Assembly (NCBI GenBank): GCA_902826165.1
Contig: CADEDV010000005.1
Span: 4,499 to 68,498 of the forward strand
DNA from: an uncultured Bacteroidota bacterium
Lineage (GTDB): Bacteria > Bacteroidota > Bacteroidia > Chitinophagales > Chitinophagaceae
Direction of reading: 5' to 3'
DNA: 64,000 bases
Below, in pieces: positions 1 to 64,000 of the stretch (positions are counted from its first letter, which is position 1; each line of letters starts with the position of its first letter). Under the pieces are notes generated by a model. The model was not told the DNA's origin. It worked only from the letters and a program-made list of their open reading frames with translations, and ran no database searches. Both the position numbers and the translations under genes were made by a program.

Positions 1-686
1 CGGGTGGTTCGTTGCTCAATTCTTTTTTCATAGGCTAATCCCTGGAAAATGCGATGCACATAAATACCAGGTGTATGAATATGATCAGGATCCAATGCAC
101 CGGCCGGAACCAGCTCTTCCACTTCTGCAATGGTGATCCTTCCTGCCATCGCCATCATCGGGTTAAAATTCCTGGCCGTTTCTTTATAGATGAGATTTCC
201 TTGTGTATCGCCTCTCCATGCTTTTACAATGGCAAAGTCGGCATCAAAAGCATACTCCATCAGGTAATCTTTCCCATTAAAATTTCTTACTTCTTTGCCA
301 TCCGCCACCTCCGTACCCACGCCGGCAGGAGTAAAAACAGCCGGCATACCATACCCGGCAGCCAGGCAGCGGGTGGCCAGTGTTCCTTGTGGAATAAGCT
401 CCACTTCCAGTTCACCACTTAATAATTGCCTTTCGAATTCGGCATTCTCACCTACATAAGAAGAGATCATTTTTTTAACCTGCTTTTGTTGCAGCATCAG
501 CCCGATGCCAAAATCATCCACACCGGCATTGTTGGAGATACAGGTAAGTCCCTTTATACCTTTTTTGACAAGAGCAGTAATGCAATTTTCGGGGATACCA
601 CAGAGGCCAAAGCCTCCGAGCATGATCACAGCTCCATCATGAATATCATGAATAGCCTGTTCGGCAGTAGTAACAACTTTGTTCAT
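1..686 (-). CDS. scoA: 3-oxoacid CoA-transferase subunit A, 3' end cut by window edge
   Basis: Subunit A of succinyl-CoA:3-ketoacid CoA-transferase, which moves CoA between succinyl-CoA and acetoacetate in ketone-body and short-chain acid use. The frame is read on the minus strand from ATG at 686 and stays open to base 1. It begins [18 protein letters not shown] and contains the family glycine motif [11 protein letters not shown] (about residues 24-34) and [12 protein letters not shown]. About 228 residues are visible. The family is usually 230-240 long, so only the last few residues are missing. The catalytic glutamate is on subunit B, which normally follows and would lie to the left of the window. 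The gene sits 55 bp after the DUF4296 gene on the same strand, so it may be the end of that operon, but its function is unrelated. Confidence 0.93.
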
Positions 687-741
687 TGGCAAATAATCAG
701 GGGATAAAAATACAGAAGTTCAGCAGATCAGCACCAGGTTA

Positions 742-1161
742 TCAGTTTACTTCAATCGGCTTTCTTACTTTCTTCTCCGGCGGATTCACATCAAAGGGAG
801 GTTTTTCAGGAATATTAGCTTCGGGTGGCAGGCTTTGCTGCTGTCCTCTTACATTTAGCGAATCCAATATCTCTTTCATCAGTTTAGGATGAATCCGGTA
901 ATAGGCGAAGCTTTCAGCATATTGATCCCGGTTTGTCTTATTCAGGCGAAAAATGCGTTCATACATTTTAATATACTCTGCTGTATCACGCAGGGAACTG
1001 TCCCTGGCCAGCATATATTCTTTCACGAACTCATCAGCCCGCAACATATCCCACATCAGGTCTTCCATTTTTTCTTTAGGCAAAACACCCTTAGGGACAT
1101 CGCCTTTGGAGCCACAAGCAACGATAAGGGTAACAAGAACTATAAAAAAGCTAATTCTCAT
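742..1161 (-). CDS. DUF4296 lipoprotein
   Basis: A 139-residue lipoprotein. The N-terminus MRISFFIVLVTLIVACGSKGD has a short hydrophobic signal and a lipobox (LIVAC), so the mature protein should be anchored through Cys16. Residues of about 25-110 match the pattern of the Bacteroidota DUF4296 family: GVLPKEKMEDLMWDMLRADE, then a helical stretch ending in FAYYRIHPKLMKEILDSL. The C-terminus is proline-rich (PPEANIPEKPPF). The function is not known. Its ATG overlaps the porD stop by 4 bases, so the two are translationally coupled, and a role in the envelope or in T9SS assembly is a guess from that context. The family call is from recalled sequence pattern, not a search. Confidence 0.85.
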   Translation of the reverse strand: MRISFFIVLVTLIVACGSKGDVPKGVLPKEKMEDLMWDMLRADEFVKEYMLARDSSLRDTAEYIKMYERIFRLNKTNRDQYAESFAYYRIHPKLMKEILDSLNVRGQQQSLPPEANIPEKPPFDVNPPEKKVRKPIEVN

Positions 1162-2075
1162 TTGATCTCTTTGTAAGCTGAGGCATTAGTTACATCCAGG
1201 CGGACCAGCATATCCTTTGCTCTTGTTTTTACTTCTCCATTCCCTTTGCTGAATATTTTAACCAGTTCAGCACTTTTACCCTGGAAAAAGAACTGGAGTA
1301 ACATGGAATTGGGATTCTCTGAGTTGATCGTATTCAAAAAATTCAATGCATTTAGAATACCGTTTCTGCCTTCGTCTTCATTTTCGGCAAATATGTCCAT
1401 GCCGGAACGGTAATAAGCGTACAATACATCATGGATCAGTGCAAACCGTGTATTATTCAGGTTTTCAGCCAGCCAGTACCGGTTACGGAGGCTTTCAAAC
1501 GATTTCCAGCCGGTTATGTCGCCACTCTCCGGGGCATTGTTCACAATATTCCAGGCCTTCTTAAAATAAGGGTCTCCACCCCGCAGTGAAAAGGAATCAT
1601 AATCCATTCCCAGTATGAGATTGATATAATAGGCCAGTATCGCCGGAAGATTAGCGGCCATCGGGTCATTTCCCTGTACCCTGTTCTCATTGAATTCAAC
1701 AGGCTGAAATTCGATATACCGGAATATAATATCATCATCAATGAAATTGATGATAGGAGAATCATAGGTAGTGTTATACACAGGGCGGGCCGCCTGTACA
1801 GTTAATTTTGCCTTGTAAATGTTATTACCCATCTCCTGGTCAATATTGAGCAGGAAATTACATTGTATCTTTTCATTTGGATTAAATACATCAACCGACC
1901 ACTTCCTGTTATTGATAAAATTGGTCAGCGTTGTCTGCAGGGTATTGAATATCTTCTTATCAATATTCGTACTGATCCTGCTGGTGATCACGGTAAGCCT
2001 TGCTTGTATATCCTGTGCATCTGCAGCAATAACAGCCAGCAGGAATGATGTGATCAGTACAATTTTTCTATGCAT
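1158..2075 (-). CDS. porD: PorD (DUF4835), type IX secretion protein
   Basis: A 305-residue periplasmic protein of the DUF4835 family, named PorD in type IX secretion work. It has a cleavable signal peptide (MHRKIVLITSFLLAVIAADAQ, cut after about residue 20). The mature start DIQARLTVITSRISTNIDKK and the stretch around GMDYDSFSLRGGDPYFKKA (about residues 155-173) are typical of the family. In Bacteroidota it commonly follows coaBC, as here, with an 8-base overlap. It supports a T9SS in this organism, in agreement with the sorting domains on the proteins at 9312, 10616 and 51164. Its exact step in the secretion machine is not clear from sequence. Confidence 0.88.
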   Translation of the reverse strand: MHRKIVLITSFLLAVIAADAQDIQARLTVITSRISTNIDKKIFNTLQTTLTNFINNRKWSVDVFNPNEKIQCNFLLNIDQEMGNNIYKAKLTVQAARPVYNTTYDSPIINFIDDDIIFRYIEFQPVEFNENRVQGNDPMAANLPAILAYYINLILGMDYDSFSLRGGDPYFKKAWNIVNNAPESGDITGWKSFESLRNRYWLAENLNNTRFALIHDVLYAYYRSGMDIFAENEDEGRNGILNALNFLNTINSENPNSMLLQFFFQGKSAELVKIFSKGNGEVKTRAKDMLVRLDVTNASAYKEIK

Positions 2076-3264
2076 AGTATAACCGGATTATAGTATCAAC
2101 AATATCTTTTGCAACCGCCTGTTTCGATTTCATTTCAAAATTAAACTCCTGCCCTTCCTTTCCGAAAATAGTGACTTTATTAGTGTCATGCCCGAAACCA
2201 GCACCGCTGTCATTCAGCGAATTCAATACAATAAGATCGGCATTCTTTCGCACCAGTTTCTCCTTTGCATTGGCCTGTTCATTATTTGTCTCCAGGGCAA
2301 ACCCAACTAACACCTGCCCTTTTCTTTTCTTTTCGCCCAGTTCTTTCAGGATATCTTTTGTCTTTGTTAACTCCACCGTAAGTCCATTTTCCTTTTTCTT
2401 GATCTTTTCCGCTGCTGTTATAACCGGAGTATAATCGGCCACAGCTGCCGACATAATAGCTACATCCGTAGTTTCATAGACCTCCATACAAGCCGCAAAC
2501 ATTTCTGCAGCTGTCTTCACTTTTTTAACGATGATCCCGTTTCCCGGTAACTCTGCCTGGACAGGGCCTGTTACCAATGTCACTTCAGCTCCCTGTTGTT
2601 GTAATTCCCGGGCAATAGCTATCCCCATCTTCCCGGAAGAGTGATTGCCAATAAAACGAACGGGATCAATTGGTTCGTATGTAGGCCCTGCAGTTACCAA
2701 TGCTTTTTTACCGGCGAGCGGACGGGTCAAAAAAAAATTGTCGAGTAAGTATTGAATGATCTGCTCCGGTTCCGCCATTCTTCCATCGCCAAATAAGCCA
2801 CTGGCCAGTTCTCCTTTTTCTACCGGGATGATCCTGTTACCGAAAGATTCAATTTTCTGAAGGTTGATCTTTGTAGCAGGATGCTGCCACATATCTTCAT
2901 CCATAGCAGGAGCGATCACAACAGGACAGGTGGCCGATAAATAAGCGGCCAGTAAAAGATTATCGCATTGCCCGGATGCCATTTTAGCCAGCGTATTGCA
3001 GCTTAGCGGGGCCAGCAGCATTATATCAGCCCAGCGACCAAGCATGACATGGTTGGCCCAGCTTTGCTCATCAAACAGGTCAGTTAAAACCGGGTTTTTA
3101 GAAAGCGTCGAGAGAGTTAAGGGGGAAACAAAATCTTTTGCAGCGGGTGTCATGATCACTTTTACCTCGGCACCGGCTTTTACCAGCAACCGTACCAGGT
3201 AGATGGATTTGTAAGCGGCTATACTTCCTGTGATGCCAAGCAATATTTTTTTTCCCTGCAGCAT
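2068..3264 (-). CDS. coaBC: Bifunctional CoA biosynthesis protein CoaBC
   Basis: Makes 4'-phosphopantetheine in two steps of coenzyme A synthesis: CTP-dependent joining of 4'-phosphopantothenate to cysteine (CoaB) and FMN-dependent decarboxylation (CoaC). The 398 residues hold both domains. The N-terminal flavoprotein half (about 1-180) has GITGSIAAYKS, NTLAKMASGQCDNLL and the PAMDEDMW motif. The C-terminal ligase half (about 187-398) has VTAGPTYEPIDPVRFIGNHS with SSGKMG and SAAVADYTP. Length is normal for a fused enzyme. ATG at 3264 is preceded by 83 bp after rpoZ that contains a weak hairpin. Confidence 0.97.
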   Translation of the reverse strand: MLQGKKILLGITGSIAAYKSIYLVRLLVKAGAEVKVIMTPAAKDFVSPLTLSTLSKNPVLTDLFDEQSWANHVMLGRWADIMLLAPLSCNTLAKMASGQCDNLLLAAYLSATCPVVIAPAMDEDMWQHPATKINLQKIESFGNRIIPVEKGELASGLFGDGRMAEPEQIIQYLLDNFFLTRPLAGKKALVTAGPTYEPIDPVRFIGNHSSGKMGIAIARELQQQGAEVTLVTGPVQAELPGNGIIVKKVKTAAEMFAACMEVYETTDVAIMSAAVADYTPVITAAEKIKKKENGLTVELTKTKDILKELGEKKRKGQVLVGFALETNNEQANAKEKLVRKNADLIVLNSLNDSGAGFGHDTNKVTIFGKEGQEFNFEMKSKQAVAKDIVDTIIRLYYA

Positions 3265-3296
3265 TTGTCAAAAGTACTATTTACTTATAGAAAGCA

Positions 3297-3324
3297 AAAG
3301 CGATCCCACCGGTAGTGAGATCGC
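3297..3324 (-). terminator. Weak hairpin between rpoZ and coaBC
   Basis: Arms gcgatc (3300-3305) and gatcgc (3319-3324) pair perfectly. After a single mismatch the inner arms cac (3307-3309) and gtg (3315-3317) also pair, around a 5-base loop. On the minus strand the stem is followed by CTTTTGCTTTC, a poor T-tract. It lies between rpoZ and coaBC and may be a partial terminator or an RNA-stability hairpin that lowers coaBC expression relative to bamD-rpoZ. Confidence 0.45.
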
Positions 3325-3347
3325 AATTATATATTCAGTTAGCTGTC

Positions 3348-3689
3348 TTAGCTGAACAGTTCATCATCTCCCTTACGGAAATAGACTTTCTCATCCATGA
3401 ATTCCTGGGTTGCCAGTAATGCAGGATTCGGCATACGTTCATAAGCCCTGGATATCTCGATCTGCTCTTTATTCTCATGGATCTCTTCCAGGCTGTCGGT
3501 ATGGCTTGCAAACTCCTCAAGCTTATTATGCAATTCCTCTTTCAGGGAAATGTTGATCTGGTTGGCCCTTTTGGCAACAATAGAAATTGATTCATACAAA
3601 TTTCCTGTTTTGCCTTTCAGATCATCCAGGTTGCGGGTTTCCACATTATTAGTGATCCCTGCACTAAGCTGACGTCTTAATTTGCTCAT
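3348..3689 (-). CDS. rpoZ: RNA polymerase omega subunit
   Basis: A 113-residue omega subunit of the Bacteroidota type, which helps assemble the beta' subunit of RNA polymerase. The stretch NLYESISIVAKRANQINI (residues 31-48) corresponds to the conserved omega core. It continues with a helical charged region and YERMPNPALLATQEFMDEKVYFR. The gene overlaps the end of bamD by 26 bp and lies upstream of coaBC, which is its usual neighbour in many bacteria. ATG at 3689 is the first start that keeps the conserved N-terminus. Confidence 0.92.
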   Translation of the reverse strand: MSKLRRQLSAGITNNVETRNLDDLKGKTGNLYESISIVAKRANQINISLKEELHNKLEEFASHTDSLEEIHENKEQIEISRAYERMPNPALLATQEFMDEKVYFRKGDDELFS

Positions 3690-4482
3690 TGCTTAAATTT
3701 TTAATATTGGTTTGCGATTGCTTTAAAAAATCTTCGGCTTCTGTCTTCAGTTTACTTTCCGGGAAACGATCCACAAATTCATGGCACTCATTAATTACCT
3801 TTTCATACCGTTCCACCTGTTTTTCCTCCACACTCAGCTGCGCATAGCGGTAATAGGATTTTATGACCATCAGCTTATACTCATCTGCCTTTTGTGATTC
3901 CGGATAGTCTTCCAGCAAGGTGGTAAATGATACACCCGCTGCCCTAAACTGCCCCAGGTCGTAATAGAGCTGAGCACTCTGGTGGTCCTTTGTTTCCAGC
4001 TTCTGGCGGCAAATATCAATGATCTCGTTCGCCTCTTTATTTCTTTCCGAGCCGGGATGCATATTGATAAAGGTCTGCATCATGCCCATGGCTTTGATCG
4101 TATTGGTTTGATCCAGCGTTGGTTTGGGAGATTGCTTATAAAAAGAATAAGCCCGCATATAATCCACCTCCTCTGCCCGGCTGCTGTTCGGGAATATTTC
4201 TAAAAAGGTTTTAAAAAGATTTTCCGCATTGAAATAATCCAGCTGGTAGTAGGCGCAATAGGCGTACTTGTAATAAATATTCTCAAACTCCTTACCTGTT
4301 TTAAAATAGGGCATCACATCTTCATACACCACCTGGGCCTTTGAATACTTCTTTTTTACAAAGAACTGCTCTGCCATACGCAGTTTATACTCCGGGTCAG
4401 GATTTTTGAGGAGTTTGGTCATGCTGCCTCCGCCACAACCGGCGAGAAGCACCGCTAAAAATAATACAGCTGTAAAACGCAT
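3664..4482 (-). CDS. bamD: Outer-membrane assembly lipoprotein BamD
   Basis: A periplasm-facing lipoprotein of the Bam complex, which folds beta-barrel proteins into the outer membrane. With the ATG at 4482 it is 272 residues long and starts MRFTAVLFLAVLLAGCGGG, a clean lipobox (LLAGC). A TTG 12 bases further up is in frame but would only lengthen the signal. Mature residues hold TPR-like helical repeats: MAEQFFVKKKYSKAQVVYED, YFNAENLFKTFLEIFPNSSR and GVSFTTLLEDYPESQKADEY, the typical BamD spacing. It is the first gene of the minus-strand run to porD, which links barrel assembly with T9SS genes. Confidence 0.92.
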   Translation of the reverse strand: MRFTAVLFLAVLLAGCGGGSMTKLLKNPDPEYKLRMAEQFFVKKKYSKAQVVYEDVMPYFKTGKEFENIYYKYAYCAYYQLDYFNAENLFKTFLEIFPNSSRAEEVDYMRAYSFYKQSPKPTLDQTNTIKAMGMMQTFINMHPGSERNKEANEIIDICRQKLETKDHQSAQLYYDLGQFRAAGVSFTTLLEDYPESQKADEYKLMVIKSYYRYAQLSVEEKQVERYEKVINECHEFVDRFPESKLKTEAEDFLKQSQTNIKNLSNEQIKTSA

Positions 4483-4602
4483 AAAGGTTGGCAAAGTTAA
4501 TTGATATGGGCAAAAGTTCCGGAAAAAAGATAGGTGGCCAAAAACAGCCCGTTAAGGTTTTGGTAAAGGCCTCAAAACCCGGCTTTTACCAGCAAAACCA
4601 TT

Positions 4603-4632
4603 AAAAAACCCCTCCCTGTAAAGGGAGGGGTT
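4603..4632 (-). terminator. Terminator of the OmpA-family gene
   Basis: A perfect 10-bp stem, aacccctccc (4607-4616) with gggaggggtt (4623-4632), closes a 6-base loop. On the minus strand it is followed by a run of T (complement of A at 4603-4608). It lies 30 bp after the stop of the OmpA gene. A second, imperfect hairpin with arms ggtaaaggcc and ggcttttacc lies just beyond it at 4562-4590. Confidence 0.9.
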
Positions 4633-4661
4633 ACTATTAGCAAAAAGTATAACGAGAAATT

Positions 4662-6356
4662 TTAGTTCTTACGCAGGTTCGGGTGCGGAGGAGTAACCGT
4701 GTTAGGTCCATCTTCGCCTTCAGCAGCTGCACGCAGGTCAACGGTATTGCAATCACCACCTTCCTGGCCGTAGTTAAAGATAAAGCGGTCTACACTGATA
4801 CCTTCTTTTTCCACCATATAAGAGATCACTTTATTTACATGATCCCAGCTCAGTTGCTGCTCTTTTTTGTTAGAAGCGCAATAGCCAACTACCACTACTT
4901 TACAACCCGGGTTGTTACGCATTCTTGAAGCAACAGAAGCCAGTACAGCTTTGTTGTCATCATTCAGGTTGTTAGAACCGGCTCTGAAAGATACGCTTGG
5001 TAAAGCACCAAGTGATATTGCACAATCATCTTTCTTAACACCCCATCCCGGGCAAGTTGAATCAGGGCAAGGTACTTTGCAGGCACCGATACCATCTGCA
5101 TCAACAGGCTGGCAATATGTTGGAGTGATCAGTTCTTTATCCTTACAATCAGGTACACCATCACCATCAGTATCTTTAGATACACCATGGCTGTCTACAG
5201 GGCAACCCTGTGGAGTTTGTTCCTGGTCGAACTGGTCTGTTACACCATCGCCATCGCTATCAGGCAGAACTGGCTTAGGCAGACGCATCAAACGTGGGTT
5301 GCGGATCTCGCTGTAAGCATAATCCAGTGGGTTCAACCACCACAGTGGTTCAACAGATTTTGCACCCAGGTTAATATTCAAACCAAGAGAAGTGAAGTTG
5401 TAAGAATCGAAATCACCTGTTTGAGCAGCATCACCAACAGGATTTTCCTGCCAGCGCTGACCATCTAACAGGTCATCTTTAGTAATCGTCCACCTGTTTT
5501 CCAAAGCCAGGTTAAGACGGTTGCTCAATTTGAAAGCTAAACCTATACCAAGTGTACCGGTAGGCTTGAACGTATTACCGAATAATTTCGGACGACGTTC
5601 GCCCTGGTTTTCAGCAGCTGTTTCATATGAGTCATCCATCAGATCTTTCAATGCCTTGCGGGTATCTTTCCTGTTCTTATAAACACCACCTGTGATGTTA
5701 TTGAAGAAGTCATAAGGAGTGTTGCCGTCAAGAGCATTTACTTTAGTTTCATATACGGTACCACCGATACCAGCAAATCCGTAGATATTGAAACCGGTTT
5801 TAGATTTGTGGAAACGTATATTGTTCAGGGTAACAACACCTTGTAAAGAAAGGTCCTGTACTTTAGAACGATAGTTATAATAAACAGGGTCGAAAGGCTG
5901 AGTACCAGTAGGGTCAAGAGTTCCCGCTGTGTAATCAGGCATACCTGGCTGCCTTACCGGTGCATTGTAGTTGCTGAACCAGGCCGGGTTGTAACCATAA
6001 TTGTTTGATTGAATCCAGCTAAGACCTTTACCAACGGCATTGATGTATTCTAAACGCATAGAGAATACATAACCAAAAGCTTTTCTAACGTGGATACCGA
6101 AATTCGGAGCCGTCAGGAAAACCGATGGCACATCACCGCTAATCTGGAAAAGACCATATTTCAGACCGATTTCCCACTGGTTGCGGGGTTTTGCGGGGAA
6201 ATTACCTGTTCCTTGCAGGAACTCATTGTGCTGAGGCATTCTTTTGGAAGGTATCTGAGTAGAATCATACGTAGTTCCAATCTTCACCTGAGAAAACATG
6301 TTCAATGACAGGAAGAATGCAGCCATCAAGAACATTAAATACTTTTTGCTTGCCAT
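4662..6356 (-). CDS. OmpA-family protein with barrel, thrombospondin type 3 repeats and unusual OmpA domain
   Basis: A 564-residue outer-membrane protein. A signal peptide (to about FSQ, residue 22) is followed by an N-terminal beta-barrel-like region (about 45-355) ending in SLGLNINLGAKS. Next come calcium-binding thrombospondin type 3 repeats (DSDGDGVTDQFD and DTDGDGVPDCKD, about 363-412), a cysteine-rich linker, and a C-terminal OmpA-like domain (about 450-545, with LPSVSFRAGSNNLNDDNK). The family ties the outer membrane to peptidoglycan. Here the sites that normally bind diaminopimelate are changed: the GHTD motif reads GYCA, and the LSxxRA motif reads LSWDHV. Cysteines at NPGC, GYC and GGDC suggest disulfides. 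It has its own promoter and terminator, so it is monocistronic. Confidence 0.88.
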   Translation of the reverse strand: MASKKYLMFLMAAFFLSLNMFSQVKIGTTYDSTQIPSKRMPQHNEFLQGTGNFPAKPRNQWEIGLKYGLFQISGDVPSVFLTAPNFGIHVRKAFGYVFSMRLEYINAVGKGLSWIQSNNYGYNPAWFSNYNAPVRQPGMPDYTAGTLDPTGTQPFDPVYYNYRSKVQDLSLQGVVTLNNIRFHKSKTGFNIYGFAGIGGTVYETKVNALDGNTPYDFFNNITGGVYKNRKDTRKALKDLMDDSYETAAENQGERRPKLFGNTFKPTGTLGIGLAFKLSNRLNLALENRWTITKDDLLDGQRWQENPVGDAAQTGDFDSYNFTSLGLNINLGAKSVEPLWWLNPLDYAYSEIRNPRLMRLPKPVLPDSDGDGVTDQFDQEQTPQGCPVDSHGVSKDTDGDGVPDCKDKELITPTYCQPVDADGIGACKVPCPDSTCPGWGVKKDDCAISLGALPSVSFRAGSNNLNDDNKAVLASVASRMRNNPGCKVVVVGYCASNKKEQQLSWDHVNKVISYMVEKEGISVDRFIFNYGQEGGDCNTVDLRAAAEGEDGPNTVTPPHPNLRKN

Positions 6357-6399
6357 AACTAAGGATTAAGATTTACGAAAACATTGTCCTAATAATTTG

Positions 6400-6429
6400 C
6401 AAAAATAGAGCTTGACGCTTAAAAACCAA
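6400..6429 (-). promoter_or_regulatory. Promoter of the OmpA-family gene
   Basis: On the minus strand a TTG (complement of 6427-6429) is followed after 19 bases by TATTTTTG (complement of 6400-6407). This matches the Bacteroidota sigma-ABfr consensus TTG-N17-23-TAnnTTTG very well. It places the transcript start near 6394 and leaves a leader of about 38 nt before the ATG at 6356. Confidence 0.75.
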
Positions 6430-6481
6430 ATTTTTACAGTATTTATTTAGGCCTGTTCGTATTATTTTTCAATTACTTAGT

Positions 6482-6505
6482 CAACAAATGAGGTCATTTT
6501 GTTGC
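6482..6505. other. Imperfect dyad in the ompA / polyprenyl synthetase divergent gap
   Basis: caacaaatga (6483-6492) and tcattttgttg (6495-6505) form an inverted repeat with a 1-base bulge and a 2-base centre. The dyad lies between two divergent genes, about 50 bp upstream of the polyprenyl synthetase start, so it could be an operator or a transcript hairpin. Nothing in the sequence decides which. Confidence 0.35.
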
Positions 6506-6551
6506 ATGATGCAGTAATTATTTTTTCCAGCGTAAATTGCTCTTTTTTGAC

Positions 6552-7514
6552 ATGAAGCTACCCGTTGACCTCATCGAGCCCGAATTAAAAAATTTTGCAC
6601 TGCATTTCAGGGAAGCTGTTCGCAGCAATACCCCGCTGCTGGACCGTATCATGCGATTTATCGTAAAAAGAAAGGGCAAACAACTGCGACCGATGTTTGT
6701 GCTTCTTTCTGCAAAATTGAACGGAGAAGTGAACGATGCCGCTTACCGGGCTGCTTCACTGGTTGAACTGCTGCATACCGCCACCCTGGTTCACGATGAT
6801 GTGGTAGATGATTCCATGGAACGGAGAGGTTTTTTCTCCACCTATGCTTTATGGAAGGCAAAAGCCAATGTACTGATCGGTGATTACCTTTTAGCAAAAG
6901 GCCTGCTGCTTTCACTTGATCATAATGACCATCGTATCCTTCATATCCTTTCTGATGCTGTCCGTAAAATGAGCGAGGGTGAATTATTGCAACTGGAAAA
7001 AGCCCGTTCTTTAAACCTGAAAGAAGATGTTTATTTCGAGATCATCAAAAACAAAACGGCTTCACTGCTGGCCTCTGCCTGCGCTGCCGGTGCCTGGTCA
7101 ACCAGCAATGATGAAACGATAACGGAGAAAATGAGATTGTTTGGTGAAAAAGCAGGTATCGCTTTCCAGATCAAGGATGACCTGTTTGATTATGCCAGTG
7201 AAAACGTTGGCAAACCAACCGGCAATGATATCAAAGAAAAAAAATTGACACTGCCGCTTATTTATTCACTTAACAATATCGACAAAGCAACAAGGCGGAA
7301 GATGATCTATATCATCAAAAACAATAACACGGATAAAAAGAAAGTAAGGTGGGTAATAGAACAGGTGGAACAAAGCGGTGGCATCAGCTATGCCACTCAA
7401 AAAATGAATGCATACAAAGAAGAAGCTTTGCATTTATTGCACCAGTTTCCTGAAACTCCTATCCGGAAAGGATTAGAAGACATGGTACTGTTTGTTACTG
7501 ATCGTAAATACTAA
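6552..7514 (+). CDS. Polyprenyl diphosphate synthase
   Basis: A trans-prenyltransferase that extends allylic diphosphates with isopentenyl diphosphate, most likely to make the side chain of menaquinone. ATG at 6552 gives 320 residues. A TTG 15 bases upstream is in frame but adds nothing conserved. The first aspartate-rich motif is VHDDVVDDS (near residue 80) and the second is FQIKDDLFDY (near 205). Together they bind the Mg-diphosphate substrates. RKGKQLRPMFVLLSA (about 38-52) is the conserved IPP-binding region. Chain length cannot be read from sequence with confidence, so I give no symbol. recJ follows 35 bp downstream, probably on the same transcript. Confidence 0.93.
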   Translation: MKLPVDLIEPELKNFALHFREAVRSNTPLLDRIMRFIVKRKGKQLRPMFVLLSAKLNGEVNDAAYRAASLVELLHTATLVHDDVVDDSMERRGFFSTYALWKAKANVLIGDYLLAKGLLLSLDHNDHRILHILSDAVRKMSEGELLQLEKARSLNLKEDVYFEIIKNKTASLLASACAAGAWSTSNDETITEKMRLFGEKAGIAFQIKDDLFDYASENVGKPTGNDIKEKKLTLPLIYSLNNIDKATRRKMIYIIKNNNTDKKKVRWVIEQVEQSGGISYATQKMNAYKEEALHLLHQFPETPIRKGLEDMVLFVTDRKY

Positions 7515-7549
7515 ATCAGGTTAAGCTCAAAAAAGAGTAGTGTTGCAAG

Positions 7550-9253
7550 ATGACAGTAAAAAGATGGAATCAACTTACTATTGACCGGGAAAAGACCGAA
7601 GCTTTACAGCAGGCGCTGAAAGTAAATCCTGTTATCTGTAGTATCCTGGGGCAACGGGGTGTTGACACCTATGATGCGGCTAAAGATTTTTTCAGGCCCC
7701 AACTATCAGACCTGCATGATCCCTGGCTGATGAAGGATATGGCGAAAGCTGTGGAAAGAATTATTACTGCTGTTAACAGTAATGAAAAAATTCTTGTCTT
7801 TGGCGATTATGATGTGGATGGCACTACGTCTGTTGCCTGTATGTACCAGTTCTTAAAAAAGATCCACTCCAATCTTGATTTTTATATACCGCACCGTTAC
7901 CGGGAAGGATACGGGGTGAGCAAAGCTGGGATTGATTTTGCCAGCGACAATAATTTTTCCCTTATCATTTCACTCGATTGCGGCATCAAGTCCGCTGAAC
8001 TTATTGCGTATGCCAAAACACTGGGTATAGATTTTATCGTTTGCGATCATCATCTTCCTGATGAAGTAGTTCCTGATGCAGTCGCCATACTGAATCCCAA
8101 ACAAAAAGACTGTACCTATCCCTATAAAGAATTATGTGGCTGTGGTGTTGGTTTTAAACTGATACAGGCACTGTCCCCGCAGTTCAGTCTTTCCGATAAC
8201 GATGTATATGAATTTCTCGACCTGTTGGCCACCGCCATTGCTGCCGATATTGTTCCGATGACAGGTGAGAACAGGATCATGGCTTTTCACGGATTGAAAA
8301 AAGCTAATGAAAACCCCAATAAGGGAATCAAAGCATTAATGCAACTCAGCGGATTGGGAAAAGAAATGCATATCAATAATCTTGTTTTCATGATTGCTCC
8401 CAGGGTGAATGCAGCAGGAAGAATGGATGATGCCCGCAAAGCAGTGCAGATGTTTGTCGCAGAAACGGAGAACGAAGCCCTTCACTATGCAGAAATGCTG
8501 CACAGTGATAATACTGACCGTAAAGAAGCAGACAGTAATATCACCGACGAAGCATTAACACTCATCCGGGAGAATGCAGCATGGACATCCCGCAAATCAA
8601 CACTGGTATTTAAAGAACACTGGCATAAAGGAGTGGTAGGGATTGTTGCTTCAAGATTGATCGAACATTATTACCGGCCTACCATTGTACTGACCCGGTC
8701 GGGGGATTATGCCGCCGGCAGTGCCCGCAGTGTTCCGGGTTTTAATTTATACGAAGCCATTCATGCCTGTCGTGAACATTTGTTGGGATACGGAGGTCAT
8801 TTTGCTGCAGCAGGAATGACATTGGAATTAGAACAGGTGGATGCATTCCGGGAAAAATTTGAACAGGTCGTCTCTTCCACCATCGACCCTGAATTATTGA
8901 TACCAGAGATCATTATTGATGCTGCCATTTCCTTAAAAGATATTACCTGGGGCTTCTATAATATACTGGGGCAAATGGAGCCCTTCGGGCCCGAAAATCT
9001 GCGTCCGGTTTTTGTTGCTGAAAAAGTAATGGATACCGGTTATTCCAAAATTGTAAAAGAACAGCACATCCGTTTTTCAGTGCGGCAGGATAATGTAACA
9101 ATCACGGGTATTGGTTTTGGCATGGCTGAAAAATTTGCCTTGCTGCAGTTAAAAAAATCGGTGGATATTGTTTTCAAAATTGATGAGAACGAATGGAACG
9201 GGGAAAAAAGCCTGCAGTTAAGAGTGATCGATTTCCGCCTTTCAGAGCAATAA
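7550..9253 (+). CDS. recJ: Single-stranded-DNA-specific exonuclease RecJ
   Basis: A 5'-to-3' exonuclease on single-stranded DNA that acts in recombination and mismatch repair. The 567-residue length is normal. The DHH phosphoesterase motifs are present: FGDYDVDGTTS (about residues 84-94), SLDCGIKS, and CDHHLPDE (about 164-171). The DHHA1 half carries SARSVPGFNLYEA and GYGGHFAAAGMTLE (about 412-425). The C-terminal OB domain follows (GQMEPFGPENLRPVF). All metal-binding aspartates and histidines I can place are intact. It follows polyprenyl synthetase closely and is followed by a secreted nuclease-fold gene that is not related to it. Confidence 0.96.
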   Translation: MTVKRWNQLTIDREKTEALQQALKVNPVICSILGQRGVDTYDAAKDFFRPQLSDLHDPWLMKDMAKAVERIITAVNSNEKILVFGDYDVDGTTSVACMYQFLKKIHSNLDFYIPHRYREGYGVSKAGIDFASDNNFSLIISLDCGIKSAELIAYAKTLGIDFIVCDHHLPDEVVPDAVAILNPKQKDCTYPYKELCGCGVGFKLIQALSPQFSLSDNDVYEFLDLLATAIAADIVPMTGENRIMAFHGLKKANENPNKGIKALMQLSGLGKEMHINNLVFMIAPRVNAAGRMDDARKAVQMFVAETENEALHYAEMLHSDNTDRKEADSNITDEALTLIRENAAWTSRKSTLVFKEHWHKGVVGIVASRLIEHYYRPTIVLTRSGDYAAGSARSVPGFNLYEAIHACREHLLGYGGHFAAAGMTLELEQVDAFREKFEQVVSSTIDPELLIPEIIIDAAISLKDITWGFYNILGQMEPFGPENLRPVFVAEKVMDTGYSKIVKEQHIRFSVRQDNVTITGIGFGMAEKFALLQLKKSVDIVFKIDENEWNGEKSLQLRVIDFRLSEQ

Positions 9254-9311
9254 ACCCAGTCATTCATGAACAGGAATTTCTGCACTACCTTTACCAGCTG
9301 AAATAAATCCG

Positions 9312-10541
9312 ATGAAAAGAATTTTACTTTTCCTGTTTTTACTCCCTGTCATCAACCCGGCATCAACAGCTGCTCAAAGCAGTGCATCCACATTGGATGT
9401 GGTCAGCTGGAATATAGAATGGTTTGGCGATGTAAACAACGGACCTGCAAACAACGACCTGCAGGAAGCGAATACTAAGACGATCATGCGCTATCTTAAT
9501 GCAGACTTATATGGTCTTGTTGAGATCGTGGACTCCATGCGTATCAGAAGGCTGGTTGATTCGCTGGGCAATACAGAGTTTGGCTATGCCATCTCTCCTT
9601 TCTGTAGCAATAATACAACTGGTACCGGCAATAGCTGGCTGAACGGGCAAAAACTTGCATTTATTTACCGGAAATCTATTCTCTCTAATGTTAGTTTGCG
9701 TGGTCTGCTGAGATTTAATGCGAGCCTGGACGCTTATTCCAATTGGGCCTCGGGCCGTTTTCCATATATGTTATCAGCTACCGTTACCATTAACAGTGTC
9801 AGCAAGAATATTAACTTCATTGTTATCCATGGAAAAGCCGGAAGCACCGTAAGTGATTATGACCGACGTCGTGCTGGTGCCCAGGAATTAAAAGACAGCC
9901 TGGATGTTTACTATCCTTCTGCACTGAATATGATCATTGGCGATTATAATGATGCATTGAACCAAACCATTTCCAGCGGTGCAGGACCTGAAACATCTTA
10001 TCAGCCTATTGTAGTGGATAGCACAGATGCAGATCATTATAAATCGATCACTTTACCTCTTGCAGTTGCCGGGCAAACCAGTATGCTCAATTTTCCCAAC
10101 GTGGTGGACAACCATGTTATCTCCAATGAACTGGTGCCTTATTATGTGCCCGGTTCCGCACAGATCAGGACAGATGTTATCAATGTTGTCCCGGATTTTG
10201 TTACGACGCAGAATACCTCCGACCACTACCCTGTTTTCTCCAAATATGATCTGTCAGGTTTGATCACAGCTGTTCCCAATATTCCGGCTGCCGAAATGGG
10301 TATTGTTGCTTTCCCTAATCCTTTCGCCGGAGAAATAAATATGAAAGCCACAAAAACACTGACTAATGTTCAGCTGAACCTTTTAAATATGCAGGGACAA
10401 ATTATCAGTTCATCACATTATGGTCTCATTAATGCCGGATCAACCATCCGGTTACAAAATTCATCACTCTCTAAAGGAATGTATTTCCTGCAGCTTCAAA
10501 CAAAACAATTCAGGACAGTGATCAAGCTGACACATTTATAA
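9312..10541 (+). CDS. Secreted EEP-fold nuclease/phosphatase with T9SS sorting domain
   Basis: A 409-residue exported hydrolase. The signal peptide (to about TAAQ, residue 23) is followed by an endonuclease/exonuclease/phosphatase (EEP) domain (about 28-315) with the family's catalytic marks: VVSWNIEWFGD, LYGLVEIVDS (Mg-binding glutamate), FIVIHGKAGS, MIIGDYNDAL and SDHYPVFSKYD. The C-terminal 80 residues are a type A T9SS sorting domain (VAFPNPFAGEINMKATK, then GMYFLQLQTK), so the enzyme should be exported across the outer membrane and attached or released. The substrate may be extracellular DNA, RNA or a phospholipid. The fold alone does not say. Its terminator is shared with the convergent lamin-tail gene at 10616, and I group it with the nuclease-like locus that runs to 21508. 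Confidence 0.9.
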   Translation: MKRILLFLFLLPVINPASTAAQSSASTLDVVSWNIEWFGDVNNGPANNDLQEANTKTIMRYLNADLYGLVEIVDSMRIRRLVDSLGNTEFGYAISPFCSNNTTGTGNSWLNGQKLAFIYRKSILSNVSLRGLLRFNASLDAYSNWASGRFPYMLSATVTINSVSKNINFIVIHGKAGSTVSDYDRRRAGAQELKDSLDVYYPSALNMIIGDYNDALNQTISSGAGPETSYQPIVVDSTDADHYKSITLPLAVAGQTSMLNFPNVVDNHVISNELVPYYVPGSAQIRTDVINVVPDFVTTQNTSDHYPVFSKYDLSGLITAVPNIPAAEMGIVAFPNPFAGEINMKATKTLTNVQLNLLNMQGQIISSSHYGLINAGSTIRLQNSSLSKGMYFLQLQTKQFRTVIKLTHL

Positions 10542-10558
10542 ACCGGCTTACCACAAAT

Positions 10559-10593
10559 AAAAAATCCATCCGTTATAAGCGGATGGATTTTTT
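10559..10593. terminator. Bidirectional terminator between EEP gene and lamin-tail gene
   Basis: Arms aaatccatccg (10562-10572) and cggatggattt (10580-10590) pair perfectly around a 7-base loop, with A-rich sequence on the left and T-rich on the right. It therefore works for the plus-strand gene ending at 10541 and for the minus-strand gene ending at 10616. Confidence 0.9.
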
Positions 10594-10615
10594 ATTTATA
10601 ACAACAGACCTGCTG

Positions 10616-13600
10616 TTAAAGGATCAGTATGGTCTTTGTGGCAATGATATCATCGGTATTTACTAATTGTACCCTGTAGGTGCCTTTTGATATAGTTGAC
10701 GGCAATGTGATTGACTGGTTAATGAATGTAGCCTGTATGTTAATATTCTTCTGGTACACCAGTTTGCCTTCAGCATCCAGGAATAACAAAGCATAGTAGC
10801 CCGGTTTCAGGTTATTGATACTGAACTTCAGCTCAGCACCTGCCTGTGCGGGCACCGGAAATATCCTGAACTCATTTGGAATGGCAGCCAGCGTAAATGA
10901 TTGCTGTGCGCCATAACCGGTACCGCCTGCATTTTTTGCATATGCCTTATAGTAATATGTAGCTCCCTGCACAAGGCCTGTCACCTGTGTGCTGAAGGCT
11001 ACGGTGGAAAGGACTTTAGTTCCTGTACCATCTGCAAAGCCATTGATACCACTGTACTCAAAGCCAAGTTCTGTAAGCGCAGTACAACCATTACCCGCTG
11101 CAGTACCGTTTAATACCACACTACTGGTCGTAATAGTTGAAGCAGCACCCGTTGTTACTGTCGGCGTAGTATTAACACCAGCACCGGTAACCGCTGCGTT
11201 TACTGTGCCTGTTACACCGCCGCCTGTTACAAGTATATTACCATTATAAGCTTGTACTGCTGTTGGTGTAAATTTCACATAGACCGTCTTGCTTTGTGTG
11301 CCGCCGGTTTGAGTGATACTCAATGAAGCGGTATAAGTGCCGCCCGCTGTTTCAGCAAACGTATAACCAGCTAAAGGCCCAACAGTAATATTTGCTGTAG
11401 TGAGATTGGTTCCGTTAATAACAAATGAATTCGGACCAGCCTCTGTGTTGATACAGGTACTGCCAAACCCATTTAATGCTGTTACTGTGATAGCAGGTGG
11501 CGGTGGCGCAGCCGTTGTAAATGTTTGTTGTGCGCCGTAGCTTGTTCCGCCGCTATTAGTAGCATATGCTTTATAATAATAAACAGTGTTAACGGTCAAA
11601 CCACTTAATGCAGAAGAGAAATCACCTGTTGCCAGGTTGGAGGAGGCTACCTGCGTTCCTGTACCGTTCGGGAAGTTATTGGTCGTACTATATTCAATTC
11701 CATAAGCTGTAACAGCCGTACATCCAGTTGCAGTAATACTACCGGCAACAGTAGCTGTGGTTTGTGCGATGGCACTTGCAGCTCCAGAAGTGACTGATGG
11801 AGCCGTGTTCACCCCGGCACCTGCTGCTGCTACGTTAACAGCTACAGCAATACCACCGCCATTGACCACTATATTTCCATCATAAGATTGAACAGCTGTT
11901 GGAGCAAATTGTACAAATATTTCCTGGGAATAAGTGCCCCCGGGTTGTGTTAATGTCAGCGTGGTTGTATAAGTACCTCCCGCAGTTGTTGAATAAGTAT
12001 AGCCAGCCAATGCAGCTACTGTTACATCAGCAGTAGTAAGATTGGTACCTGAAATAGTAAATGAATTCGGCCCCGCCGTTGTATTGATACACACATTACC
12101 AAATGTTGTCAACGCTGTTACATTAATAGTCGGGTTGGGTGTAGCAGTAGTAAATGATTGTTCTGCACCATAGGATGTACCACCTGTATTGGTGGCATAG
12201 GCATGATAATAATATGTAGTACCGTTTGCAAGTGTAACCAGGTCTGAACTGAAGTTTCCTCCAGCCAGGTTAGTGGATGCAACAGCAGTACCGGTTCCGT
12301 TAGCAAAACCAGCTGTAGTGCTGTATTCAATACCGTAAGCAGTAACAGCAGTGCAGCCTGTTGCCGTGATACTGCCTGCTACCGTAGCAGTAGTTTGTGT
12401 GATCACACTGGCAACACCTGAAGTTACAGCCGGTGCCGTATTCACACCGGCTCCTGAAGCAGCTGCATTCACCAGCGTGGCACCACCACCTGCCACAGCA
12501 ATATTTCCATTGTAGGACTGAACAGCTGTTGGATCAAATTTTACAAATACCTGCTGGGAGAATGTACCACCCGGCTGTGCCAGCGTTAATGTTGTTGTAT
12601 AAGTACCGCCTGCAGTTGTTGAATACGTATAACCAGCTAATGCAGCTACTGTTACATCAGCAGTGGTAAGGTTAGAACCTGAAATCATAAATGAATTCGG
12701 GCCTGCTGTTGTATTGATACATACGTTACCAAAAGCTGCTAATGGAGATGAGATAGTTAATGATGGAGATCCTGCACCACATATTACAACGGGTGAAGCG
12801 CTGTTGCGGGGAACTGGAGCTGTTACTACATCAAAGTCTGCATTATTATTATCAGTATCTGTACATCCATTGTTTTTTCTGACAGCACCCTGTACAGATG
12901 TAATGGCCACGCCATTATTTACAGAAACGCCGCCCTCTGCATTATTGGCAGTACCCCATGCAACAAGGTCAACGATAGAAGCTGATGGCAGAACACAAGG
13001 TACTGCTGTACTACCACATCCCAAGGCTGTGACCTGGTTTGCCAACGCTACTTTACCCGATACACCACTCATTGTAAGATTAGTAGTTATTGCGTCAGGT
13101 GTAACAGGTAATGCTGCTCCTGCAGTACCCGCAGCACTAAGTTGTACTAAATAATATCCGCCTGCTGGTATTGATACGTTTGGTAATGCAAAAATGTTAG
13201 TGGCAGTTGATCCAAACAACCCAGTAGAAGATCCATACTGAAGCGACATTCCGTTAATAGACTGGGTAGTTGCACTACTATTATGCAACTCAACATAATC
13301 ATGCAGGTAAGTCCCTGTAGTGCCACCGCCACCACCATAAGCCTGGCTGATTACCACCCCTGCAGTTGGAGTTGATGACGATGTTGTAAAGGATTGTTCT
13401 GCACCATAGGCTGTACCCGTGCCATTTGTTGCATAAGCATGATAATAATACGTAGTTGCTAATGTCAGGCCGGAAAGTCCAGAAGAAAAAGTAGTACCAA
13501 CTAAGTTGGTTGATGCCACTGCAGTTCCTGTTCCGTTGGCAAAACCAGCTGTCGTACTGTATTCAATGCCGTAAGCGGTAATAACTGAACAACCTGTTGC

Positions 13601-14731
13601 CGTGATTGAACCGGCGACAGTTGCAGAAGTCTGTGTGATCGTACTGGCAGCACCCGATGTGACTGTCGCCACTGAACTGCTCACACCGGCACCTGAAGCT
13701 GCAGCATCCACGGAAGAAGCACCACCACCACCAACGGTAATATTTCCATTGTATGACTGAACAGCAGTTGGATCAAATTTCACAAACACCTGTTGGGAGA
13801 AAGAACCTCCGGGTTGTGTCAGTGATAATGTTGCTGTATAAGTACCCCCGGCTGTTGTTGAATATGTATATCCTGTCAACGCCGCCACGGTTACATTTGC
13901 TGCAGTAAGGTTAGAGCCGGAAATAGTAAATGAATTTGGGCCAGCTGTGGTATTGATACAAATATTACCAAAGGCAGGTAAAGGTGAAGAGATAGATAAT
14001 AAAGGGCTGGCAGATCCTGCCGGAGTTACAGAAGCCCAGGTTGCTCCGACTAATATCGCATCTACTTGTTGCGTGGATGCATTGGTTGTACTTCCCTGCC
14101 TCAGGTAAATTGCCCCGATCGTAGTAGCATCAAGACTTGTGCCGGTTACATTCGCAATTGTAGCAGGTGTTTCTGCCCCACCTAATGCAGGATTCACCCA
14201 TAAGTTAATCACATCATCTGTCGTTGTACCAGCATTATAGATATAATTAGATACTACAAAATAAGTTGCACCGAAAGTTCTTGAAGTAGTCTCATAAACA
14301 GCTGTAGAATTACCTTTTCCAACACCAAAAAAGAAACCACCTGCTCCATCTGACTTTGCATACAACCTGACCGGAAATATAGCAGTGGTTTGAAAAAGGC
14401 CAATAAAGTAATCTCCTGTAGCCTGGGCGGCACTGACGTTAACCAAAAAAGAAAAATAAATACTTCCGGTAGTAATGGCAGTAAATGTTTTATTGGCATC
14501 TTCACCGGTTGTTGTCATTGATACTGCATTACCCACACCAGAGCCGGGATGTCCTGCGTATGTTAATCCTGGTGTTGTCACAGTGATCGCATTTGTAGTA
14601 CCTGAGTATGCTGTCCATCCATTTGCAGTTATCAATTGCCCGGCTGTATAGTTAAAATCTTCTGTCAGCACTTGCGCAAATGATATATTAACTGCCAGCA
14701 AAAAACTCAGAAAAAAATAAAGTTTCTTCAT
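10616..14731 (-). CDS. Giant T9SS surface protein with lamin-tail domain and four Ig-like/FnIII-like repeat pairs
   Basis: A 1371-residue secreted protein. After a signal peptide (to about FAQ, residue 20) comes a jelly-roll-like domain (about 22-235, starting LTEDFNYTAGQLITANGW). Four tandem units of about 205 residues follow. Each is an Ig-like part containing CINTTAGPNSF (choice-of-anchor D-like) and a fibronectin-like part ending TYYYHAYATN...GAEQSFTT. A lamin-tail domain (VVISQAYGGGGGT to about PVVICG, residues 457-650) is inserted between units 1 and 2. The last 75 residues (FRIFPVPAQAGAELKFS to TKTILIL) are a T9SS sorting domain. No catalytic motif is visible. Lamin-tail domains often accompany secreted nucleases in bacteria, so a DNA-binding or scaffold role beside the two EEP enzymes is possible, but this is inference. 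It is separated from the upstream DUF5689 gene by a terminator hairpin. Confidence 0.85.
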   Translation of the reverse strand: MKKLYFFLSFLLAVNISFAQVLTEDFNYTAGQLITANGWTAYSGTTNAITVTTPGLTYAGHPGSGVGNAVSMTTTGEDANKTFTAITTGSIYFSFLVNVSAAQATGDYFIGLFQTTAIFPVRLYAKSDGAGGFFFGVGKGNSTAVYETTSRTFGATYFVVSNYIYNAGTTTDDVINLWVNPALGGAETPATIANVTGTSLDATTIGAIYLRQGSTTNASTQQVDAILVGATWASVTPAGSASPLLSISSPLPAFGNICINTTAGPNSFTISGSNLTAANVTVAALTGYTYSTTAGGTYTATLSLTQPGGSFSQQVFVKFDPTAVQSYNGNITVGGGGASSVDAAASGAGVSSSVATVTSGAASTITQTSATVAGSITATGCSVITAYGIEYSTTAGFANGTGTAVASTNLVGTTFSSGLSGLTLATTYYYHAYATNGTGTAYGAEQSFTTSSSTPTAGVVISQAYGGGGGTTGTYLHDYVELHNSSATTQSINGMSLQYGSSTGLFGSTATNIFALPNVSIPAGGYYLVQLSAAGTAGAALPVTPDAITTNLTMSGVSGKVALANQVTALGCGSTAVPCVLPSASIVDLVAWGTANNAEGGVSVNNGVAITSVQGAVRKNNGCTDTDNNNADFDVVTAPVPRNSASPVVICGAGSPSLTISSPLAAFGNVCINTTAGPNSFMISGSNLTTADVTVAALAGYTYSTTAGGTYTTTLTLAQPGGTFSQQVFVKFDPTAVQSYNGNIAVAGGGATLVNAAASGAGVNTAPAVTSGVASVITQTTATVAGSITATGCTAVTAYGIEYSTTAGFANGTGTAVASTNLAGGNFSSDLVTLANGTTYYYHAYATNTGGTSYGAEQSFTTATPNPTINVTALTTFGNVCINTTAGPNSFTISGTNLTTADVTVAALAGYTYSTTAGGTYTTTLTLTQPGGTYSQEIFVQFAPTAVQSYDGNIVVNGGGIAVAVNVAAAGAGVNTAPSVTSGAASAIAQTTATVAGSITATGCTAVTAYGIEYSTTNNFPNGTGTQVASSNLATGDFSSALSGLTVNTVYYYKAYATNSGGTSYGAQQTFTTAAPPPPAITVTALNGFGSTCINTEAGPNSFVINGTNLTTANITVGPLAGYTFAETAGGTYTASLSITQTGGTQSKTVYVKFTPTAVQAYNGNILVTGGGVTGTVNAAVTGAGVNTTPTVTTGAASTITTSSVVLNGTAAGNGCTALTELGFEYSGINGFADGTGTKVLSTVAFSTQVTGLVQGATYYYKAYAKNAGGTGYGAQQSFTLAAIPNEFRIFPVPAQAGAELKFSINNLKPGYYALLFLDAEGKLVYQKNINIQATFINQSITLPSTISKGTYRVQLVNTDDIIATKTILIL
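10880..11497 (-). repeat. Repeat unit 4 of the lamin-tail protein
   Basis: Fourth Ig-like plus FnIII-like pair. It starts ITVTALNGFGSTCINTEAGP and is the most diverged of the four (CINTEAGP in place of CINTTAGP). Confidence 0.8.
11508..12133 (-). repeat. Repeat unit 3 of the lamin-tail protein
   Basis: Third pair, starting INVTALTTFGNVCINTTAGP. It shares long stretches of near-identical DNA with unit 2, for example around 12056-12090 and 12680-12714, which suggests recent duplication or gene conversion. Confidence 0.85.
12134..12772 (-). repeat. Repeat unit 2 of the lamin-tail protein
   Basis: Second pair, starting LTISSPLAAFGNVCINTTAG, directly after the lamin-tail insertion. It is closest in sequence to units 1 and 3. 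Confidence 0.85.
13375..14010 (-). repeat. Repeat unit 1 of the lamin-tail protein
   Basis: First pair, starting LSISSPLPAFGNICINTTAG, N-terminal to the lamin-tail domain. Confidence 0.85.
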
Positions 14732-14756
14732 ATCAATTCAGTTTATCGAAATATTA

Positions 14757-14788
14757 TAGAAAATGAGCAGTTCTTCGTACTGCTCATT
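14757..14788 (-). terminator. Terminator after the 701-residue DUF5689 gene
   Basis: A perfect 10-bp stem, aatgagcagt (14762-14771) with actgctcatt (14779-14788), has a 7-base loop. On the minus strand it is followed by TTTTCTATAAT. It separates the receptor-DUF5689 operon from the lamin-tail gene, which may therefore be expressed at a different level. Confidence 0.8.
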
Positions 14789-14794
14789 AAAATT

Positions 14795-16900
14795 TTAATT
14801 CCACGAAACAGATAAATCATCCAGTGCAGTGGAGGCACGGCTGCCACTTCCTGTGGTTCCCGTAAGTGTTACAATCCTGATCCATACTTTCTGGTTCTGG
14901 TTATCAAGTGCATTGCCAAAATTTACCGCAACGGCAGTACTTCCAAATACATTACTGGTTGTCAGGGTGGCAGGGTTTGTTGTAACTGCCGTAAAAGAAG
15001 CAGGCGCATCACCAAAACCATATTCTACAATCCAGCTTGTAGTTCTTCCAATGCTGTTATCAAGCGACTGGAGCAAAAAGCTCATCTGGAAATTTGTTTT
15101 TCCTGTTGTGTTATCAAGTAAAAAAGTATAGGCTGCTCCCGGATCATACCCGGCAGAACTTGTCTGACGAATGCCCAATGCCCTGTCGGCAGACCCATTT
15201 TGAGCTGCGGCATCGCTTGTTGCAACAAGCCCCGTTGCTGATGCAAAGTTTTTCAGACCTGCACTTGTCTGATTCCATGCAGTTGGTGTACCCAGCCCAC
15301 TTCCATACTGTGGCATGTCACCGGTGCCAATTGAAGAAGCAGTTGCCCCTATTTTTACATATATACCTTGTGGAAGGCCGGCGGCAATTCCATTAAAATT
15401 TTGTACGTATGGTGATGAAACTAACAGGAGGCCGGAGCTGGGTGGAGGGCCGCTTCCAGCAACAACATCTGAGAGATTCCGGATAGAAATTTCTTTTGTA
15501 GCATTGAAGGGTGTGAGGTATCCAACCAGTGAGGTTGCTGTTGCCGGGTAAGGAGTAGTGGCGAATGTTGCAGCACTGGAAGTAAAGGCTATTAAACTTC
15601 CCGTTCCATCGTTCAGGGATACATTTCCGCTCCAGTTTCCTCCTGAGCCGCCTGTTAATGAATTAATGTTAACGATTTGTATTAATGTTGACTCCCAGGT
15701 TTCAAAATTGGTATTTATTTCACTAATAGTAGCCGTACGGGGGGTGATCGTTTTTCCCGATGCTATTAAACTTGCGTAACCTAATGGAACATTATTCACC
15801 TGTAGTAATCCATTGAATTCAGAAAGTTCCTGCCCGGAAACATTCACATCAACAGAATCTCCAAGATTAAAACTGTGCGTTGCATCAAATCGTACTAAAA
15901 TACCTGAAAGGTTATTACCCTGCTGCAGATAAATATTCCGGTTATTCAGATTATTTGTACTTCTGTCGCTGATCACCACCCCGGTAATTCTTCTGCCAAC
16001 AGGAGCATTCGTTACCGAACCGGTAAACAAAGCTCTGACATCGGCTGTATTCATCAACGTGGTTGGCCCGCTTCCGCAACGGGAACCATTGAAACGAACA
16101 TCTGTCGTATCGCGGATCGTAAACTGTTTTGTACTGTTAAAAATAGAATATACACCTATTATTTCCCCATTACCCTGTGGTACGGGAATGGTGGCAAAGT
16201 TTGAATAATTACTGGTTCTTAAAGTAAGCCGGTTCGTAGCAGGATTTGCACAACCTTGTATAATACGGTTGCCTGACTGATCATCGTCTGCATAATTCTT
16301 ACCGAGTTCACCTGCTCCAAATTCAAAATCCTGTAATTTAACCAGCGTATTCACATACCTGTCCTGCAGCGTGGTACCCAATTGCGAAACAGAAACAATT
16401 TTTGGAACGAGCGGCTGGTTCAATGCCCCTTTCACTAAATGCTGACCCTGTAAATTGACGGCAAGAAGCGTAACTCCGCCGCCGCCGGCTTCAAGACCAC
16501 CTCCAATTTGTATCATCCTGCCATATTCCCCCAGGTACAGGCCCTGGCATTTTACAAAAACCTGGCGGCCCACAGGGTAGTTATTATAGAGATTGTTGCC
16601 TGCCAAACGAAGCAGGATGCCTCCTGTAGAATCCTGTATAGCTATCTGCTGATAAAAATTACCGCTTCTGTCATCACAGGTAACAACACCTTCTATTACG
16701 ACATTATCGGATATAGCAACAGTAGTTCCGGTTGCCGTAAGCCTTGCTTTAAGATCTTTGATTGTTGTATTGGCAACAATATCCGGGGCTCCATCAAAAG
16801 GAGGGTCATCATATTTCTTTTTACAGGAAGTTACCAGCAGGCTGATGGCAAGTATTCCCATCAGACCGCTCACCAGTGTAGTAATAATTTTCATTTTCAT
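14795..16900 (-). CDS. DUF5689 surface lipoprotein, long form
   Basis: A 701-residue lipoprotein of the Bacteroidota DUF5689 family. The signal ends in a lipobox (LLVTSCKKK). Residues of about 40-275 form one DUF5689 module (IVANTTIKDLKARL, VVIEGVVTCDDRSGN, IQDSTGGILLRL). A second, similar module covers about 280-490 (NTADVRALFTGSV, RRITGVVISDRSTNN). The C-terminal 200 residues (SSPYVQNFNGIAAGLPQGIY to LDDLSVSWN) look like a jelly-roll binding domain. The modules resemble OB-like folds, but I cannot assign an enzymatic role. It lies 39 bp after the short DUF5689 gene and downstream of the TonB-dependent receptor, a position typical of surface lipoproteins that work with such a receptor. Confidence 0.82.
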   Translation of the reverse strand: MKMKIITTLVSGLMGILAISLLVTSCKKKYDDPPFDGAPDIVANTTIKDLKARLTATGTTVAISDNVVIEGVVTCDDRSGNFYQQIAIQDSTGGILLRLAGNNLYNNYPVGRQVFVKCQGLYLGEYGRMIQIGGGLEAGGGGVTLLAVNLQGQHLVKGALNQPLVPKIVSVSQLGTTLQDRYVNTLVKLQDFEFGAGELGKNYADDDQSGNRIIQGCANPATNRLTLRTSNYSNFATIPVPQGNGEIIGVYSIFNSTKQFTIRDTTDVRFNGSRCGSGPTTLMNTADVRALFTGSVTNAPVGRRITGVVISDRSTNNLNNRNIYLQQGNNLSGILVRFDATHSFNLGDSVDVNVSGQELSEFNGLLQVNNVPLGYASLIASGKTITPRTATISEINTNFETWESTLIQIVNINSLTGGSGGNWSGNVSLNDGTGSLIAFTSSAATFATTPYPATATSLVGYLTPFNATKEISIRNLSDVVAGSGPPPSSGLLLVSSPYVQNFNGIAAGLPQGIYVKIGATASSIGTGDMPQYGSGLGTPTAWNQTSAGLKNFASATGLVATSDAAAQNGSADRALGIRQTSSAGYDPGAAYTFLLDNTTGKTNFQMSFLLQSLDNSIGRTTSWIVEYGFGDAPASFTAVTTNPATLTTSNVFGSTAVAVNFGNALDNQNQKVWIRIVTLTGTTGSGSRASTALDDLSVSWN

Positions 16901-16939
16901 AATTAGCTTATTATTTTCAAACTGTTTCCGGTTCTTTGC

Positions 16940-17671
16940 TTATTGTATATCAGTGGCACTGCGAATACCTATTTGAGTTGTAGTGTTATAAATAGATACA
17001 TAGCCTGTAACCGTTGTGCCTGCAGTATTAATTGTAATACCCGATACTGTTCTTACAAACATGGATAAAGTGCCGGTCGCATCCGTAATATCATAAGTAA
17101 TACCTGTTGAGTTGGAGGATGCCTGTGTTATCGAAGTAACATTAGCTATTTTAACTAATGAAGAAGCCCATGTATCCCGGTTAGTAATAATTTCTGCAAT
17201 GGTCGCCGTACGTGGCACCGCTGTAAATGTTCCTGCCAAAGGCAGCACACGGGATTGGGGCACACTTTTTAGCTCAAGATCTCCATTCCACACCGTAAAC
17301 ACACCAACACCTTCTGCATCAATTTCAAGTACGGTGCCCTGCGAATAAACAGGTGATCCGGGAACTGAATATAAATACAGACCTCCTCCGGCTTCGTCTT
17401 GCAGCCGGTAATTCCCAACAGCTTCATTTGCGCTGTTAGAAATAACAACCCCTCTTATTTTTTTGGTTCCCGCAGGAATAGTCATGTCCCCGCTTCCTGT
17501 ATATAAAGCTCTGAATTCTGTTAAGTTCAGGTATTTTCCCGGAGGAGGAGGTGGCAAAGGATCGGGTTCTACCGGGCCGACAGGTTGTTTATCGCAGGAA
17601 AGGGTAAATACAGATATTAACGACAGCATAATTGCCGTTACAATTCTCAAACTTTTTTTCTTTAATCGCAT
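16940..17671 (-). CDS. DUF5689 surface lipoprotein, short form
   Basis: A 243-residue lipoprotein with a lipobox (FTLSCDKQP) followed by a proline-rich spacer (PVEPDPLPPPPPGKY, about residues 34-47) that would hold the domain away from the membrane. The remainder is one DUF5689 module: YLNLTEFRALYTGSGD, KKIRGVVISNSANE, RLQDEAGGGLYLY, then TATIAEIITNRDTWASSLVK and GYVSIYNTTTQIGIRSATDI. It aligns by eye with both modules of the longer neighbour, so the pair probably arose by duplication. It sits 28 bp downstream of the receptor stop, in the same transcript. Function is unknown; substrate capture for the receptor is inference. Confidence 0.82.
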   Translation of the reverse strand: MRLKKKSLRIVTAIMLSLISVFTLSCDKQPVGPVEPDPLPPPPPGKYLNLTEFRALYTGSGDMTIPAGTKKIRGVVISNSANEAVGNYRLQDEAGGGLYLYSVPGSPVYSQGTVLEIDAEGVGVFTVWNGDLELKSVPQSRVLPLAGTFTAVPRTATIAEIITNRDTWASSLVKIANVTSITQASSNSTGITYDITDATGTLSMFVRTVSGITINTAGTTVTGYVSIYNTTTQIGIRSATDIQ

Positions 17672-17699
17672 ACTATTTATTTTACAACGCTTAAAAATA

Positions 17700-20291
17700 T
17701 TAAAACCTGAGGGTTGCGCCGGCGAAGAAGTTCAGTCCGTACGCATAATAGAGTTTCGGGGGAAATTTACCGGTACTCACAGGATCACTTGATGCAGTCT
17801 GTGCATCATAACGCAGTTGCTCGAAACCACCTGTGATAATATCTTTTGTATTCAAAATATTATTCACTCCAAGGTTAAAGGCAATGAAGGTGGGTTTGTG
17901 GTTGATCTCAAAATCTTTCGGCAATTTCCAGGAATAGCCACCAAAGAAATCCAGTGTGTATTGTGCATCAAATTTGGTCTGGTCAAATATCTGGTGATAC
18001 TTATCGCCATTGTACTCTACAAATTTCAATGCATCATAGGTGCGGCGCAGCGGGTTAAAACTTAACCAGGACTGGTCGAAATAATTACCGGTTAAACTGA
18101 CAAACCAGAATTTAGGAGACCGGTAAGTAACGCCTAAGCTGTATGCTTCCTGAGGTGTGGAGGGCACCCTGAAGTTTTCTGCATAGATGATCTGCTCACC
18201 CAATACAGAAGCACTGTTATCAACAGTGATCGTGGCGTGTTGCTTGCTGTCGTAATAGTAACGGCCGAGTGCAGCCGCTGCATTCACGGTAATAGTTGGT
18301 GTCACTTTGGCTTCAATACCAAACTCACCACCAAAATGCAATTTATCAATACCATTGATGGCATAGTTCACGAAATTCTGGTAGGCATCATGATAGAAAG
18401 ACATCACATCCATACCATCCTGGAAACGGGTATAATAACCTCCCACCCTGATCTTGAACTTGGGTGCGTTCATAATATAACCCCCTTCCACGGTTTGTAT
18501 GGTTTCACTTTCAACCGTACCTTGTTGTGCATTGCGGGTTCTTGGAGAAACATATACATTTTCAAAGTAGGGTGATCTTGTGAGGTAAGAGCCATTTACA
18601 AAAACATAGTTACGGCCATCGATCTTATAAGTTACACCGGCTTTGGCCGCATAATTATGAAATTCATTGGTTGTTCCTTTTCCATAAGAATCATTGGGAA
18701 ACAAACCATTTTTTACATTTCCATCCCGGTGAAAAGAAGTGAAGGTGTATTGCCCGGCCAGGAAGAAATCAACCTTCGTGAATTTGAAAACACCCTGTGC
18801 CCAGCCCGAAGCACGGCTGATATTAATATTATAATCATAGCCGAATTTATCGCCCTGGTATAAGATACGGTTAGGGTTGTCCAGGTCAAACTGGATCGCA
18901 TTGTTATCAGTAGGAAAATCTCTTTCTGCAAACTGGTTCACATTCACATAAAACTCTCCGCCCAGCAGATCATTTACTTCCTTATAATAATGATTATTCT
19001 GCATCTGGTAAGAAGCACCACCGGTAAACTCAATATGCTCACCAAATTTTGTGTTGATCACAGAGTTCAGGTTCAGCCGCTGTGTGTTGATGATCCTTTC
19101 TTCAATAATATAACGGGAACGTCTTCCGCTAACGGTATTACCGGGGATCCCGTTTGCATTATTAATGCTGGCAAAACTTGCCCTGTTCACATTGTATAGG
19201 TTATGCCAGTTGATCTGGCGGTAATTGATATCATTCTTCATCAGCTCGTACAACTGTGCCCCTTGCGCAGCATCAGGTGTACTGGCCCAGGTGGACGTAT
19301 AGCTGGGTAAATAACGATAATAATCAGGCCGTGGATCAGCAGCATTATACCAGTCCAGTGCCGTTACACTTCTATCACCAAAGGAATAGCCGGCAGCAGT
19401 CGTGATGGTTGTATTATTATTTAAGCGAAAATCATGAGAGAGGATAAATACCGGCTGGTGTGTTTTACCAACACTGGCATTTCTTTTCTTTCCATTCTGG
19501 TAGCCCCAGTTAGGATTATAATAATTCGTACCTGCCAGGTCAATCATCTCCTGTACAGAAGCACCCTGCCTGCCGTTCTCTGTTGGCGCACCAAAAACAG
19601 TGAAAGAAAGCAGATGATTTTGCCCGATACGTTTATCTACTGCAGCAAAATAACCCCAGCCATCATAATAAGTTCCGGGCACATAGCCTTCATCAGCCCA
19701 GCGACGGCTGCCGCTTAGGGTAAAAGCCCAGCCTTTTTTGCTCACACCCGTTGAATGGGTCAGCATGATCCGGTTATTATAATTACGGTTGGAAGCAGCA
19801 TAACTGATGCTGGTCTGTGCCCGCTGACGGCTGGCACGGGAGTCAATATTCGTATTCCCACCAATATCACCAAACGCAAACGTATTATTACGAAGCCCCC
19901 ACACATTATCACGGTTGCGCATCACATCATTCAATCCGCCCCAAAGGCCAAACGGGGTAAACCCATTGTCCAGGTTATCCATCGGGATACCATTCATATA
20001 CGTACTAAAATGATCATTATCATACCCGCGGATACGAAAACGAACAGCACTGAAGTTAAAAGCAGCAGCAGAATAAAAAGGATCTCTTCCGGCTGTTAAC
20101 AAGGAAGAAATGTTTTGGTTTCCCCCATCTCCCAAATCGTTGTCGTCCAGGGAAACGGTAGGGATATTATCCAGCACCGCATCTTTCAGCTCGTCAGTAA
20201 TAATAGTATCTTTTTTTAAGGTAGAGTCAACCTGTGCCATGGCCACCGATCCGGCGAAAAGGAAGAGCAGCAGCAGTCTTGATTTTAGCAT
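17700..20291 (-). CDS. TonB-dependent outer-membrane receptor
   Basis: An outer-membrane transporter of 863 residues with start ATG at 20291. An in-frame start 93 bases upstream would put the promoter inside the gene and spoil the signal peptide, which here is MLKSRLLLLFLFAGSVAMAQ. The plug domain is seen from about 40 to 150 (NISSLLTAGRDPFYSAAAFN, RFRIRGYDNDHFSTYMNGIP). A long beta-barrel ends in the aromatic FFAGATLRF. There is no N-terminal carboxypeptidase-like domain, so it is not a SusC-type receptor, and I see no SusD gene. It heads the operon with the two DUF5689 lipoproteins and is divergent from the EEP gene at 20450. The imported substrate is unknown; nucleic-acid breakdown products or phosphate esters fit the context. 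Confidence 0.9.
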   Translation of the reverse strand: MLKSRLLLLFLFAGSVAMAQVDSTLKKDTIITDELKDAVLDNIPTVSLDDNDLGDGGNQNISSLLTAGRDPFYSAAAFNFSAVRFRIRGYDNDHFSTYMNGIPMDNLDNGFTPFGLWGGLNDVMRNRDNVWGLRNNTFAFGDIGGNTNIDSRASRQRAQTSISYAASNRNYNNRIMLTHSTGVSKKGWAFTLSGSRRWADEGYVPGTYYDGWGYFAAVDKRIGQNHLLSFTVFGAPTENGRQGASVQEMIDLAGTNYYNPNWGYQNGKKRNASVGKTHQPVFILSHDFRLNNNTTITTAAGYSFGDRSVTALDWYNAADPRPDYYRYLPSYTSTWASTPDAAQGAQLYELMKNDINYRQINWHNLYNVNRASFASINNANGIPGNTVSGRRSRYIIEERIINTQRLNLNSVINTKFGEHIEFTGGASYQMQNNHYYKEVNDLLGGEFYVNVNQFAERDFPTDNNAIQFDLDNPNRILYQGDKFGYDYNINISRASGWAQGVFKFTKVDFFLAGQYTFTSFHRDGNVKNGLFPNDSYGKGTTNEFHNYAAKAGVTYKIDGRNYVFVNGSYLTRSPYFENVYVSPRTRNAQQGTVESETIQTVEGGYIMNAPKFKIRVGGYYTRFQDGMDVMSFYHDAYQNFVNYAINGIDKLHFGGEFGIEAKVTPTITVNAAAALGRYYYDSKQHATITVDNSASVLGEQIIYAENFRVPSTPQEAYSLGVTYRSPKFWFVSLTGNYFDQSWLSFNPLRRTYDALKFVEYNGDKYHQIFDQTKFDAQYTLDFFGGYSWKLPKDFEINHKPTFIAFNLGVNNILNTKDIITGGFEQLRYDAQTASSDPVSTGKFPPKLYYAYGLNFFAGATLRF

Positions 20292-20314
20292 GCAAATAGT
20301 TTTTTTCGAGTCCG

Positions 20315-20322
20315 CAAAATTA
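20315..20322 (-). promoter_or_regulatory. Probable -7 element of the receptor operon
   Basis: TAATTTTG on the minus strand (complement of 20315-20322) fits TAnnTTTG and lies 24 bp before the ATG at 20291. I could not find a convincing -33 TTG, so this is tentative. Confidence 0.45.
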
Positions 20323-20417
20323 ACGAGTGTAAGTTGTAAGGGAATAAAAAGTTTGACACATAATATTTTATTAACCACAGGCATCTTTTTATCATCATTT
20401 CGCTTCTATTGTTTCAG

Positions 20418-20425
20418 TATGTTTG
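20418..20425 (+). promoter_or_regulatory. Probable -7 element of the second EEP gene
   Basis: TATGTTTG fits TAnnTTTG and lies 24 bp before the ATG at 20450. With the receptor -7 element on the other strand it makes a back-to-back promoter region of about 100 bp in which one regulator could control both directions. Confidence 0.5.
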
Positions 20426-20449
20426 CGTCCCTGATTTTAATCATAGGCT

Positions 20450-21508
20450 ATGAAGAAAATGATCTACCTGTTTTTTTTGCTGGTTTCCTGCCTGTCGGCT
20501 ACTGCACAAAAAAAAGAATATAAAACTGCCGTCATCAGTTTTTATAACCTTGAAAACTTATATGACACGGTAGACAACCCGATCACTAATGATGAGGAAT
20601 TTTTGCCTATTGGTGTCCGGAATTATAATACCCCGGTCTACCTGGACAAATTAAATAAACTGGCCACTGTTATTTCACAGATCGGGAAAGAAGTTAATGC
20701 AGACGGACCTGCCCTATTGGGTGTGGCAGAAGTAGAAAATGATACGGTATTAAAAGATTTGGTCCGTCATAAACTGCTGGAGAAGAGAAATTATAAGATC
20801 GTTCATTATGATTCCCGGGATATCCGGGGAGTGGATGTCGGCCTTTTATATAATCCAAAATATTTTACGGTTGACGCCAGTGATAAATTGTTCGTTCAGT
20901 TACCCGGCGGATCAAAAGATGCCTATTTTACCCGTGATATTCTTTGGGTAAAAGGAAAACTCGATGGCGAAACCGTTCATATTTATGTGAACCACTGGCC
21001 CAGCCGGAGTGGCGGTGAACAGCGTAGTGCTCCTGCCCGGCAAGCTGCAGCCGCCGTTTGTAAACATCATATTGATTCGATTGCTAAACTGGAACCGAAT
21101 GCAAGGATCATCATCATGGGTGATTTAAATGACGATCCCATCAATGCCAGTGTGGCCGATGTGCTGGGTGCAAAAGGCAAACAAAAAGATGTTCGCCCCG
21201 GAGGCTTATTCAATCCCTGGACGGAGTTATACAGAAAAGGAATTGGCACCCTTGCTTACCAGGATGCATGGGGACTTTTTGACCAGATCATCATTTCCCA
21301 ACCCTTTATGGATAAAGAACAGGCTGGTTTCTTTTTTTACCAGCAACACATCTTCCAGCGGGAGTTTATGGTGGAAAACAAGGGCCGCTACAAAGGATAC
21401 CCGATGCGGACCTGGGACGGTAACAGCTATCGCGGCGGTTACAGCGACCACTTCCCTACTTACCTGGTCTTTTTAAAAACAGTGAAACCGGGATTAAAAG
21501 GGTTTTAA
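20450..21508 (+). CDS. Secreted EEP-fold endonuclease/phosphatase, no T9SS tail
   Basis: A 352-residue exported protein with signal peptide MKKMIYLFFLLVSCLSATAQ. The EEP domain spans almost the whole mature protein: ISFYNLENLYDTVD (28-41), LLGVAEVEND (Mg-binding glutamate), HIYVNHWPSRSGGEQ, RIIIMGDLNDDP and a C-terminal YSDHFPTYLVF that supplies the catalytic histidine. It has no sorting tail, so it should stay in the periplasm unless carried otherwise. That makes it a natural second-stage enzyme to the T9SS-exported EEP protein at 9312. VNHWPSRSGG is common in secreted DNA-acting members, but the substrate is not proven. It shares a divergent promoter region with the TonB-dependent receptor. 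Confidence 0.88.
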   Translation: MKKMIYLFFLLVSCLSATAQKKEYKTAVISFYNLENLYDTVDNPITNDEEFLPIGVRNYNTPVYLDKLNKLATVISQIGKEVNADGPALLGVAEVENDTVLKDLVRHKLLEKRNYKIVHYDSRDIRGVDVGLLYNPKYFTVDASDKLFVQLPGGSKDAYFTRDILWVKGKLDGETVHIYVNHWPSRSGGEQRSAPARQAAAAVCKHHIDSIAKLEPNARIIIMGDLNDDPINASVADVLGAKGKQKDVRPGGLFNPWTELYRKGIGTLAYQDAWGLFDQIIISQPFMDKEQAGFFFYQQHIFQREFMVENKGRYKGYPMRTWDGNSYRGGYSDHFPTYLVFLKTVKPGLKGF

Positions 21509-21598
21509 GAATCGTTGTAAAACAAAGAGTTAAGCTTGGTAATATCTCCCATGGAGTTTAACAAACGGCTACCCTTGTCAGTAGTATAAAAAACCTTT

Positions 21599-21731
21599 AA
21601 GCCAGCTCCCTTTTCTGGCTGTCAATCCCTATCTTTGCCGCCCCAAATCTGTGTTCGCAGATTCTTTCTCGGCTCTTTGCAGAGGATGTCCAATGGGATA
21701 AACCGAATTATTTAAACACAAAAAAGGTAAA
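21599..21731 (+). promoter_or_regulatory. rpsF operon promoter and leader
   Basis: TATCTTTG at 21630-21637 fits the Bacteroidota -7 element. A hairpin with arms agccag and ctggct (21600-21620) lies across the -33 region. The transcript should start near 21643, giving a leader of about 90 nt before the rpsF ATG. That leader includes the fold ctctttgcagag and the sequence ACCGAATT. In several phyla S6:S18 binds a leader hairpin with an exposed CCG, and a CCG does occur in this leader, but I cannot confirm the fold. Nothing else gene-like lies between 21509 and 21599. Confidence 0.5.
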
Positions 21732-22088
21732 ATGAACAATTACGAATTGATGGTGATTTTTACCCCTGTTCTCAGTGATGAAGAATTCAAAGCTGAGCAA
21801 AAGAAGTATGCTTCTATGGTTACCGCTAATGGCGGCAGTGTAGTGGCAGAAAATGCATGGGGATTGAAATCACTGGCGTACCCGATCCAGAAGAAAACCA
21901 CAGGCTTGTACTGGGTGCTGGAATACAGTGCGTCATCCGACTTCAATGAGAAGCTGAAGATCCAGCTTCTGCGTGACGAAGCAGTGCTCCGTCATTTATG
22001 CACTAAACTCGATAAATACGCCGTCGAGTATAATGCGAAAAAGAGAAGTGGCGCTAAAACAGGAACCGAAAAAGTAGTGGAGGCTTAA
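21732..22088 (+). CDS. rpsF: 30S ribosomal protein S6
   Basis: A 118-residue S6, which binds 16S rRNA on the small-subunit platform together with S18. It begins [18 protein letters not shown] and has [19 protein letters not shown] and [13 protein letters not shown], all diagnostic. The C-terminal tail is lysine-rich and variable, as usual. First gene of rpsF-rpsR-rplI, with rpsR 4 bp downstream. Confidence 0.97.
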
Positions 22089-22092
22089 TACC

Positions 22093-22356
22093 ATGGCAAA
22101 GAACGAAATCAAATACCTGACCGCCATTAAAAGCGACAAACGAGTTAAGAAATTCTGCCGCTTTAAAAAATATGGCATCCGCTACATCGATTATAAAGAT
22201 GTGGAGTTCCTGAAAAAATTCCTGAACGAGCAGGGTAAATTATTACCACGCCGCCTCAGCGGAAACAGCCTGAAATTTCAGCGCAAGGTTTCTGATGCGG
22301 TGAAAAAAGCCCGTCAGATGGCCTTATTGCCTTACGTAACAGATCTTTTAAAATAG
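22093..22356 (+). CDS. rpsR: 30S ribosomal protein S18
   Basis: An 87-residue S18, the partner of S6. It holds [40 protein letters not shown] and ends [17 protein letters not shown], the family C-terminus. It carries only one cysteine in the CRF position. It is spaced 4 bp from rpsF and 118 bp from rplI. The latter gap holds a palindromic element described separately. Confidence 0.97.
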
Positions 22357-22377
22357 ACTTTTTTTAAACCAACCCTA

Positions 22378-22429
22378 ACCCGGGTTGACAAGTTAACACG
22401 TTAACTTGTTAACATGTCAACAACCTGGA
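22378..22429 (+). repeat. Nested palindromes with repeated GTTAAC words between rpsR and rplI
   Basis: gttgacaagttaac (22384-22397) pairs with gttaacatgtcaac (22408-22421) with one mismatch. The inner half aagttaac (22390-22397) also pairs perfectly with gttaactt (22400-22407). The two folds use the same left arm, so they exclude each other. Flanking ccgggtt and aacctgg extend the outer stem with a bulge. The word GTTAAC occurs three times in 30 bp. The element lies about 55 bp before the rplI ATG. It could be an attenuator, an mRNA-processing site or a dispersed intergenic repeat. Confidence 0.7.
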
Positions 22430-22474
22430 GACAGTTTCAAAGAAAGGAACTGGGAAGGGAACAAAAAGAAAACA

Positions 22475-22921
22475 ATGGAAGTAATCTTAATTAAAGATGT
22501 AGATAATCTCGGCGGAGTGAACGAGGTGGTAAAAGTAAAGAACGGCTATGCCCGTAACTTTTTATTGCCAAGTAAACTGGCTGTTGAGAATAGCCCCAGC
22601 AATAAAAAACAACTGGAAGAAAGGCTGAAGCAGGTGAAGAAGAAAGAAGATAAGATGCTGGCTGAGATCAACAGTGTTATTGCCAAACTGAAAGAAGGAC
22701 CGCTGAAACTGGGTGCCAAAACAGGTACAAGTGGTAAGATCTTCGGTAGCGTAACATCATTACAGCTGAGCCGTGCTATCCGTGAGCAAAGAGGATATGA
22801 TATTGATCGCCGCAAGATCAGTATTGTGGATGAGGTGAAAGAGTTGGGTACTTACAAAGCCACTATTGATTTCGGTAATGGTCATTCTACAGAAGTTGAA
22901 TTTGAAGTGGTAGCTGAATAA
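22475..22921 (+). CDS. rplI: 50S ribosomal protein L9
   Basis: A 148-residue L9, which binds domain V of 23S rRNA at the base of the L1 stalk. ATG at 22475 gives the exact family N-terminus MEVILIKDVDNLGGVNEVVKV with GYARNFLLPSKLAV. A TTG start 69 bases upstream would read through the palindromic element and is rejected. The long connecting helix (KKQLEERLKQVKKKEDKM) and the C-terminal domain (LGAKTGTSGKIFGSVTS, IDFGNGHSTEVEFEVV) are complete. A strong terminator follows. Confidence 0.97.
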   Translation: MEVILIKDVDNLGGVNEVVKVKNGYARNFLLPSKLAVENSPSNKKQLEERLKQVKKKEDKMLAEINSVIAKLKEGPLKLGAKTGTSGKIFGSVTSLQLSRAIREQRGYDIDRRKISIVDEVKELGTYKATIDFGNGHSTEVEFEVVAE

Positions 22922-22943
22922 GCTTTCCCTGGAGATACTGAAG

Positions 22944-22967
22944 CCCCTCATTTTGAGGGGTTTTTTT
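22944..22967 (+). terminator. Terminator of rpsF-rpsR-rplI
   Basis: Stem cccctca (22944-22950) with tgagggg (22954-22960), followed by seven T (22961-22967). It lies 22 bp after the rplI stop. Confidence 0.92.
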
Positions 22968-23092
22968 GTTTTAGGCACTAAAAATCAAGTAGTTGGCTAT
23001 CAAAGAAGGGTCATGCTGAATAATTTGGTAATATCTCAAAAAAAAATCCGTTATTTTGTCTTGTTTTGGTGTTCTTTCAGTTTCACAAGTCC

Positions 23093-23123
23093 TGAACGTT
23101 TCTCACAGTCCTGTGAATGTTCA
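23093..23123 (+). promoter_or_regulatory. Leader hairpin upstream of the RRM gene
   Basis: tcacag (23103-23108) pairs with ctgtga (23111-23116), and tgaac (23093-23097) pairs with gttca (23119-23123), giving a two-storey hairpin with a small internal loop about 50 bp before the RRM start. The rest of 22980-23175 is AT-rich and has no open frame of note. Cold-induced RNA-binding protein genes often have long structured leaders, so this may control translation. Confidence 0.5.
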
Positions 23124-23175
23124 TCGGTTACTGTTTACTGTTGGCACTTATTTGTTTTTATAAAAATTCAGTAAA

Positions 23176-23568
23176 ATGAACATTTACGTAGGAAACCTGA
23201 GTTGGAACCTGAAAGACCAGGACCTCTCTAATCTTTTCGCTTCTCATGGCGAAGTAGTATCAGCCAAGATCGTTCTTGACAAATTCACTAACCGTAGCAA
23301 AGGCTTTGGCTTTGTTGAAATGGCCAACGATGATCAGGCACAAGCAGCAATCGCAGCTTTGAATGGTACTGAAGTTGATGGTCGTAACATCGTTGTTAAC
23401 GAAAGTCGTCCAAAACCTGAAGGCGGCGGCGGCGGTGGCTTCAAGAAAAGAAGCTTCGGTAATGGCGGCGGTGGCGGCGGCTACAAAGGTGGTGGCGGCG
23501 GCGGCTTCAAAAAAGGCGGCGGCGGCGGCTTCAACCGTGATCGCGGTGGTTACGGCAACGATTATTAA
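23176..23568 (+). CDS. Glycine-rich RNA-recognition-motif protein
   Basis: A 130-residue RNA-binding protein. Residues 1-78 are one RRM domain with both signature elements: RNP2 IYVGNLSW (3-10) and RNP1 KGFGFVEM (42-49). The tail (about 82-130) is low-complexity, with G5-6 blocks alternating with FKK, YKG and FNRDRGGYGNDY, like plant and cyanobacterial glycine-rich RNA-binding proteins. The DNA of the tail (23420-23540) is a GGC/GGT-rich repeat. These proteins act as RNA chaperones and are often cold-induced. Monocistronic, with its own long leader and a terminator. Confidence 0.93.
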   Translation: MNIYVGNLSWNLKDQDLSNLFASHGEVVSAKIVLDKFTNRSKGFGFVEMANDDQAQAAIAALNGTEVDGRNIVVNESRPKPEGGGGGGFKKRSFGNGGGGGGYKGGGGGGFKKGGGGGFNRDRGGYGNDY

Positions 23569-23591
23569 TCGTAACTGAAATAAAGTCGTTT

Positions 23592-23622
23592 AAAATCCTC
23601 TCAGTACTGGGAGGATTTTTTA
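23592..23622 (+). terminator. Terminator of the RRM gene
   Basis: aaaatcctc (23592-23600) pairs with gaggatttt (23611-23619) around a 10-base loop, followed by T-rich sequence. Confidence 0.88.
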
Positions 23623-23672
23623 TTTATAGTCATTGATAACAGTTATTAATTTTAATGTAAACTCAAGAACGG

Positions 23673-25298
23673 ATGCTCAACGGATACAGATTACTGATAG
23701 CAGGATGTCTGGGGATACTATTATTAGACAGTTGCGGTGGAGCTTCCTCCAACGGGAAACAACCGGTGGACAGTACCACCAAAAGAAAAGAAGTAATTGA
23801 TATTTCCATACCGGGAGGATTTAGCGATCAGGCACAATTGCATTTTGACAGTACACTTCTGTCCACATTTCTGAAACACTACCCGGCATTCTCAGCTTTC
23901 AAAAAAGAACTGGAAAATTTTTATAGCAGAAGAGAATATGCTTTTGCCTGGTATGATAAGAACGGACTGATTGAACAGGCAGGGAACCTTTTCAACCGCA
24001 TCATGAATATCAGCGATGACGGCCTGCCGGATAAAATGCCCTACCGGGATTCATTTCGTGTATCGATGGATAGCTTACAGCAAATCGGTACTATCAAAAT
24101 ACCCGATGCAGAAACCGAGCTGATGCTGACAGCACAATATTTCGCATATGCAAAAATTGCCTGGCAGGGATTAAGTGAAAAAAACAGCAAGGCCCTCGAC
24201 TGGAATCTGCCCCGTAAACAGGTCAATTTATTGCAGTTAATGGACTCCCTGCTGAATGATGGCAGGGCATTTATTGCTGATGAACCTGTTTACCGGCAGT
24301 ATGGCCTTTTAAAAAATTATCTTAAAAGATACAGGGACATAGAAACAGAAAATGGCTGGGAAGCAATAAAGCCTGGTAAAAAAAAATATGAGCAGGGAGA
24401 TTCCTCTCAGATTATTGCACAGATCCGGGAGCGTTTATTCCTGCTTGGTGATATCGAATCCGCTACTAACAACCCCGTATATGATGAAGGACTTGTGAAA
24501 GGGATCAAAGCTTTTCAAAAAAGACTGGGATTGAAACAGGATGGGATCATTGGTACTAATTTTTTTAAAGAGATCAATTACCCCATCAGCAAACGTATTG
24601 AACAGATCATTGTGAATCTGGAACGCTGCCGTTGGCTGCCCGAACAACCGGAAGGTGATTACCTCGCAGTAAATATTCCTGAATTCAGTCTGCACGCCTA
24701 TCATAACGATTCACTTTTATGGAGTATGAATGTAGTGGTCGGGAAAGCCGTTCATGAAACGGTGATCTTCAGCGGGGAATTAAAATATGTGGTGTTTAGC
24801 CCCTACTGGAATGTTCCTGCCAGTATTTTACAAAATGAAATATTACCGGGCATCCGCCGCAATCCCAATTACCTGAATAAGCATAATATGGAATGGGTGG
24901 GCAAATCCGTACGACAAAAACCTGGTCCTTCTAATTCCTTGGGGCTCGTTAAATTTCTATTCCCCAACAGCTATAATATCTACCTGCATGATTCTCCTGC
25001 AAAAAGTTTGTTCAATGAAGATAAAAGGGCATTCAGCCATGGCTGTATCAGGGTCAGCAAACCTAAAGACCTGGCTAAATGGTTGCTTCGTAACTATCCC
25101 GAATGGACCGATGAAAAAATAGATAAAGCCATGAGTGCCGGAAAAGAACAATACTTTACTTTAAAAGAAACAGTACCGGTATTCATTGCCTACTTTACGT
25201 CCTGGGTGGACAGGGAAGGTAAATTGAATTTCAGGGAAGATATTTATAAACGAGACAGCAGGCTAGCCCGGATGATCATAGAGAACCCGGGAATCTGA
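23673..25298 (+). CDS. L,D-transpeptidase of the YcbB type, lipoprotein
   Basis: A 541-residue enzyme that cross-links peptidoglycan stems or attaches proteins to them. The N-terminus has a lipobox-like LLDSCGGAS (Cys about residue 21). A helical scaffold domain (about 60-250) is followed by a peptidoglycan-binding domain (LFLLGDIES...GLKQDGIIGTNFFKEINY, about 250-310). The YkuD catalytic domain follows (about 325-480), with active-site motif FSHGCIRVSKP (Cys near 453) and YIYLHDSP-type lead-in (NSYNIYLHDSPAK). All catalytic residues are present. It lies tail to tail with the lipoprotein gene at 25310 and 104 bp after the RRM gene, which has its own terminator. Confidence 0.92.
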   Translation: MLNGYRLLIAGCLGILLLDSCGGASSNGKQPVDSTTKRKEVIDISIPGGFSDQAQLHFDSTLLSTFLKHYPAFSAFKKELENFYSRREYAFAWYDKNGLIEQAGNLFNRIMNISDDGLPDKMPYRDSFRVSMDSLQQIGTIKIPDAETELMLTAQYFAYAKIAWQGLSEKNSKALDWNLPRKQVNLLQLMDSLLNDGRAFIADEPVYRQYGLLKNYLKRYRDIETENGWEAIKPGKKKYEQGDSSQIIAQIRERLFLLGDIESATNNPVYDEGLVKGIKAFQKRLGLKQDGIIGTNFFKEINYPISKRIEQIIVNLERCRWLPEQPEGDYLAVNIPEFSLHAYHNDSLLWSMNVVVGKAVHETVIFSGELKYVVFSPYWNVPASILQNEILPGIRRNPNYLNKHNMEWVGKSVRQKPGPSNSLGLVKFLFPNSYNIYLHDSPAKSLFNEDKRAFSHGCIRVSKPKDLAKWLLRNYPEWTDEKIDKAMSAGKEQYFTLKETVPVFIAYFTSWVDREGKLNFREDIYKRDSRLARMIIENPGI

Positions 25299-25309
25299 AT
25301 AATTTCTTG

Positions 25310-26038
25310 TTATTGCTTTTTGCGCTGCCAGTCACGGTGATACAGGTTTCGTAATTTATCCTTGAATGCAGGTTCCACTATTTCTACAGGTACTGAATCA
25401 GCAGTAAGATCAAACCTGTATACCGCTTTTTCATCCTCCTCATCAAATATATTATCCTTATTGCTGTCTACTCTTACCAGCATGACCACAAGGTCCGAAT
25501 TCTCCACTACATACCAGTCAAAGAAATCACAACCTGGCGGCGATACCTGTTTTAGATTTCCCCCTTGCTTGTCTGTTACAAATAAATAGTTAGGGTCATC
25601 TCCATCCAGCCGGCCGTCTTCATTATTATCTGTAACCGTCAGGTTGAAAAACAGTTTGCTCTTCGATTTGAGTTTATCCCTTTGCTCCGGGTTATTATAT
25701 CCAAAATCATTGACCAGTAACTTCAGGGTATCACTTAATAAATGAGATTGGCCGTTTGCACTATTATAAAAAATAATATTCCAGTACATATTATAGGGCA
25801 CCTCTTTGTAATAATCTGATTTCCCTCTTTTCTCTGTCTCTCCCATAGCCAGGGGGAACATCAGCACCCCGGAAGAATCGATTTCTTCAAATTTACTGAT
25901 CTGCAGGTTGAGTTTACTCTGTGGACCGCTTGCTGCAACCACGGAATCAGTCCCGTCAGTTACAGGTTGTTCTTTACCTCCGGGCTTACCACAGGCTATC
26001 AACCCGTAGCAAAAGATCGCAGTTACAAATCTCTTCAT
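25310..26038 (-). CDS. Lipoprotein with two EF-hand-like loops, function unknown
   Basis: A 242-residue predicted lipoprotein (lipobox GLIACGKPG, Cys about residue 16). I do not recognise a family. Two acidic loops look like calcium sites: DNNEDGRLDGDD (about 136-147) and DSNKDNIFDEED (about 192-203), each with D, N/D and D at positions 1, 3, 5 and an acidic residue at 12. The rest reads as beta-rich. It is downstream of the alpha-2-macroglobulin gene on the same strand, but a strong terminator separates the two. It ends 11 bp from the end of the convergent L,D-transpeptidase gene. Confidence 0.75.
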   Translation of the reverse strand: MKRFVTAIFCYGLIACGKPGGKEQPVTDGTDSVVAASGPQSKLNLQISKFEEIDSSGVLMFPLAMGETEKRGKSDYYKEVPYNMYWNIIFYNSANGQSHLLSDTLKLLVNDFGYNNPEQRDKLKSKSKLFFNLTVTDNNEDGRLDGDDPNYLFVTDKQGGNLKQVSPPGCDFFDWYVVENSDLVVMLVRVDSNKDNIFDEEDEKAVYRFDLTADSVPVEIVEPAFKDKLRNLYHRDWQRKKQ

Positions 26039-26044
26039 ATCCTA

Positions 26045-26088
26045 AAATTAATAAAACAGTGATGCACTTTCAACGAGTGCACCACTGT
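26045..26088 (-). terminator. Terminator of the alpha-2-macroglobulin gene
   Basis: A 13-bp stem with one mismatch, acagtgatgcact (26056-26068) with agtgcaccactgt (26076-26088), has a 7-base loop. On the minus strand it is followed by TTTTATTAATTTT. It lies just after the stop at 26106. Confidence 0.85.
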
Positions 26089-26105
26089 CACAAAAAAATA
26101 AATTC

Positions 26106-29100
26106 CTATTGGGTCACTCTTATCAGCCCGGCACCATGATAGGAATGATATTCTCCATTGTACATCGCATCTGCACTTACCGGTCCCATTTTATACTGGC
26201 CGGGTGATACAGCACGAACCGCATAATAATAGGTCTGCTTGTTGTTATACGCATCTACAAAGAAATGGATACGGTCATCCCGCACATCCAGCGCTGTGGG
26301 TGATGCGGCATCCTTGATCCAATCCATACCCGGTATCTCTTTCGTTCTTGGATTCTCAATTTCAAAACCGGCAGGCAACAAGTCCGTGATCACCACGTTC
26401 TCAATAGCTGTTGAAAAAGATCTTTCGAGTGTAATACCAATAACGATCAAATCATTTTGTTTAAACGTATTGCCGGTAATAGGGTTACCAAAACGATCAT
26501 AGAACCGTTTTCTTACTTTCAGGTAACTGTCTTCTTCTTTGTAGGCACCGCTGGCACTGATACCTTCTGCCTGCCAGAAGAAATACAAACGGCCCGTTCC
26601 TTTTGTGCTGATCTCCACGTTTGTACCCCCCAATGCTTTCATATCACCCCTCCACTGGCCACCATCTACCTTAGCAATAGTTTTTCCATTCACTTTGATC
26701 TCAGCTGTAGCATCCGAGTTGTTAGCACTTCTTGCTAATTTACCCAGGGCAAGGAATGCAAAAGCTCTTTCTTGTGTACTTAACCACTGTCGTGTTTTTA
26801 GTTTATTACTGACATGCTGTGCCATTACCGGTACCTGTTTATTACCCGGATCAGCATCGATCAATGCATTCAACGCAATGGATTCATCCCTTACATCTGA
26901 GTAATAGCTGCCTCCTGTCTGCGGCACAGATTCTTCACCGGCAAAAGAAGATGGTAACATAGCAGTGAATGATTTCTTATCCCCCGCTGTTGCATACGCA
27001 GCAGATAAAAGATAACGGCTATCAAGGGCCAGTAATGCAGGATTGGCTTTGTAATAGTTCATAGACGGCACATTACTGCGGTTGGCTAAAGCCAGTACAT
27101 ATAAACCATAGGCCACTTCTTTCGGCGCTATCTTCTTATTCTGGTTCCGGTTGTAATAATAAGTGATCGTCTCTTTATTCTTCAGCCGGTTGTTGATATA
27201 GGTCAGCATGGTTTCAACCAAACCATTGTCCACATCAAAGCCTGCCTTTCTTGCTTCCAACAAGAAATGGGCTGAATAGATGGTAGCCCACCAGTCTTCA
27301 CGGCCTTCTCCATCCCATAAGGTAACAGCGCCATTATACAATTGCCGCATTTTGATTTTACGGATGGCTTCCAAAATATTTGTATTGGCGTTGATCTTAT
27401 TCTGCTTATTCAGTTGCATCAGGTCAGCCATATCACCATAATACAATTGCGGGAAAGCGGCAGAAACGGTTTGTTCCGTGCATCCATAAGGATATTGCAC
27501 CAGGAAGCGTAAATGATCACCCAATTCCAGTGCAGGAGAACGGCTTACTACTAAACTATAGTCACTGCTTCCCGTCATAAAATCACTTAACCCAATATTT
27601 ATTTTTTGCGAACTGCCTCCTGCTATTGAACCGCTGCCCGTTACTTTCTGCAAGGTAGATGGCGGACGAACGGAAATATCCGTAGCATCCGTAAATTTCT
27701 CACCTAATCCTTTCACTGTAACGGTTACTTTTGCCACACCGATGGATGGATTCGCCACCACACTAAATACGGCCCGGCCCTCACTTTTTGCATTCAGTGC
27801 AACAGTTTGACTGCTGCCTCCCACCACTTTTACTGCACCGTCCGTATTGATCGTTGCCGTTACACTGGTGGATTTATCGGTTGTATTACTTAATGTAACA
27901 GGAACATTGACCGTATCACCCGGGCTCAGGAATCTTGGTAAGGCAGTACTGATCACAATCGGATCAGCCACCGTCATGGTATTTTCTCCGCCACCAAAAC
28001 TTTGCCCTTTATAAGAAACCGCCATTAAACGCAACTCGCCACTGAACTGGGGAATATCGAATTCAAATTCTGCTTCACCGCTTCCATTGGCTTTCTTGAT
28101 TCCACTCCAGTAACTAACCACTTTCACCCGTTTCGCCGGCATCGGGTTCACTCTTTTTTCCATACTCAGCTCTCCGTCACCACCGGTGCTGCTCAGTTTT
28201 GCTCTTACTTCTGCAAACAATAAGGGATACAGATCAAAGGCCATCACCTGCAACGCTTTTTTCTGGTAGAAATAGTTATAGGGATCAGGTGTTTTAAAAT
28301 CACTAACCTGCAATACTCCGTTATCCACTGCAGCCAAAGTAACATAACTGCCCGGTGCAGCCTTCACTTTTACTTTCTGGTGAGTGCGGGAGCGAACTGA
28401 TTTTGAAGCCACAATCTCTACCGGAATTTTCCTGCTCTTCTCCTCCACTTTCACACTCTGGAAACCATGGGCCACTGTTAATGGAATATCGGAAACCTCA
28501 TGCGGTTTGATAAGCGTAGCGGTGATATACGCATTGGGAACATGATCACCGGACAATTTCAGATCAAGACTGGCGGTCCTGTTGCTCACTTCTATATACT
28601 GGTAGGAAACCACATGATCTGTTTCCACTGTTACCAGCATCTTACCACTAAACGGTGTCTTGAACAATGCTTTAACATTCTCTCCGGTGAAATACGATTT
28701 CTTATCCAGCTCAATCTCAATATTACCTTCATTGTTCACTTCAAAAGAACTGTTATCGCCACCCCAGCTGCCATAACTGTAAAAGCTTTTGCTTACATAA
28801 CTGTTAGCACCGGGACGATAGATCCTGATCTCGTAATCACCGGGTGATCTTGGCACATAAGAATAAACAGTATTAGCACCGATTGAATACTGGCTCTCGA
28901 TCATCAGTTTATCTTCCTTCTGTGATTCATACCTGAAATAACTACCGCTTTTAGTGAGCACTGTTCTGTATTCATGTTTGATCACTTCAATTCTTGCTGT
29001 TCCACTGGCGGCATTACCATCCTTGTTGACAGCAGCAAGTTGAAACTTCACCGCCTGGTTCAGCGGGTAATAATAGAACCAATCCCGTTTCACTCCAAAC

Positions 29101-31514
29101 AAAACATCCTGTGTAAATACATCAACAGAAGCAGCACGACTAACGGGTCTCCCGGTTTCATCAAATACAGTAGTGTAAAAATTCGTTTGCAGCACACCGG
29201 TATTCGCATAGGTGGCAGGTACTTCATATACTTCAGTGGCATTACCCTGTTCATCCGTTTTCCCTTCTTTCACCACTTTATCAAAGAAACTATTCTGGTT
29301 GGCCAGGCTGAAATCATAATCAGCAAATTTCTCAGGGGAAAAATATTTTTGCTTTACCTGTATCTCTGTTTCGTAATTCCGGTTGGCGGCAGGCGGGCCA
29401 AAGAAGTTGACCGCATTCACAGAGAGATTCGCCGATTCACCAGGGCGGAGAAAGGCTTTATCCAGTTTTGTACTGACCCGGATACGATCCGGTACAAATT
29501 CCTCGATCGAAAAATTCTTGGCTGCCAGCAATACGTCATTGGAAGTATAGACCTCTAATGTATAACTACCGGTAATGGCTGATGTGGCAATATCAATACT
29601 TCCCTCCACAGAGCCTTCTTCATTCAGGCTTTTCCGGAATGATTTCAGCTCCTTACCGTTCGGCATCAGGAATTTCATTTTTATCGGAATATCTCCCGGT
29701 GTTTTCCAGTCACGGTCACGGATAACAACAGAAAAATTCACTTTCTCCCCGGGGCGGTATATATTTCTTTCTGCATAGACAAATGCATCCAGTCCGCTGG
29801 GATTATTTCGTTTACCTCCCACTTCAAATCTTGAAGTATTCACCCTGGTATTACTAAATGGCAGGTAGTTGAAATCATCGGCTGTCTTTGCAATGATCAT
29901 GGCGGGTTTAAACCCACTGAACTCTTTTTTACTGTATGCTATCTCGGCCACGCCATCTGCGTTCGTAGCACCCGTACCGATCAGCTGGTTATTGTTAGAA
30001 TAAACGGATACATTCACCCCGTTTACCGGGTCTGCAGTTTTTAATGAATTAGTGAATACATAAATTTTATCCTGTCCTTCTTTGGCAATCAGGCCCAGGT
30101 CTGATAAAGAAATATAGCGGCTGTCTTTTACCCAATAATCTTCCGTTGACCGTATGACGATATGATAGACACCTTTAAAATCAGGCAGACGGTCTTCAAA
30201 CTGCGAGAAATTCAGTAAGCGGCCTGCTCCACTTTTGGGCAATGACCGGGTATCAATTTCTTTTTCATAGATCACATCCCCCAGCATAGCGTTTCCGCCA
30301 TAATCATCGTAGTAATCACCTTCATACTCGCCATCATAACTGGCATAGCTGGCTGATCTTGATTCCTGCGGGTAATAGCCATAACGTTGCGCCATCAGCA
30401 GGTTATTCTCATAAATTTTGGAAATGATCAGTTTTATCTTTGGCACATTGGTCAGTTTCACTTCAATATTCTTGCTCCCTTTCTTAGACAGGTAGACGGC
30501 TTTACTATTGGTGAAATTGATATTCGCCTCCAGTTGCCCGAAAGCAACACTCCCACTATAATCTTCTTTCAAAATGCCTCCAATTTTGCCCCGGAGGTTT
30601 TTGGCAATATTCAATGCATAACTTTTCTCCACATCAAACTTATCACTGCGAAGGAGGAAACCATTCTCCGTCAGTTCAACCGTGTAGGTCAGGTCCGGGT
30701 CAAATTTCACAAATGCCTTCAGGCTTTCATTGCCCAGTTGCTGGCTGGTGGACACCCTGACAACCCCTTCCGTACCGTCATGCTCTGCTTCTACATTTTG
30801 AATGGTGAGTACATACGGCGAAGGAATAGATAAAGAAGCCCTGATCGCTTCTGCCGTAGCATTCCTGCCCGATTCGGGTTTCAGTCCTTTGTCAATACTG
30901 ATCTTTGCATCAAGGTCTTTGTCTTCCTGCTTCAGGCCACTAAGGCGAAGCGATATTTTATTATCCGGTGACTGGGTTACGGCCGCATAATCAACTTTCC
31001 TTCCTTCCACTTCAATGGTCAGCTTGCCTTTCAGTTCTTCCGGGTTGATGCGGTAATTAAAGAAAAGGTCAACCTGCGGCACGGCGGAAGTGCTGGTCTC
31101 TCCGATCCAGGTGATTTGTGAATTATCCAGGGTAAGATCAGGCGTATGAAAACTAATATCATCCCCGCCTGATACGGTGTTGTATTTACTAAATTTTAAT
31201 ACAGCTTTGCCCACGGTCGCTTTATAGGTAGTGGCCGGGTTCAACGGCTGTGAAGGAGAAAACACCAGCTGATCAGGGCTTTCCCAGCGGAATTTACCGG
31301 GTATCGCAGGTTCAAAAGAAATATAGTCAGTAGAATCCCATGCATTGAGCATAGAATCTTTCACCAGCGATTGACTGAACCGAAAGGTAAGATTCCCGAG
31401 CTGGGGTACTTCGCCTTTTGCATTAGTATAAGAAAGACTAACGGCATTTTTGTTACAGGCAGATAAAAAAACAGCAACCACAAGCGTAGTTGCAAAGAGG
31501 AGTTTAATGCGCAT
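26106..31514 (-). CDS. Bacterial alpha-2-macroglobulin, thioester-containing lipoprotein
   Basis: A 1802-residue periplasmic protease trap. The ATG at 31514 gives MRIKLLFATTLVVAVFLSAC, a signal with lipobox (LSAC). A longer in-frame reading 75 codons upstream has no such signal and is rejected. Macroglobulin domains fill the N-terminal part (FRFSQSLVKDSM, PGKFRWESPDQLVFSPSQPL; later YAERNIYRPGEKVNFSVVIRD, the MG2-like entry). The alpha-2-M core is at about 1150-1250. The thioester motif YPYGCTEQTVSAA sits near residue 1345, so the covalent trap is intact. The helical thioester domain follows, then the receptor-binding-like end. In proteobacteria such proteins pair with PBP1C; here pbpC is divergent 300 bp away. 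Confidence 0.94.
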   Translation of the reverse strand: MRIKLLFATTLVVAVFLSACNKNAVSLSYTNAKGEVPQLGNLTFRFSQSLVKDSMLNAWDSTDYISFEPAIPGKFRWESPDQLVFSPSQPLNPATTYKATVGKAVLKFSKYNTVSGGDDISFHTPDLTLDNSQITWIGETSTSAVPQVDLFFNYRINPEELKGKLTIEVEGRKVDYAAVTQSPDNKISLRLSGLKQEDKDLDAKISIDKGLKPESGRNATAEAIRASLSIPSPYVLTIQNVEAEHDGTEGVVRVSTSQQLGNESLKAFVKFDPDLTYTVELTENGFLLRSDKFDVEKSYALNIAKNLRGKIGGILKEDYSGSVAFGQLEANINFTNSKAVYLSKKGSKNIEVKLTNVPKIKLIISKIYENNLLMAQRYGYYPQESRSASYASYDGEYEGDYYDDYGGNAMLGDVIYEKEIDTRSLPKSGAGRLLNFSQFEDRLPDFKGVYHIVIRSTEDYWVKDSRYISLSDLGLIAKEGQDKIYVFTNSLKTADPVNGVNVSVYSNNNQLIGTGATNADGVAEIAYSKKEFSGFKPAMIIAKTADDFNYLPFSNTRVNTSRFEVGGKRNNPSGLDAFVYAERNIYRPGEKVNFSVVIRDRDWKTPGDIPIKMKFLMPNGKELKSFRKSLNEEGSVEGSIDIATSAITGSYTLEVYTSNDVLLAAKNFSIEEFVPDRIRVSTKLDKAFLRPGESANLSVNAVNFFGPPAANRNYETEIQVKQKYFSPEKFADYDFSLANQNSFFDKVVKEGKTDEQGNATEVYEVPATYANTGVLQTNFYTTVFDETGRPVSRAASVDVFTQDVLFGVKRDWFYYYPLNQAVKFQLAAVNKDGNAASGTARIEVIKHEYRTVLTKSGSYFRYESQKEDKLMIESQYSIGANTVYSYVPRSPGDYEIRIYRPGANSYVSKSFYSYGSWGGDNSSFEVNNEGNIEIELDKKSYFTGENVKALFKTPFSGKMLVTVETDHVVSYQYIEVSNRTASLDLKLSGDHVPNAYITATLIKPHEVSDIPLTVAHGFQSVKVEEKSRKIPVEIVASKSVRSRTHQKVKVKAAPGSYVTLAAVDNGVLQVSDFKTPDPYNYFYQKKALQVMAFDLYPLLFAEVRAKLSSTGGDGELSMEKRVNPMPAKRVKVVSYWSGIKKANGSGEAEFEFDIPQFSGELRLMAVSYKGQSFGGGENTMTVADPIVISTALPRFLSPGDTVNVPVTLSNTTDKSTSVTATINTDGAVKVVGGSSQTVALNAKSEGRAVFSVVANPSIGVAKVTVTVKGLGEKFTDATDISVRPPSTLQKVTGSGSIAGGSSQKINIGLSDFMTGSSDYSLVVSRSPALELGDHLRFLVQYPYGCTEQTVSAAFPQLYYGDMADLMQLNKQNKINANTNILEAIRKIKMRQLYNGAVTLWDGEGREDWWATIYSAHFLLEARKAGFDVDNGLVETMLTYINNRLKNKETITYYYNRNQNKKIAPKEVAYGLYVLALANRSNVPSMNYYKANPALLALDSRYLLSAAYATAGDKKSFTAMLPSSFAGEESVPQTGGSYYSDVRDESIALNALIDADPGNKQVPVMAQHVSNKLKTRQWLSTQERAFAFLALGKLARSANNSDATAEIKVNGKTIAKVDGGQWRGDMKALGGTNVEISTKGTGRLYFFWQAEGISASGAYKEEDSYLKVRKRFYDRFGNPITGNTFKQNDLIVIGITLERSFSTAIENVVITDLLPAGFEIENPRTKEIPGMDWIKDAASPTALDVRDDRIHFFVDAYNNKQTYYYAVRAVSPGQYKMGPVSADAMYNGEYHSYHGAGLIRVTQ

Positions 31515-31814
31515 ACAGGTTTGGTTAAATGGTCTGATTATTAAACGAGAAGTTAAAGAAATTTGATGAACCAAAAAATTTGGCCCTGTTTTCTTTTTAC
31601 ACAAAAAGAAAACTGAATTTAGTGTGGTTGAAACAGCTAAGGAGGAATATCTTTCGTGGGGCGGGACAGGTCTGAGATGTCCATACAGGTTGAAGGGAAT
31701 TTGAACCGAAAGATAGTTAGCAGCAAAGTTGTTTTGCAAATAAAAGAATATAAATGTTTGTTAAGTGCATAAAAGCAGGTACAGAAACCGTAACCGCCCG
31801 TAACTGATTAATAA
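31515..31814. other. Divergent intergenic region with a perfect AT-rich inverted repeat
   Basis: 300 bp between the alpha-2-macroglobulin and pbpC starts. It holds a perfect 11-bp inverted repeat, gttttcttttt (31588-31598) and aaaaagaaaac (31603-31613), with a 4-base centre, and a smaller palindrome ccaaaaaatttgg (31571-31583). I find no clear TAnnTTTG element for either gene and no credible small gene. The repeats could be operators for coordinated control of the pair. Confidence 0.5.
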
Positions 31815-34142
31815 GTGAAATTAAGTTTCCGCATAACTAAAAGAGGGGTGTTGAAGTTTTTTAAACGCCTGGGGATTTTCATCCTCAGTATTATCCTGCT
31901 TTTCTTTTTACTCAACTGGATCTTCCCATTACCCGACAAGATCGAATATTCCAGCATTATCACCGACAGTAAAGGTGAAGTGGTGAACGCCTACCTGACC
32001 AGCGACCAGAAATGGAGAATGAAAACAGAACTGGAAGAAATATCTCCTCTTTTGCGAAAGACGATCATTGCCAAAGAAGATAAGTATTTCTATTCCCATC
32101 CCGGTGTTAATCCTGTTGCCGTGGGCAGGGCTTTGTTCAAGAATATTTTCCGGATGAAAACTACGTCTGGTGCCAGCACCATCACCATGCAGGTAGCAAG
32201 AGCCATGGAACACCGGCCCCGGAATCTTTTAAGTAAGTTCATCGAAACATTCCGGGCTTTCCAGCTGGAATTGAAATATGATAAGGATGAGATACTGCAA
32301 TTATACCTGAACCTTGTGCCCTACGGTGGCAACATTGAAGGGGTTAAATCTGCTTCCATCCTTTATTTTAAAAAGAACCCGGATCATTTATCGCTGGCAG
32401 AAATAACGGCACTGAGCATTATTCCCAACCGGCCATCTTCATTGGTGATCGGTAAAACTAATGACCGGATCGTGGAGGAAAGAAACCGGTGGTTGCAGAA
32501 GTTTGCTGAAGACAAGGTTTTTACAACCAAAGAAATTGAAGATGCGCTGGCAGAACCGCTCACGGCTACCCGGGGAACAGTACCTCACTATATCCCGCAC
32601 CTGGCATATAAACTCAAACGACAAGGAAGTTCAATTATTAAAACCAATATTGAACTAAACACCCAACTGAAAACAGAAAAGATAGTAGAGGACTATGTCC
32701 GCAGCCAGCGGCTGAAGAATATCAAAAACGCAGCGGTCATCATCATCGATAATAAAACACACAAGGTGATCAGTTATCTCGGCTCCTCTAATTTCAACGA
32801 TACCGTTGATGGCGGCCAGGTGAATGGCGCAGCAGCTGTGCGGCAGCCTGGCAGTACGTTGAAACCGCTGCTTTATGCCCTGTGCTTTGATGAGGGCTTG
32901 CTGACACCAAAATCCGTACTCACGGATGTGGCCGTAAATTATGAAGGCTATGCCCCGGAGAATTATGATGAAAAATTCAATGGCTATGTCACAGTAGAAT
33001 ATGCCCTCGAACATTCATTAAACATACCAGCAGTCAAATCGCTGAAATTACTGGGTCATGAAAAGCTGATCCAAAAACTGGGCACTTGTAATTTCAAACA
33101 AATACAGAAAGATCAGCGAAAACTTGGCTTATCCATGATACTGGGCGGTTGTGGTACTTCCCTGGAAGAATTAACCGGCCTATTCTCCTCATTTGCCAAT
33201 AATGGTATCTATATCTCCCCCTCTTTTCTGCAAACTGATACTATCCTTAGAAAAAATACCGTCATCAGCCCGGCGGCGAATTATATGGTCAACGAGATAT
33301 TGTCCAAAGTGAACCGCCCGGATTTTCCGTTGAACTGGACAGCAACGGAAAGAATGCCCAAGATCGCCTGGAAAACAGGAACGAGCTATGGTCGCAGGGA
33401 TGCCTGGAGTATCGGCTATAATAAAAACTATACGGTGGGTGTGTGGGTGGGAAATTTTTCTGGCGTGGGTGTGGCCGACCTGAGTGGTGCCCATATAGCA
33501 ACACCTTTATTATTCAAGATCTTTAATACGATAGACTATGATAGCGATGAAGAATGGTTCACCCAGCCTAAGGATGCTGACATACGACAGGTGTGCAGTG
33601 AAACCGGGTTGCTGCCAGCATTTCATTGCACTAACCTGGCTACCGATTATTTTATTCCTTTGATATCTTCCACCAAAACCTGCGACAACCGGCAGGAGAT
33701 CATGATCAGCCCGGATGAGAAGATATCTTATTGTAAAAGCTGTGCACCCGAAACCGGGTATAAGAAGAAATGGTATAAAGTGATCGAACCCGATATGCAG
33801 GCCTGGATGGAAGAGAACCGGATCGTATTTGAAAAAATACCGCCCCATAACCCGGACTGTGAACTGATCTTTAAAGGCAATGCACCCATTATCAACTCAC
33901 CGGTGAACGGAACCGAATACCTGATCAGTAAAAAGAATAAAGAGCCGTTACAACTGGTCTGCAAAACAGCCAATGATGTCAGTAAAGTCTACTGGTATAT
34001 CAATAATAAATTTTACAAGAGCTGCAATGCCGGCGAAAAACAATTCTTTATCCCCGAAGAAGGCCCGGTAAAAATTTCCTGTACGGATGATAAGGGAAGA
34101 AACAGGGATATTAAGATCACGGTGAAGTATGTAAATCTCTAA
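31815..34142 (+). CDS. pbpC: Penicillin-binding protein 1C
   Basis: A 775-residue bifunctional peptidoglycan synthase in the inner membrane. The start is GTG at 31815; no ATG precedes it. One membrane segment (about 17-38: LGIFILSIILLFFLLNWIF) leads to the glycosyltransferase domain (about 55-225) with catalytic EDKYFYSHPGVNP and TTSGASTITMQVAR. The transpeptidase domain (about 300-570) has QPGSTLKPLLYAL (active serine near 346) and KTGTSYGRRDAW. The C-terminal PBP1C-specific domain is at about 690-775 (GNAPIINSPVNGTEYLISKK). Length and order match PBP1C. It overlaps the end of the convergent amine oxidase gene by 4 bases. Confidence 0.95.
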   Translation: MKLSFRITKRGVLKFFKRLGIFILSIILLFFLLNWIFPLPDKIEYSSIITDSKGEVVNAYLTSDQKWRMKTELEEISPLLRKTIIAKEDKYFYSHPGVNPVAVGRALFKNIFRMKTTSGASTITMQVARAMEHRPRNLLSKFIETFRAFQLELKYDKDEILQLYLNLVPYGGNIEGVKSASILYFKKNPDHLSLAEITALSIIPNRPSSLVIGKTNDRIVEERNRWLQKFAEDKVFTTKEIEDALAEPLTATRGTVPHYIPHLAYKLKRQGSSIIKTNIELNTQLKTEKIVEDYVRSQRLKNIKNAAVIIIDNKTHKVISYLGSSNFNDTVDGGQVNGAAAVRQPGSTLKPLLYALCFDEGLLTPKSVLTDVAVNYEGYAPENYDEKFNGYVTVEYALEHSLNIPAVKSLKLLGHEKLIQKLGTCNFKQIQKDQRKLGLSMILGGCGTSLEELTGLFSSFANNGIYISPSFLQTDTILRKNTVISPAANYMVNEILSKVNRPDFPLNWTATERMPKIAWKTGTSYGRRDAWSIGYNKNYTVGVWVGNFSGVGVADLSGAHIATPLLFKIFNTIDYDSDEEWFTQPKDADIRQVCSETGLLPAFHCTNLATDYFIPLISSTKTCDNRQEIMISPDEKISYCKSCAPETGYKKKWYKVIEPDMQAWMEENRIVFEKIPPHNPDCELIFKGNAPIINSPVNGTEYLISKKNKEPLQLVCKTANDVSKVYWYINNKFYKSCNAGEKQFFIPEEGPVKISCTDDKGRNRDIKITVKYVNL

Positions 34143-35500
34143 ATTTTCTGAGCAGCATCTTCTCCTGTATTAATCGCTCCTTCCATAAAACCCTGCCAGT
34201 CGGCCAGGTGTTCCCCGGCAAAATGCGTATGGATATGCGACCGGCTTAAAATCTTCCGTACCGGGAACCACTGCCCCTTTCCATACAATGCATAGGCACC
34301 ATGTGAGAACTGATCATTTCCCCAATAATAATTGGTTTGTTTTTCCAGCAATGCTTTTACATCACCAAAATGTGGTTGTAGTGTCTGTTGGATCATGTTG
34401 GCCTTCCATTCGTCAGTTTGATTGGCCACCACCGCCGCTTTTTCCCCGATCGTATATGAGATTAATACACCTTTCTTTGATTGTTGATTCTTGGTGGCAT
34501 GATAAAAATAGTGAGGCGACTGGTCGGTAACCATATCAAAACTTTCGTCCTTCCAGAATCTTTCGGTGAAGAGCAAAGGGTTTTTATTGATCCTTGCATA
34601 TTGTAATTCATTCATAGCATTAACCTGGTCTGTTGGCAAACCCGGCTCCCATTTGATCTTTTTCACGGCAAAAGTAGGTGCGGTACAAATGATCTTATCT
34701 GCTGTAAAGGACTGCCCATTATCACAATAAACTTTCACGGCACCCTTTGTGTTTTGCACGACCCGGTTCACTGCATGTTCCAGTTTGATCTTATCCATTC
34801 CAATTCTATCAGCAATCCTATTTGCCAGCAAACTGTTACCACCTTTTATCTTCAGATCCATTTCATTTTTCTCACTGCTTTCTGCATATTCAGCGAGTGC
34901 TGCAAAAGCAGACACACTACGGATCGTTTCGCCGAAATCGGTACTGTCTAATAATTCCCGCAGGTCAAGGTCCCTGCCTTCACAGCCATTATTGACCAGG
35001 TAACGCCACCAGTCCATTTTATCAATGGCCTTTTGCTGGGCCTCTGTCAGTTTCGGGTAATTATCGATCAATGCCTGGAATTTCTTTTTCCAGCCTTCGC
35101 TATAATCCCATTCTCCATTCTTATAATACTTACCCTGGTAAATAAGATGTGACTCAAACTGGTTGTTCTCAAGTGTTAAGCCCAATTCTCCACACAAGTC
35201 ATGCAGCCGGTGATGAGAATTGCCCACCCATTCTGCTCCCAGTTCAATCACCAGGTTTTCTTTCTCATCTATCGTATGAGAAAATACCCGGCCACTGATC
35301 CTGTTTCTTGCTTCAAGGATAATAAAGTCAATTTTCTTTTCATGCAGGTATTTAGCCGCTGCCAGTCCGGCAAAACCAGCCCCGATAATAATGACTTTGG
35401 GTTTTACCGGGATAAAAAAATTACTGAATGAAGAAGAAGACATCAGAATGCCGCCGGTGGCCAGCGAAGTTTCTCTAAGGAACTGCCTGCGTGAACTCAT
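34139..35500 (-). CDS. Tat-exported flavin amine oxidase
   Basis: A 453-residue FAD enzyme of the monoamine oxidase family. The N-terminus carries a twin-arginine signal (SSRRQFLRETSLATGG), fitting export of a folded flavoprotein, and tatA lies in this window at 58833. The Rossmann motif IIIGAGFAGLAAAKYL (about 37-52) and EARNRISGR (about 62-70) bind FAD. ELGAEWVG and the C-terminal HFAGEHLADWQGFMEGA (about 427-443) complete the flavin site. The amine or amino-acid substrate is unknown. Neighbours do not help: pbpC converges on it and a DUF2807 gene lies downstream of a terminator. Confidence 0.9.
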   Translation of the reverse strand: MSSRRQFLRETSLATGGILMSSSSFSNFFIPVKPKVIIIGAGFAGLAAAKYLHEKKIDFIILEARNRISGRVFSHTIDEKENLVIELGAEWVGNSHHRLHDLCGELGLTLENNQFESHLIYQGKYYKNGEWDYSEGWKKKFQALIDNYPKLTEAQQKAIDKMDWWRYLVNNGCEGRDLDLRELLDSTDFGETIRSVSAFAALAEYAESSEKNEMDLKIKGGNSLLANRIADRIGMDKIKLEHAVNRVVQNTKGAVKVYCDNGQSFTADKIICTAPTFAVKKIKWEPGLPTDQVNAMNELQYARINKNPLLFTERFWKDESFDMVTDQSPHYFYHATKNQQSKKGVLISYTIGEKAAVVANQTDEWKANMIQQTLQPHFGDVKALLEKQTNYYWGNDQFSHGAYALYGKGQWFPVRKILSRSHIHTHFAGEHLADWQGFMEGAINTGEDAAQKI

Positions 35501-35568
35501 AAGAAGGATTTTGATTGCTGTAAGTTCTGGAATTTGTTTTAATCAACCAATACTTCCAACGGCAATAA

Positions 35569-35589
35569 TAAAAAAGCCCCTCGCGGGGC
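35569..35589 (-). terminator. Terminator of the DUF2807 gene
   Basis: gcccc (35576-35580) and ggggc (35585-35589) form a GC-rich stem with loop tcgc, followed on the minus strand by six T. It lies 28 bp after the DUF2807 stop and before the amine oxidase start. Confidence 0.88.
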
Positions 35590-35616
35590 TTCACTATTTT
35601 CGATAAAAAATTATTT

Positions 35617-36336
35617 TTAGTCGACCTTCTTCACACTACCTGCGCCGCTGATATCCGAACTAACCGAAGCGTTCCCTTTATAATGAACGCTGGCTGCCCC
35701 GCTGATATTAGCAAATATCTTCACACTTGCAAAAATCTGTGCATCACCGGCTCCGGAAAGATGCACATCTGTATTCTCTGTCAGGAGGTCAAAAGCCCTG
35801 ATATCCGTACTGCCCGATCCATCCACAGAAAGATCCTTTGTTTCACCTTTTAGTTTGATCGTTGCGGCTCCAGATGCATCCACTTCTGTTTTTGGTGCTT
35901 TAATATCCATATCCACATTACTGGCACCACTTACATCCACTCCAATTCTTTTATCAGAACTGATTCTTCCTTCGCTGATTATATCGCAAGCTCCAGAGGC
36001 ATCAAAATCCTCGAAAGACGGAGCCGATACATATACTTTTATACTTTCTGTTGCATCCAGGCTGGTATTGTTACGCTGGTGAATATGCAGCACTTCTCCC
36101 TCTTTATATACATCAATATATTCCTGCAGGTTATTGTCGATCCTGACCCGCACAGAAAAAACCGAGTCCTGCTTCACATATACTTTTACAGCCCCGCCCA
36201 CATCAATACTTTTGAATCCACTTACTGAACGGGATTGTTCTACTACATTACCATCTCCGTGTACACGTCTGCCGGAGAAATAGTGACAGGAACTAAGCAA
36301 AAAAACTACTATAACTAAAGGGAGAATCTGTTTCAT
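35617..36336 (-). CDS. DUF2807 beta-helix lipoprotein
   Basis: A 239-residue lipoprotein with start ATG at 36336 (MKQILPLVIVVFLLSSCHYF, lipobox LLSSC). A GTG 18 bases upstream would only add charged residues before the signal. The rest is a DUF2807 domain (also called head GIN): a right-handed beta-helix built from short repeats such as VDVSGASNVDMDIKAPKTEV, VDASGAATIKLKG, VDGSGSTDIRAF and VHLSGAGDAQIFA, in which SGA turns recur. These proteins are common in Bacteroidota, and their role (surface adhesion, or signalling with anti-sigma factors) is not settled. Monocistronic with its own terminator. Confidence 0.9.
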   Translation of the reverse strand: MKQILPLVIVVFLLSSCHYFSGRRVHGDGNVVEQSRSVSGFKSIDVGGAVKVYVKQDSVFSVRVRIDNNLQEYIDVYKEGEVLHIHQRNNTSLDATESIKVYVSAPSFEDFDASGACDIISEGRISSDKRIGVDVSGASNVDMDIKAPKTEVDASGAATIKLKGETKDLSVDGSGSTDIRAFDLLTENTDVHLSGAGDAQIFASVKIFANISGAASVHYKGNASVSSDISGAGSVKKVD

Positions 36337-36465
36337 ACATCTTGTTTTGAACACTGAAATTACGTTTTAGGTTTTGGTATTCCGCTGATTTGACGCTTAA
36401 CAGGCCACCCAGGTTACAGGAGGCAGGGAATAAGGCCGGGACAGCCGAAATTCACCCTTCATCAA

Positions 36466-36512
36466 CAGGCTCAAACTACCAGGTTCAAACTACAAACCTT
36501 TTTTTACCTTCG
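36466..36512 (+). promoter_or_regulatory. guaA promoter with upstream direct repeat
   Basis: TACCTTCG at 36505-36512 is a near-consensus -7 element only 7 bp before the guaA ATG (36520), so transcription would begin at or almost at the start codon. Upstream, aggctcaaactacc and aggttcaaactaca (about 36469-36496) form a 14-bp direct repeat with two mismatches that covers the -33 position and could be a binding site. Confidence 0.5.
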
Positions 36513-36519
36513 CAGCACC

Positions 36520-38055
36520 ATGACGGAAAAGATACTGATCCTTGATTTTGGCTCTCAATATACCCAACTGATAGCCAGGGCTGTACGGGAAGCCAACGTG
36601 TACTGCGAAATCATCCCCTTCCACAAGACATTTGAGTTTGAACCCGGCCTGAAAGGCATTATCCTTTCCGGTTCACCCTGTTCAGTAAATGAAGAAAATG
36701 CCCCGGATGTCGATATCCAGGCGTTTATAAAAGAAGTGCCGGTGCTCGGGGTTTGCTATGGTGCCCAGTTAACCGCCAAACGATTTGGCGGCCTGGTGGC
36801 TAAAAGCAATAAACGGGAATACGGCAGGGCAATACTGCAACGCACCAAAGAAGATGTACTGCTAAAAGAAGTTTCAGCAACCAGCCAGGTGTGGATGAGC
36901 CATAGCGATACCATTAAAGAACTGCCGGAAGGATTTGAATTACTGGCAACAACAGAAAGCATCCCGGTAGCAGCTTTCAAGAAGAATGGAACTGATAGCA
37001 AAGCTTTATACGGTGTACAATTTCACCCGGAAGTATATCATTCCACGGAGGGGAAAAAAGTGCTGCATAGTTTCCTTGTCAATATCTGCGGCTGTTCGCA
37101 GGATTGGACACCGGCGCATTTTATCACGGATACCGTGGAAGCTTTAAAGAAACAGATCGGTGACCGCAAAGTGATCATGGCATTAAGCGGCGGTGTTGAT
37201 TCAACTGTAACAGCCACCTTAATTCACCGGGCAATTGGAGACAGGCTGTTCGGCATTTTTGTAGATAACGGGGTACTGCGTAAAAACGAATTTCAAAGTG
37301 TACTGGATACGTATGATAAAATTGGCTTGAATGTAAAAGGTATTGACGCCAAAGAACGTTTTTATACCAAACTGGCCGGTAAAACAGACCCGGAAGCCAA
37401 ACGAAAAGTGATCGGCAGTTTATTCATTGATGTGTTCCAGGAAGAAGCAAAAAAAATAGATGGTATTGGTTTGCTGGGCCAGGGAACCATCTACCCGGAT
37501 GTGATTGAAAGTGTGTCGGTACACGGTCCTTCTGTTACCATCAAATCGCACCATAATGTGGGCGGCCTGCCTGATCATCTTCACCTGGAATTAGTGGAAC
37601 CACTCCGCAACCTGTTCAAAGATGAAGTAAGAAAAGTAGGAAGGGAATTGGGTATCCCTGCTGAAATGATCGATCGTCATCCTTTTCCCGGACCAGGTTT
37701 AGCCATCAGGATATTAGGTGAGATCACTGAAGAAAAGGTACAGTTGTTGCAGGAAGCCGATCATTTGTATATAAAAGGGCTGAAAGATAACAACCTGTAT
37801 GCAACGGTATGGCAGGCTGGTGCTATCTTACTGCCGGTAAAAAGTGTGGGGGTCATGGGAGATGAAAGAACATACGAGTTCACGGTTGCCCTGCGGGCTG
37901 TGAGTAGTGTGGATGGGATGACAGCCGATTGGTCACACTTACCCTACGAGTTTTTGGCAAATATCTCTAACGAGATCATTAATAATGTAAGAGGTATCAA
38001 CCGGGTGGTATATGATATTAGCAGCAAACCACCCGCTACCATCGAATGGGAATAA
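36520..38055 (+). CDS. guaA: GMP synthase, glutamine-hydrolysing
   Basis: Converts XMP to GMP using ATP and glutamine. The 511 residues cover all three parts. The glutamine amidotransferase (1-195) has the nucleophile motif GVCYGAQ (Cys near 79) and HPEVYHS. The ATP-pyrophosphatase (about 200-320) has the P-loop-like SGGVDSTV (near 222-229). The C-terminal dimerisation/XMP-binding domain has [16 protein letters not shown] and ends KPPATIEWE. All key residues are intact. The next gene starts 26 bp downstream on the same strand. Confidence 0.98.
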
Positions 38056-38081
38056 GCCCATTCTTGACCTTAACCTTTAGT

Positions 38082-39254
38082 ATGAAGAAGATTGTTTATT
38101 TACTCCTTATCTCCTTTTGTTTTTCAGCTGGCATCATTGCGCAGAATGAGAATGGCAAGCATAAGATCGCTGTGTTTGCCCCGCTGTATCTTGACTCTGC
38201 CTTTGATTCCATGGAAAACTACCGGTATGAAAAGAACCAGTTTCCGGCATTTATCAATCCCGGCCTCGAATTTTACGAAGGGGTACAATTAGCATTGGAT
38301 TCGCTTAAAAAAGAAGGTATTCAGCTGGAAGTTTTTGTATACGATACAAAGTCTTCTGTTGAAACAGTAACTGAGCAATTAGAAAGGCCGGAGATGAGTG
38401 ACGTTGAACTGATCATTGCTCATTGCAACGGCAGTGATATCCGCATTTTTGCTGAAGCAGGTCTTAAAAAAAATATCCCGGTCATCAACCCTAATTTTCC
38501 AAGTGATGCCGGCATCAGGGGAAATCCGTTTTTTGTGATGCTGAACTCAACATTAAAAACACAGTGTGAGGGCATTTACAGGTATGTACAAAAAAATTAT
38601 GCCACCAACCCAATAGTTGTGTTCAGGAGAAAAGGACAGGCAGAGGATATGATCAAAAAAATATTCGATGATTACGGCAAGAGTACTATGTCAGTTCCCT
38701 TGAAATTAAAATATGTTGATCTGCCGGATAGTTTCACCGTTACCCAGTTAAAAGCGAAACTGGATAGCAATCGCCATACACTTTGTATTGCAGGCAGCCT
38801 GAATGATAATTTTGGGAAAAGATTATCATTGCAACTTGCTTCCATAAGAAAACAATATCCCGTAACAGTAATGGGGATGCCAACCTGGGATGCGATCAAA
38901 GAGTTTACAAAACCCGAGTATAAAGACCTTGAGATAATTTACAGCACCCCATTTTACAACGCAAAAACAGATATCGTAAGCACCAGCATCACGAATTATT
39001 TTAATACGGTGATGTATGCCCGGCCCAGTGACATGGTTTTTAGGGGCTACGAAGTCACCTGGAAATACGCCAAATTGCTGGGACAATACGGAAAGGATCT
39101 TTCTTCCAATCTCGGCAATAAACAACATGGGGTCTTCACCGATTTTGATATCCAGCCTTCCCTGGGCAGCCCTAATATGACGCTTGATTATTTTGAGAAT
39201 AAGAAATTGTATTTTCTGAAGTGGCAAAACGGAATTATTAAATCCGTTAATTAA
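38082..39254 (+). CDS. Periplasmic-binding-protein-like (type 1) exported protein
   Basis: A 390-residue exported protein; the ATG at 38082 gives the signal MKKIVYLLLISFCFSAGIIAQ. An in-frame ATG at 38046 inside guaA would spoil the signal. The mature protein resembles amino-acid ABC-transporter binding proteins of the type 1 fold: KIAVFAPLYLDSAFD, GLEFYEGVQLALDSLKKEGI, LIIAHCNGSD, FPSDAGIRGNPFFVMLNS. In Bacteroidota a LysM-plus-binding-fold protein often follows guaA. This copy has the binding fold but I see no LysM repeat. No ABC transporter genes are near, so a sensing or cell-wall role is as likely as transport. Confidence 0.75.
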   Translation: MKKIVYLLLISFCFSAGIIAQNENGKHKIAVFAPLYLDSAFDSMENYRYEKNQFPAFINPGLEFYEGVQLALDSLKKEGIQLEVFVYDTKSSVETVTEQLERPEMSDVELIIAHCNGSDIRIFAEAGLKKNIPVINPNFPSDAGIRGNPFFVMLNSTLKTQCEGIYRYVQKNYATNPIVVFRRKGQAEDMIKKIFDDYGKSTMSVPLKLKYVDLPDSFTVTQLKAKLDSNRHTLCIAGSLNDNFGKRLSLQLASIRKQYPVTVMGMPTWDAIKEFTKPEYKDLEIIYSTPFYNAKTDIVSTSITNYFNTVMYARPSDMVFRGYEVTWKYAKLLGQYGKDLSSNLGNKQHGVFTDFDIQPSLGSPNMTLDYFENKKLYFLKWQNGIIKSVN

Positions 39255-39303
39255 ACACATCGCTTAAAGCGGCTGTTCTGTAACTTTATGAACTATTACG
39301 GCC

Positions 39304-41772
39304 GTGCAATTACAATCTTCCAAAGGATATACGATCATCAGTGAGTGGCTTTCATTGAAAGGCCGCTGCCCCTTCTCTTTCCAGGAAGATGCCTGGCAGC
39401 ATATTATCAACAGCGAAAGCGGCCTTGTCAATGCCCCTACGGGTTGTGGCAAAACCTACTCCGTCTTTTTGGGAGCAGTGATTGATTTCATTAACCATCA
39501 TCCCGGGAATTATACAACTCAAAAAAATAATGGTCTCCGACTATTATGGATCACACCGTTGAGAGCTTTGGCAAAAGATATTGGAAGGGCGATGGAAGAA
39601 GTGATCAGCGAATTGGGCATGCAATGGAAAATCGGCATCCGGAATGGTGATACGGATATAAATGAAAGAGCCCGGCAAAAAAGGCAAATGCCGGAAGTAT
39701 TGATCATTACACCTGAAAGCCTGCATTTACTGCTGGCACAAAAAGGTTACCCGGATGTATTTAAAACATTAAAAATAATAGCAGTTGATGAATGGCATGA
39801 ATTATTAGGAAGTAAAAGAGGGGTACAGGTGGAACTGGCAGTTTCAAGAATTATTAATTGTAACAATAGCAATTCAACATCCATCTGGGGCATCAGTGCC
39901 ACTATTGGAAACCTGGAAGAAGCTAAAGAAGTACTGCTATCTCCTTTAAAAATACAAGGGGCAATTATTAAGGCGGCCATGCGAAAAGAAACTGAGGTTG
40001 AATCGGTGATCCCGGATGAAATCGAAAAATATCCCTGGGCTGGTCATTTGGGTATCAAACTGGTGAATAAAGTAATTCCTATCATCAATAATAGCAGAAC
40101 AACACTCATTTTCATTAATACAAGAGGTATGAGTGAGATGTGGTACCAGGCCTTGCTTACTGCTGCGCCGGAACTATCGGGTGCTATTGCATTGCATCAT
40201 GGCTCTATTGACATGGAGTTAAGAACATGGGTGGAAGACAACCTGCATACCGGGAAACTGAAAGCGGTTGTCTGCACCGCTTCGCTTGATCTCGGTGTTG
40301 ATTTTCGTCCTGTTGAGACTGTAATACAGGTAGGTTCACCAAAAGGTGTGGCAAGATTTCTGCAAAGAGCCGGGAGAAGTGGGCATAGTCCTGACGAAAT
40401 AAGCAAGATCTATTTTCTGCCCACGCATTCCTTAGAACTGGTGGAAGCGGCTGCTTTAAAATCAGCTATTAAAGAACAATTGATAGAAAGCAGGGTGCCA
40501 ATGTTGTTATGTTTTGATGTACTGATTCAGTACTGCTGTACACTGGCCATCTCGGAAGGATTTATGCCTTGTGACCTATTTGAAGAAATAAAATCAACGT
40601 ATTGTTATGCTGATATTACCCGTGAAGAGTTTGACAAATTGTTACATCATATCACTGAAGGAGGCACTGCCCTGCAACAATATGATGAATATAAAAAAGT
40701 AGAGATCATTGATGGCCGTTACAGGATACTCAGCCGCCGTATGGCCATGCGGCACCGGCTGCATATCGGCACCATCGTCAGCGATGCCATGCTGAAAGTA
40801 AAACTTTTCTCCGGTGGATATATCGGTGTTATCGAAGAATATTTTATCTCCCGCCTGGAACCCGGCGATGTATTTACACTTGCAGGAAGAAATCTTGAGC
40901 TGGTCATGATCAAGGACATGACAGTGCTGGTAAAAAAATCCACAGCCAAAAAATCAAATATACCCAGTTGGGTAGGGGGAAGAATGCCGTTGAGTGCTAA
41001 CCTGGGGAAAAAGCTGAGGGAATCATTTAATGAAGCCTTTCAGAAGGGAAAAGCGAAAAGAGAACCTGAGCTTGAAGTATTACAGTCTTTATTTGACCTG
41101 CAGGAAAATTTATCCCATGTTCCAAAAGCCAATGAACTGCTGATCGAACAAATTGAAACAAAAGACGGCTTTCACCTATTTGTTTATCCCTTTGAAGGAA
41201 GATTAGTGCATGAAGCGATGGCGGCCATACTGGCCTTTCGTATCAGCCGCATCCGGCCTATTACTTTCTCCTTTGCCATGAATGATTATGGATTTGAATT
41301 ACTAAGCGACCAGCCGGTTCCTGTTGATGATAGCAATGTGTATGAATTGTTTTCACCGGATAACCTGTTTGAAGATATTCAGCGAAGCGTCAATTCAACC
41401 GAAATGGCCAAGCGAAAATTCAGGGATATTGCTGTCATTGGAGGTCTTATCTTCCAGGGATACCCGGGTGAACATAAAAAAGCCCGGCACCTGCAGTCAT
41501 CTGCCTCTCTCCTGTTTAAAGTTTTTGCGGAATATGAACCCGGCAACCTGTTATTACGGCAAGCCTACCAGGAAGTATTTGATCAGCAAATGGAAGAAGT
41601 CCGCCTGCGGGATATGCTACAACGAATACAGCAATCAAAGATTGTACTCACCTTCCCGGAGCAATTAACCCCCTTCTGCTTCCCGATCAAAGTGGATAGC
41701 ATGCGGGAAGATCTTTCATCTGAAAAATTAGAAGACAGGATTCGAAAAATGCAGGCACAATTAGAAAAATAA
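39304..41772 (+). CDS. Ligase-associated DEXH-box helicase (Lhr-like)
   Basis: An 822-residue superfamily 2 helicase of the kind found with an ATP-dependent DNA ligase and a phosphoesterase in bacterial repair clusters. The GTG at 39304 gives MQLQSSKGYTIISEWL. Motifs: Walker A NAPTGCGKTYSVF (about 40-52), ITPLRALAKDI, DEWHELLGSKRG (motif II), ISATIGNLEEA (motif III) and QRAGRSGHSPDE (motif VI). The C-terminal half is the Lhr-type region (GYIGVIEEYFISRLEPGDVF, RIRPITFSFAMNDYGFELLS). pdeM follows 40 bp downstream. The ligase and the exonuclease of the same cluster are not adjacent. Confidence 0.92.
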   Translation: MQLQSSKGYTIISEWLSLKGRCPFSFQEDAWQHIINSESGLVNAPTGCGKTYSVFLGAVIDFINHHPGNYTTQKNNGLRLLWITPLRALAKDIGRAMEEVISELGMQWKIGIRNGDTDINERARQKRQMPEVLIITPESLHLLLAQKGYPDVFKTLKIIAVDEWHELLGSKRGVQVELAVSRIINCNNSNSTSIWGISATIGNLEEAKEVLLSPLKIQGAIIKAAMRKETEVESVIPDEIEKYPWAGHLGIKLVNKVIPIINNSRTTLIFINTRGMSEMWYQALLTAAPELSGAIALHHGSIDMELRTWVEDNLHTGKLKAVVCTASLDLGVDFRPVETVIQVGSPKGVARFLQRAGRSGHSPDEISKIYFLPTHSLELVEAAALKSAIKEQLIESRVPMLLCFDVLIQYCCTLAISEGFMPCDLFEEIKSTYCYADITREEFDKLLHHITEGGTALQQYDEYKKVEIIDGRYRILSRRMAMRHRLHIGTIVSDAMLKVKLFSGGYIGVIEEYFISRLEPGDVFTLAGRNLELVMIKDMTVLVKKSTAKKSNIPSWVGGRMPLSANLGKKLRESFNEAFQKGKAKREPELEVLQSLFDLQENLSHVPKANELLIEQIETKDGFHLFVYPFEGRLVHEAMAAILAFRISRIRPITFSFAMNDYGFELLSDQPVPVDDSNVYELFSPDNLFEDIQRSVNSTEMAKRKFRDIAVIGGLIFQGYPGEHKKARHLQSSASLLFKVFAEYEPGNLLLRQAYQEVFDQQMEEVRLRDMLQRIQQSKIVLTFPEQLTPFCFPIKVDSMREDLSSEKLEDRIRKMQAQLEK

Positions 41773-41812
41773 CAATACAGTTAAAAACGAAAAAAAATTG
41801 GCAGTTATACAA

Positions 41813-42469
41813 ATGCAATCCTACAAACTAAAAGAACAGCAACTGGTACTACATCCCGGAAGGGTAATATTCTGGGAAGAACAATCAGCCCTAATACTGA
41901 GTGATCTTCATTTTGGTAAAACCGGGCATTTCCGTAAATCAGGTATTGCCATTCCGCAAAATGTATATAAAGAAGATCTTCAACGACTGATCAGCCTGGT
42001 ACAATTGTTTAAACCCAAACAGCTGATCATCGTTGGCGACCTGTTTCATAGTGAATCTAACAAAGAGCTGGATTTATTTAAGAAATGGAGAGCTGATCTC
42101 CGTTTTTTACAAATACAGTTAATAAAAGGAAATCACGATATTCTTCACGACAGCTGGTACCAGGAAGCGGACATCAATGTCTCTAATGAAAAGTATATAG
42201 TAAATAGCTTTTGCTTTTGTCATGACCTGTCTGCTGGTGATACAAACGTAGCAGGTACTGGTATATTTTATTTCTCCGGTCATATTCATCCGGGTATCAG
42301 CATAAGAGGATTGGGCAAACAATCGTTGCGTTTTCCCTGCTTTTATTTTACGGAGCAGTATGCAGTATTACCTGCATTTAGCCGGTTTACAGGTACACAT
42401 GGTATTGATCCTGCCAAGCAAGACGATGTATTTGCCATCGTAGAAAATACAGTACTTAAAGTGAATTAG
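41813..42469 (+). CDS. pdeM: Ligase-associated phosphoesterase/endonuclease PdeM
   Basis: A 218-residue metallophosphoesterase. ATG at 41813 is preferred to the TTG 15 bases before. Metal-binding motifs: LILSDLHFGKTGHFRKSG (DxH), IIVGDLFHSESN (GDxxH), LIKGNHD (GNHD) and FSGHIHPG (GHxH). PdeM works with the DEXH helicase in the ligase-associated DNA-damage set. The exact substrate is not settled. Its stop overlaps the end of the convergent DUF5916 gene by 4 bases. Confidence 0.9.
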   Translation: MQSYKLKEQQLVLHPGRVIFWEEQSALILSDLHFGKTGHFRKSGIAIPQNVYKEDLQRLISLVQLFKPKQLIIVGDLFHSESNKELDLFKKWRADLRFLQIQLIKGNHDILHDSWYQEADINVSNEKYIVNSFCFCHDLSAGDTNVAGTGIFYFSGHIHPGISIRGLGKQSLRFPCFYFTEQYAVLPAFSRFTGTHGIDPAKQDDVFAIVENTVLKVN

Positions 42470-44925
42470 CTTTTTTTGCGCAGCTGGTTATAATCCAGGA
42501 AATAAATAAAGCGGATAGTAAATTCATTTCCATGACGGAGATCGAAGACCCGGCCAAGATTACGGAAGTAAGAGTTTTTCGCCCCATTCAGGTTGACCAC
42601 CTCTTCATCTCCCAGCCAGTTCTTATACCCTAACACAACCCGGCTTCCAAGACGAAAATCCCAGGTAAGGAAGGCATCAAGGTTAAAGATATTTACGTTA
42701 TCATAAGCAGTGGTTCCTGCACGGATTGTAGTATTGCCTTTGTTGTCAACATCTGCAAAACGCTTGAAATCCACACGGCTCAGGTAATGTCTTGCCCGCA
42801 TGGTCAAATTGATACGGGGAGTAAAATTATAGATACCTGATAGTATCGAAGTAGCATCTGTAAAATTCACAAAGGCCACGATTGGTTCATTACTGGTACC
42901 ACGGCCCGCTGAAATAATATAATCGGTCTCTCCTTCATGACGGTAAGAAAGATCAAGGCTGAACCTGTTACTGAACCTGTAACGCAAGCCTGCTTCTGCG
43001 ATATGATAATCTTTATTATTCACATTGAAGAAATCAGCAACCAGGAACTCATACCTGAAAAATAATTTCTTACGGCTGTCAGAGCTTCCCTGCAATTGAG
43101 CGTACCCGTAGGCAGGTCGCTTTACGAACCGTTGGTACGTAGAAGGGTCACCTAATACAAAATAATCATGTTGGTCACCCCATACACCTAAACTCAGGCT
43201 CACATCCCAGAAGTTTCTGAAATACCAAAAGCCTTCTGCATAAACTGAATAGTCTGTATAAGCCCCGGGTTTATACAGGCGGGCATATCTCCCACTGATC
43301 CTGTATGTATAATTCAAAAATGTCGGGGTTGGTTGAAACTGCCGGTAACTAAATGAGCCGGTTAGTGCCACTTCATTAGGTGATTGCAGAAAAGCAAGAT
43401 CACGGGGATCATAATTGGCTGATTCAACATTGCCCTGTAAAAAGTATTGCCAGTTACCACTTACCTTTCCTGCTCTTAACGTGGTATTATATCCGTCATA
43501 AGGTGCCGTGGAGAATATTTTACTATAGCGGCCTGTTCCCCGCACATTAAACATATTCTTTTTATCATAAAAGCTGAAATCCACTGCGGTGACATTGGCA
43601 TCTCTTGCTGCTCCGCTTCGTATTACATTGGTATTCGTAAGGGTGAGATATGATCTCCCTTTTAAAGCCTGGTCAAGAACAATGATATTATAATTGGCCA
43701 ATGGCTCTGTTTCAATTACAGAATCCTTCCCGTTGGTCGTGTTCCTGATCCTTGCCTGGGCGGCAGCGGTCACTGCATTAAAAATACCGATACCTAATTT
43801 ACTTTCTGTGCGGCCCGAGAATTTTGTCGCATTATATAAACGTGTCACCGAAGGATTCTTAACGATATGCCAATCACTATTAGCAGCCACAAAATTTCTG
43901 ACACTGTTATACCTGGAAGGCATTGCCCCAACCCGGCGTGAATAGAACAACCCGGCTTTATTGAATATCTCCGTTCCTTCCGTAAAAAAGGGGCGGTTCT
44001 CTGTAAACCTCACTTCATAAGGCGTAAGGTTATTAACTACATTATCTGATATCACCTGGCCGAAATCAGGGATCAGTGTGGCATCCAATGTAAAACTTTC
44101 ATTGATACCATACTTTACATCCATACCGCCACTGCCCAACCAGTCTTTTAAATAAGTACCATCCGGCTGCGGCGAACTCCTGTAGCCACCGGATACATAC
44201 GGCGAAAAACTTAGCCGTAAAGGAGGTAAAATGTTCTCCAGCTTTCGGTAGGTACCAAACTGGTTAACGAAACCATTGACGTTGGGATCAACCGGGCTCC
44301 AGAAATCACTTTCATTATTACGGCGCATGAACCGCAGTATTTGTATTCCCCAATCCTGCACTTCTTTTTTAGCAAACCGCAAAGAGATATATGGAATTTT
44401 CATTTCCACCACCCAGCCATCCGCTTTCATAGAAGTTTTGCTTTCCCATACAGCGTCCCATGTTTTATCGCCATACTCTCCAAATCCACCGCCGAGGTTG
44501 GGTCCTAAACGGGCATCGGTCTGCACATTAGCGGAAGTGACCAGGAACTGGAAACCATTCTGGTGGTCATTATATGTATCAAAAAAGACAGAAAAATAAT
44601 CGACATCGGTTTGCTGCTCGTCATCCCGTGCTGTTAATTGTTTTCTTATTTGTGAAGGATCATCATACAGGTATGCTCCGATAAAAATGGCATTATTATC
44701 ATAAGCGATCTTAACGGAAGTTCGCTGCGTGGCCGGCTGTCCTACTGCAGGAAAGTTTTGTATAAAACCTTCAACCGGAATAACATTAGCCCACGCTGCA
44801 TCATCCAGGCTCCCGTCAATTTTGGGGGCCTGACTGATCTTAACAGCATCCAATATCTTTCCTTGAGAAAAGAGGGACACGGTAATCAGCAGGAGCGGAA
44901 AAATAGCAAACCTTCTCAGCAGCAT
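42466..44925 (-). CDS. DUF5916 outer-membrane protein with N-terminal CBM9-like domain
   Basis: An 819-residue protein. ATG at 44925 gives signal MLLRRFAIFPLLLITVSLFSQ; a TTG start 12 bases earlier is unneeded. Residues of about 25-210 form a carbohydrate-binding family 9-like domain (KISQAPKIDGSLDDAAWANV, FIGAYLYDDPSQIRKQL, FSVFFDTYNDHQNGFQF). The remainder is the DUF5916 region (ENRPFFTEGTEIFNKAGLFYSRR) followed by a long beta-barrel-like stretch with alternating aromatic strands to the C-terminus. The family is common in Bacteroidota and its ligand is unknown. Sugar binding is inferred from the N-terminal domain only. Confidence 0.88.
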   Translation of the reverse strand: MLLRRFAIFPLLLITVSLFSQGKILDAVKISQAPKIDGSLDDAAWANVIPVEGFIQNFPAVGQPATQRTSVKIAYDNNAIFIGAYLYDDPSQIRKQLTARDDEQQTDVDYFSVFFDTYNDHQNGFQFLVTSANVQTDARLGPNLGGGFGEYGDKTWDAVWESKTSMKADGWVVEMKIPYISLRFAKKEVQDWGIQILRFMRRNNESDFWSPVDPNVNGFVNQFGTYRKLENILPPLRLSFSPYVSGGYRSSPQPDGTYLKDWLGSGGMDVKYGINESFTLDATLIPDFGQVISDNVVNNLTPYEVRFTENRPFFTEGTEIFNKAGLFYSRRVGAMPSRYNSVRNFVAANSDWHIVKNPSVTRLYNATKFSGRTESKLGIGIFNAVTAAAQARIRNTTNGKDSVIETEPLANYNIIVLDQALKGRSYLTLTNTNVIRSGAARDANVTAVDFSFYDKKNMFNVRGTGRYSKIFSTAPYDGYNTTLRAGKVSGNWQYFLQGNVESANYDPRDLAFLQSPNEVALTGSFSYRQFQPTPTFLNYTYRISGRYARLYKPGAYTDYSVYAEGFWYFRNFWDVSLSLGVWGDQHDYFVLGDPSTYQRFVKRPAYGYAQLQGSSDSRKKLFFRYEFLVADFFNVNNKDYHIAEAGLRYRFSNRFSLDLSYRHEGETDYIISAGRGTSNEPIVAFVNFTDATSILSGIYNFTPRINLTMRARHYLSRVDFKRFADVDNKGNTTIRAGTTAYDNVNIFNLDAFLTWDFRLGSRVVLGYKNWLGDEEVVNLNGAKNSYFRNLGRVFDLRHGNEFTIRFIYFLDYNQLRKKS

Positions 44926-44942
44926 GTCATAGTTCAAGAGGA

Positions 44943-44950
44943 CAAATATA
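44943..44950 (-). promoter_or_regulatory. Probable -7 element of the DUF5916 gene
   Basis: TATATTTG on the minus strand (complement of 44943-44950) fits TAnnTTTG, 17 bp before the ATG at 44925. No clear -33 TTG is seen. The leader would be about 12 nt. Confidence 0.5.
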
Positions 44951-45021
44951 ACAGACAGTTTCCATGAGCCGAAGGCTGCCGCAGGAAATATATTTACGAA
45001 GCAATTTTTCGCTAACTGGCT

Positions 45022-45771
45022 CTAATTCATGCGTTTTTTGAGGGAACTTACCTGCTCCTGCAGGTCGGAAACCACGTTGGCCAATTGACCCATATCCCAT
45101 CGGTGCTGGGTATTGGCCTTCGCAATGACCACTTGCGCCTGCCACATTTCCAGAACATCTTCTGTATTAACTGTATAAGGATGATAAATGGGGTTATCGC
45201 TAACAAGAGTCAGTTTATTCCTGGTTCTTCCATCCTTTTGTACTCTTTTATAAACAATCCCTTCATGGCGGGAAACCACAACACAAGGGGTGTCATTCTT
45301 AATATCATCCACCTTTTCTACTTTCTCACCAACTATTACAGAACCGCTTGGTGTTGGCAGCATCGAATCACCGATGATCTCGAATGCCCGGTAATTACCT
45401 CCTGAAAGCATGGGCAGTGTGAACGTATTCAGTTCATCAATGAACTCCGGATCTGCATACCCAGCCAGGTAACCAGCTGCAGCCTTCATCGGCACAAAAG
45501 GAATATCCGGGCGACCGGCGGCCAGTTTCATGGCTCTTCGTTTTGCGAGGTAGCTTGTCTTATTATCACTCAGGTCCTTCCGCAGAATCTCATCGAGAGT
45601 AAGTTTGAAAATATCACAGACCACTTCTAATACATCGATCCGGGGCTCTGCCCTTTCTTCTTCATAAGCACCCAAAAGGGACCTTTTGATCCTTAGTTTT
45701 TGTGCAAATTCTTCCTGTGTCCAACCGCGGAGCTTACGAAGATATTTCAGGTTTTGATTGGAAATCGCCAT
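45022..45771 (-). CDS. HTH regulator with S24 peptidase-like domain
   Basis: A 249-residue cI/LexA-like regulator. An XRE-type helix-turn-helix covers residues 1-65 (NLKYLRKLRGWTQEEFAQKL, SLLGAYEEERAEP). The S24 domain is at about 95-215, with AAAGYLAGY where cleavage could occur, the serine of IIGDSMLP and the lysine of GIVYKRV, so the Ser-Lys dyad is present. The C-terminus (QLANVVSDLQEQVSSLKKRM) is a short coiled coil. Its start codon is flanked by palindromes that look like its own operators. Whether it responds to DNA damage is unknown. Confidence 0.9.
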   Translation of the reverse strand: MAISNQNLKYLRKLRGWTQEEFAQKLRIKRSLLGAYEEERAEPRIDVLEVVCDIFKLTLDEILRKDLSDNKTSYLAKRRAMKLAAGRPDIPFVPMKAAAGYLAGYADPEFIDELNTFTLPMLSGGNYRAFEIIGDSMLPTPSGSVIVGEKVEKVDDIKNDTPCVVVSRHEGIVYKRVQKDGRTRNKLTLVSDNPIYHPYTVNTEDVLEMWQAQVVIAKANTQHRWDMGQLANVVSDLQEQVSSLKKRMN

Positions 45772-45833
45772 ACTAAACTAATTTAGTTAGCTGCAAAATA
45801 CTAATTAATTTAGAATTACAAAAAGAATTTAGT
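45772..45833. promoter_or_regulatory. Operator-like array between the S24 regulator and surE
   Basis: ACTAAA-ctaa-TTTAGT (45772-45787) is a perfect 6-4-6 palindrome lying directly at the regulator start. A diverged copy ACTAAT-taa-TTTAGA is at 45800-45814, and a lone half-site TTTAGT is at 45828-45833. The spacing between the copies is 28 bp, near three helical turns, so dimers could bind on one face. Autoregulation is likely, with possible effects on surE 51 bp away. Confidence 0.65.
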
Positions 45834-45883
45834 CACGGGTTGATTTTGGTTAAGCCGGAAAAAACAAACACTTTTGCCTTCGT

Positions 45884-46699
45884 ATGACAAAAAAGAAACC
45901 TGTTCCGAAAAAAAATAATGTTGCAAAACGTAAAGACAAACCTGTTATCCTGATCACTAATGATGATGGTGTAACGGCACCGGGAATCATGAACCTGGTG
46001 GAAGCAGTAAAAGATCTTGGAAAGATCGTGGTGGTGGCTCCCGATAAACCACAATCAGGCATGGGTCATGCTATTACGATTGGTCAGCCGCTTCGTTTAC
46101 ATAAGGTGCATATGTTTGGTGATATTGAAGCTTACGCCTGTACCGGCACCCCGGTTGATTGTGTAAAGCTGGCTGTTGATAAAGTATTACATCGCAAACC
46201 CGACCTCTGCCTCAGTGGAATAAACCACGGTGCCAATCATAGTATCAATGTTATTTATTCCGGTACCATGTCTGCCGCCGTGGAAGCAGCTATTGAAAGC
46301 ATTCCCTCAGCCGGTTTCTCATTGCTTGATTATAATATTGAAGCTGATTTCACCGGGGCCCGCAAATATGCAAGAATGGTGGTGGAGAAAATGCTGTCTA
46401 CCAAATTGGGCAAAAACACCGTTCTCAATGTGAATATACCTTCCGTACCTGTAGAACTTTTGAGAGGAATTATGATCAGCCGGCAGGCCAATGCCAAATA
46501 TGAAGAAGATTTTATTGAAAGAACCGACCCGCATGGAAGACAGTATTACTGGCTGACCGGGGAATTTGTGAATTTTGATAAAGGCAAGGATACAGACGTA
46601 TGGGCTTTGGCACACAACTATGTTAGTGTGGTTCCTGTACAATTTGACCTGACTAATTACGTTCTTAAGACCCAACTTGAAAAACAATGGCGACCATGA
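45884..46699 (+). CDS. surE: 5'-nucleotidase SurE
   Basis: A 271-residue metal-dependent nucleoside-monophosphate phosphatase. A lysine-rich start (MTKKKPVPKKNNVAKRKDK) precedes the family core: VILITNDDGVTAPGIMNL (metal-binding NDDG at about residues 26-29), VVVAPDKPQSGMGHAIT, YACTGTPVDCVKLAV and LCLSGINHGANHSINVIYSGT. The rest (GFSLLDYN, LNVNIPSVPVELLRG, TDVWALAHNYVSVVPVQFDLT) is complete. It overlaps the next gene by 13 bp. Confidence 0.96.
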   Translation: MTKKKPVPKKNNVAKRKDKPVILITNDDGVTAPGIMNLVEAVKDLGKIVVVAPDKPQSGMGHAITIGQPLRLHKVHMFGDIEAYACTGTPVDCVKLAVDKVLHRKPDLCLSGINHGANHSINVIYSGTMSAAVEAAIESIPSAGFSLLDYNIEADFTGARKYARMVVEKMLSTKLGKNTVLNVNIPSVPVELLRGIMISRQANAKYEEDFIERTDPHGRQYYWLTGEFVNFDKGKDTDVWALAHNYVSVVPVQFDLTNYVLKTQLEKQWRP

Positions 46700-47001
46700 T
46701 CTTCAAAAAAGATAATCTTAAACTCGGACTGGTACTCGGATTGCTGGGTCCAATTTTAGGACTCATAGTAGTGTATTTCGTAAAAGAAGATTTTAACTCA
46801 CTCTCCTTCGGAGAGTTCCTGGATTTATTTTTCAATACCAACCGGCTTATCACTTCAATTGGTTCTTTATCCCTGCTGGCCAATGTTGTTTTGTTTACCC
46901 TCTATGTTAATACACACCGGGATAAAACAGCCAAGGGTATATTCATCATCACGCTGATCTATGGTATTATCATATTACTCCTGAAGATTCTGAATAAATA
47001 A
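46687..47001 (+). CDS. Small membrane protein, function unknown
   Basis: A 104-residue protein with three likely membrane helices: LGLVLGLLGPILGLIVVYF (about 12-30), ITSIGSLSLLANVVLFTLYV (about 55-74) and GIFIITLIYGIIILLLKIL (about 84-102). I know no name for it. A second ATG at 46696 would also do. It overlaps surE and precedes lpxB by 38 bp on the same strand, so the three are probably cotranscribed. Confidence 0.8.
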   Translation: MATMIFKKDNLKLGLVLGLLGPILGLIVVYFVKEDFNSLSFGEFLDLFFNTNRLITSIGSLSLLANVVLFTLYVNTHRDKTAKGIFIITLIYGIIILLLKILNK

Positions 47002-47039
47002 ACGGCTGAAACTATTTTATCCCAAAAGCCCCGCTGTAC

Positions 47040-48149
47040 ATGAAATACTATATCATCGCTGGCGAAGCATCGGGTGATCTGCATGGCAGTAATCTTATTA
47101 CCGAATTAAAAAAACTGGACCCTTCAGCTACCATGCGGTGTTGGGGAGGTGATAAAATGCAGCAGGCAGGTGCAGAACTTGTCAAACATTACCGTGACCT
47201 CGCTTTTATGGGTTTCACCGAAGTACTGATGAATCTTCGGACCATTTTTAAAAACCTCGCTTTCTGCAAAGAAGATATTCTCCAGAACAGGCCGGATACA
47301 CTTATCCTGATCGATTATCCCGGCTTCAATCTTCGTATTGCCAAATGGGCAAAGGAACAGGGCATAAAAGTGATCTATTATATTTCGCCGCAGGTGTGGG
47401 CCTGGAAAGAAAACCGGGTGAAGATGATGAAACAGACCATTGATAAAATGCTGGTCATCCTGCCCTTTGAAAAAGAATATTACAAGAACAAATGGAATTG
47501 GGAAGTAGAATATGTGGGGCATCCACTGGTGGAAGTAATTGAAAGACATAAAACAGGTAGCAAGGGCGGCCCGCTTTCCGGTAAACCGGTTGTGGCTTTA
47601 TTACCCGGCAGCCGCAAACAGGAGATACTCAAGAAGCTTCCTATTATGCTGGAACTAAGCCGGTCGTTTCCCGGTTACCAGTTTATTGTGGCCAAAGCTC
47701 CGGGAGTGGAAGAACAATTTTATGATGATCTGCTGAAACCTTATTCCAATGTCTCCTATGTGTCTAACCAGACCTATGATCTGTTATTACAGTCAAAAGC
47801 CGCTCTTGTAACATCGGGAACAGCAACATTAGAAACAGCATTGTTTGCGGTACCGGAAGTGGTTTGTTATAAGGGTTCTTACCTGTCTTACCAGATCGGC
47901 AAACGGTTAGTAAAAGTGAAATTCATATCTCTTGTCAACCTTATCATGGACAAACTGGTGGTAAAGGAATTGATACAAGATGACCTCACAACAGATAATC
48001 TGGAAAAAGAATTGAAACAATTACTGACCAGTGAAACAAGGATCAGTGAATTGCAAAAAGACTATAGTGAATTAAAAGACCTGTTAAGTAAAGGCGGAAA
48101 TGCCTCTTCCAAGGCAGCCCGTTCTATTGTTGATTTTTTAGCGCAGTAA
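47040..48149 (+). CDS. lpxB: Lipid-A-disaccharide synthase
   Basis: A 369-residue GT-B glycosyltransferase that joins UDP-diacylglucosamine and lipid X to form the lipid A disaccharide at the inner membrane. Motifs: YIIAGEASGDLHGSNLI (3-19), AGAELVKHYRDLAFMGFTEV, LILIDYPGFNLRIAKWAK, YYISPQVWAWKENRV, VALLPGSRKQEILKKLP and ALVTSGTATLETALF. The length is normal. Its presence shows a lipid A outer membrane. Its end overlaps the convergent small gene at 48138 by 12 bp. Confidence 0.96.
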   Translation: MKYYIIAGEASGDLHGSNLITELKKLDPSATMRCWGGDKMQQAGAELVKHYRDLAFMGFTEVLMNLRTIFKNLAFCKEDILQNRPDTLILIDYPGFNLRIAKWAKEQGIKVIYYISPQVWAWKENRVKMMKQTIDKMLVILPFEKEYYKNKWNWEVEYVGHPLVEVIERHKTGSKGGPLSGKPVVALLPGSRKQEILKKLPIMLELSRSFPGYQFIVAKAPGVEEQFYDDLLKPYSNVSYVSNQTYDLLLQSKAALVTSGTATLETALFAVPEVVCYKGSYLSYQIGKRLVKVKFISLVNLIMDKLVVKELIQDDLTTDNLEKELKQLLTSETRISELQKDYSELKDLLSKGGNASSKAARSIVDFLAQ

Positions 48150-48299
48150 TTTTATAGCCAGTATAATCAGGCAAAGAATAAATAGCAAAAGACTGAAACG
48201 GTTAATACCGTGCATATAACCGGTCCATTTACTTGTCGGACGGTTCGGGTCTTTCTTTTTCAGGTAGAGATATTCAGCGATCTGGCTCCAGACTCCCAT
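48138..48299 (-). CDS. 53-residue membrane protein, DUF6728-like
   Basis: A very small protein with start ATG at 48299: MGVWSQIAEYLYLKKKDPNR, then TGYMHGINRFSLLLFILCLIILAIKLLR with one membrane helix. A longer frame to 48401 lacks conserved sequence. The pattern YLYLKKKDPN...MHGINR...membrane helix resembles a small Bacteroidota family (DUF6728, from memory, not searched). Function unknown. Confidence 0.65.
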   Translation of the reverse strand: MGVWSQIAEYLYLKKKDPNRPTSKWTGYMHGINRFSLLLFILCLIILAIKLLR

Positions 48300-48400
48300 A
48301 GTTATACGTTTCAGTTGATATTTAATAACAGCTTTCCTGCAGCAGTGTTCACGAAAATTATAAAAAAACAGTAGGCGTGAACTATTGATGCGAAAACGCA

Positions 48401-50677
48401 TTACAAGATATTTTCCAGGGATACAACCACTTCTATTTCGGTGCCGCTACCAAGGCTGCTGTTAACGACAAACCGGCCTCCCATCATCAAAGCTCTCTCT
48501 TTCATCCCCAATAAACCCAGGGTTCTTTTACCGATAGTTTCAGCAGCGTCAAACCCTTTTCCATTGTCATGGATCACCATATATAATTTATTATCCTTAC
48601 TATAAAGCGAAGTATTTACTTCAGTAGCTTCTGAATGTCTTGCCACATTGGTCAGCGATTCCTGGAATATCCGGAAAAACCCCGTTTTCGTTTTATCAGG
48701 CAGATCCATCTCTCCTACACTAGAATTGAAACTTGTTTTAATACCGGTCCTTTTGACGAAATCCCGGCTATACCATTCCAGTGCCGCCACCAGGCCCAGA
48801 TCATCCAGCATGCTGGGTCGAAGTTCTGATGAAATTTTTCTTACGGTAGCTACAATCGTATTGATCATTTCCAGTATCTCCTGCACCTCCTTTTCCAACA
48901 CTTCATCGCCTGCTATCTTTTTACCCAGCCGGGAAATATCCATTTTAATAACGGTCAGGTGCTGTCCCAGTTCATCATGAATTTCACGGGCAATATGCAT
49001 CCTTTCCTCTTCCCTGATATTTTCAAGGTGGTTAGACAACTGCCGTAGATCTTCTCTTGATTTCAATAACTCCTGCTGTACTTTTTTTCTTTCCGTGATA
49101 TCCCTGATAAAAGCCAGGAAACGATCCTGAGCGATGATCCTGGCGGTGATCTCCACATCAATAACAGATCCGTCTTTTCTGCGCATCCTTCGTTCAGAAG
49201 TTGCTGTTTTACCAGCGGCCAGTTCATCCATCTGGAAAGGCATTTCTTTCAAATCTTCAGAAAAAACAAAATCATATATAGTTTTTGAGTTTAATTCTTC
49301 TTCTGAATATTGAGAAAGTTTATACCCTGCAGGGTTCACTACAATAAACCGTCCTTTAAAATCAGCAATAAAAATTCCGTCTGATGCCTGTTCCACCAAT
49401 GTCCGGTATTTTTCCTCGCTTTCTTTCAGCATCCGTTCTGCTCTTTTCGTTTCTGTAATATCCCTGATCAGCACTAACACTCCTTCTTTTCCATGTGTAA
49501 CATACCTTGCTTCATAGTCATGGTCTTCATTTCCCACTTTCAACTGGTAGCTATAGGTTGTAACCTCCCCTGTTGTTATTGCTTTCAGTTTGTTGATAAT
49601 CGTTTTTTCAGCCAACTCCGCGGGCAGTACATCACTGACTTTTTTCCCGATAAATAACTCCGGAGGAATATATGTCTGCATTTCTTTCGGCTTGCTGAAA
49701 TCAGAGAACCGGTTTTCTTTATCAATTATCAAGACCAGGTCGGGCAATGCATTAATAATGGCTTTATTTCTTTTTTCACTTTGATCCAGTTCGGCTGTTC
49801 TTTCTAATACCAGTTTTTGTAATTCAGCAGGTTTTTTTATTACATAGGCCGTAAAATATCCTCCCAGTAATGAAAGCAGGAGTGACAATAAGGTTATAGG
49901 AAGGATTGCATAAAATGCGCCGTATTTCTTTACCGGGGTCACAGATAATTTCCATTCTCCGTCAGGAACAGATACCATATCCACAAACTGATCATCTGAT
50001 CTTTCCCGTATCGGCAAAAAAAACTCTTCCTGCTTTGTGTCGGGGTTGACCTTTGATAGCTGGAAATAATAGCCAGTTTTACCGGTGGTGTCTATTCCGG
50101 CAGCTTCCAATAAGGTTGGCATTTTAATCACCACGGCAGAGAAACCCCAAAACTTGTTCCCGATAAAGACCGGCAACCGTCCAACTACACCAATTCCACC
50201 CTGCCGCAATTGAAAAGGTCCCGCAAAATATAATTTTCGTTCTGTGACCGCTTTATATGCCTCTTTATTACGGGTAGAATCAGCAAAAACATTATAGTTA
50301 AGGGCCGGCTCATTACCCTTTAAAGGGTATATGTACCTGATAATACCACCCGGTACTAACTGAAGCACATCAATATGTTTATTGACGCTTAGTATAGCTT
50401 CAGCAATAGAATCAATATTATCCGGAAATCCATTGTCTTTGATCGTTAATGCCAAAGCCTGTGTGGCAGAAAGACTATATTGCAATGATTGTTGTAATCT
50501 TTCTTTTGCCGACTCTGCTACGATGTGAGCAGCTTGTCGTTCTTCATTTTTCAATAGCTGGTACCGCAGATAGCTCAAAAACCCGCTTAGCGAGCCAAGC
50601 AGCAGGAATACAAGCAACCCCATGGTAACCGGTTTTAATAAGGACCAGTTATTTATTTTTTTCAGGTGATCCGGCAT
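48401..50677 (-). CDS. CHASE-PAS-PAS sensor histidine kinase, NarX/LuxR type
   Basis: A 758-residue membrane kinase. A first membrane helix (about 17-38) is followed by a periplasmic CHASE ligand domain (about 50-240: GGIIRYIYPLKGNEPALNYN, YFAGPFQLRQGGIGVVGRLP). A second helix is at about 263-287. Two PAS domains come next (about 305-420 and 425-545), the second with a PAC-like end AFIRDITERKKVQQELL. HisKA_3 has HIAREIHDELGQHLTVIKMD (phospho-acceptor His about 572), and the ATPase domain has HDNGKGFDAAE and RTLGLLGMKERALMMGG. Such kinases normally signal to a LuxR-type response regulator. None is adjacent, so it is an orphan here. Confidence 0.92.
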   Translation of the reverse strand: MPDHLKKINNWSLLKPVTMGLLVFLLLGSLSGFLSYLRYQLLKNEERQAAHIVAESAKERLQQSLQYSLSATQALALTIKDNGFPDNIDSIAEAILSVNKHIDVLQLVPGGIIRYIYPLKGNEPALNYNVFADSTRNKEAYKAVTERKLYFAGPFQLRQGGIGVVGRLPVFIGNKFWGFSAVVIKMPTLLEAAGIDTTGKTGYYFQLSKVNPDTKQEEFFLPIRERSDDQFVDMVSVPDGEWKLSVTPVKKYGAFYAILPITLLSLLLSLLGGYFTAYVIKKPAELQKLVLERTAELDQSEKRNKAIINALPDLVLIIDKENRFSDFSKPKEMQTYIPPELFIGKKVSDVLPAELAEKTIINKLKAITTGEVTTYSYQLKVGNEDHDYEARYVTHGKEGVLVLIRDITETKRAERMLKESEEKYRTLVEQASDGIFIADFKGRFIVVNPAGYKLSQYSEEELNSKTIYDFVFSEDLKEMPFQMDELAAGKTATSERRMRRKDGSVIDVEITARIIAQDRFLAFIRDITERKKVQQELLKSREDLRQLSNHLENIREEERMHIAREIHDELGQHLTVIKMDISRLGKKIAGDEVLEKEVQEILEMINTIVATVRKISSELRPSMLDDLGLVAALEWYSRDFVKRTGIKTSFNSSVGEMDLPDKTKTGFFRIFQESLTNVARHSEATEVNTSLYSKDNKLYMVIHDNGKGFDAAETIGKRTLGLLGMKERALMMGGRFVVNSSLGSGTEIEVVVSLENIL

Positions 50678-51037
50678 TTCTTTTATGGTTTACCCGGTAA
50701 TTGTAAAATGAGAGGGCTAAAGGTTCATCTGGCTCTGTAAAAATAGCTTTCTTTTGAGAGACGAACAGTGCGTAAAATCAACCCCTTTAAAATGCAAAAC
50801 CCGGGAAAACCCGGGCTGCCAGAAAAAACCATCCATTTTCTGTTTTGAGAAGATAAGGTAAATGGTTACTGATTTTCGACTACTGTGGTATAAAGAAACA
50901 ATTTCCGGCCCCTTTTCCGGGGCTATCTTATTCACCTGTGGATTTCATTTATTAAACGGTAATAATTCTTGCATAACCCGGTTTCTGAAATACAACTTGG
51001 AGCCAAAAAGTGAATCCCTTATTTTTGCTGCCCGCTT
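50678..51037. other. Non-coding gap before tRNA-Ala with three small hairpins
   Basis: About 360 bp without a credible gene. It holds cccggg-aaaa-cccggg (50800-50815), gcccc-ttttcc-ggggc (50908-50923) and the tRNA promoter at its right end. On the minus strand the first hairpin is followed by TTTTGCATTTTAA and could stop transcripts. A small RNA is possible but there is no positive sign of one. Confidence 0.4.
50997..51027 (+). promoter_or_regulatory. tRNA-Ala promoter
   Basis: TTG (50997-50999) is followed after 20 bases by TATTTTTG (51020-51027), an excellent Bacteroidota promoter. It ends 10 bp before the tRNA, as expected for a tRNA transcription unit. Confidence 0.8.
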
Positions 51038-51111
51038 GGGGGTTTAGCTCAGCTGGCTAGAGCGTTTGCATGGCATGCAAAAGGTCACCGGTTCGACTCC
51101 GGTAACCTCCA
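51038..51111 (+). tRNA. tRNA-Ala, anticodon GGC
   Basis: 74 nt folding as a full cloverleaf: acceptor GGGGGTT with AACCTCC (one G-U), D stem GCTC/GAGC, anticodon stem TTTGC/GCAAA with loop ATGGCAT (anticodon GGC, codons GCC and GCU), T stem ACCGG/CCGGT with loop TTCGACT. Discriminator A at 51111. The 3' CCA is not encoded (next bases CAA), so it must be added afterwards. Confidence 0.97.
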
Positions 51112-51112
51112 C

Positions 51113-51143
51113 AAAAAGGCCTGAACTCTTGTTCAGGCTTTTT
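51113..51143. terminator. Terminator after tRNA-Ala, also serving the convergent T9SS gene
   Basis: A perfect 8-bp stem, gcctgaac (51119-51126) with gttcaggc (51131-51138), has loop tctt. It is preceded by A and followed by T, so it can work on both strands. It sits between the tRNA and the end of the minus-strand gene at 51164. Confidence 0.88.
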
Positions 51144-51163
51144 ACTTTAATGATATTGTAAGC

Positions 51164-52825
51164 TTATTTCTGTACTACAAATCGCAACGTTTTCTGTTTC
51201 TGCAAAATACCTGATTGTAATTGTAACAAATAAACACCTCCCGGCAGGTCGTTTACATCAATTTTAATTGACGAGCTGTTAATAGTACGTTGCAATACCA
51301 TGCTGCCCTGCAAATTATAAATGGCCAACCGGTCATATTTTTCCTCTAAAAGATTACTCACTGTTAATTCCCGCTGTGCAGGGTTAGGATACATAACCGG
51401 CGATTTCAGTATCGTACTCATTTCTTCCACTGCCGCCTCACTGCTAACGGCAGTGGTATGATGATCGCCACAACCGTGATGATGATTATTATTACTCTGC
51501 CCGAATTTTATTACAAAGCTTCGCAGGTAGGTACTTTGATAAGTGATCGTGTCCATATCCTGGGTGATTCCGATCGATATCAGCTGGTTATTCCTGTCTG
51601 TAATTCCATCCGTGAGCCAATGGGAACGCAGGTAAGAAACACTGTCGGGGGAAATATAATTACCATCCAATTGGCCATTTTTTTTCATACGCATTGAAAA
51701 GCCCCGGGAAAGAATGTTGTTCCTTTTCTTTTCACCCACCATATAAAATTTATCGTTGTCATTTACCACTAACTTGAAAAGGTTGCAACTGTCCTGCTCA
51801 TAGGTGAAATAACGACTCCATTGCAAAGCTCCGTTCCAGGAACTGATGCGGCCTACCCGACATAACATTCTTCCATTATTGTAATACTGTGTGGCAAGTG
51901 CAAAAATATTACCTGTTCTGTCCTGTTTGAGATCGGTCAGCTGAACGCCATTAGCCGGAAAATGTGTTTTCTTATAAACAATATTCCCATTGTTCCGGCC
52001 GATTTTCCAGAGGTATACCCCTTGTGCCGTCTCGGAAATAGCTTTTCCTCCATAAATGATCAGCTGATCATCTTGCGCCAGTGCAGAAGAAAGACTGAAA
52101 CGGCCAGCATCCGTAGTAATGGTCTTTCTCCACTTCAATTGACCGTTGGCCGCATACCTTGTTACCCTGATATCAGGAAACGAAGCGAAATAATCTTCCA
52201 CCACCCATACGTAGCCATTATCATCAATATGAATATCTGAATAAGATGTCTGAATTGAATCCATTTTCATCCAGACAGTAGTAAGATTTTTATTTGCCTT
52301 CAGCATAAAAGAAGCGGGCAGATAACCAGGGCCGTCAGGGTATTGGCCATCTCCTGCTAAATAGATATTATCGTTCTCATCCACTTTAAAAGCATTAAGA
52401 TTAAAGACAGAATAGCCACCTTCAAAAGAGATTGTCCGCTGAGAGCGGATATTCAGGTTGCTATCCAGCTTATATAGTGTATACACAGGATCAAACCCAA
52501 TAGGATAATTTTTTTCCAATACATAGATCATATTTCTTTTACCGACTCTCGTTTCAACTTGTGCAGTGGTGCCGGTAATAAAGAAAGTACGTTGCTCGGT
52601 ACCACTATGATTGGTTTTCGATAATTTCCAGGTGAACTGGTCATTATCCGCATGCCACAAATAAGTGGCTACAAAAGATGTTGAAGTCAGCGGCTGAACA
52701 GAAGTACCTACAGTACCGTTCGGATAACTATTATTACCATCCTGGTTCTGGAACCATTGTACCTGGGCTATCAATAAGGTTTGCAGTAACAACAAAATAA
52801 AAGAAAGGAGCAGGGGCTTTTTCAT
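51164..52825 (-). CDS. T9SS cargo protein with beta-propeller-like repeats and a His-rich linker
   Basis: A 553-residue secreted protein. Signal peptide to about IAQ (residue 21). Residues 25-440 contain repeated strands of the type NIYLAGDGQYPDGPG, YVWVVEDYFASFPDI, LIIYGGKAISET and NIFALATQYYNNG, like a beta-propeller of PQQ or delta-60 type. A short histidine-cysteine cluster, NNNHHHGCGDHHTT (about 443-456), precedes the sorting domain (MYPNPAQRELTVSNLLEEKY to KTLRFVVQK, about 475-553). The cluster looks like a metal site and is unusual for a linker. The function of the body is unknown. Confidence 0.82.
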   Translation of the reverse strand: MKKPLLLSFILLLLQTLLIAQVQWFQNQDGNNSYPNGTVGTSVQPLTSTSFVATYLWHADNDQFTWKLSKTNHSGTEQRTFFITGTTAQVETRVGKRNMIYVLEKNYPIGFDPVYTLYKLDSNLNIRSQRTISFEGGYSVFNLNAFKVDENDNIYLAGDGQYPDGPGYLPASFMLKANKNLTTVWMKMDSIQTSYSDIHIDDNGYVWVVEDYFASFPDIRVTRYAANGQLKWRKTITTDAGRFSLSSALAQDDQLIIYGGKAISETAQGVYLWKIGRNNGNIVYKKTHFPANGVQLTDLKQDRTGNIFALATQYYNNGRMLCRVGRISSWNGALQWSRYFTYEQDSCNLFKLVVNDNDKFYMVGEKKRNNILSRGFSMRMKKNGQLDGNYISPDSVSYLRSHWLTDGITDRNNQLISIGITQDMDTITYQSTYLRSFVIKFGQSNNNHHHGCGDHHTTAVSSEAAVEEMSTILKSPVMYPNPAQRELTVSNLLEEKYDRLAIYNLQGSMVLQRTINSSSIKIDVNDLPGGVYLLQLQSGILQKQKTLRFVVQK

Positions 52826-53015
52826 ACGATCGGATTTTGAGTTATAAAGGTAGTATCAATCTCTGGGTACATTATTACAACAACTATGCAGAAATGCAAT
52901 AAGTAGCGCATTTCCTAAGCAATCCATACATATGAAAAACCGGCTCCCCGGAAATCTACCTGCCGGAATATGCAAACGGATAAGGGCTACTACCTGCCAC
53001 TTGCACCCTTTCCTT

Positions 53016-53023
53016 TATCTTCG
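53016..53023 (+). promoter_or_regulatory. Probable -7 element of pheT
   Basis: TATCTTCG, a near-consensus element (TAnnTTTG with one change), lies 24 bp before the pheT ATG. No -33 TTG is at proper spacing; the one at 53001 is too close. Confidence 0.45.
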
Positions 53024-53047
53024 CAGCTACTAAAGAAGTAACAGAAC

Positions 53048-55474
53048 ATGACCATCTCGTACAAATGGCTGAGTGAATACCTGCCTGTAACTGTTGAACC
53101 TGAAAGATTAAGCCGTATTCTCACTTCTATCGGGCTCGAAGTGGAAAGTATGGACAATTACGAAGAAGTGAAAGGAGGATTAAAGGGCCTGTTCATCGGA
53201 GAAGTATTAACTACGGAGAAACACCCGAATGCAGATAAACTTACACTTACCACTGTCAATATTGGAACGGGTGAACCCTTACAGATCGTTTGTGGCGCCC
53301 CGAATGTAGCCGCCGGCCAAAAAGTGGTGGTCGCTCCTGTTGGTACAACGATCTACCCGGCCTCCGGTGACCCGCTGACCATGAAAGTGGCAAAGATCAG
53401 GAGTGTGGAAAGCCATGGAATGATCTGCGCCGAAGACGAGATCGGCTTAGGCTCATCACATGCGGGCATTATGGTATTACCGGCTGATGTAAAAGTTGGC
53501 ACACCTGCGTCAGAATATTTTGAACCCTATGATGACATTATATATGAGATCGGCCTTACCCCCAACCGGATGGACGCCATGAGCCATTGGGGAGTAGCGA
53601 GGGATGTATGTGCTTATTTAAGCCACCATGATAAAAAAGATATTAAAGCAAAGCTGCCCTACAGTAATGGTTTCAAAGCAGACAACAACTCATTAGCTAT
53701 TGACGTAAAAGTAGAAAATGAAATAGCCTGCCCCCGTTACAGTGCTGTGAGTATTTCGAAAGTAACCGTTAAAGAATCACCAAAATGGCTGCAGCAAAAA
53801 TTAAAAGCCATTGGCCTGCGACCCATCAATAACATTGTGGACATCACCAACTATATCCAGCATGAGACCGGGCAGCCGCTCCATGCCTTTGATGCAGATG
53901 CCATCACCGGCAAAAAAGTGATCGTTAAAAACCTGCCCGAAGGAACAGCATTCGTTACACTGGATGAAAAGGAACGAAAGTTAAGTGCAGAAGACCTGAT
54001 GATCTGTGATGAAAAAGAGGGTATGTGTATTGCCGGTGTTTTTGGTGGTATTCATAGTGGTGTTTCAGAAAGCACCACCAGTATTTTTTTAGAAAGTGCT
54101 TTTTTTGACGGCGTAACTATCCGTAAAACATCTTTCCGCCACGGGTTAAGGACAGATGCAGCCAGCCGTTTTGAAAAAGGGACTGATATCTCTGCTACAG
54201 TCAATGTCTTGAAAAGAGCGGCCATAATGATCAAAGAAATTGCCGGCGGGGAAATTGCTTCCGAGATCATTGATATATATCCAAATCAAAAAGCAAAAGC
54301 AGAAGTGGCGATCAAGTATCACTTCCTAAAAAAACTGAGTGGTAAAAATTATCATCCCGATGCTGTAAAAAACATCCTGGGTAGTCTTGGTTTTGAAATA
54401 TTGAAAGAAGGTATTGATGAACTGCGTGTAGCCGTTCCATACCATAAACTGGATATCAGCCTTCCTGCCGATCTGGTGGAAGAAGTATTACGCATTGACG
54501 GGCTGGATAACGTTGAAATACCGGAAGCTATTACTATTACCCCGTCTGTGGAAGAAAATTACGCTACAGAAACATACAGGGAGAAAGTAGCTAATTACCT
54601 GGTCGGACTTGGGTTCAACGAGATCATGACCAACTCCATCACCAATGCCGCTTATTTTTCTGAAGAAGAGCTGGAACAAATGGTGAAAATGATGAACAGC
54701 CTGAGTGCTGAACTGAATATTCTGCGCAATTCCCTTTTTGAAACAGCACTGGAAGTGGTTGCCCATAACCTCAACCACCGCAACAGTTCACTTCGCCTGT
54801 TTGAATTTGGAAAAGCATACAGTACTTCAGGCTCCGGAAAATATGCTGAAGAAGAAAAGTTGTGTATAGTGATAACCGGTAATACCCAGGATGACAGCTG
54901 GAAACAAAAAGTCAAACAAGCTGACCTGTATTTTTTGAAGGGTGTAGTGATTGCCGTACTTCAATCCCTCGGCATTAAAGCAGATAGTATTGAAATAGTA
55001 ACAGTACCAAAACTGGATAACCATTTTGTTTTCAAATTGAACGGGCAGATCATTGCCGGTGCCGGCGAGGTGGCAAAAAAAGTATTGGCGAAATTTGATA
55101 CCAAACAACCGGTTTTCTTTACCGGGCTAAACTGGTCTTTGTTAGCCGGTCTGGCGGCGCAGCAGAAGGCGGCCGTAAAAGAAATTCCCAGATTCCCGGC
55201 CGTACAAAGAGATGTGGCCATGATCGTTCCAAAGCAATTGGCCTATGAGGAAGTGGAAAAAACGGTACAAAAGATAAAGCTGAACAAACTGCAGGAAGTA
55301 AAACTCTTTGATATTTTTGAGAGCGAGAAACTGGGAGCCGATAAAAAATCATTGGCCGTGAACTTTACATTTTTAGATGAAGAAAAAACACTCACTGATA
55401 AAGAGATCGATGGCTGGATGAGCAAGATCATGACCGCCCTGGAAAAAGAACTGCAGGCAGAGATCAGAAAATAA
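53048..55474 (+). CDS. pheT: Phenylalanyl-tRNA synthetase beta subunit
   Basis: An 808-residue subunit that binds tRNA-Phe and, with PheS, charges it. The start MTISYKWLSEYLPVTVEPER and the tRNA-binding OB domain (about 40-155: IGEVLTTEKHPNADKLTLTT, CGAPNVAAGQKVVVAPVG) are followed by B3/B4 (about 210-380, RPINNIVDITNYIQHETGQP) and B5 (about 405-470). The catalytic-like core comes next (NSITNAAYFSEEELEQMVKM, NILRNSLFETALEVVAHNLN). The ferredoxin-fold anticodon-binding domain is C-terminal (IPRFPAVQRDVAMIVPKQL). pheS is not in the window. The coiled-coil gene starts 4 bp downstream. Confidence 0.97.
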   Translation: MTISYKWLSEYLPVTVEPERLSRILTSIGLEVESMDNYEEVKGGLKGLFIGEVLTTEKHPNADKLTLTTVNIGTGEPLQIVCGAPNVAAGQKVVVAPVGTTIYPASGDPLTMKVAKIRSVESHGMICAEDEIGLGSSHAGIMVLPADVKVGTPASEYFEPYDDIIYEIGLTPNRMDAMSHWGVARDVCAYLSHHDKKDIKAKLPYSNGFKADNNSLAIDVKVENEIACPRYSAVSISKVTVKESPKWLQQKLKAIGLRPINNIVDITNYIQHETGQPLHAFDADAITGKKVIVKNLPEGTAFVTLDEKERKLSAEDLMICDEKEGMCIAGVFGGIHSGVSESTTSIFLESAFFDGVTIRKTSFRHGLRTDAASRFEKGTDISATVNVLKRAAIMIKEIAGGEIASEIIDIYPNQKAKAEVAIKYHFLKKLSGKNYHPDAVKNILGSLGFEILKEGIDELRVAVPYHKLDISLPADLVEEVLRIDGLDNVEIPEAITITPSVEENYATETYREKVANYLVGLGFNEIMTNSITNAAYFSEEELEQMVKMMNSLSAELNILRNSLFETALEVVAHNLNHRNSSLRLFEFGKAYSTSGSGKYAEEEKLCIVITGNTQDDSWKQKVKQADLYFLKGVVIAVLQSLGIKADSIEIVTVPKLDNHFVFKLNGQIIAGAGEVAKKVLAKFDTKQPVFFTGLNWSLLAGLAAQQKAAVKEIPRFPAVQRDVAMIVPKQLAYEEVEKTVQKIKLNKLQEVKLFDIFESEKLGADKKSLAVNFTFLDEEKTLTDKEIDGWMSKIMTALEKELQAEIRK

Positions 55475-55477
55475 ACA

Positions 55478-55765
55478 ATGAATACCACTGAACAACATCT
55501 TAAACGGATACAGGATAAGCTTCAGCAATTGCTGAAGCAGCATACTGCATTACAGAAAGAGAATGTTCAGCTAAAGGAGGTATTGAATAAATCAAAAGAG
55601 GAAGCCAAAGTTCAGCAGCAACATATTGATACATTAAAGCAGAAGGTGGATATTCTGAAGTTGAATGCAGGAGAGATGAGTGAGGCGGATAAAAAAGAGT
55701 TTGAGAAAAAGATCAATACTTACCTGAAAGAAATAGATCGTTGTATTGCCCTGCTGGGCGGATAG
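55478..55765 (+). CDS. Small coiled-coil protein between pheT and zapA
   Basis: A 95-residue, almost fully helical protein (LKRIQDKLQQLLKQHTALQK, ENVQLKEVLNKSKEEAKVQQ, HIDTLKQKVDILKLNAGEMS) with heptad spacing typical of a coiled coil. It resembles a ZapB-like or GreA-helix-like division partner in composition, but no specific family is recognised. It starts 4 bp after pheT and lies upstream of zapA, which favours a role in Z-ring assembly. That is inference. Confidence 0.82.
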   Translation: MNTTEQHLKRIQDKLQQLLKQHTALQKENVQLKEVLNKSKEEAKVQQQHIDTLKQKVDILKLNAGEMSEADKKEFEKKINTYLKEIDRCIALLGG

Positions 55766-55767
55766 TG

Positions 55768-56022
55768 TTAAACCCGTTTCACCAGGTTCAGTTTCATTTC
55801 AGCATCACCATTGGATATTTCCAGGGTATAGCGGCCGTAAGGAAGATCATTCAGGCCTGACCAGGTGAAATGCTCCCGTTCGCTGATCATATCCCTTTCG
55901 AGGATACCGCAAACACTGCCTTTGTCATCTTTGATAACACCCCTTACCGGGTTTCCTTTGGGAGCTGACAACTCCATTTGTAATGCATCAATAAAGATTG
56001 ATGACTTAACTTTAGCAAACAT
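55768..56022 (-). CDS. 84-residue beta-sandwich protein resembling a lone T9SS sorting domain
   Basis: A short minus-strand gene between two plus-strand genes, ATG at 56022. It has no signal peptide. The sequence VIKDDKGSVCGILERDMISE and GLNDLPYGRYTLEISNGDAE-like end with MKLNLVKRV follows the strand pattern of type A sorting domains (D-x-x-G turn, then LPxGxYxLxI, then K-L-V-K). It could be a cytoplasmic relative of that fold. It ends 2 bp from the coiled-coil gene, tail to tail. Codon use looks like the neighbours, and the regular strand pattern argues that it is real, but no homologue was checked. Confidence 0.6.
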   Translation of the reverse strand: MFAKVKSSIFIDALQMELSAPKGNPVRGVIKDDKGSVCGILERDMISEREHFTWSGLNDLPYGRYTLEISNGDAEMKLNLVKRV

Positions 56023-56126
56023 TAGCTACAGTTTGTTTGGTTTACAGTTCTCAGAGAGGGGGATTATCAGAGCCGTACTAGGAGAATTTTTTACGGGAGA
56101 CGTAAGATAGACCATCAATTTTAAAA

Positions 56127-56429
56127 ATGCAAGTTATGGATACATTAATTCCGGTAACCCTGGTGATTGCCGACCGCACCTACCGGGTGAAAGTGCAGCC
56201 CAAAGACGAAGAGCTGGTTCGAAAGACAGTAAAGACCATCAATGACAAGATCATTGAATACAAAACACAATTTGCCGGCAAGGATATGCAGGACTATATC
56301 GCCATGGTACTGATCTGGCTTGCCACCGACTTAAAAGGTACCGCCCAGGATGACCTGGAGCAGGGCCATATTAAAGAAAAACTTGACAGCATCGAAAAAA
56401 TACTGGATAACCAACTGGCGGGAAATTAA
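56127..56429 (+). CDS. zapA: Cell-division protein ZapA
   Basis: A 100-residue Z-ring associated protein that bundles FtsZ filaments. It begins MQVMDTLIPVTLVIADRTYR with VKVQPKDEELVRKTVKTIND and KDMQDYIAMVLIWLATDLKG, then a C-terminal helix to LDNQLAGN, all as in the Bacteroidota ZapA. A second ATG at 56136 is possible. The gene precedes rny, and the gap of about 200 bp contains the rny promoter. Confidence 0.9.
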   Translation: MQVMDTLIPVTLVIADRTYRVKVQPKDEELVRKTVKTINDKIIEYKTQFAGKDMQDYIAMVLIWLATDLKGTAQDDLEQGHIKEKLDSIEKILDNQLAGN

Positions 56430-56548
56430 ACCACTTCATTTTCAGAAATTCCTGCTGAAATAGCTCTCCGCTTCCCGGCAGCTCCCACTCCATTTCAAAG
56501 CTAAATAGCACCCTTTCAGCTAATTTTCAGTCATTAGCAGCCATTTTG

Positions 56549-56581
56549 TATCTTCGCTGATTACATACTTTTTGTAGTATG
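56549..56581 (+). promoter_or_regulatory. rny promoter and leader hairpin
   Basis: TATCTTCG (56549-56556) is a near-consensus -7 element about 72 bp before the rny ATG. A small hairpin catact-ttttgt-agtatg (56564-56581) lies at the expected transcript start. Nothing gene-like is seen elsewhere in 56430-56627. Confidence 0.5.
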
Positions 56582-56627
56582 AAATTTTTATTAATACATA
56601 GTATTCAACCACTAAACAAACAGATTC

Positions 56628-58202
56628 ATGGATCCGATCATCATAGCTATACTAACAGGCGTAGCGGCCCTTATCGTGGGGGTCATAGCGGGTAAACTCA
56701 TCTTCTCCAAAAACACCCAAAAGAAGGCAGAAGAGGCAGAACTCCAGGCACAGACCATTTTGAAAGAAGCTGAATTAAGAGCTGAAACCATCCGGAAAGA
56801 GAAAGAACTGGAGGCTAAAGAGAAATTTGTGCAGATGAAAGCTACCCATGACAGGGAAGTAAACGACCGCAACCGCAAGATCAATGACAGCGAAAACAAG
56901 ATCCGCCAGAAAGAACAAACCATTAACCAGAAAGAAGGCAGCCTTGATAAACAGATCAAAGAAAATGAAGCTATCAAGGAAAACCTGAACCGTCAGATCG
57001 AACTGGTCAATATCAAAAGAACAGAGCTGGAAAAACACCAGGAAGAGCATATCCGCCGCCTGGAAAAAATTGCTGTCCTTTCGGCAGACGAAGCCCGTGC
57101 CCAACTGATAGAAAGCCTGAAAAATGAAGCCCATACCCAAGCCCTTGGCATCCAGCAGGAGATCATTGATGATGCCAAGCAAAAAGCCAATAAAGAAGCC
57201 AGAAAAATCATTATACAGACCATCCAGCGGACAGCTGCAGAACAAGCCATTGAGAACTCCATCACTGTTTTCAACCTGGAAAGTGATGAGATCAAAGGAC
57301 AGATCATCGGTCGTGAAGGCCGTAATATCCGGGCCATTGAAGCAGCAACCGGTGTTGACCTGATCGTTGACGATACCCCCGAAGCAATTATCCTTTCCTC
57401 ATTTGACCCGCTGCGTCGTGAAATAGCCCGTTTGAGTTTACAAAGACTGGTTACAGACGGTCGTATCCACCCGGCCCGTATTGAAGAAGTAGTGGAAAAA
57501 ACCAAGAAGCAGATCGAAGAGCAGGTTATGGAGATCGGCGAAAGAACAGTAATCGAGCTGGGTATCCACGGCCTGCATAAAGAACTTGTAAGAATGGTGG
57601 GGCGTATGCGTTTCCGTTCTTCTTATGGCCAAAACCTGCTGATGCACAGCCGGGAGACAGCGAATCTTTGTGCTACAATGGCTGCCGAATTGGGTATGAG
57701 CCAACCCCAGGTAAAACTGGCTAAACGAGCTGGTCTTCTACATGATATTGGTAAAGTGCCAGATGAAGAAAGCGAACTGAGCCACGCATTATTAGGTGCC
57801 AAACTCGCTGAAAAATATAACGAAAACCCTGCTGTGGTCAATGCAATTGGTGCCCACCACGATGAGATGGAAATGCAATATGTCATCTCCCCCATCATCC
57901 AGGCCTGCGATGCGATCAGCGGAGCCCGTCCGGGTGCCCGCCGTGAGATCATGCAACAGTATATCCAGCGGATCAAAGACCTTGAAAACCTGGCCATGGC
58001 CTATACGGGTGTAGAAAAAGCCTATGCCATCCAGGCGGGTCGTGAACTGAGGGTGATCGTGGAAGCAGATAAAGTAACTGACCAGGACTCTGAAAAGCTG
58101 TCCTTTGAGATCGCCCAGAAGATCCAGACCGAAATGACCTTCCCCGGCCAGATAAAAGTGACCGTTATCCGGGAAAAAAGAGCGGTAAACGTAGCCCGAT
58201 AA
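56628..58202 (+). CDS. rny: Ribonuclease Y
   Basis: A 524-residue membrane-anchored endoribonuclease that starts mRNA decay. An N-terminal membrane helix ([20 protein letters not shown], about 4-23) is followed by a long charged coiled coil (about 28-205), a KH RNA-binding domain ([20 protein letters not shown], about 222-241) and an HD catalytic domain ([18 protein letters not shown], about 365-382, with the metal-binding HD). The C-terminal end [20 protein letters not shown] is the typical finish. Length normal. Confidence 0.97.
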
Positions 58203-58214
58203 ATATAATTAGCT

Positions 58215-58298
58215 GTTGGGAATTAGGGATTTGGAGGTAAATCGAATTTTTTTTCAGATGATCTCCAAATTCCTCCCCCACTAATTCCCAATTCCAAC
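58215..58298. repeat. Long imperfect cruciform between rny and rplS
   Basis: Outer arms gttgggaattag (58215-58226) and ctaattcccaattccaac (58281-58298) and inner arms ggatttggag (58227-58236) and ctccaaattcc (58263-58273) make an 84-bp hairpin-like structure. The inner stem has 8 perfect pairs plus a G-U and two more. The words are variants of GGAATTAG and GGATTTGG, so it may belong to a dispersed intergenic repeat family. It lies after the rny stop and just upstream of the rplS promoter. Confidence 0.7.
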
Positions 58299-58308
58299 AT
58301 TTTCCCCT

Positions 58309-58316
58309 TACCTTTG
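58309..58316 (+). promoter_or_regulatory. rplS -7 element
   Basis: TACCTTTG fits TAnnTTTG, 21 bp before the rplS ATG at 58338. It also rules out an upstream TTG start at 58314. Confidence 0.65.
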
Positions 58317-58337
58317 CCCTCCTTAAAAATCACAGAT

Positions 58338-58709
58338 ATGAACGCCATCGCATACGTACATGAGCAGCTGACCGGCAAGAAAGAGTTCCCGAAATTCAAG
58401 GCAGGTGACAACATCACGGTTAACTACAAGATCATTGAAGGTAACAAAGAAAGGATCCAGTCTTTTAAAGGCGATGTGATCAAACGCCAGGGTACTGGTC
58501 ATACGGCCTGCTTCACTGTTCGTAAGATATCTGATGGTGTGGGTGTGGAAAGGCTTTTTCCGATCTTCTCCCCAAACATTGAGTCTATTGTATTGAACAA
58601 AACAGGTAATGTACGCCGTGCTAAACTGTTCTACCAGCGTAAACGCAGTGGTAAGAGTGCCAGGATCCGTGAAAAGCGTATGGCTGTTGCAGCTGATGCA
58701 GCAAAGTAA
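58338..58709 (+). CDS. rplS: 50S ribosomal protein L19
   Basis: A 123-residue L19, which lies at the 30S-50S interface. ATG at 58338 gives MNAIAYVHEQLTGKKEFPKF; an earlier TTG would start inside the promoter. Motifs GDNITVNYKIIEGNKERIQS, FKGDVIKRQGTGHTACFTVR, GVGVERLFPIFSPNIESIVL and RAKLFYQRKRSGKSARIREK are diagnostic. Monocistronic, with a strong terminator. Confidence 0.97.
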   Translation: MNAIAYVHEQLTGKKEFPKFKAGDNITVNYKIIEGNKERIQSFKGDVIKRQGTGHTACFTVRKISDGVGVERLFPIFSPNIESIVLNKTGNVRRAKLFYQRKRSGKSARIREKRMAVAADAAK

Positions 58710-58728
58710 TTGCACTATATATAATTGC

Positions 58729-58755
58729 AAAAGCCCCTTTAAAGGGGCTTTTTTG
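58729..58755 (+). terminator. Terminator of rplS
   Basis: A perfect palindrome, aaaagccccttt with aaaggggctttt (58729-58752), followed by more T. The stem is GC-rich in the middle. Confidence 0.92.
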
Positions 58756-58806
58756 TTAACGGCTGGCAATTAGCAACTAAATATTCCGTTATTTTCAGGT
58801 ACTTGT

Positions 58807-58814
58807 TATCTTTG
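58807..58814 (+). promoter_or_regulatory. tatA -7 element
   Basis: TATCTTTG is an exact match to TAnnTTTG, 18 bp before the tatA ATG at 58833. A start at 58803 would overlap it. Confidence 0.7.
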
Positions 58815-58832
58815 ACCTCTAATTATCCAATT

Positions 58833-59039
58833 ATGATCCAAACAAATTTACTGGGAATGCTGGGCACCAACGAGATCATCATCATCCTGGTTATCGTTTT
58901 ACTGTTATTCGGAGGCCGCAAAATTCCTGAGCTGATGCGTGGTCTTGGTAAAGGCGTTCGTGAATTCAATGATGCAAAGAGTAATGTGAAAAAGGAGATC
59001 GAAGAAAGCAGTAACGACGTTAAGAATTCCGTTCAGTAA
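58833..59039 (+). CDS. tatA: Twin-arginine translocase protein TatA
   Basis: A 68-residue membrane protein forming the pore of the Tat export system. ATG at 58833 gives [20 protein letters not shown], then [20 protein letters not shown], the single membrane helix with the FGxxKIPE hinge and amphipathic helix. A charged tail follows. It could be called TatA or TatE; with no TatB or TatC here I use TatA. The amine oxidase at 34139 is a likely Tat substrate. Confidence 0.93.
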
Positions 59040-59081
59040 TCCTTCAATTTAGTTTTTCCATACATCAAAAAGGCTTCGCTT

Positions 59082-60518
59082 TTGTTTGACTATTCTTCTA
59101 TTGAGCAGTATCATGCCCAATTGCAGGAAGGTAAGGTAACCTGCTTGCAGGTGGTCGAGTATTACCTCAGCCAAATCCGGTCAACAGTACATCTTAACGC
59201 ATTTATTGAAGTATATGCGGAGGAAGCTATTGCTAAAGCAAAACAACTTGATGAACAAAGAGCTGCAGGCAAGCCGATCGGCAAACTGCATGGAGTGGTC
59301 ACAGGCCTGAAAGATGTAATTGCTCACAAGGATCATCAACTTACCGCCTCCTCGGGTATATTAAAAGGTTTTTCCTCCATTTATTCAGCCACAGTTGTTG
59401 AACGATTGCTGGCAGAAGAAGCGATTATCATTGGCAACCTGAATTGCGATGAATTTGCAATGGGGTCCACCAATGAGAATTCTGTGTATGGTAAAGTGCT
59501 GAATGCATTAGATGAAACAAAAGTACCCGGCGGCTCATCCGGTGGTTCAGCGGTTGCCGTGCAGGCAGGTCTTTGTATGGTATCCTTAGGAAGCGATACA
59601 GGCGGCTCTGTTCGCCAACCTGCTGACTTCTGTGGCATTGTTGGACTAAAGCCCACCTACGGCAGAATCTCCCGCTATGGCCTTATAGCCTATGCCTCTT
59701 CCTTTGACCAGGTCGGCATCTTCGGAAATAACATATCTGATGTGGCACAAGTGCTGGAAGTAATTGCCGGTGCAGACGAATTTGACAGCACTGTTTCGCA
59801 TAAAGAAGTGGATGCGTATACTGCTTCACTTGCTACGGATAAGAAATTCCGCTTTGCTTATTTCGAAGAAGCGCTGAACCATCCCAGCCTTGACCCGGAG
59901 ATCAGCACCGCAATTAAAGCACTGGCTGAAAAATTAATCAACGAAGGACATGAAGTAAACCCGGTTCAATTTGACCTGCTCGATTATATCGTGCCTGCTT
60001 ACTATGTTTTGACAACAGCAGAAGCATCTTCCAACCTGTCCCGGTTTGACGGTGTAAAATTTGGTCACCGCACGGCCAATAAAGAAGCAGAGCTGACGGA
60101 ATTTTATGAACTAACCCGGTCAGAAGGTTTTGGCAAAGAAGTAAAGCGCCGCATTATGCTGGGCACATTCGTTCTCAGTGCCGGATACTATGATGCGTAT
60201 TTCACCCAGGCTCAGAAAGTGAGGCAGCTTTTATGCGATAAGACAAAAGTTGTTTTCAACAATTATGATTTTATTATCATGCCCACTTCTCCTACAACGG
60301 CCTTTAGTTTTGGTGAAAAAATGGATGACCCTATCGCTATGTACCTCGCTGATATCTATACTGTAATGGCTAATCTAGTGGGTGTTCCCGCCATTTCATT
60401 ACCTCTTTTCAAACATAGCAATGGTATGCCGTTCGGCTTACAGGTGATGGCTGACCGTTTCCGGGAGTTACCTTTGTTGCAGGTTTCAGCACAATTGATG
60501 AATGCTTCTAAAATCTAG
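59082..60518 (+). CDS. gatA: Glutamyl/aspartyl-tRNA amidotransferase subunit A
   Basis: The amidase subunit of GatCAB, which releases ammonia from glutamine to convert Glu-tRNA(Gln) or Asp-tRNA(Asn). The start is TTG at 59082; there is no ATG before the conserved N-terminus (FDYSSIEQYHAQLQEGKVTC). The amidase triad is present: Lys in GLKDVIAHKD (about 77), Ser in PGGSSGGSAVAVQAG (about 153) and Ser in GSDTGGSVRQPADFCG (about 177). 478 residues, normal length. The lytic transglycosylase gene follows 29 bp downstream. gatB and gatC are not in the window. Confidence 0.95.
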   Translation: MFDYSSIEQYHAQLQEGKVTCLQVVEYYLSQIRSTVHLNAFIEVYAEEAIAKAKQLDEQRAAGKPIGKLHGVVTGLKDVIAHKDHQLTASSGILKGFSSIYSATVVERLLAEEAIIIGNLNCDEFAMGSTNENSVYGKVLNALDETKVPGGSSGGSAVAVQAGLCMVSLGSDTGGSVRQPADFCGIVGLKPTYGRISRYGLIAYASSFDQVGIFGNNISDVAQVLEVIAGADEFDSTVSHKEVDAYTASLATDKKFRFAYFEEALNHPSLDPEISTAIKALAEKLINEGHEVNPVQFDLLDYIVPAYYVLTTAEASSNLSRFDGVKFGHRTANKEAELTEFYELTRSEGFGKEVKRRIMLGTFVLSAGYYDAYFTQAQKVRQLLCDKTKVVFNNYDFIIMPTSPTTAFSFGEKMDDPIAMYLADIYTVMANLVGVPAISLPLFKHSNGMPFGLQVMADRFRELPLLQVSAQLMNASKI

Positions 60519-60547
60519 AAGTCCTTACGTCGTATAAAAAACACAGA

Positions 60548-61588
60548 GTGACTTTATTGAAAAGAATATCGTTTTTATTTTTCATTGTACCAATACTCTC
60601 GTATAACACGAAAGCCACCGGACAGCAACTGCAAAAAAAGGTTACTGTTCCCGGAGATACCCTCATCAATAAGGATACACTGCCTGCACTGAAAGATCTT
60701 AAAAAAGGCTTTAAAAATCTTTTTGTAGACAATACGCTGGGTAGTGATATCAGTTCGCAACAACTGAATCCTCAAGCCATCACTTTTGTACAGGATTATA
60801 TGCGCAAGAATGCAAAAGGGCTGAAGCAGATGAAAGAATGGGGCAAACCTTATTTCGACCTGATGGATGAGATACTAACCCAGCATGGATTACCACACCA
60901 GTTAAAATACCTGGCCGTTATTGAATCAGGGTTAAAATACAATGTTATCTCCTGGGCTGGCGCTGTTGGCCCCTGGGCACTGATGCCGGCCACTGCCCGG
61001 CAATATGGTATGACGGTGAACCGGCAATACGATGAAAGGACCGATTATTACAAGAGCACCCATGTAGCCGCCCGTTTACTGAAAGACCTGTTTGCGAAAT
61101 ACGGCGACTGGCTGCTCGTCATCGCCGCTTATAATGGCGGACCAGGTAATGTCAATAAAGCCATATCGAGAAGTGGCAGCAAAGATTTTTGGGTATTGCA
61201 GCACCACTTACCCAACGAATCCAAGAACCATGTCAAGAAATTTATCTCCACTCATTATATCATGGAAGGAGAAGGCGGTGTCACCACTTTGACAAAAGAA
61301 GAATTGAAAGATGCCTTACAAAATACAACCAGCAATATCAGCAAAGCAGAAATGGACAGTTCGAAAGTGCTCAACATCAGTGGCAGGTATAATGCTGCTG
61401 TCATTTGCAATTATACAGGAATGAAAGCGGATGACTTCAACCGGTATAATCCCGGTTTCAATAATCATATTGCCAATAATGGTAAATATGATCTTCGATT
61501 ACCCGCTGATAAAATGACTATTTTCCTTGCTAAGAAATTCGAGATATTGAATGAATCGATGCAGGTGTTGCTGAGACAGGCCCAATGA
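60548..61588 (+). CDS. Exported lytic transglycosylase, MltD-like
   Basis: A 346-residue murein hydrolase that cuts glycan strands. Start GTG at 60548, signal peptide to about ATG-QQ (residue 25). The SLT domain (about 110-245) has LKYLAVIESGLKYNVISWAG (catalytic Glu near 127), AVGPWALMPATARQYGM and WLLVIAAYNGGPGNVNKAI. The C-terminal 90 residues (YNAAVICNYTGMKADDFNRY, NPGFNNHIANNGKYDLRLPA) look like a LysM-type or MltD-tail domain. It ends exactly where the convergent pabB gene ends. Confidence 0.9.
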   Translation: MTLLKRISFLFFIVPILSYNTKATGQQLQKKVTVPGDTLINKDTLPALKDLKKGFKNLFVDNTLGSDISSQQLNPQAITFVQDYMRKNAKGLKQMKEWGKPYFDLMDEILTQHGLPHQLKYLAVIESGLKYNVISWAGAVGPWALMPATARQYGMTVNRQYDERTDYYKSTHVAARLLKDLFAKYGDWLLVIAAYNGGPGNVNKAISRSGSKDFWVLQHHLPNESKNHVKKFISTHYIMEGEGGVTTLTKEELKDALQNTTSNISKAEMDSSKVLNISGRYNAAVICNYTGMKADDFNRYNPGFNNHIANNGKYDLRLPADKMTIFLAKKFEILNESMQVLLRQAQ

Positions 61589-62887
61589 TCATCCGGAACT
61601 GCCCAATACTTTTTTGATAGCTTCCGCTTTCAGCAAACATTCCTCCCATTCTTTTTCCGGGTCGCTGTAAAAAGTGATACCCGAACCTGTCTGAAAGGAA
61701 AGATATTCTGAATCCGCATTATACATGATGCTCCGGATCACCACATTGAAATCAAAATCATCATCGGGTGATAAATAACCCACAGCCCCGGAGAAAATCC
61801 CTCTTTTAGTTTGTTCGTACTGCTCAATCAGTTCCATCACCCGTTTCTTAGGCGCCCCTGTCATTGAGCCCATGGGAAAAGTAGCCCTGATAATTTCCGA
61901 GAAAGAAATATCTTTTTTCAATTCACCGCTGATCGTGGATATCATCTGGTGCACCTGTGGAAATGAATACACCGCAAACAACTCTTCTGTTTTTACTGTT
62001 CCTTCCTCACATATTTTTGCCAGGTCATTTCTTACCAGATCCACTACCATTACATTCTCTGAACGGTCTTTAGCACTATGCAGCAGATCTTCCCGGCTTT
62101 GTTCATCGTTGTATGAATCACCGGGTATCCGCTTAGCTGTTCCTTTCATCGGTTGTGAAAGGATCTTACTGCCCTTTCGTTTTAAAAAGCGTTCCGGGCT
62201 GGCACAGATCAGCCAGTTATCGTTTAGCCTGTATAACGCAGAAAATGGATTGGGGGAAACCGCACTTAGTTTTTTATACACTTCAACAGGATCGATATAT
62301 ATGTTTTCAGCATAGAATTCCTGGCAAAAATTGATCTCGTAACAATCGCCCCGCAGAATATGCTCCCTCAATTTGCTGATAATAGAAATATATTCTTCCC
62401 TGCTGATCCGTTGTTCAATATTATTTACCGCTGGCTGAATGGAAACGCCCGGCAGCCCGGCATTTGTAAGTGTATCAAATATATTTCCGGGATCATCGGC
62501 TTCGATGATCATCTCCTGTTCGCTCAGGCGGATGATCACTTCAGGTTCAAAGAAAAAAAGATCAGGGAAACCTGTCCTGTCAGGATGGGAAGAATGCAAC
62601 TCTTCCATTTCATTCTTCAGGTCATAGCTGAGATGACCAAACAACCAGCTTTTCTTTTCATCCCGGAAATCCTGTAGTTGCTGCATCGCATTCCCGGCAC
62701 CGGTTTTTATACTTCTTCTTTCTCCGGCAGCCAGCAGGCATTCCATACTGGTGGGTGCAATATGGTACTGGTGATTATCCAGGAAACAAAAAGTGCTGAA
62801 CTGTTGTGTCCAGTTCAGCACCTTCATTTTCATCTCCGGGAAATCACTGACCGTAAAGGAGCAGCGGGTTGGAGTGGTATGTTTCAA
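61589..62887 (-). CDS. pabB: Aminodeoxychorismate synthase component I
   Basis: Makes 4-amino-4-deoxychorismate from chorismate, with a glutamine amidotransferase partner, on the way to folate. 432 residues. The start is TTG at 62887, giving MKHTTPTRCSFTVSDFPEMK, which matches the family N-terminus better than the internal ATG at 62833. Chorismate-binding motifs: GDCYEINFCQEFYAE, QPMKGTAKRIPGDSYNDEQ, GMTGAPKKRVMELI-like stretch (GSMTGAPKKRVMELIEQYEQ) and KRGIFSGAVGYLSPD. No pabA or pabC is adjacent. Confidence 0.92.
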   Translation of the reverse strand: MKHTTPTRCSFTVSDFPEMKMKVLNWTQQFSTFCFLDNHQYHIAPTSMECLLAAGERRSIKTGAGNAMQQLQDFRDEKKSWLFGHLSYDLKNEMEELHSSHPDRTGFPDLFFFEPEVIIRLSEQEMIIEADDPGNIFDTLTNAGLPGVSIQPAVNNIEQRISREEYISIISKLREHILRGDCYEINFCQEFYAENIYIDPVEVYKKLSAVSPNPFSALYRLNDNWLICASPERFLKRKGSKILSQPMKGTAKRIPGDSYNDEQSREDLLHSAKDRSENVMVVDLVRNDLAKICEEGTVKTEELFAVYSFPQVHQMISTISGELKKDISFSEIIRATFPMGSMTGAPKKRVMELIEQYEQTKRGIFSGAVGYLSPDDDFDFNVVIRSIMYNADSEYLSFQTGSGITFYSDPEKEWEECLLKAEAIKKVLGSSG

Positions 62888-62911
62888 TGCAATTTGATCG
62901 AACGGTTGAAA

Positions 62912-63349
62912 TCAATAATCATCATCCTCATCATCAAAGTCATCTTTATCATTAAAGAGATCTTTGAATTCATCATCCATCTTAAAATCATCGTCATCAT
63001 CTGCTGCCGCTGGCTTTTTACCGGCGGGACCGGCCGCTTTTTTGCCTTTGGATTTGGGGAGATCGAATTCTTCAAAATCAGGATCCCACTCTTCTTCTTC
63101 CTCGGGTTTCTCCCAATCATCCACTTCATCTTCTCCCTCTTCATCATCCTCTTCCTCTTCATTTTTGGAAGAAGCTTTACCGGCTTTTTTAGCTGGTTTC
63201 ACATCTTCCTCATCATCTTCCAAATCATCGTCATCATCTTCCTCTTCCTTTTTCTTAGGTTTAGGAGACGCTTTCCTGGCTGCTTCTTTTTCAGATGCAG
63301 CACTGGCCTTTCCAGCAGGTTTCTTTTCTTTATCGGGTTTCGATGCCAT
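62912..63349 (-). CDS. Lysine/alanine-rich then acidic low-complexity protein
   Basis: A 145-residue protein with two opposite halves. The N-terminus is basic (KEKKPAGKASAAS, KASPKPKKK). From about residue 35 it is mostly D and E (DDDDDLEDDEEDVK, EEEEDDEEGEDEVDDWEKP) and ends DKDDFDDEDDDY. It has no fold signs and is probably disordered. The DNA is a cat/ctt-rich repeat on the plus strand. Similar charged proteins occur upstream of folate or purine genes in Bacteroidota. Its role is unknown; nucleic-acid or protein binding through charge is a guess. It lies between purA and pabB. Confidence 0.75.
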   Translation of the reverse strand: MASKPDKEKKPAGKASAASEKEAARKASPKPKKKEEEDDDDDLEDDEEDVKPAKKAGKASSKNEEEEDDEEGEDEVDDWEKPEEEEEWDPDFEEFDLPKSKGKKAAGPAGKKPAAADDDDDFKMDDEFKDLFNDKDDFDDEDDDY

Positions 63350-63442
63350 ATTCTTAACAGGGTTGATGCTGTAAAATTTCAGCGAAGTTTTTAATTAGCC
63401 AAATTTTTAAAAAAGAATTTTTAATTCTTTACAAACCTACGT

Positions 63443-64000
63443 TTAGGATACCCGGATCAGCTGATCCCGGCCCGGCCCGTTGGAAATATAGTAAACTTTC
63501 ACTCCAAGGTACTGGTTAATAAATTCAACGTAGGTTTTCATCGTATCAGGCAATTCTGCCTCTGTTTTTGCTGCACTGCTGGGTTTGTTCCAGCCAGGAA
63601 AGCTTTTATATACCGGGTCCACCTTTAACCGCTCCAGCCGGAAAGGTATTTCACGGCTGATTTTCCCGTTCATGTTATAATCAGTACACACCTGTAATTC
63701 ACTGAAAGCATCCAGCACATCGGCTTTTGTCATGACGATCTTTGTCACCCCGTTGATCATACAGGCAAAGTTCAGGGCTACGAGGTCGATCCAGCCGCAA
63801 CGGCGGGGCCTGCCGGTGGTAGCACCAAATTCATTCCCCACTTTTCTCAACTCCTCTCCTGTTGCATTATCCAGTTCCGTTGGAAAAGGCCCGCCGCCCA
63901 CACGGGTACAATAAGCTTTTGTTACCCCGATCACATCCCGGATCTTTTGCGGGGCAATCCCCAACCCGTTGCAAACACCGGCGGAGATCGTATTTGAAGA
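63443..64000 (-). CDS. purA: Adenylosuccinate synthetase, 5' part cut by window edge
   Basis: The C-terminal part of PurA, which joins IMP and aspartate with GTP to make adenylosuccinate. About 186 residues are visible, running off the right edge in frame: TISAGVCNGLGIAP, YCTRVGGGPFPTELDNATGE, GNEFGATTGRPRRCGWIDL, ALNFACMINGVTKIVMTKAD and ISNGPGRDQLIRV at the end. All are diagnostic for the last 40 percent of the enzyme. A full-length gene would extend about 720 bases beyond the window. Confidence 0.95.
   Translation of the reverse strand, partial: SSNTISAGVCNGLGIAPQKIRDVIGVTKAYCTRVGGGPFPTELDNATGEELRKVGNEFGATTGRPRRCGWIDLVALNFACMINGVTKIVMTKADVLDAFSELQVCTDYNMNGKISREIPFRLERLKVDPVYKSFPGWNKPSSAAKTEAELPDTMKTYVEFINQYLGVKVYYISNGPGRDQLIRVS

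Follow-up and report, generated by a model that had tools for sequence, protein, structure and literature searches.

In other Gram-negative bacteria, DNA enters through the outer membrane by means of a type IV pilus and PilQ and is then imported in a ComEC-dependent manner. How DNA passes over the outer membrane is poorly known in Bacteroidota, be they soil, aquatic or animal-associated. The closest described case is that of Riemerella anatipestifer, in which markerless deletion of either RA0C_RS04915, encoding a receptor, or RA0C_RS04920, encoding a DUF5689 protein, brought transformation below detection (Huang et al., 2021, PMC8459023). These genes were called a unique machinery, homologues of RS04915 were reported only in Flavobacteriaceae, and the step from double- to single-stranded DNA was left to a protein yet to be named (PMC8459023). 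For RS04910, only transcription was measured and no deletion was made, and the transposon screen of 3000 mutants, which was far from saturating, missed the EEP-family gene considered below (PMC8459023). Transformation of R. anatipestifer is lowered by mutations in tonBA or tonBB and is affected by iron limitation (PMC8383284), and Flavobacterium johnsoniae, in which homologues are present, could not be transformed in the conditions used (PMC7965970, PMC8459023). In the literature that we searched, preprints aside, PMC8459023 was the only paper naming DUF5689, and no work after 2021 on RS04915/RS04920 was found.

We analysed a window of 64,000 nucleotides (contig CADEDV010000005.1) from an uncultured bacterium of the family Chitinophagaceae, in which an initial annotation had singled out six genes as a possible locus for the capture of extracellular nucleic acid or phosphodiesters. 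All six ORFs were found in the layout described there, and Pfam and NCBIfam profile searches of the six ORF products, from which the labels below are taken, back each of them:

9312-10541, + strand: T9SS-exported EEP-family enzyme, 409 aa (Por_Secre_tail, E = 1.5e-10), putative secreted nuclease
10616-14731, - strand: secreted multi-domain protein, 1371 aa, with a lamin-tail domain (E = 3e-8)
14795-16900, - strand: DUF5689 lipoprotein, long form, 701 aa (DUF5689, E = 1e-90)
16940-17671, - strand: DUF5689 lipoprotein, short form, 243 aa (DUF5689, E = 2e-9)
17700-20291, - strand: TonB-dependent receptor (TBDR), ORF 17700-20384, 863 aa from the ATG at 20291, with a weak TonB plug match
20292-20449, no strand: divergent intergenic region between the receptor and EEP genes, 158 bp, putative shared promoter region
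20450-21508, + strand: signal-peptide EEP enzyme, Exo_endo_phos_3 (PF19580, E = 7e-117)

The receptor start was reset to the signal-peptide start at 20291, which leaves 158 bp before the divergent EEP gene; the divergent order of these two genes, already noticed in the initial annotation, is kept in most of the loci compared below. The T9SS EEP gene is closely preceded, at 7550-9253 of the window, by recJ, which encodes a single-strand DNA exonuclease and is a conserved neighbour. Among the 164 receptor loci described below, recJ is found at most about 10 kb from the receptor in 18, and in several it is directly convergent with the DUF5689 gene (e.g., L145).

In both the window and R. anatipestifer, the genes for an orthologous receptor and a DUF5689 lipoprotein are neighbours in the same order, and an EEP gene occupies the RS04910 position in divergent orientation; ComEC, DprA, a helix-hairpin-helix (HHH) protein and DUF1343/NamZ homologues are encoded in both genomes, with the window HHH protein sharing 33% identity with its Riemerella counterpart over 188 aa. 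The window differs from R. anatipestifer in that its receptor has no N-terminal carboxypeptidase-like domain, its lipoprotein of 701 aa has two DUF5689 regions and scores below the M949_1556 cut-off, a further DUF5689 gene and the T9SS EEP and lamin-tail genes are added, and comEC lies outside the locus. Like SusCD transporters, the window pairs a TonB-dependent receptor with an adjacent surface lipoprotein, but this lipoprotein is a DUF5689 protein and not a SusD-family protein. No SusD match was obtained in any of the six proteins with Pfam or NCBIfam, in agreement with the earlier description of a pathway without SusD, and a SusCD system was ruled out for lack of SusD. Lamin-tail and EEP modules are also found in the extracellular nucleases ExeM and Xds (PMC6085458, PMC6746945), where they are parts of one secreted nuclease, whereas in the window they are distributed among distinct proteins linked to an outer-membrane receptor. 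The route that we propose for the window resembles type IV pilus/PilQ uptake in that DNA would first enter through the outer membrane and would then be imported by ComEC; in contrast, a TonB-dependent receptor and a lipoprotein are present in place of pilus and secretin, and the locus contains no pilus genes.

The comparison with R. anatipestifer was drawn from genome G198 (2,164,087 bp), in which the gene order is recA-dinB-sdhB-sdhA-sdhC-comEC-145 aa ORF-pccB-EEP-TBDR-DUF5689; the genes that we take to be dinB, sdh and pccB were named by eye from the sequence, and the others by Pfam. This order fits RA0C_RS04870 (RecA), RS04895 (ComEC), RS04915 and RS04920 when numbered in steps of five, the domains (RecA, Competence, CarboxypepD_reg and DUF5689+DUF5017) match the published ones, and the G198 lipoprotein scores 599.3 bits, above the cut-off of 475, against the NCBIfam model M949_1556 (NF052645), M949_1556 being a Riemerella gene. 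From synteny, domains and subfamily match we infer that G198 is of the R. anatipestifer ATCC 11845 type. Given this identity, the gene order, domains and subfamily score together indicate that the gene at the RS04910 position encodes an EEP enzyme. The window and G198 receptors fall into one family alignment and are reciprocal best matches (E = 5e-115, 33% over 828 aa), the next match in the window genome having an E value of 7.5e-5, which identifies the window receptor as an orthologue of RS04915, provided that G198 is R. anatipestifer. The DUF5689 gene lies downstream of the window receptor on the same strand, with the short DUF5689 gene intervening. Against the M949_1556 model, the long window lipoprotein reaches 124.9 bits, under the cut-off of 475, a score that points to a relative of this subfamily and not a member.

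Only in L054 (4405-6213) and L057 (4608-6368), both Riemerella-type loci, was comEC seen near the EEP and receptor genes, at about 2-4 kb, and adjacency to comEC was rejected as a general feature. The transformation lipoprotein of L054 (12731-14134) is of the same family as M949_1556, which, as cited in PMC12566107, has been the subject of separate work on antigenicity and pathogenicity with strain CH3; the literatures on transformation and on M949_1556 pathogenicity seem unjoined.

To define the conserved part of the locus, receptor orthologues were searched for in 148 genomes spread over the phylum. Chitinophagales and Flavobacteriales yielded clear orthologues, and other groups weaker paralogues, with order names inferred from named records and kinship labels. 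We compared 164 receptor loci, comprising 20 from the phylum sample, 4 from Weeksellaceae, 80 from named records among the matches listed (mostly Flavobacteriales) and 60 from the family of the window; 161 of them had sufficient flanking sequence for linkage counts. In 127 of the 161 loci, a divergent EEP gene is located no more than 700 bp upstream of the receptor, and in 156 the receptor is immediately followed by a DUF5689 gene. For the phylum sample, which was drawn evenly, these counts are 14/20 for the EEP gene and 19/20 for the DUF5689 gene. Receptors from different orders are only about 30-35% identical, yet the arrangement of the third, fifth and sixth genes listed above recurs in most of the 161 loci. 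As genomes with this EEP family hold only one to three copies, the adjacency of receptor and EEP genes is far beyond chance. Loci without an adjacent EEP gene mostly belong to genomes that carry it elsewhere, at a distance of 17-44 kb in four Flavobacterium-like genomes. Across 294 Chitinophagaceae genomes, receptor and EEP are both present in 128, the receptor alone in 4, the EEP alone in 22 and neither in 140; the EEP is thus present in 128 of 132 TBDR-bearing genomes (Fisher p = 9e-54, with kinship ignored). The linkage and co-occurrence support one conserved system made up of receptor, DUF5689 lipoprotein and signal-peptide EEP enzyme. For these three, the earlier suggestion that the genes of the locus form one system is borne out, and the lack of conserved linkage that was named in advance as its refutation was clearly not what we saw. 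The suggestion does not extend to a single six-gene unit, which we rejected because, scattered relatives aside, neither the T9SS EEP gene nor the lamin-tail gene extends beyond the genus of the window and its nearest relatives.

We consider it likely that this core is the Chitinophagaceae form of a Bacteroidota outer-membrane DNA-uptake apparatus for ComEC-dependent transformation. The earlier suggestion that the locus handles nucleic acid is probably right; the transported substrate would be DNA, and the organism of the window would be transformable.

The long DUF5689 protein consists of a signal peptide with a lipobox, two DUF5689 regions and a C-terminal MAM/CBM-like jelly roll, and the lipoprotein N-terminal Cys is nearly invariant across 45 homologues. 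Its structural model (pLDDT 88) gave p204 HIN-dsDNA complexes as the best Foldseek matches (E = 1e-8), followed at lower ranks by IFI16 HIN and a HIN-ssDNA complex, with whole-chain TM-scores kept low by the multi-domain make-up of the protein. In the VIA-align list, all matches fell on the C-terminal jelly roll (Z = 11.6), and a sequence search of solved structures with the DUF5689 protein returned nothing informative. An OB-fold sequence match was present in 5 of the 45 homologues, each time below threshold. On the basis of the Foldseek search with the whole protein and these weak Pfam matches, the DUF5689 regions are predicted to be OB-like domains, and the lipoprotein may be a surface DNA-binding partner of the receptor, although OB-like folds bind non-DNA ligands too. 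The short DUF5689 copy, which sits between the receptor and the long form, is found in the same place in L031, L139, L140 and L142-L144 and appears to be a lineage-specific extra copy. In L035, L183, L184, L185 and L193, genes for other secreted proteins or unrelated genes are found downstream of the receptor in place of a recognised DUF5689 gene.

The TonB plug match of the window receptor is weak (E = 0.002), and in its model (pLDDT 75) the plug is poorly resolved and the barrel resembles FhuA, Fiu and PqqU. The best 50 structural matches are receptors of the classical FhuA/Fiu type and not SusC, and a sequence search of solved structures with the receptor gave nothing informative. The N-terminal carboxypeptidase-regulatory-like domain, which describes RS04915 but does not define its function, is absent from the window receptor and from many other Chitinophagaceae receptors (e.g., L031, L139, L145) and is kept in Flavobacteriales orthologues, including the G198 receptor, a pattern which we treat as loss at the level of a clade in a single family of orthologues. 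Two receptor copies are present in G433, G451, G507, G510 and G561, all from the family of the window, and in G451 an EEP gene adjoins both.

As the best structural matches are receptors for siderophores, PQQ and copper, it could be argued that the substrate is a siderophore, a vitamin or a peptide and that the loss of transformation in Riemerella is indirect, an argument to which the effects of iron limitation and of tonB mutations on transformation (PMC8383284) would lend weight. Loss of transformation upon deletion of the receptor does not in itself prove that DNA passes through it. However, such a likeness in fold is common to all TonB-dependent receptors, this one is constantly accompanied by an EEP nuclease and by a lipoprotein of OB-like fold, and deletion of either receptor or lipoprotein takes transformation below detection (PMC8459023), which together make a substrate other than DNA very improbable. 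We propose instead that the receptor could serve as an outer-membrane DNA channel.

In the EEP enzyme encoded at 20450-21508, residues N33, E35, E94, H182, D225, N227, D333 and H334 are conserved in 129 homologues, and a sequence search of solved structures found none resembling it. We propose that this enzyme may be a periplasmic DNA-processing nuclease. That the divergent EEP (the RS04910 family) constitutes a real processing step of transformation, between the TonB-dependent receptor and ComEC, is a tentative suggestion to which we give slightly less than even chances. EEP enzymes include phosphatase and phospholipase-type activities, and a sub-threshold sphingomyelinase match (E = 0.058), together with the absence of a solved structure resembling the enzyme by sequence, would also suit an esterase acting on, for example, lipids or inositol phosphates and linked to the receptor incidentally. 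We regard this as distinctly unlikely in light of the linkage and co-occurrence of the EEP with a transformation receptor and of the fusion of related EEP enzymes to a domain of the lipoprotein; an esterase activity can nevertheless be compatible with a role of receptor and lipoprotein in transformation. The fusions are found in the large secreted EEP proteins of L174 and L190, the latter with a T9SS tail, which carry the choice-of-anchor-J domain with which the Riemerella lipoprotein also ends. In addition, the lamin-tail part of the L032 DUF5689 lipoprotein matches the ExeM nuclease model (E = 1e-28). This sharing of choice-of-anchor-J and ExeM-type domains is a link between the lipoprotein and nucleases that does not depend on gene order.

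The two remaining genes have a narrower distribution. The T9SS EEP (9312-10541) matches the MnuA membrane nuclease below cut-off (E = 4.7e-9) and carries the EEP motif residues N, E, H, D, N and S-D-H, making it a probable secreted nuclease. The lamin-tail protein (10616-14731) contains repeated choice-of-anchor-D/fn3-like domains, and its C terminus is sorting-tail-like, with no sorting domain detected there by Pfam. Both genes are present at the locus in the genus of the window and its nearest relatives L031, L139, L140, L142 and L144, with L143 excluded as its sequence ends early; L148, L174 and L190 have a related EEP, and L165 has a related lamin-tail protein. This distribution suggests that the two genes are lineage-specific additions in the clade of the window.

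With two EEP enzymes and a lamin-tail protein surrounding the receptor, the locus could also serve nutrition, the EEP enzymes cutting DNA or RNA and the receptor importing the fragments as a source of phosphorus, nitrogen or carbon. Bacteroidota that feed on DNA commonly secrete nucleases (PMC8289736), and the receptor module is absent from about half of the Chitinophagaceae genomes that retain ComEC, which argues that it is not simply part of a general competence set. On the other hand, the orthologues of receptor and lipoprotein are required for transformation in Riemerella (PMC8459023), the T9SS EEP gene and the lamin-tail gene, which give the locus its nutritional look, are clade-specific, and removal of phosphate lowers rather than raises transformation of R. 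anatipestifer (PMC8383284), albeit with a different readout. Among the six genes we saw no phosphatase, nucleotidase, nucleoside transporter, or Pho-type gene or element. A nutrient or phosphate system was rejected on the latter ground and on the orthology pointing to transformation, so that the scavenging purpose first ascribed to the locus is not upheld. We consider a nutritional role unlikely, but feeding and transformation uses could coexist.

Under the transformation reading, the surface lipoprotein would bind extracellular DNA via its OB-like DUF5689 domains and the TonB-driven receptor would carry it over the outer membrane. In the periplasm, the DNA would be held by the helix-hairpin-helix protein and nicked or trimmed by the EEP enzyme, and single strands would reach the cytoplasm through ComEC and be acted on there by DprA and RecA. 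The comparison extends the receptor family to Chitinophagales, and its conserved nuclease partner is a named candidate for the double- to single-strand step. The module may offer a genomic marker for which species are transformable, which bears on gene exchange and genetic tractability. If the proposed role of the EEP enzyme is correct, entry would proceed by TonB-driven transport and EEP trimming and not by a type IV pilus, and the means for transformation would be widespread in Chitinophagales as well as Flavobacteriales.

Nearly all Chitinophagaceae genomes encode ComEC and the HHH protein. Co-occurrence of receptor and ComEC is weak (Fisher p = 0.04, with kinship ignored) and that of receptor and HHH protein is uninformative; both proteins are too widespread to lend statistical support to a tie with the receptor. 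Within genus g131, G571 and G610 have the receptor, ComEC and the HHH protein, and G358, G453 and G523 have none of the three, a pattern that suggests joint loss of competence genes.
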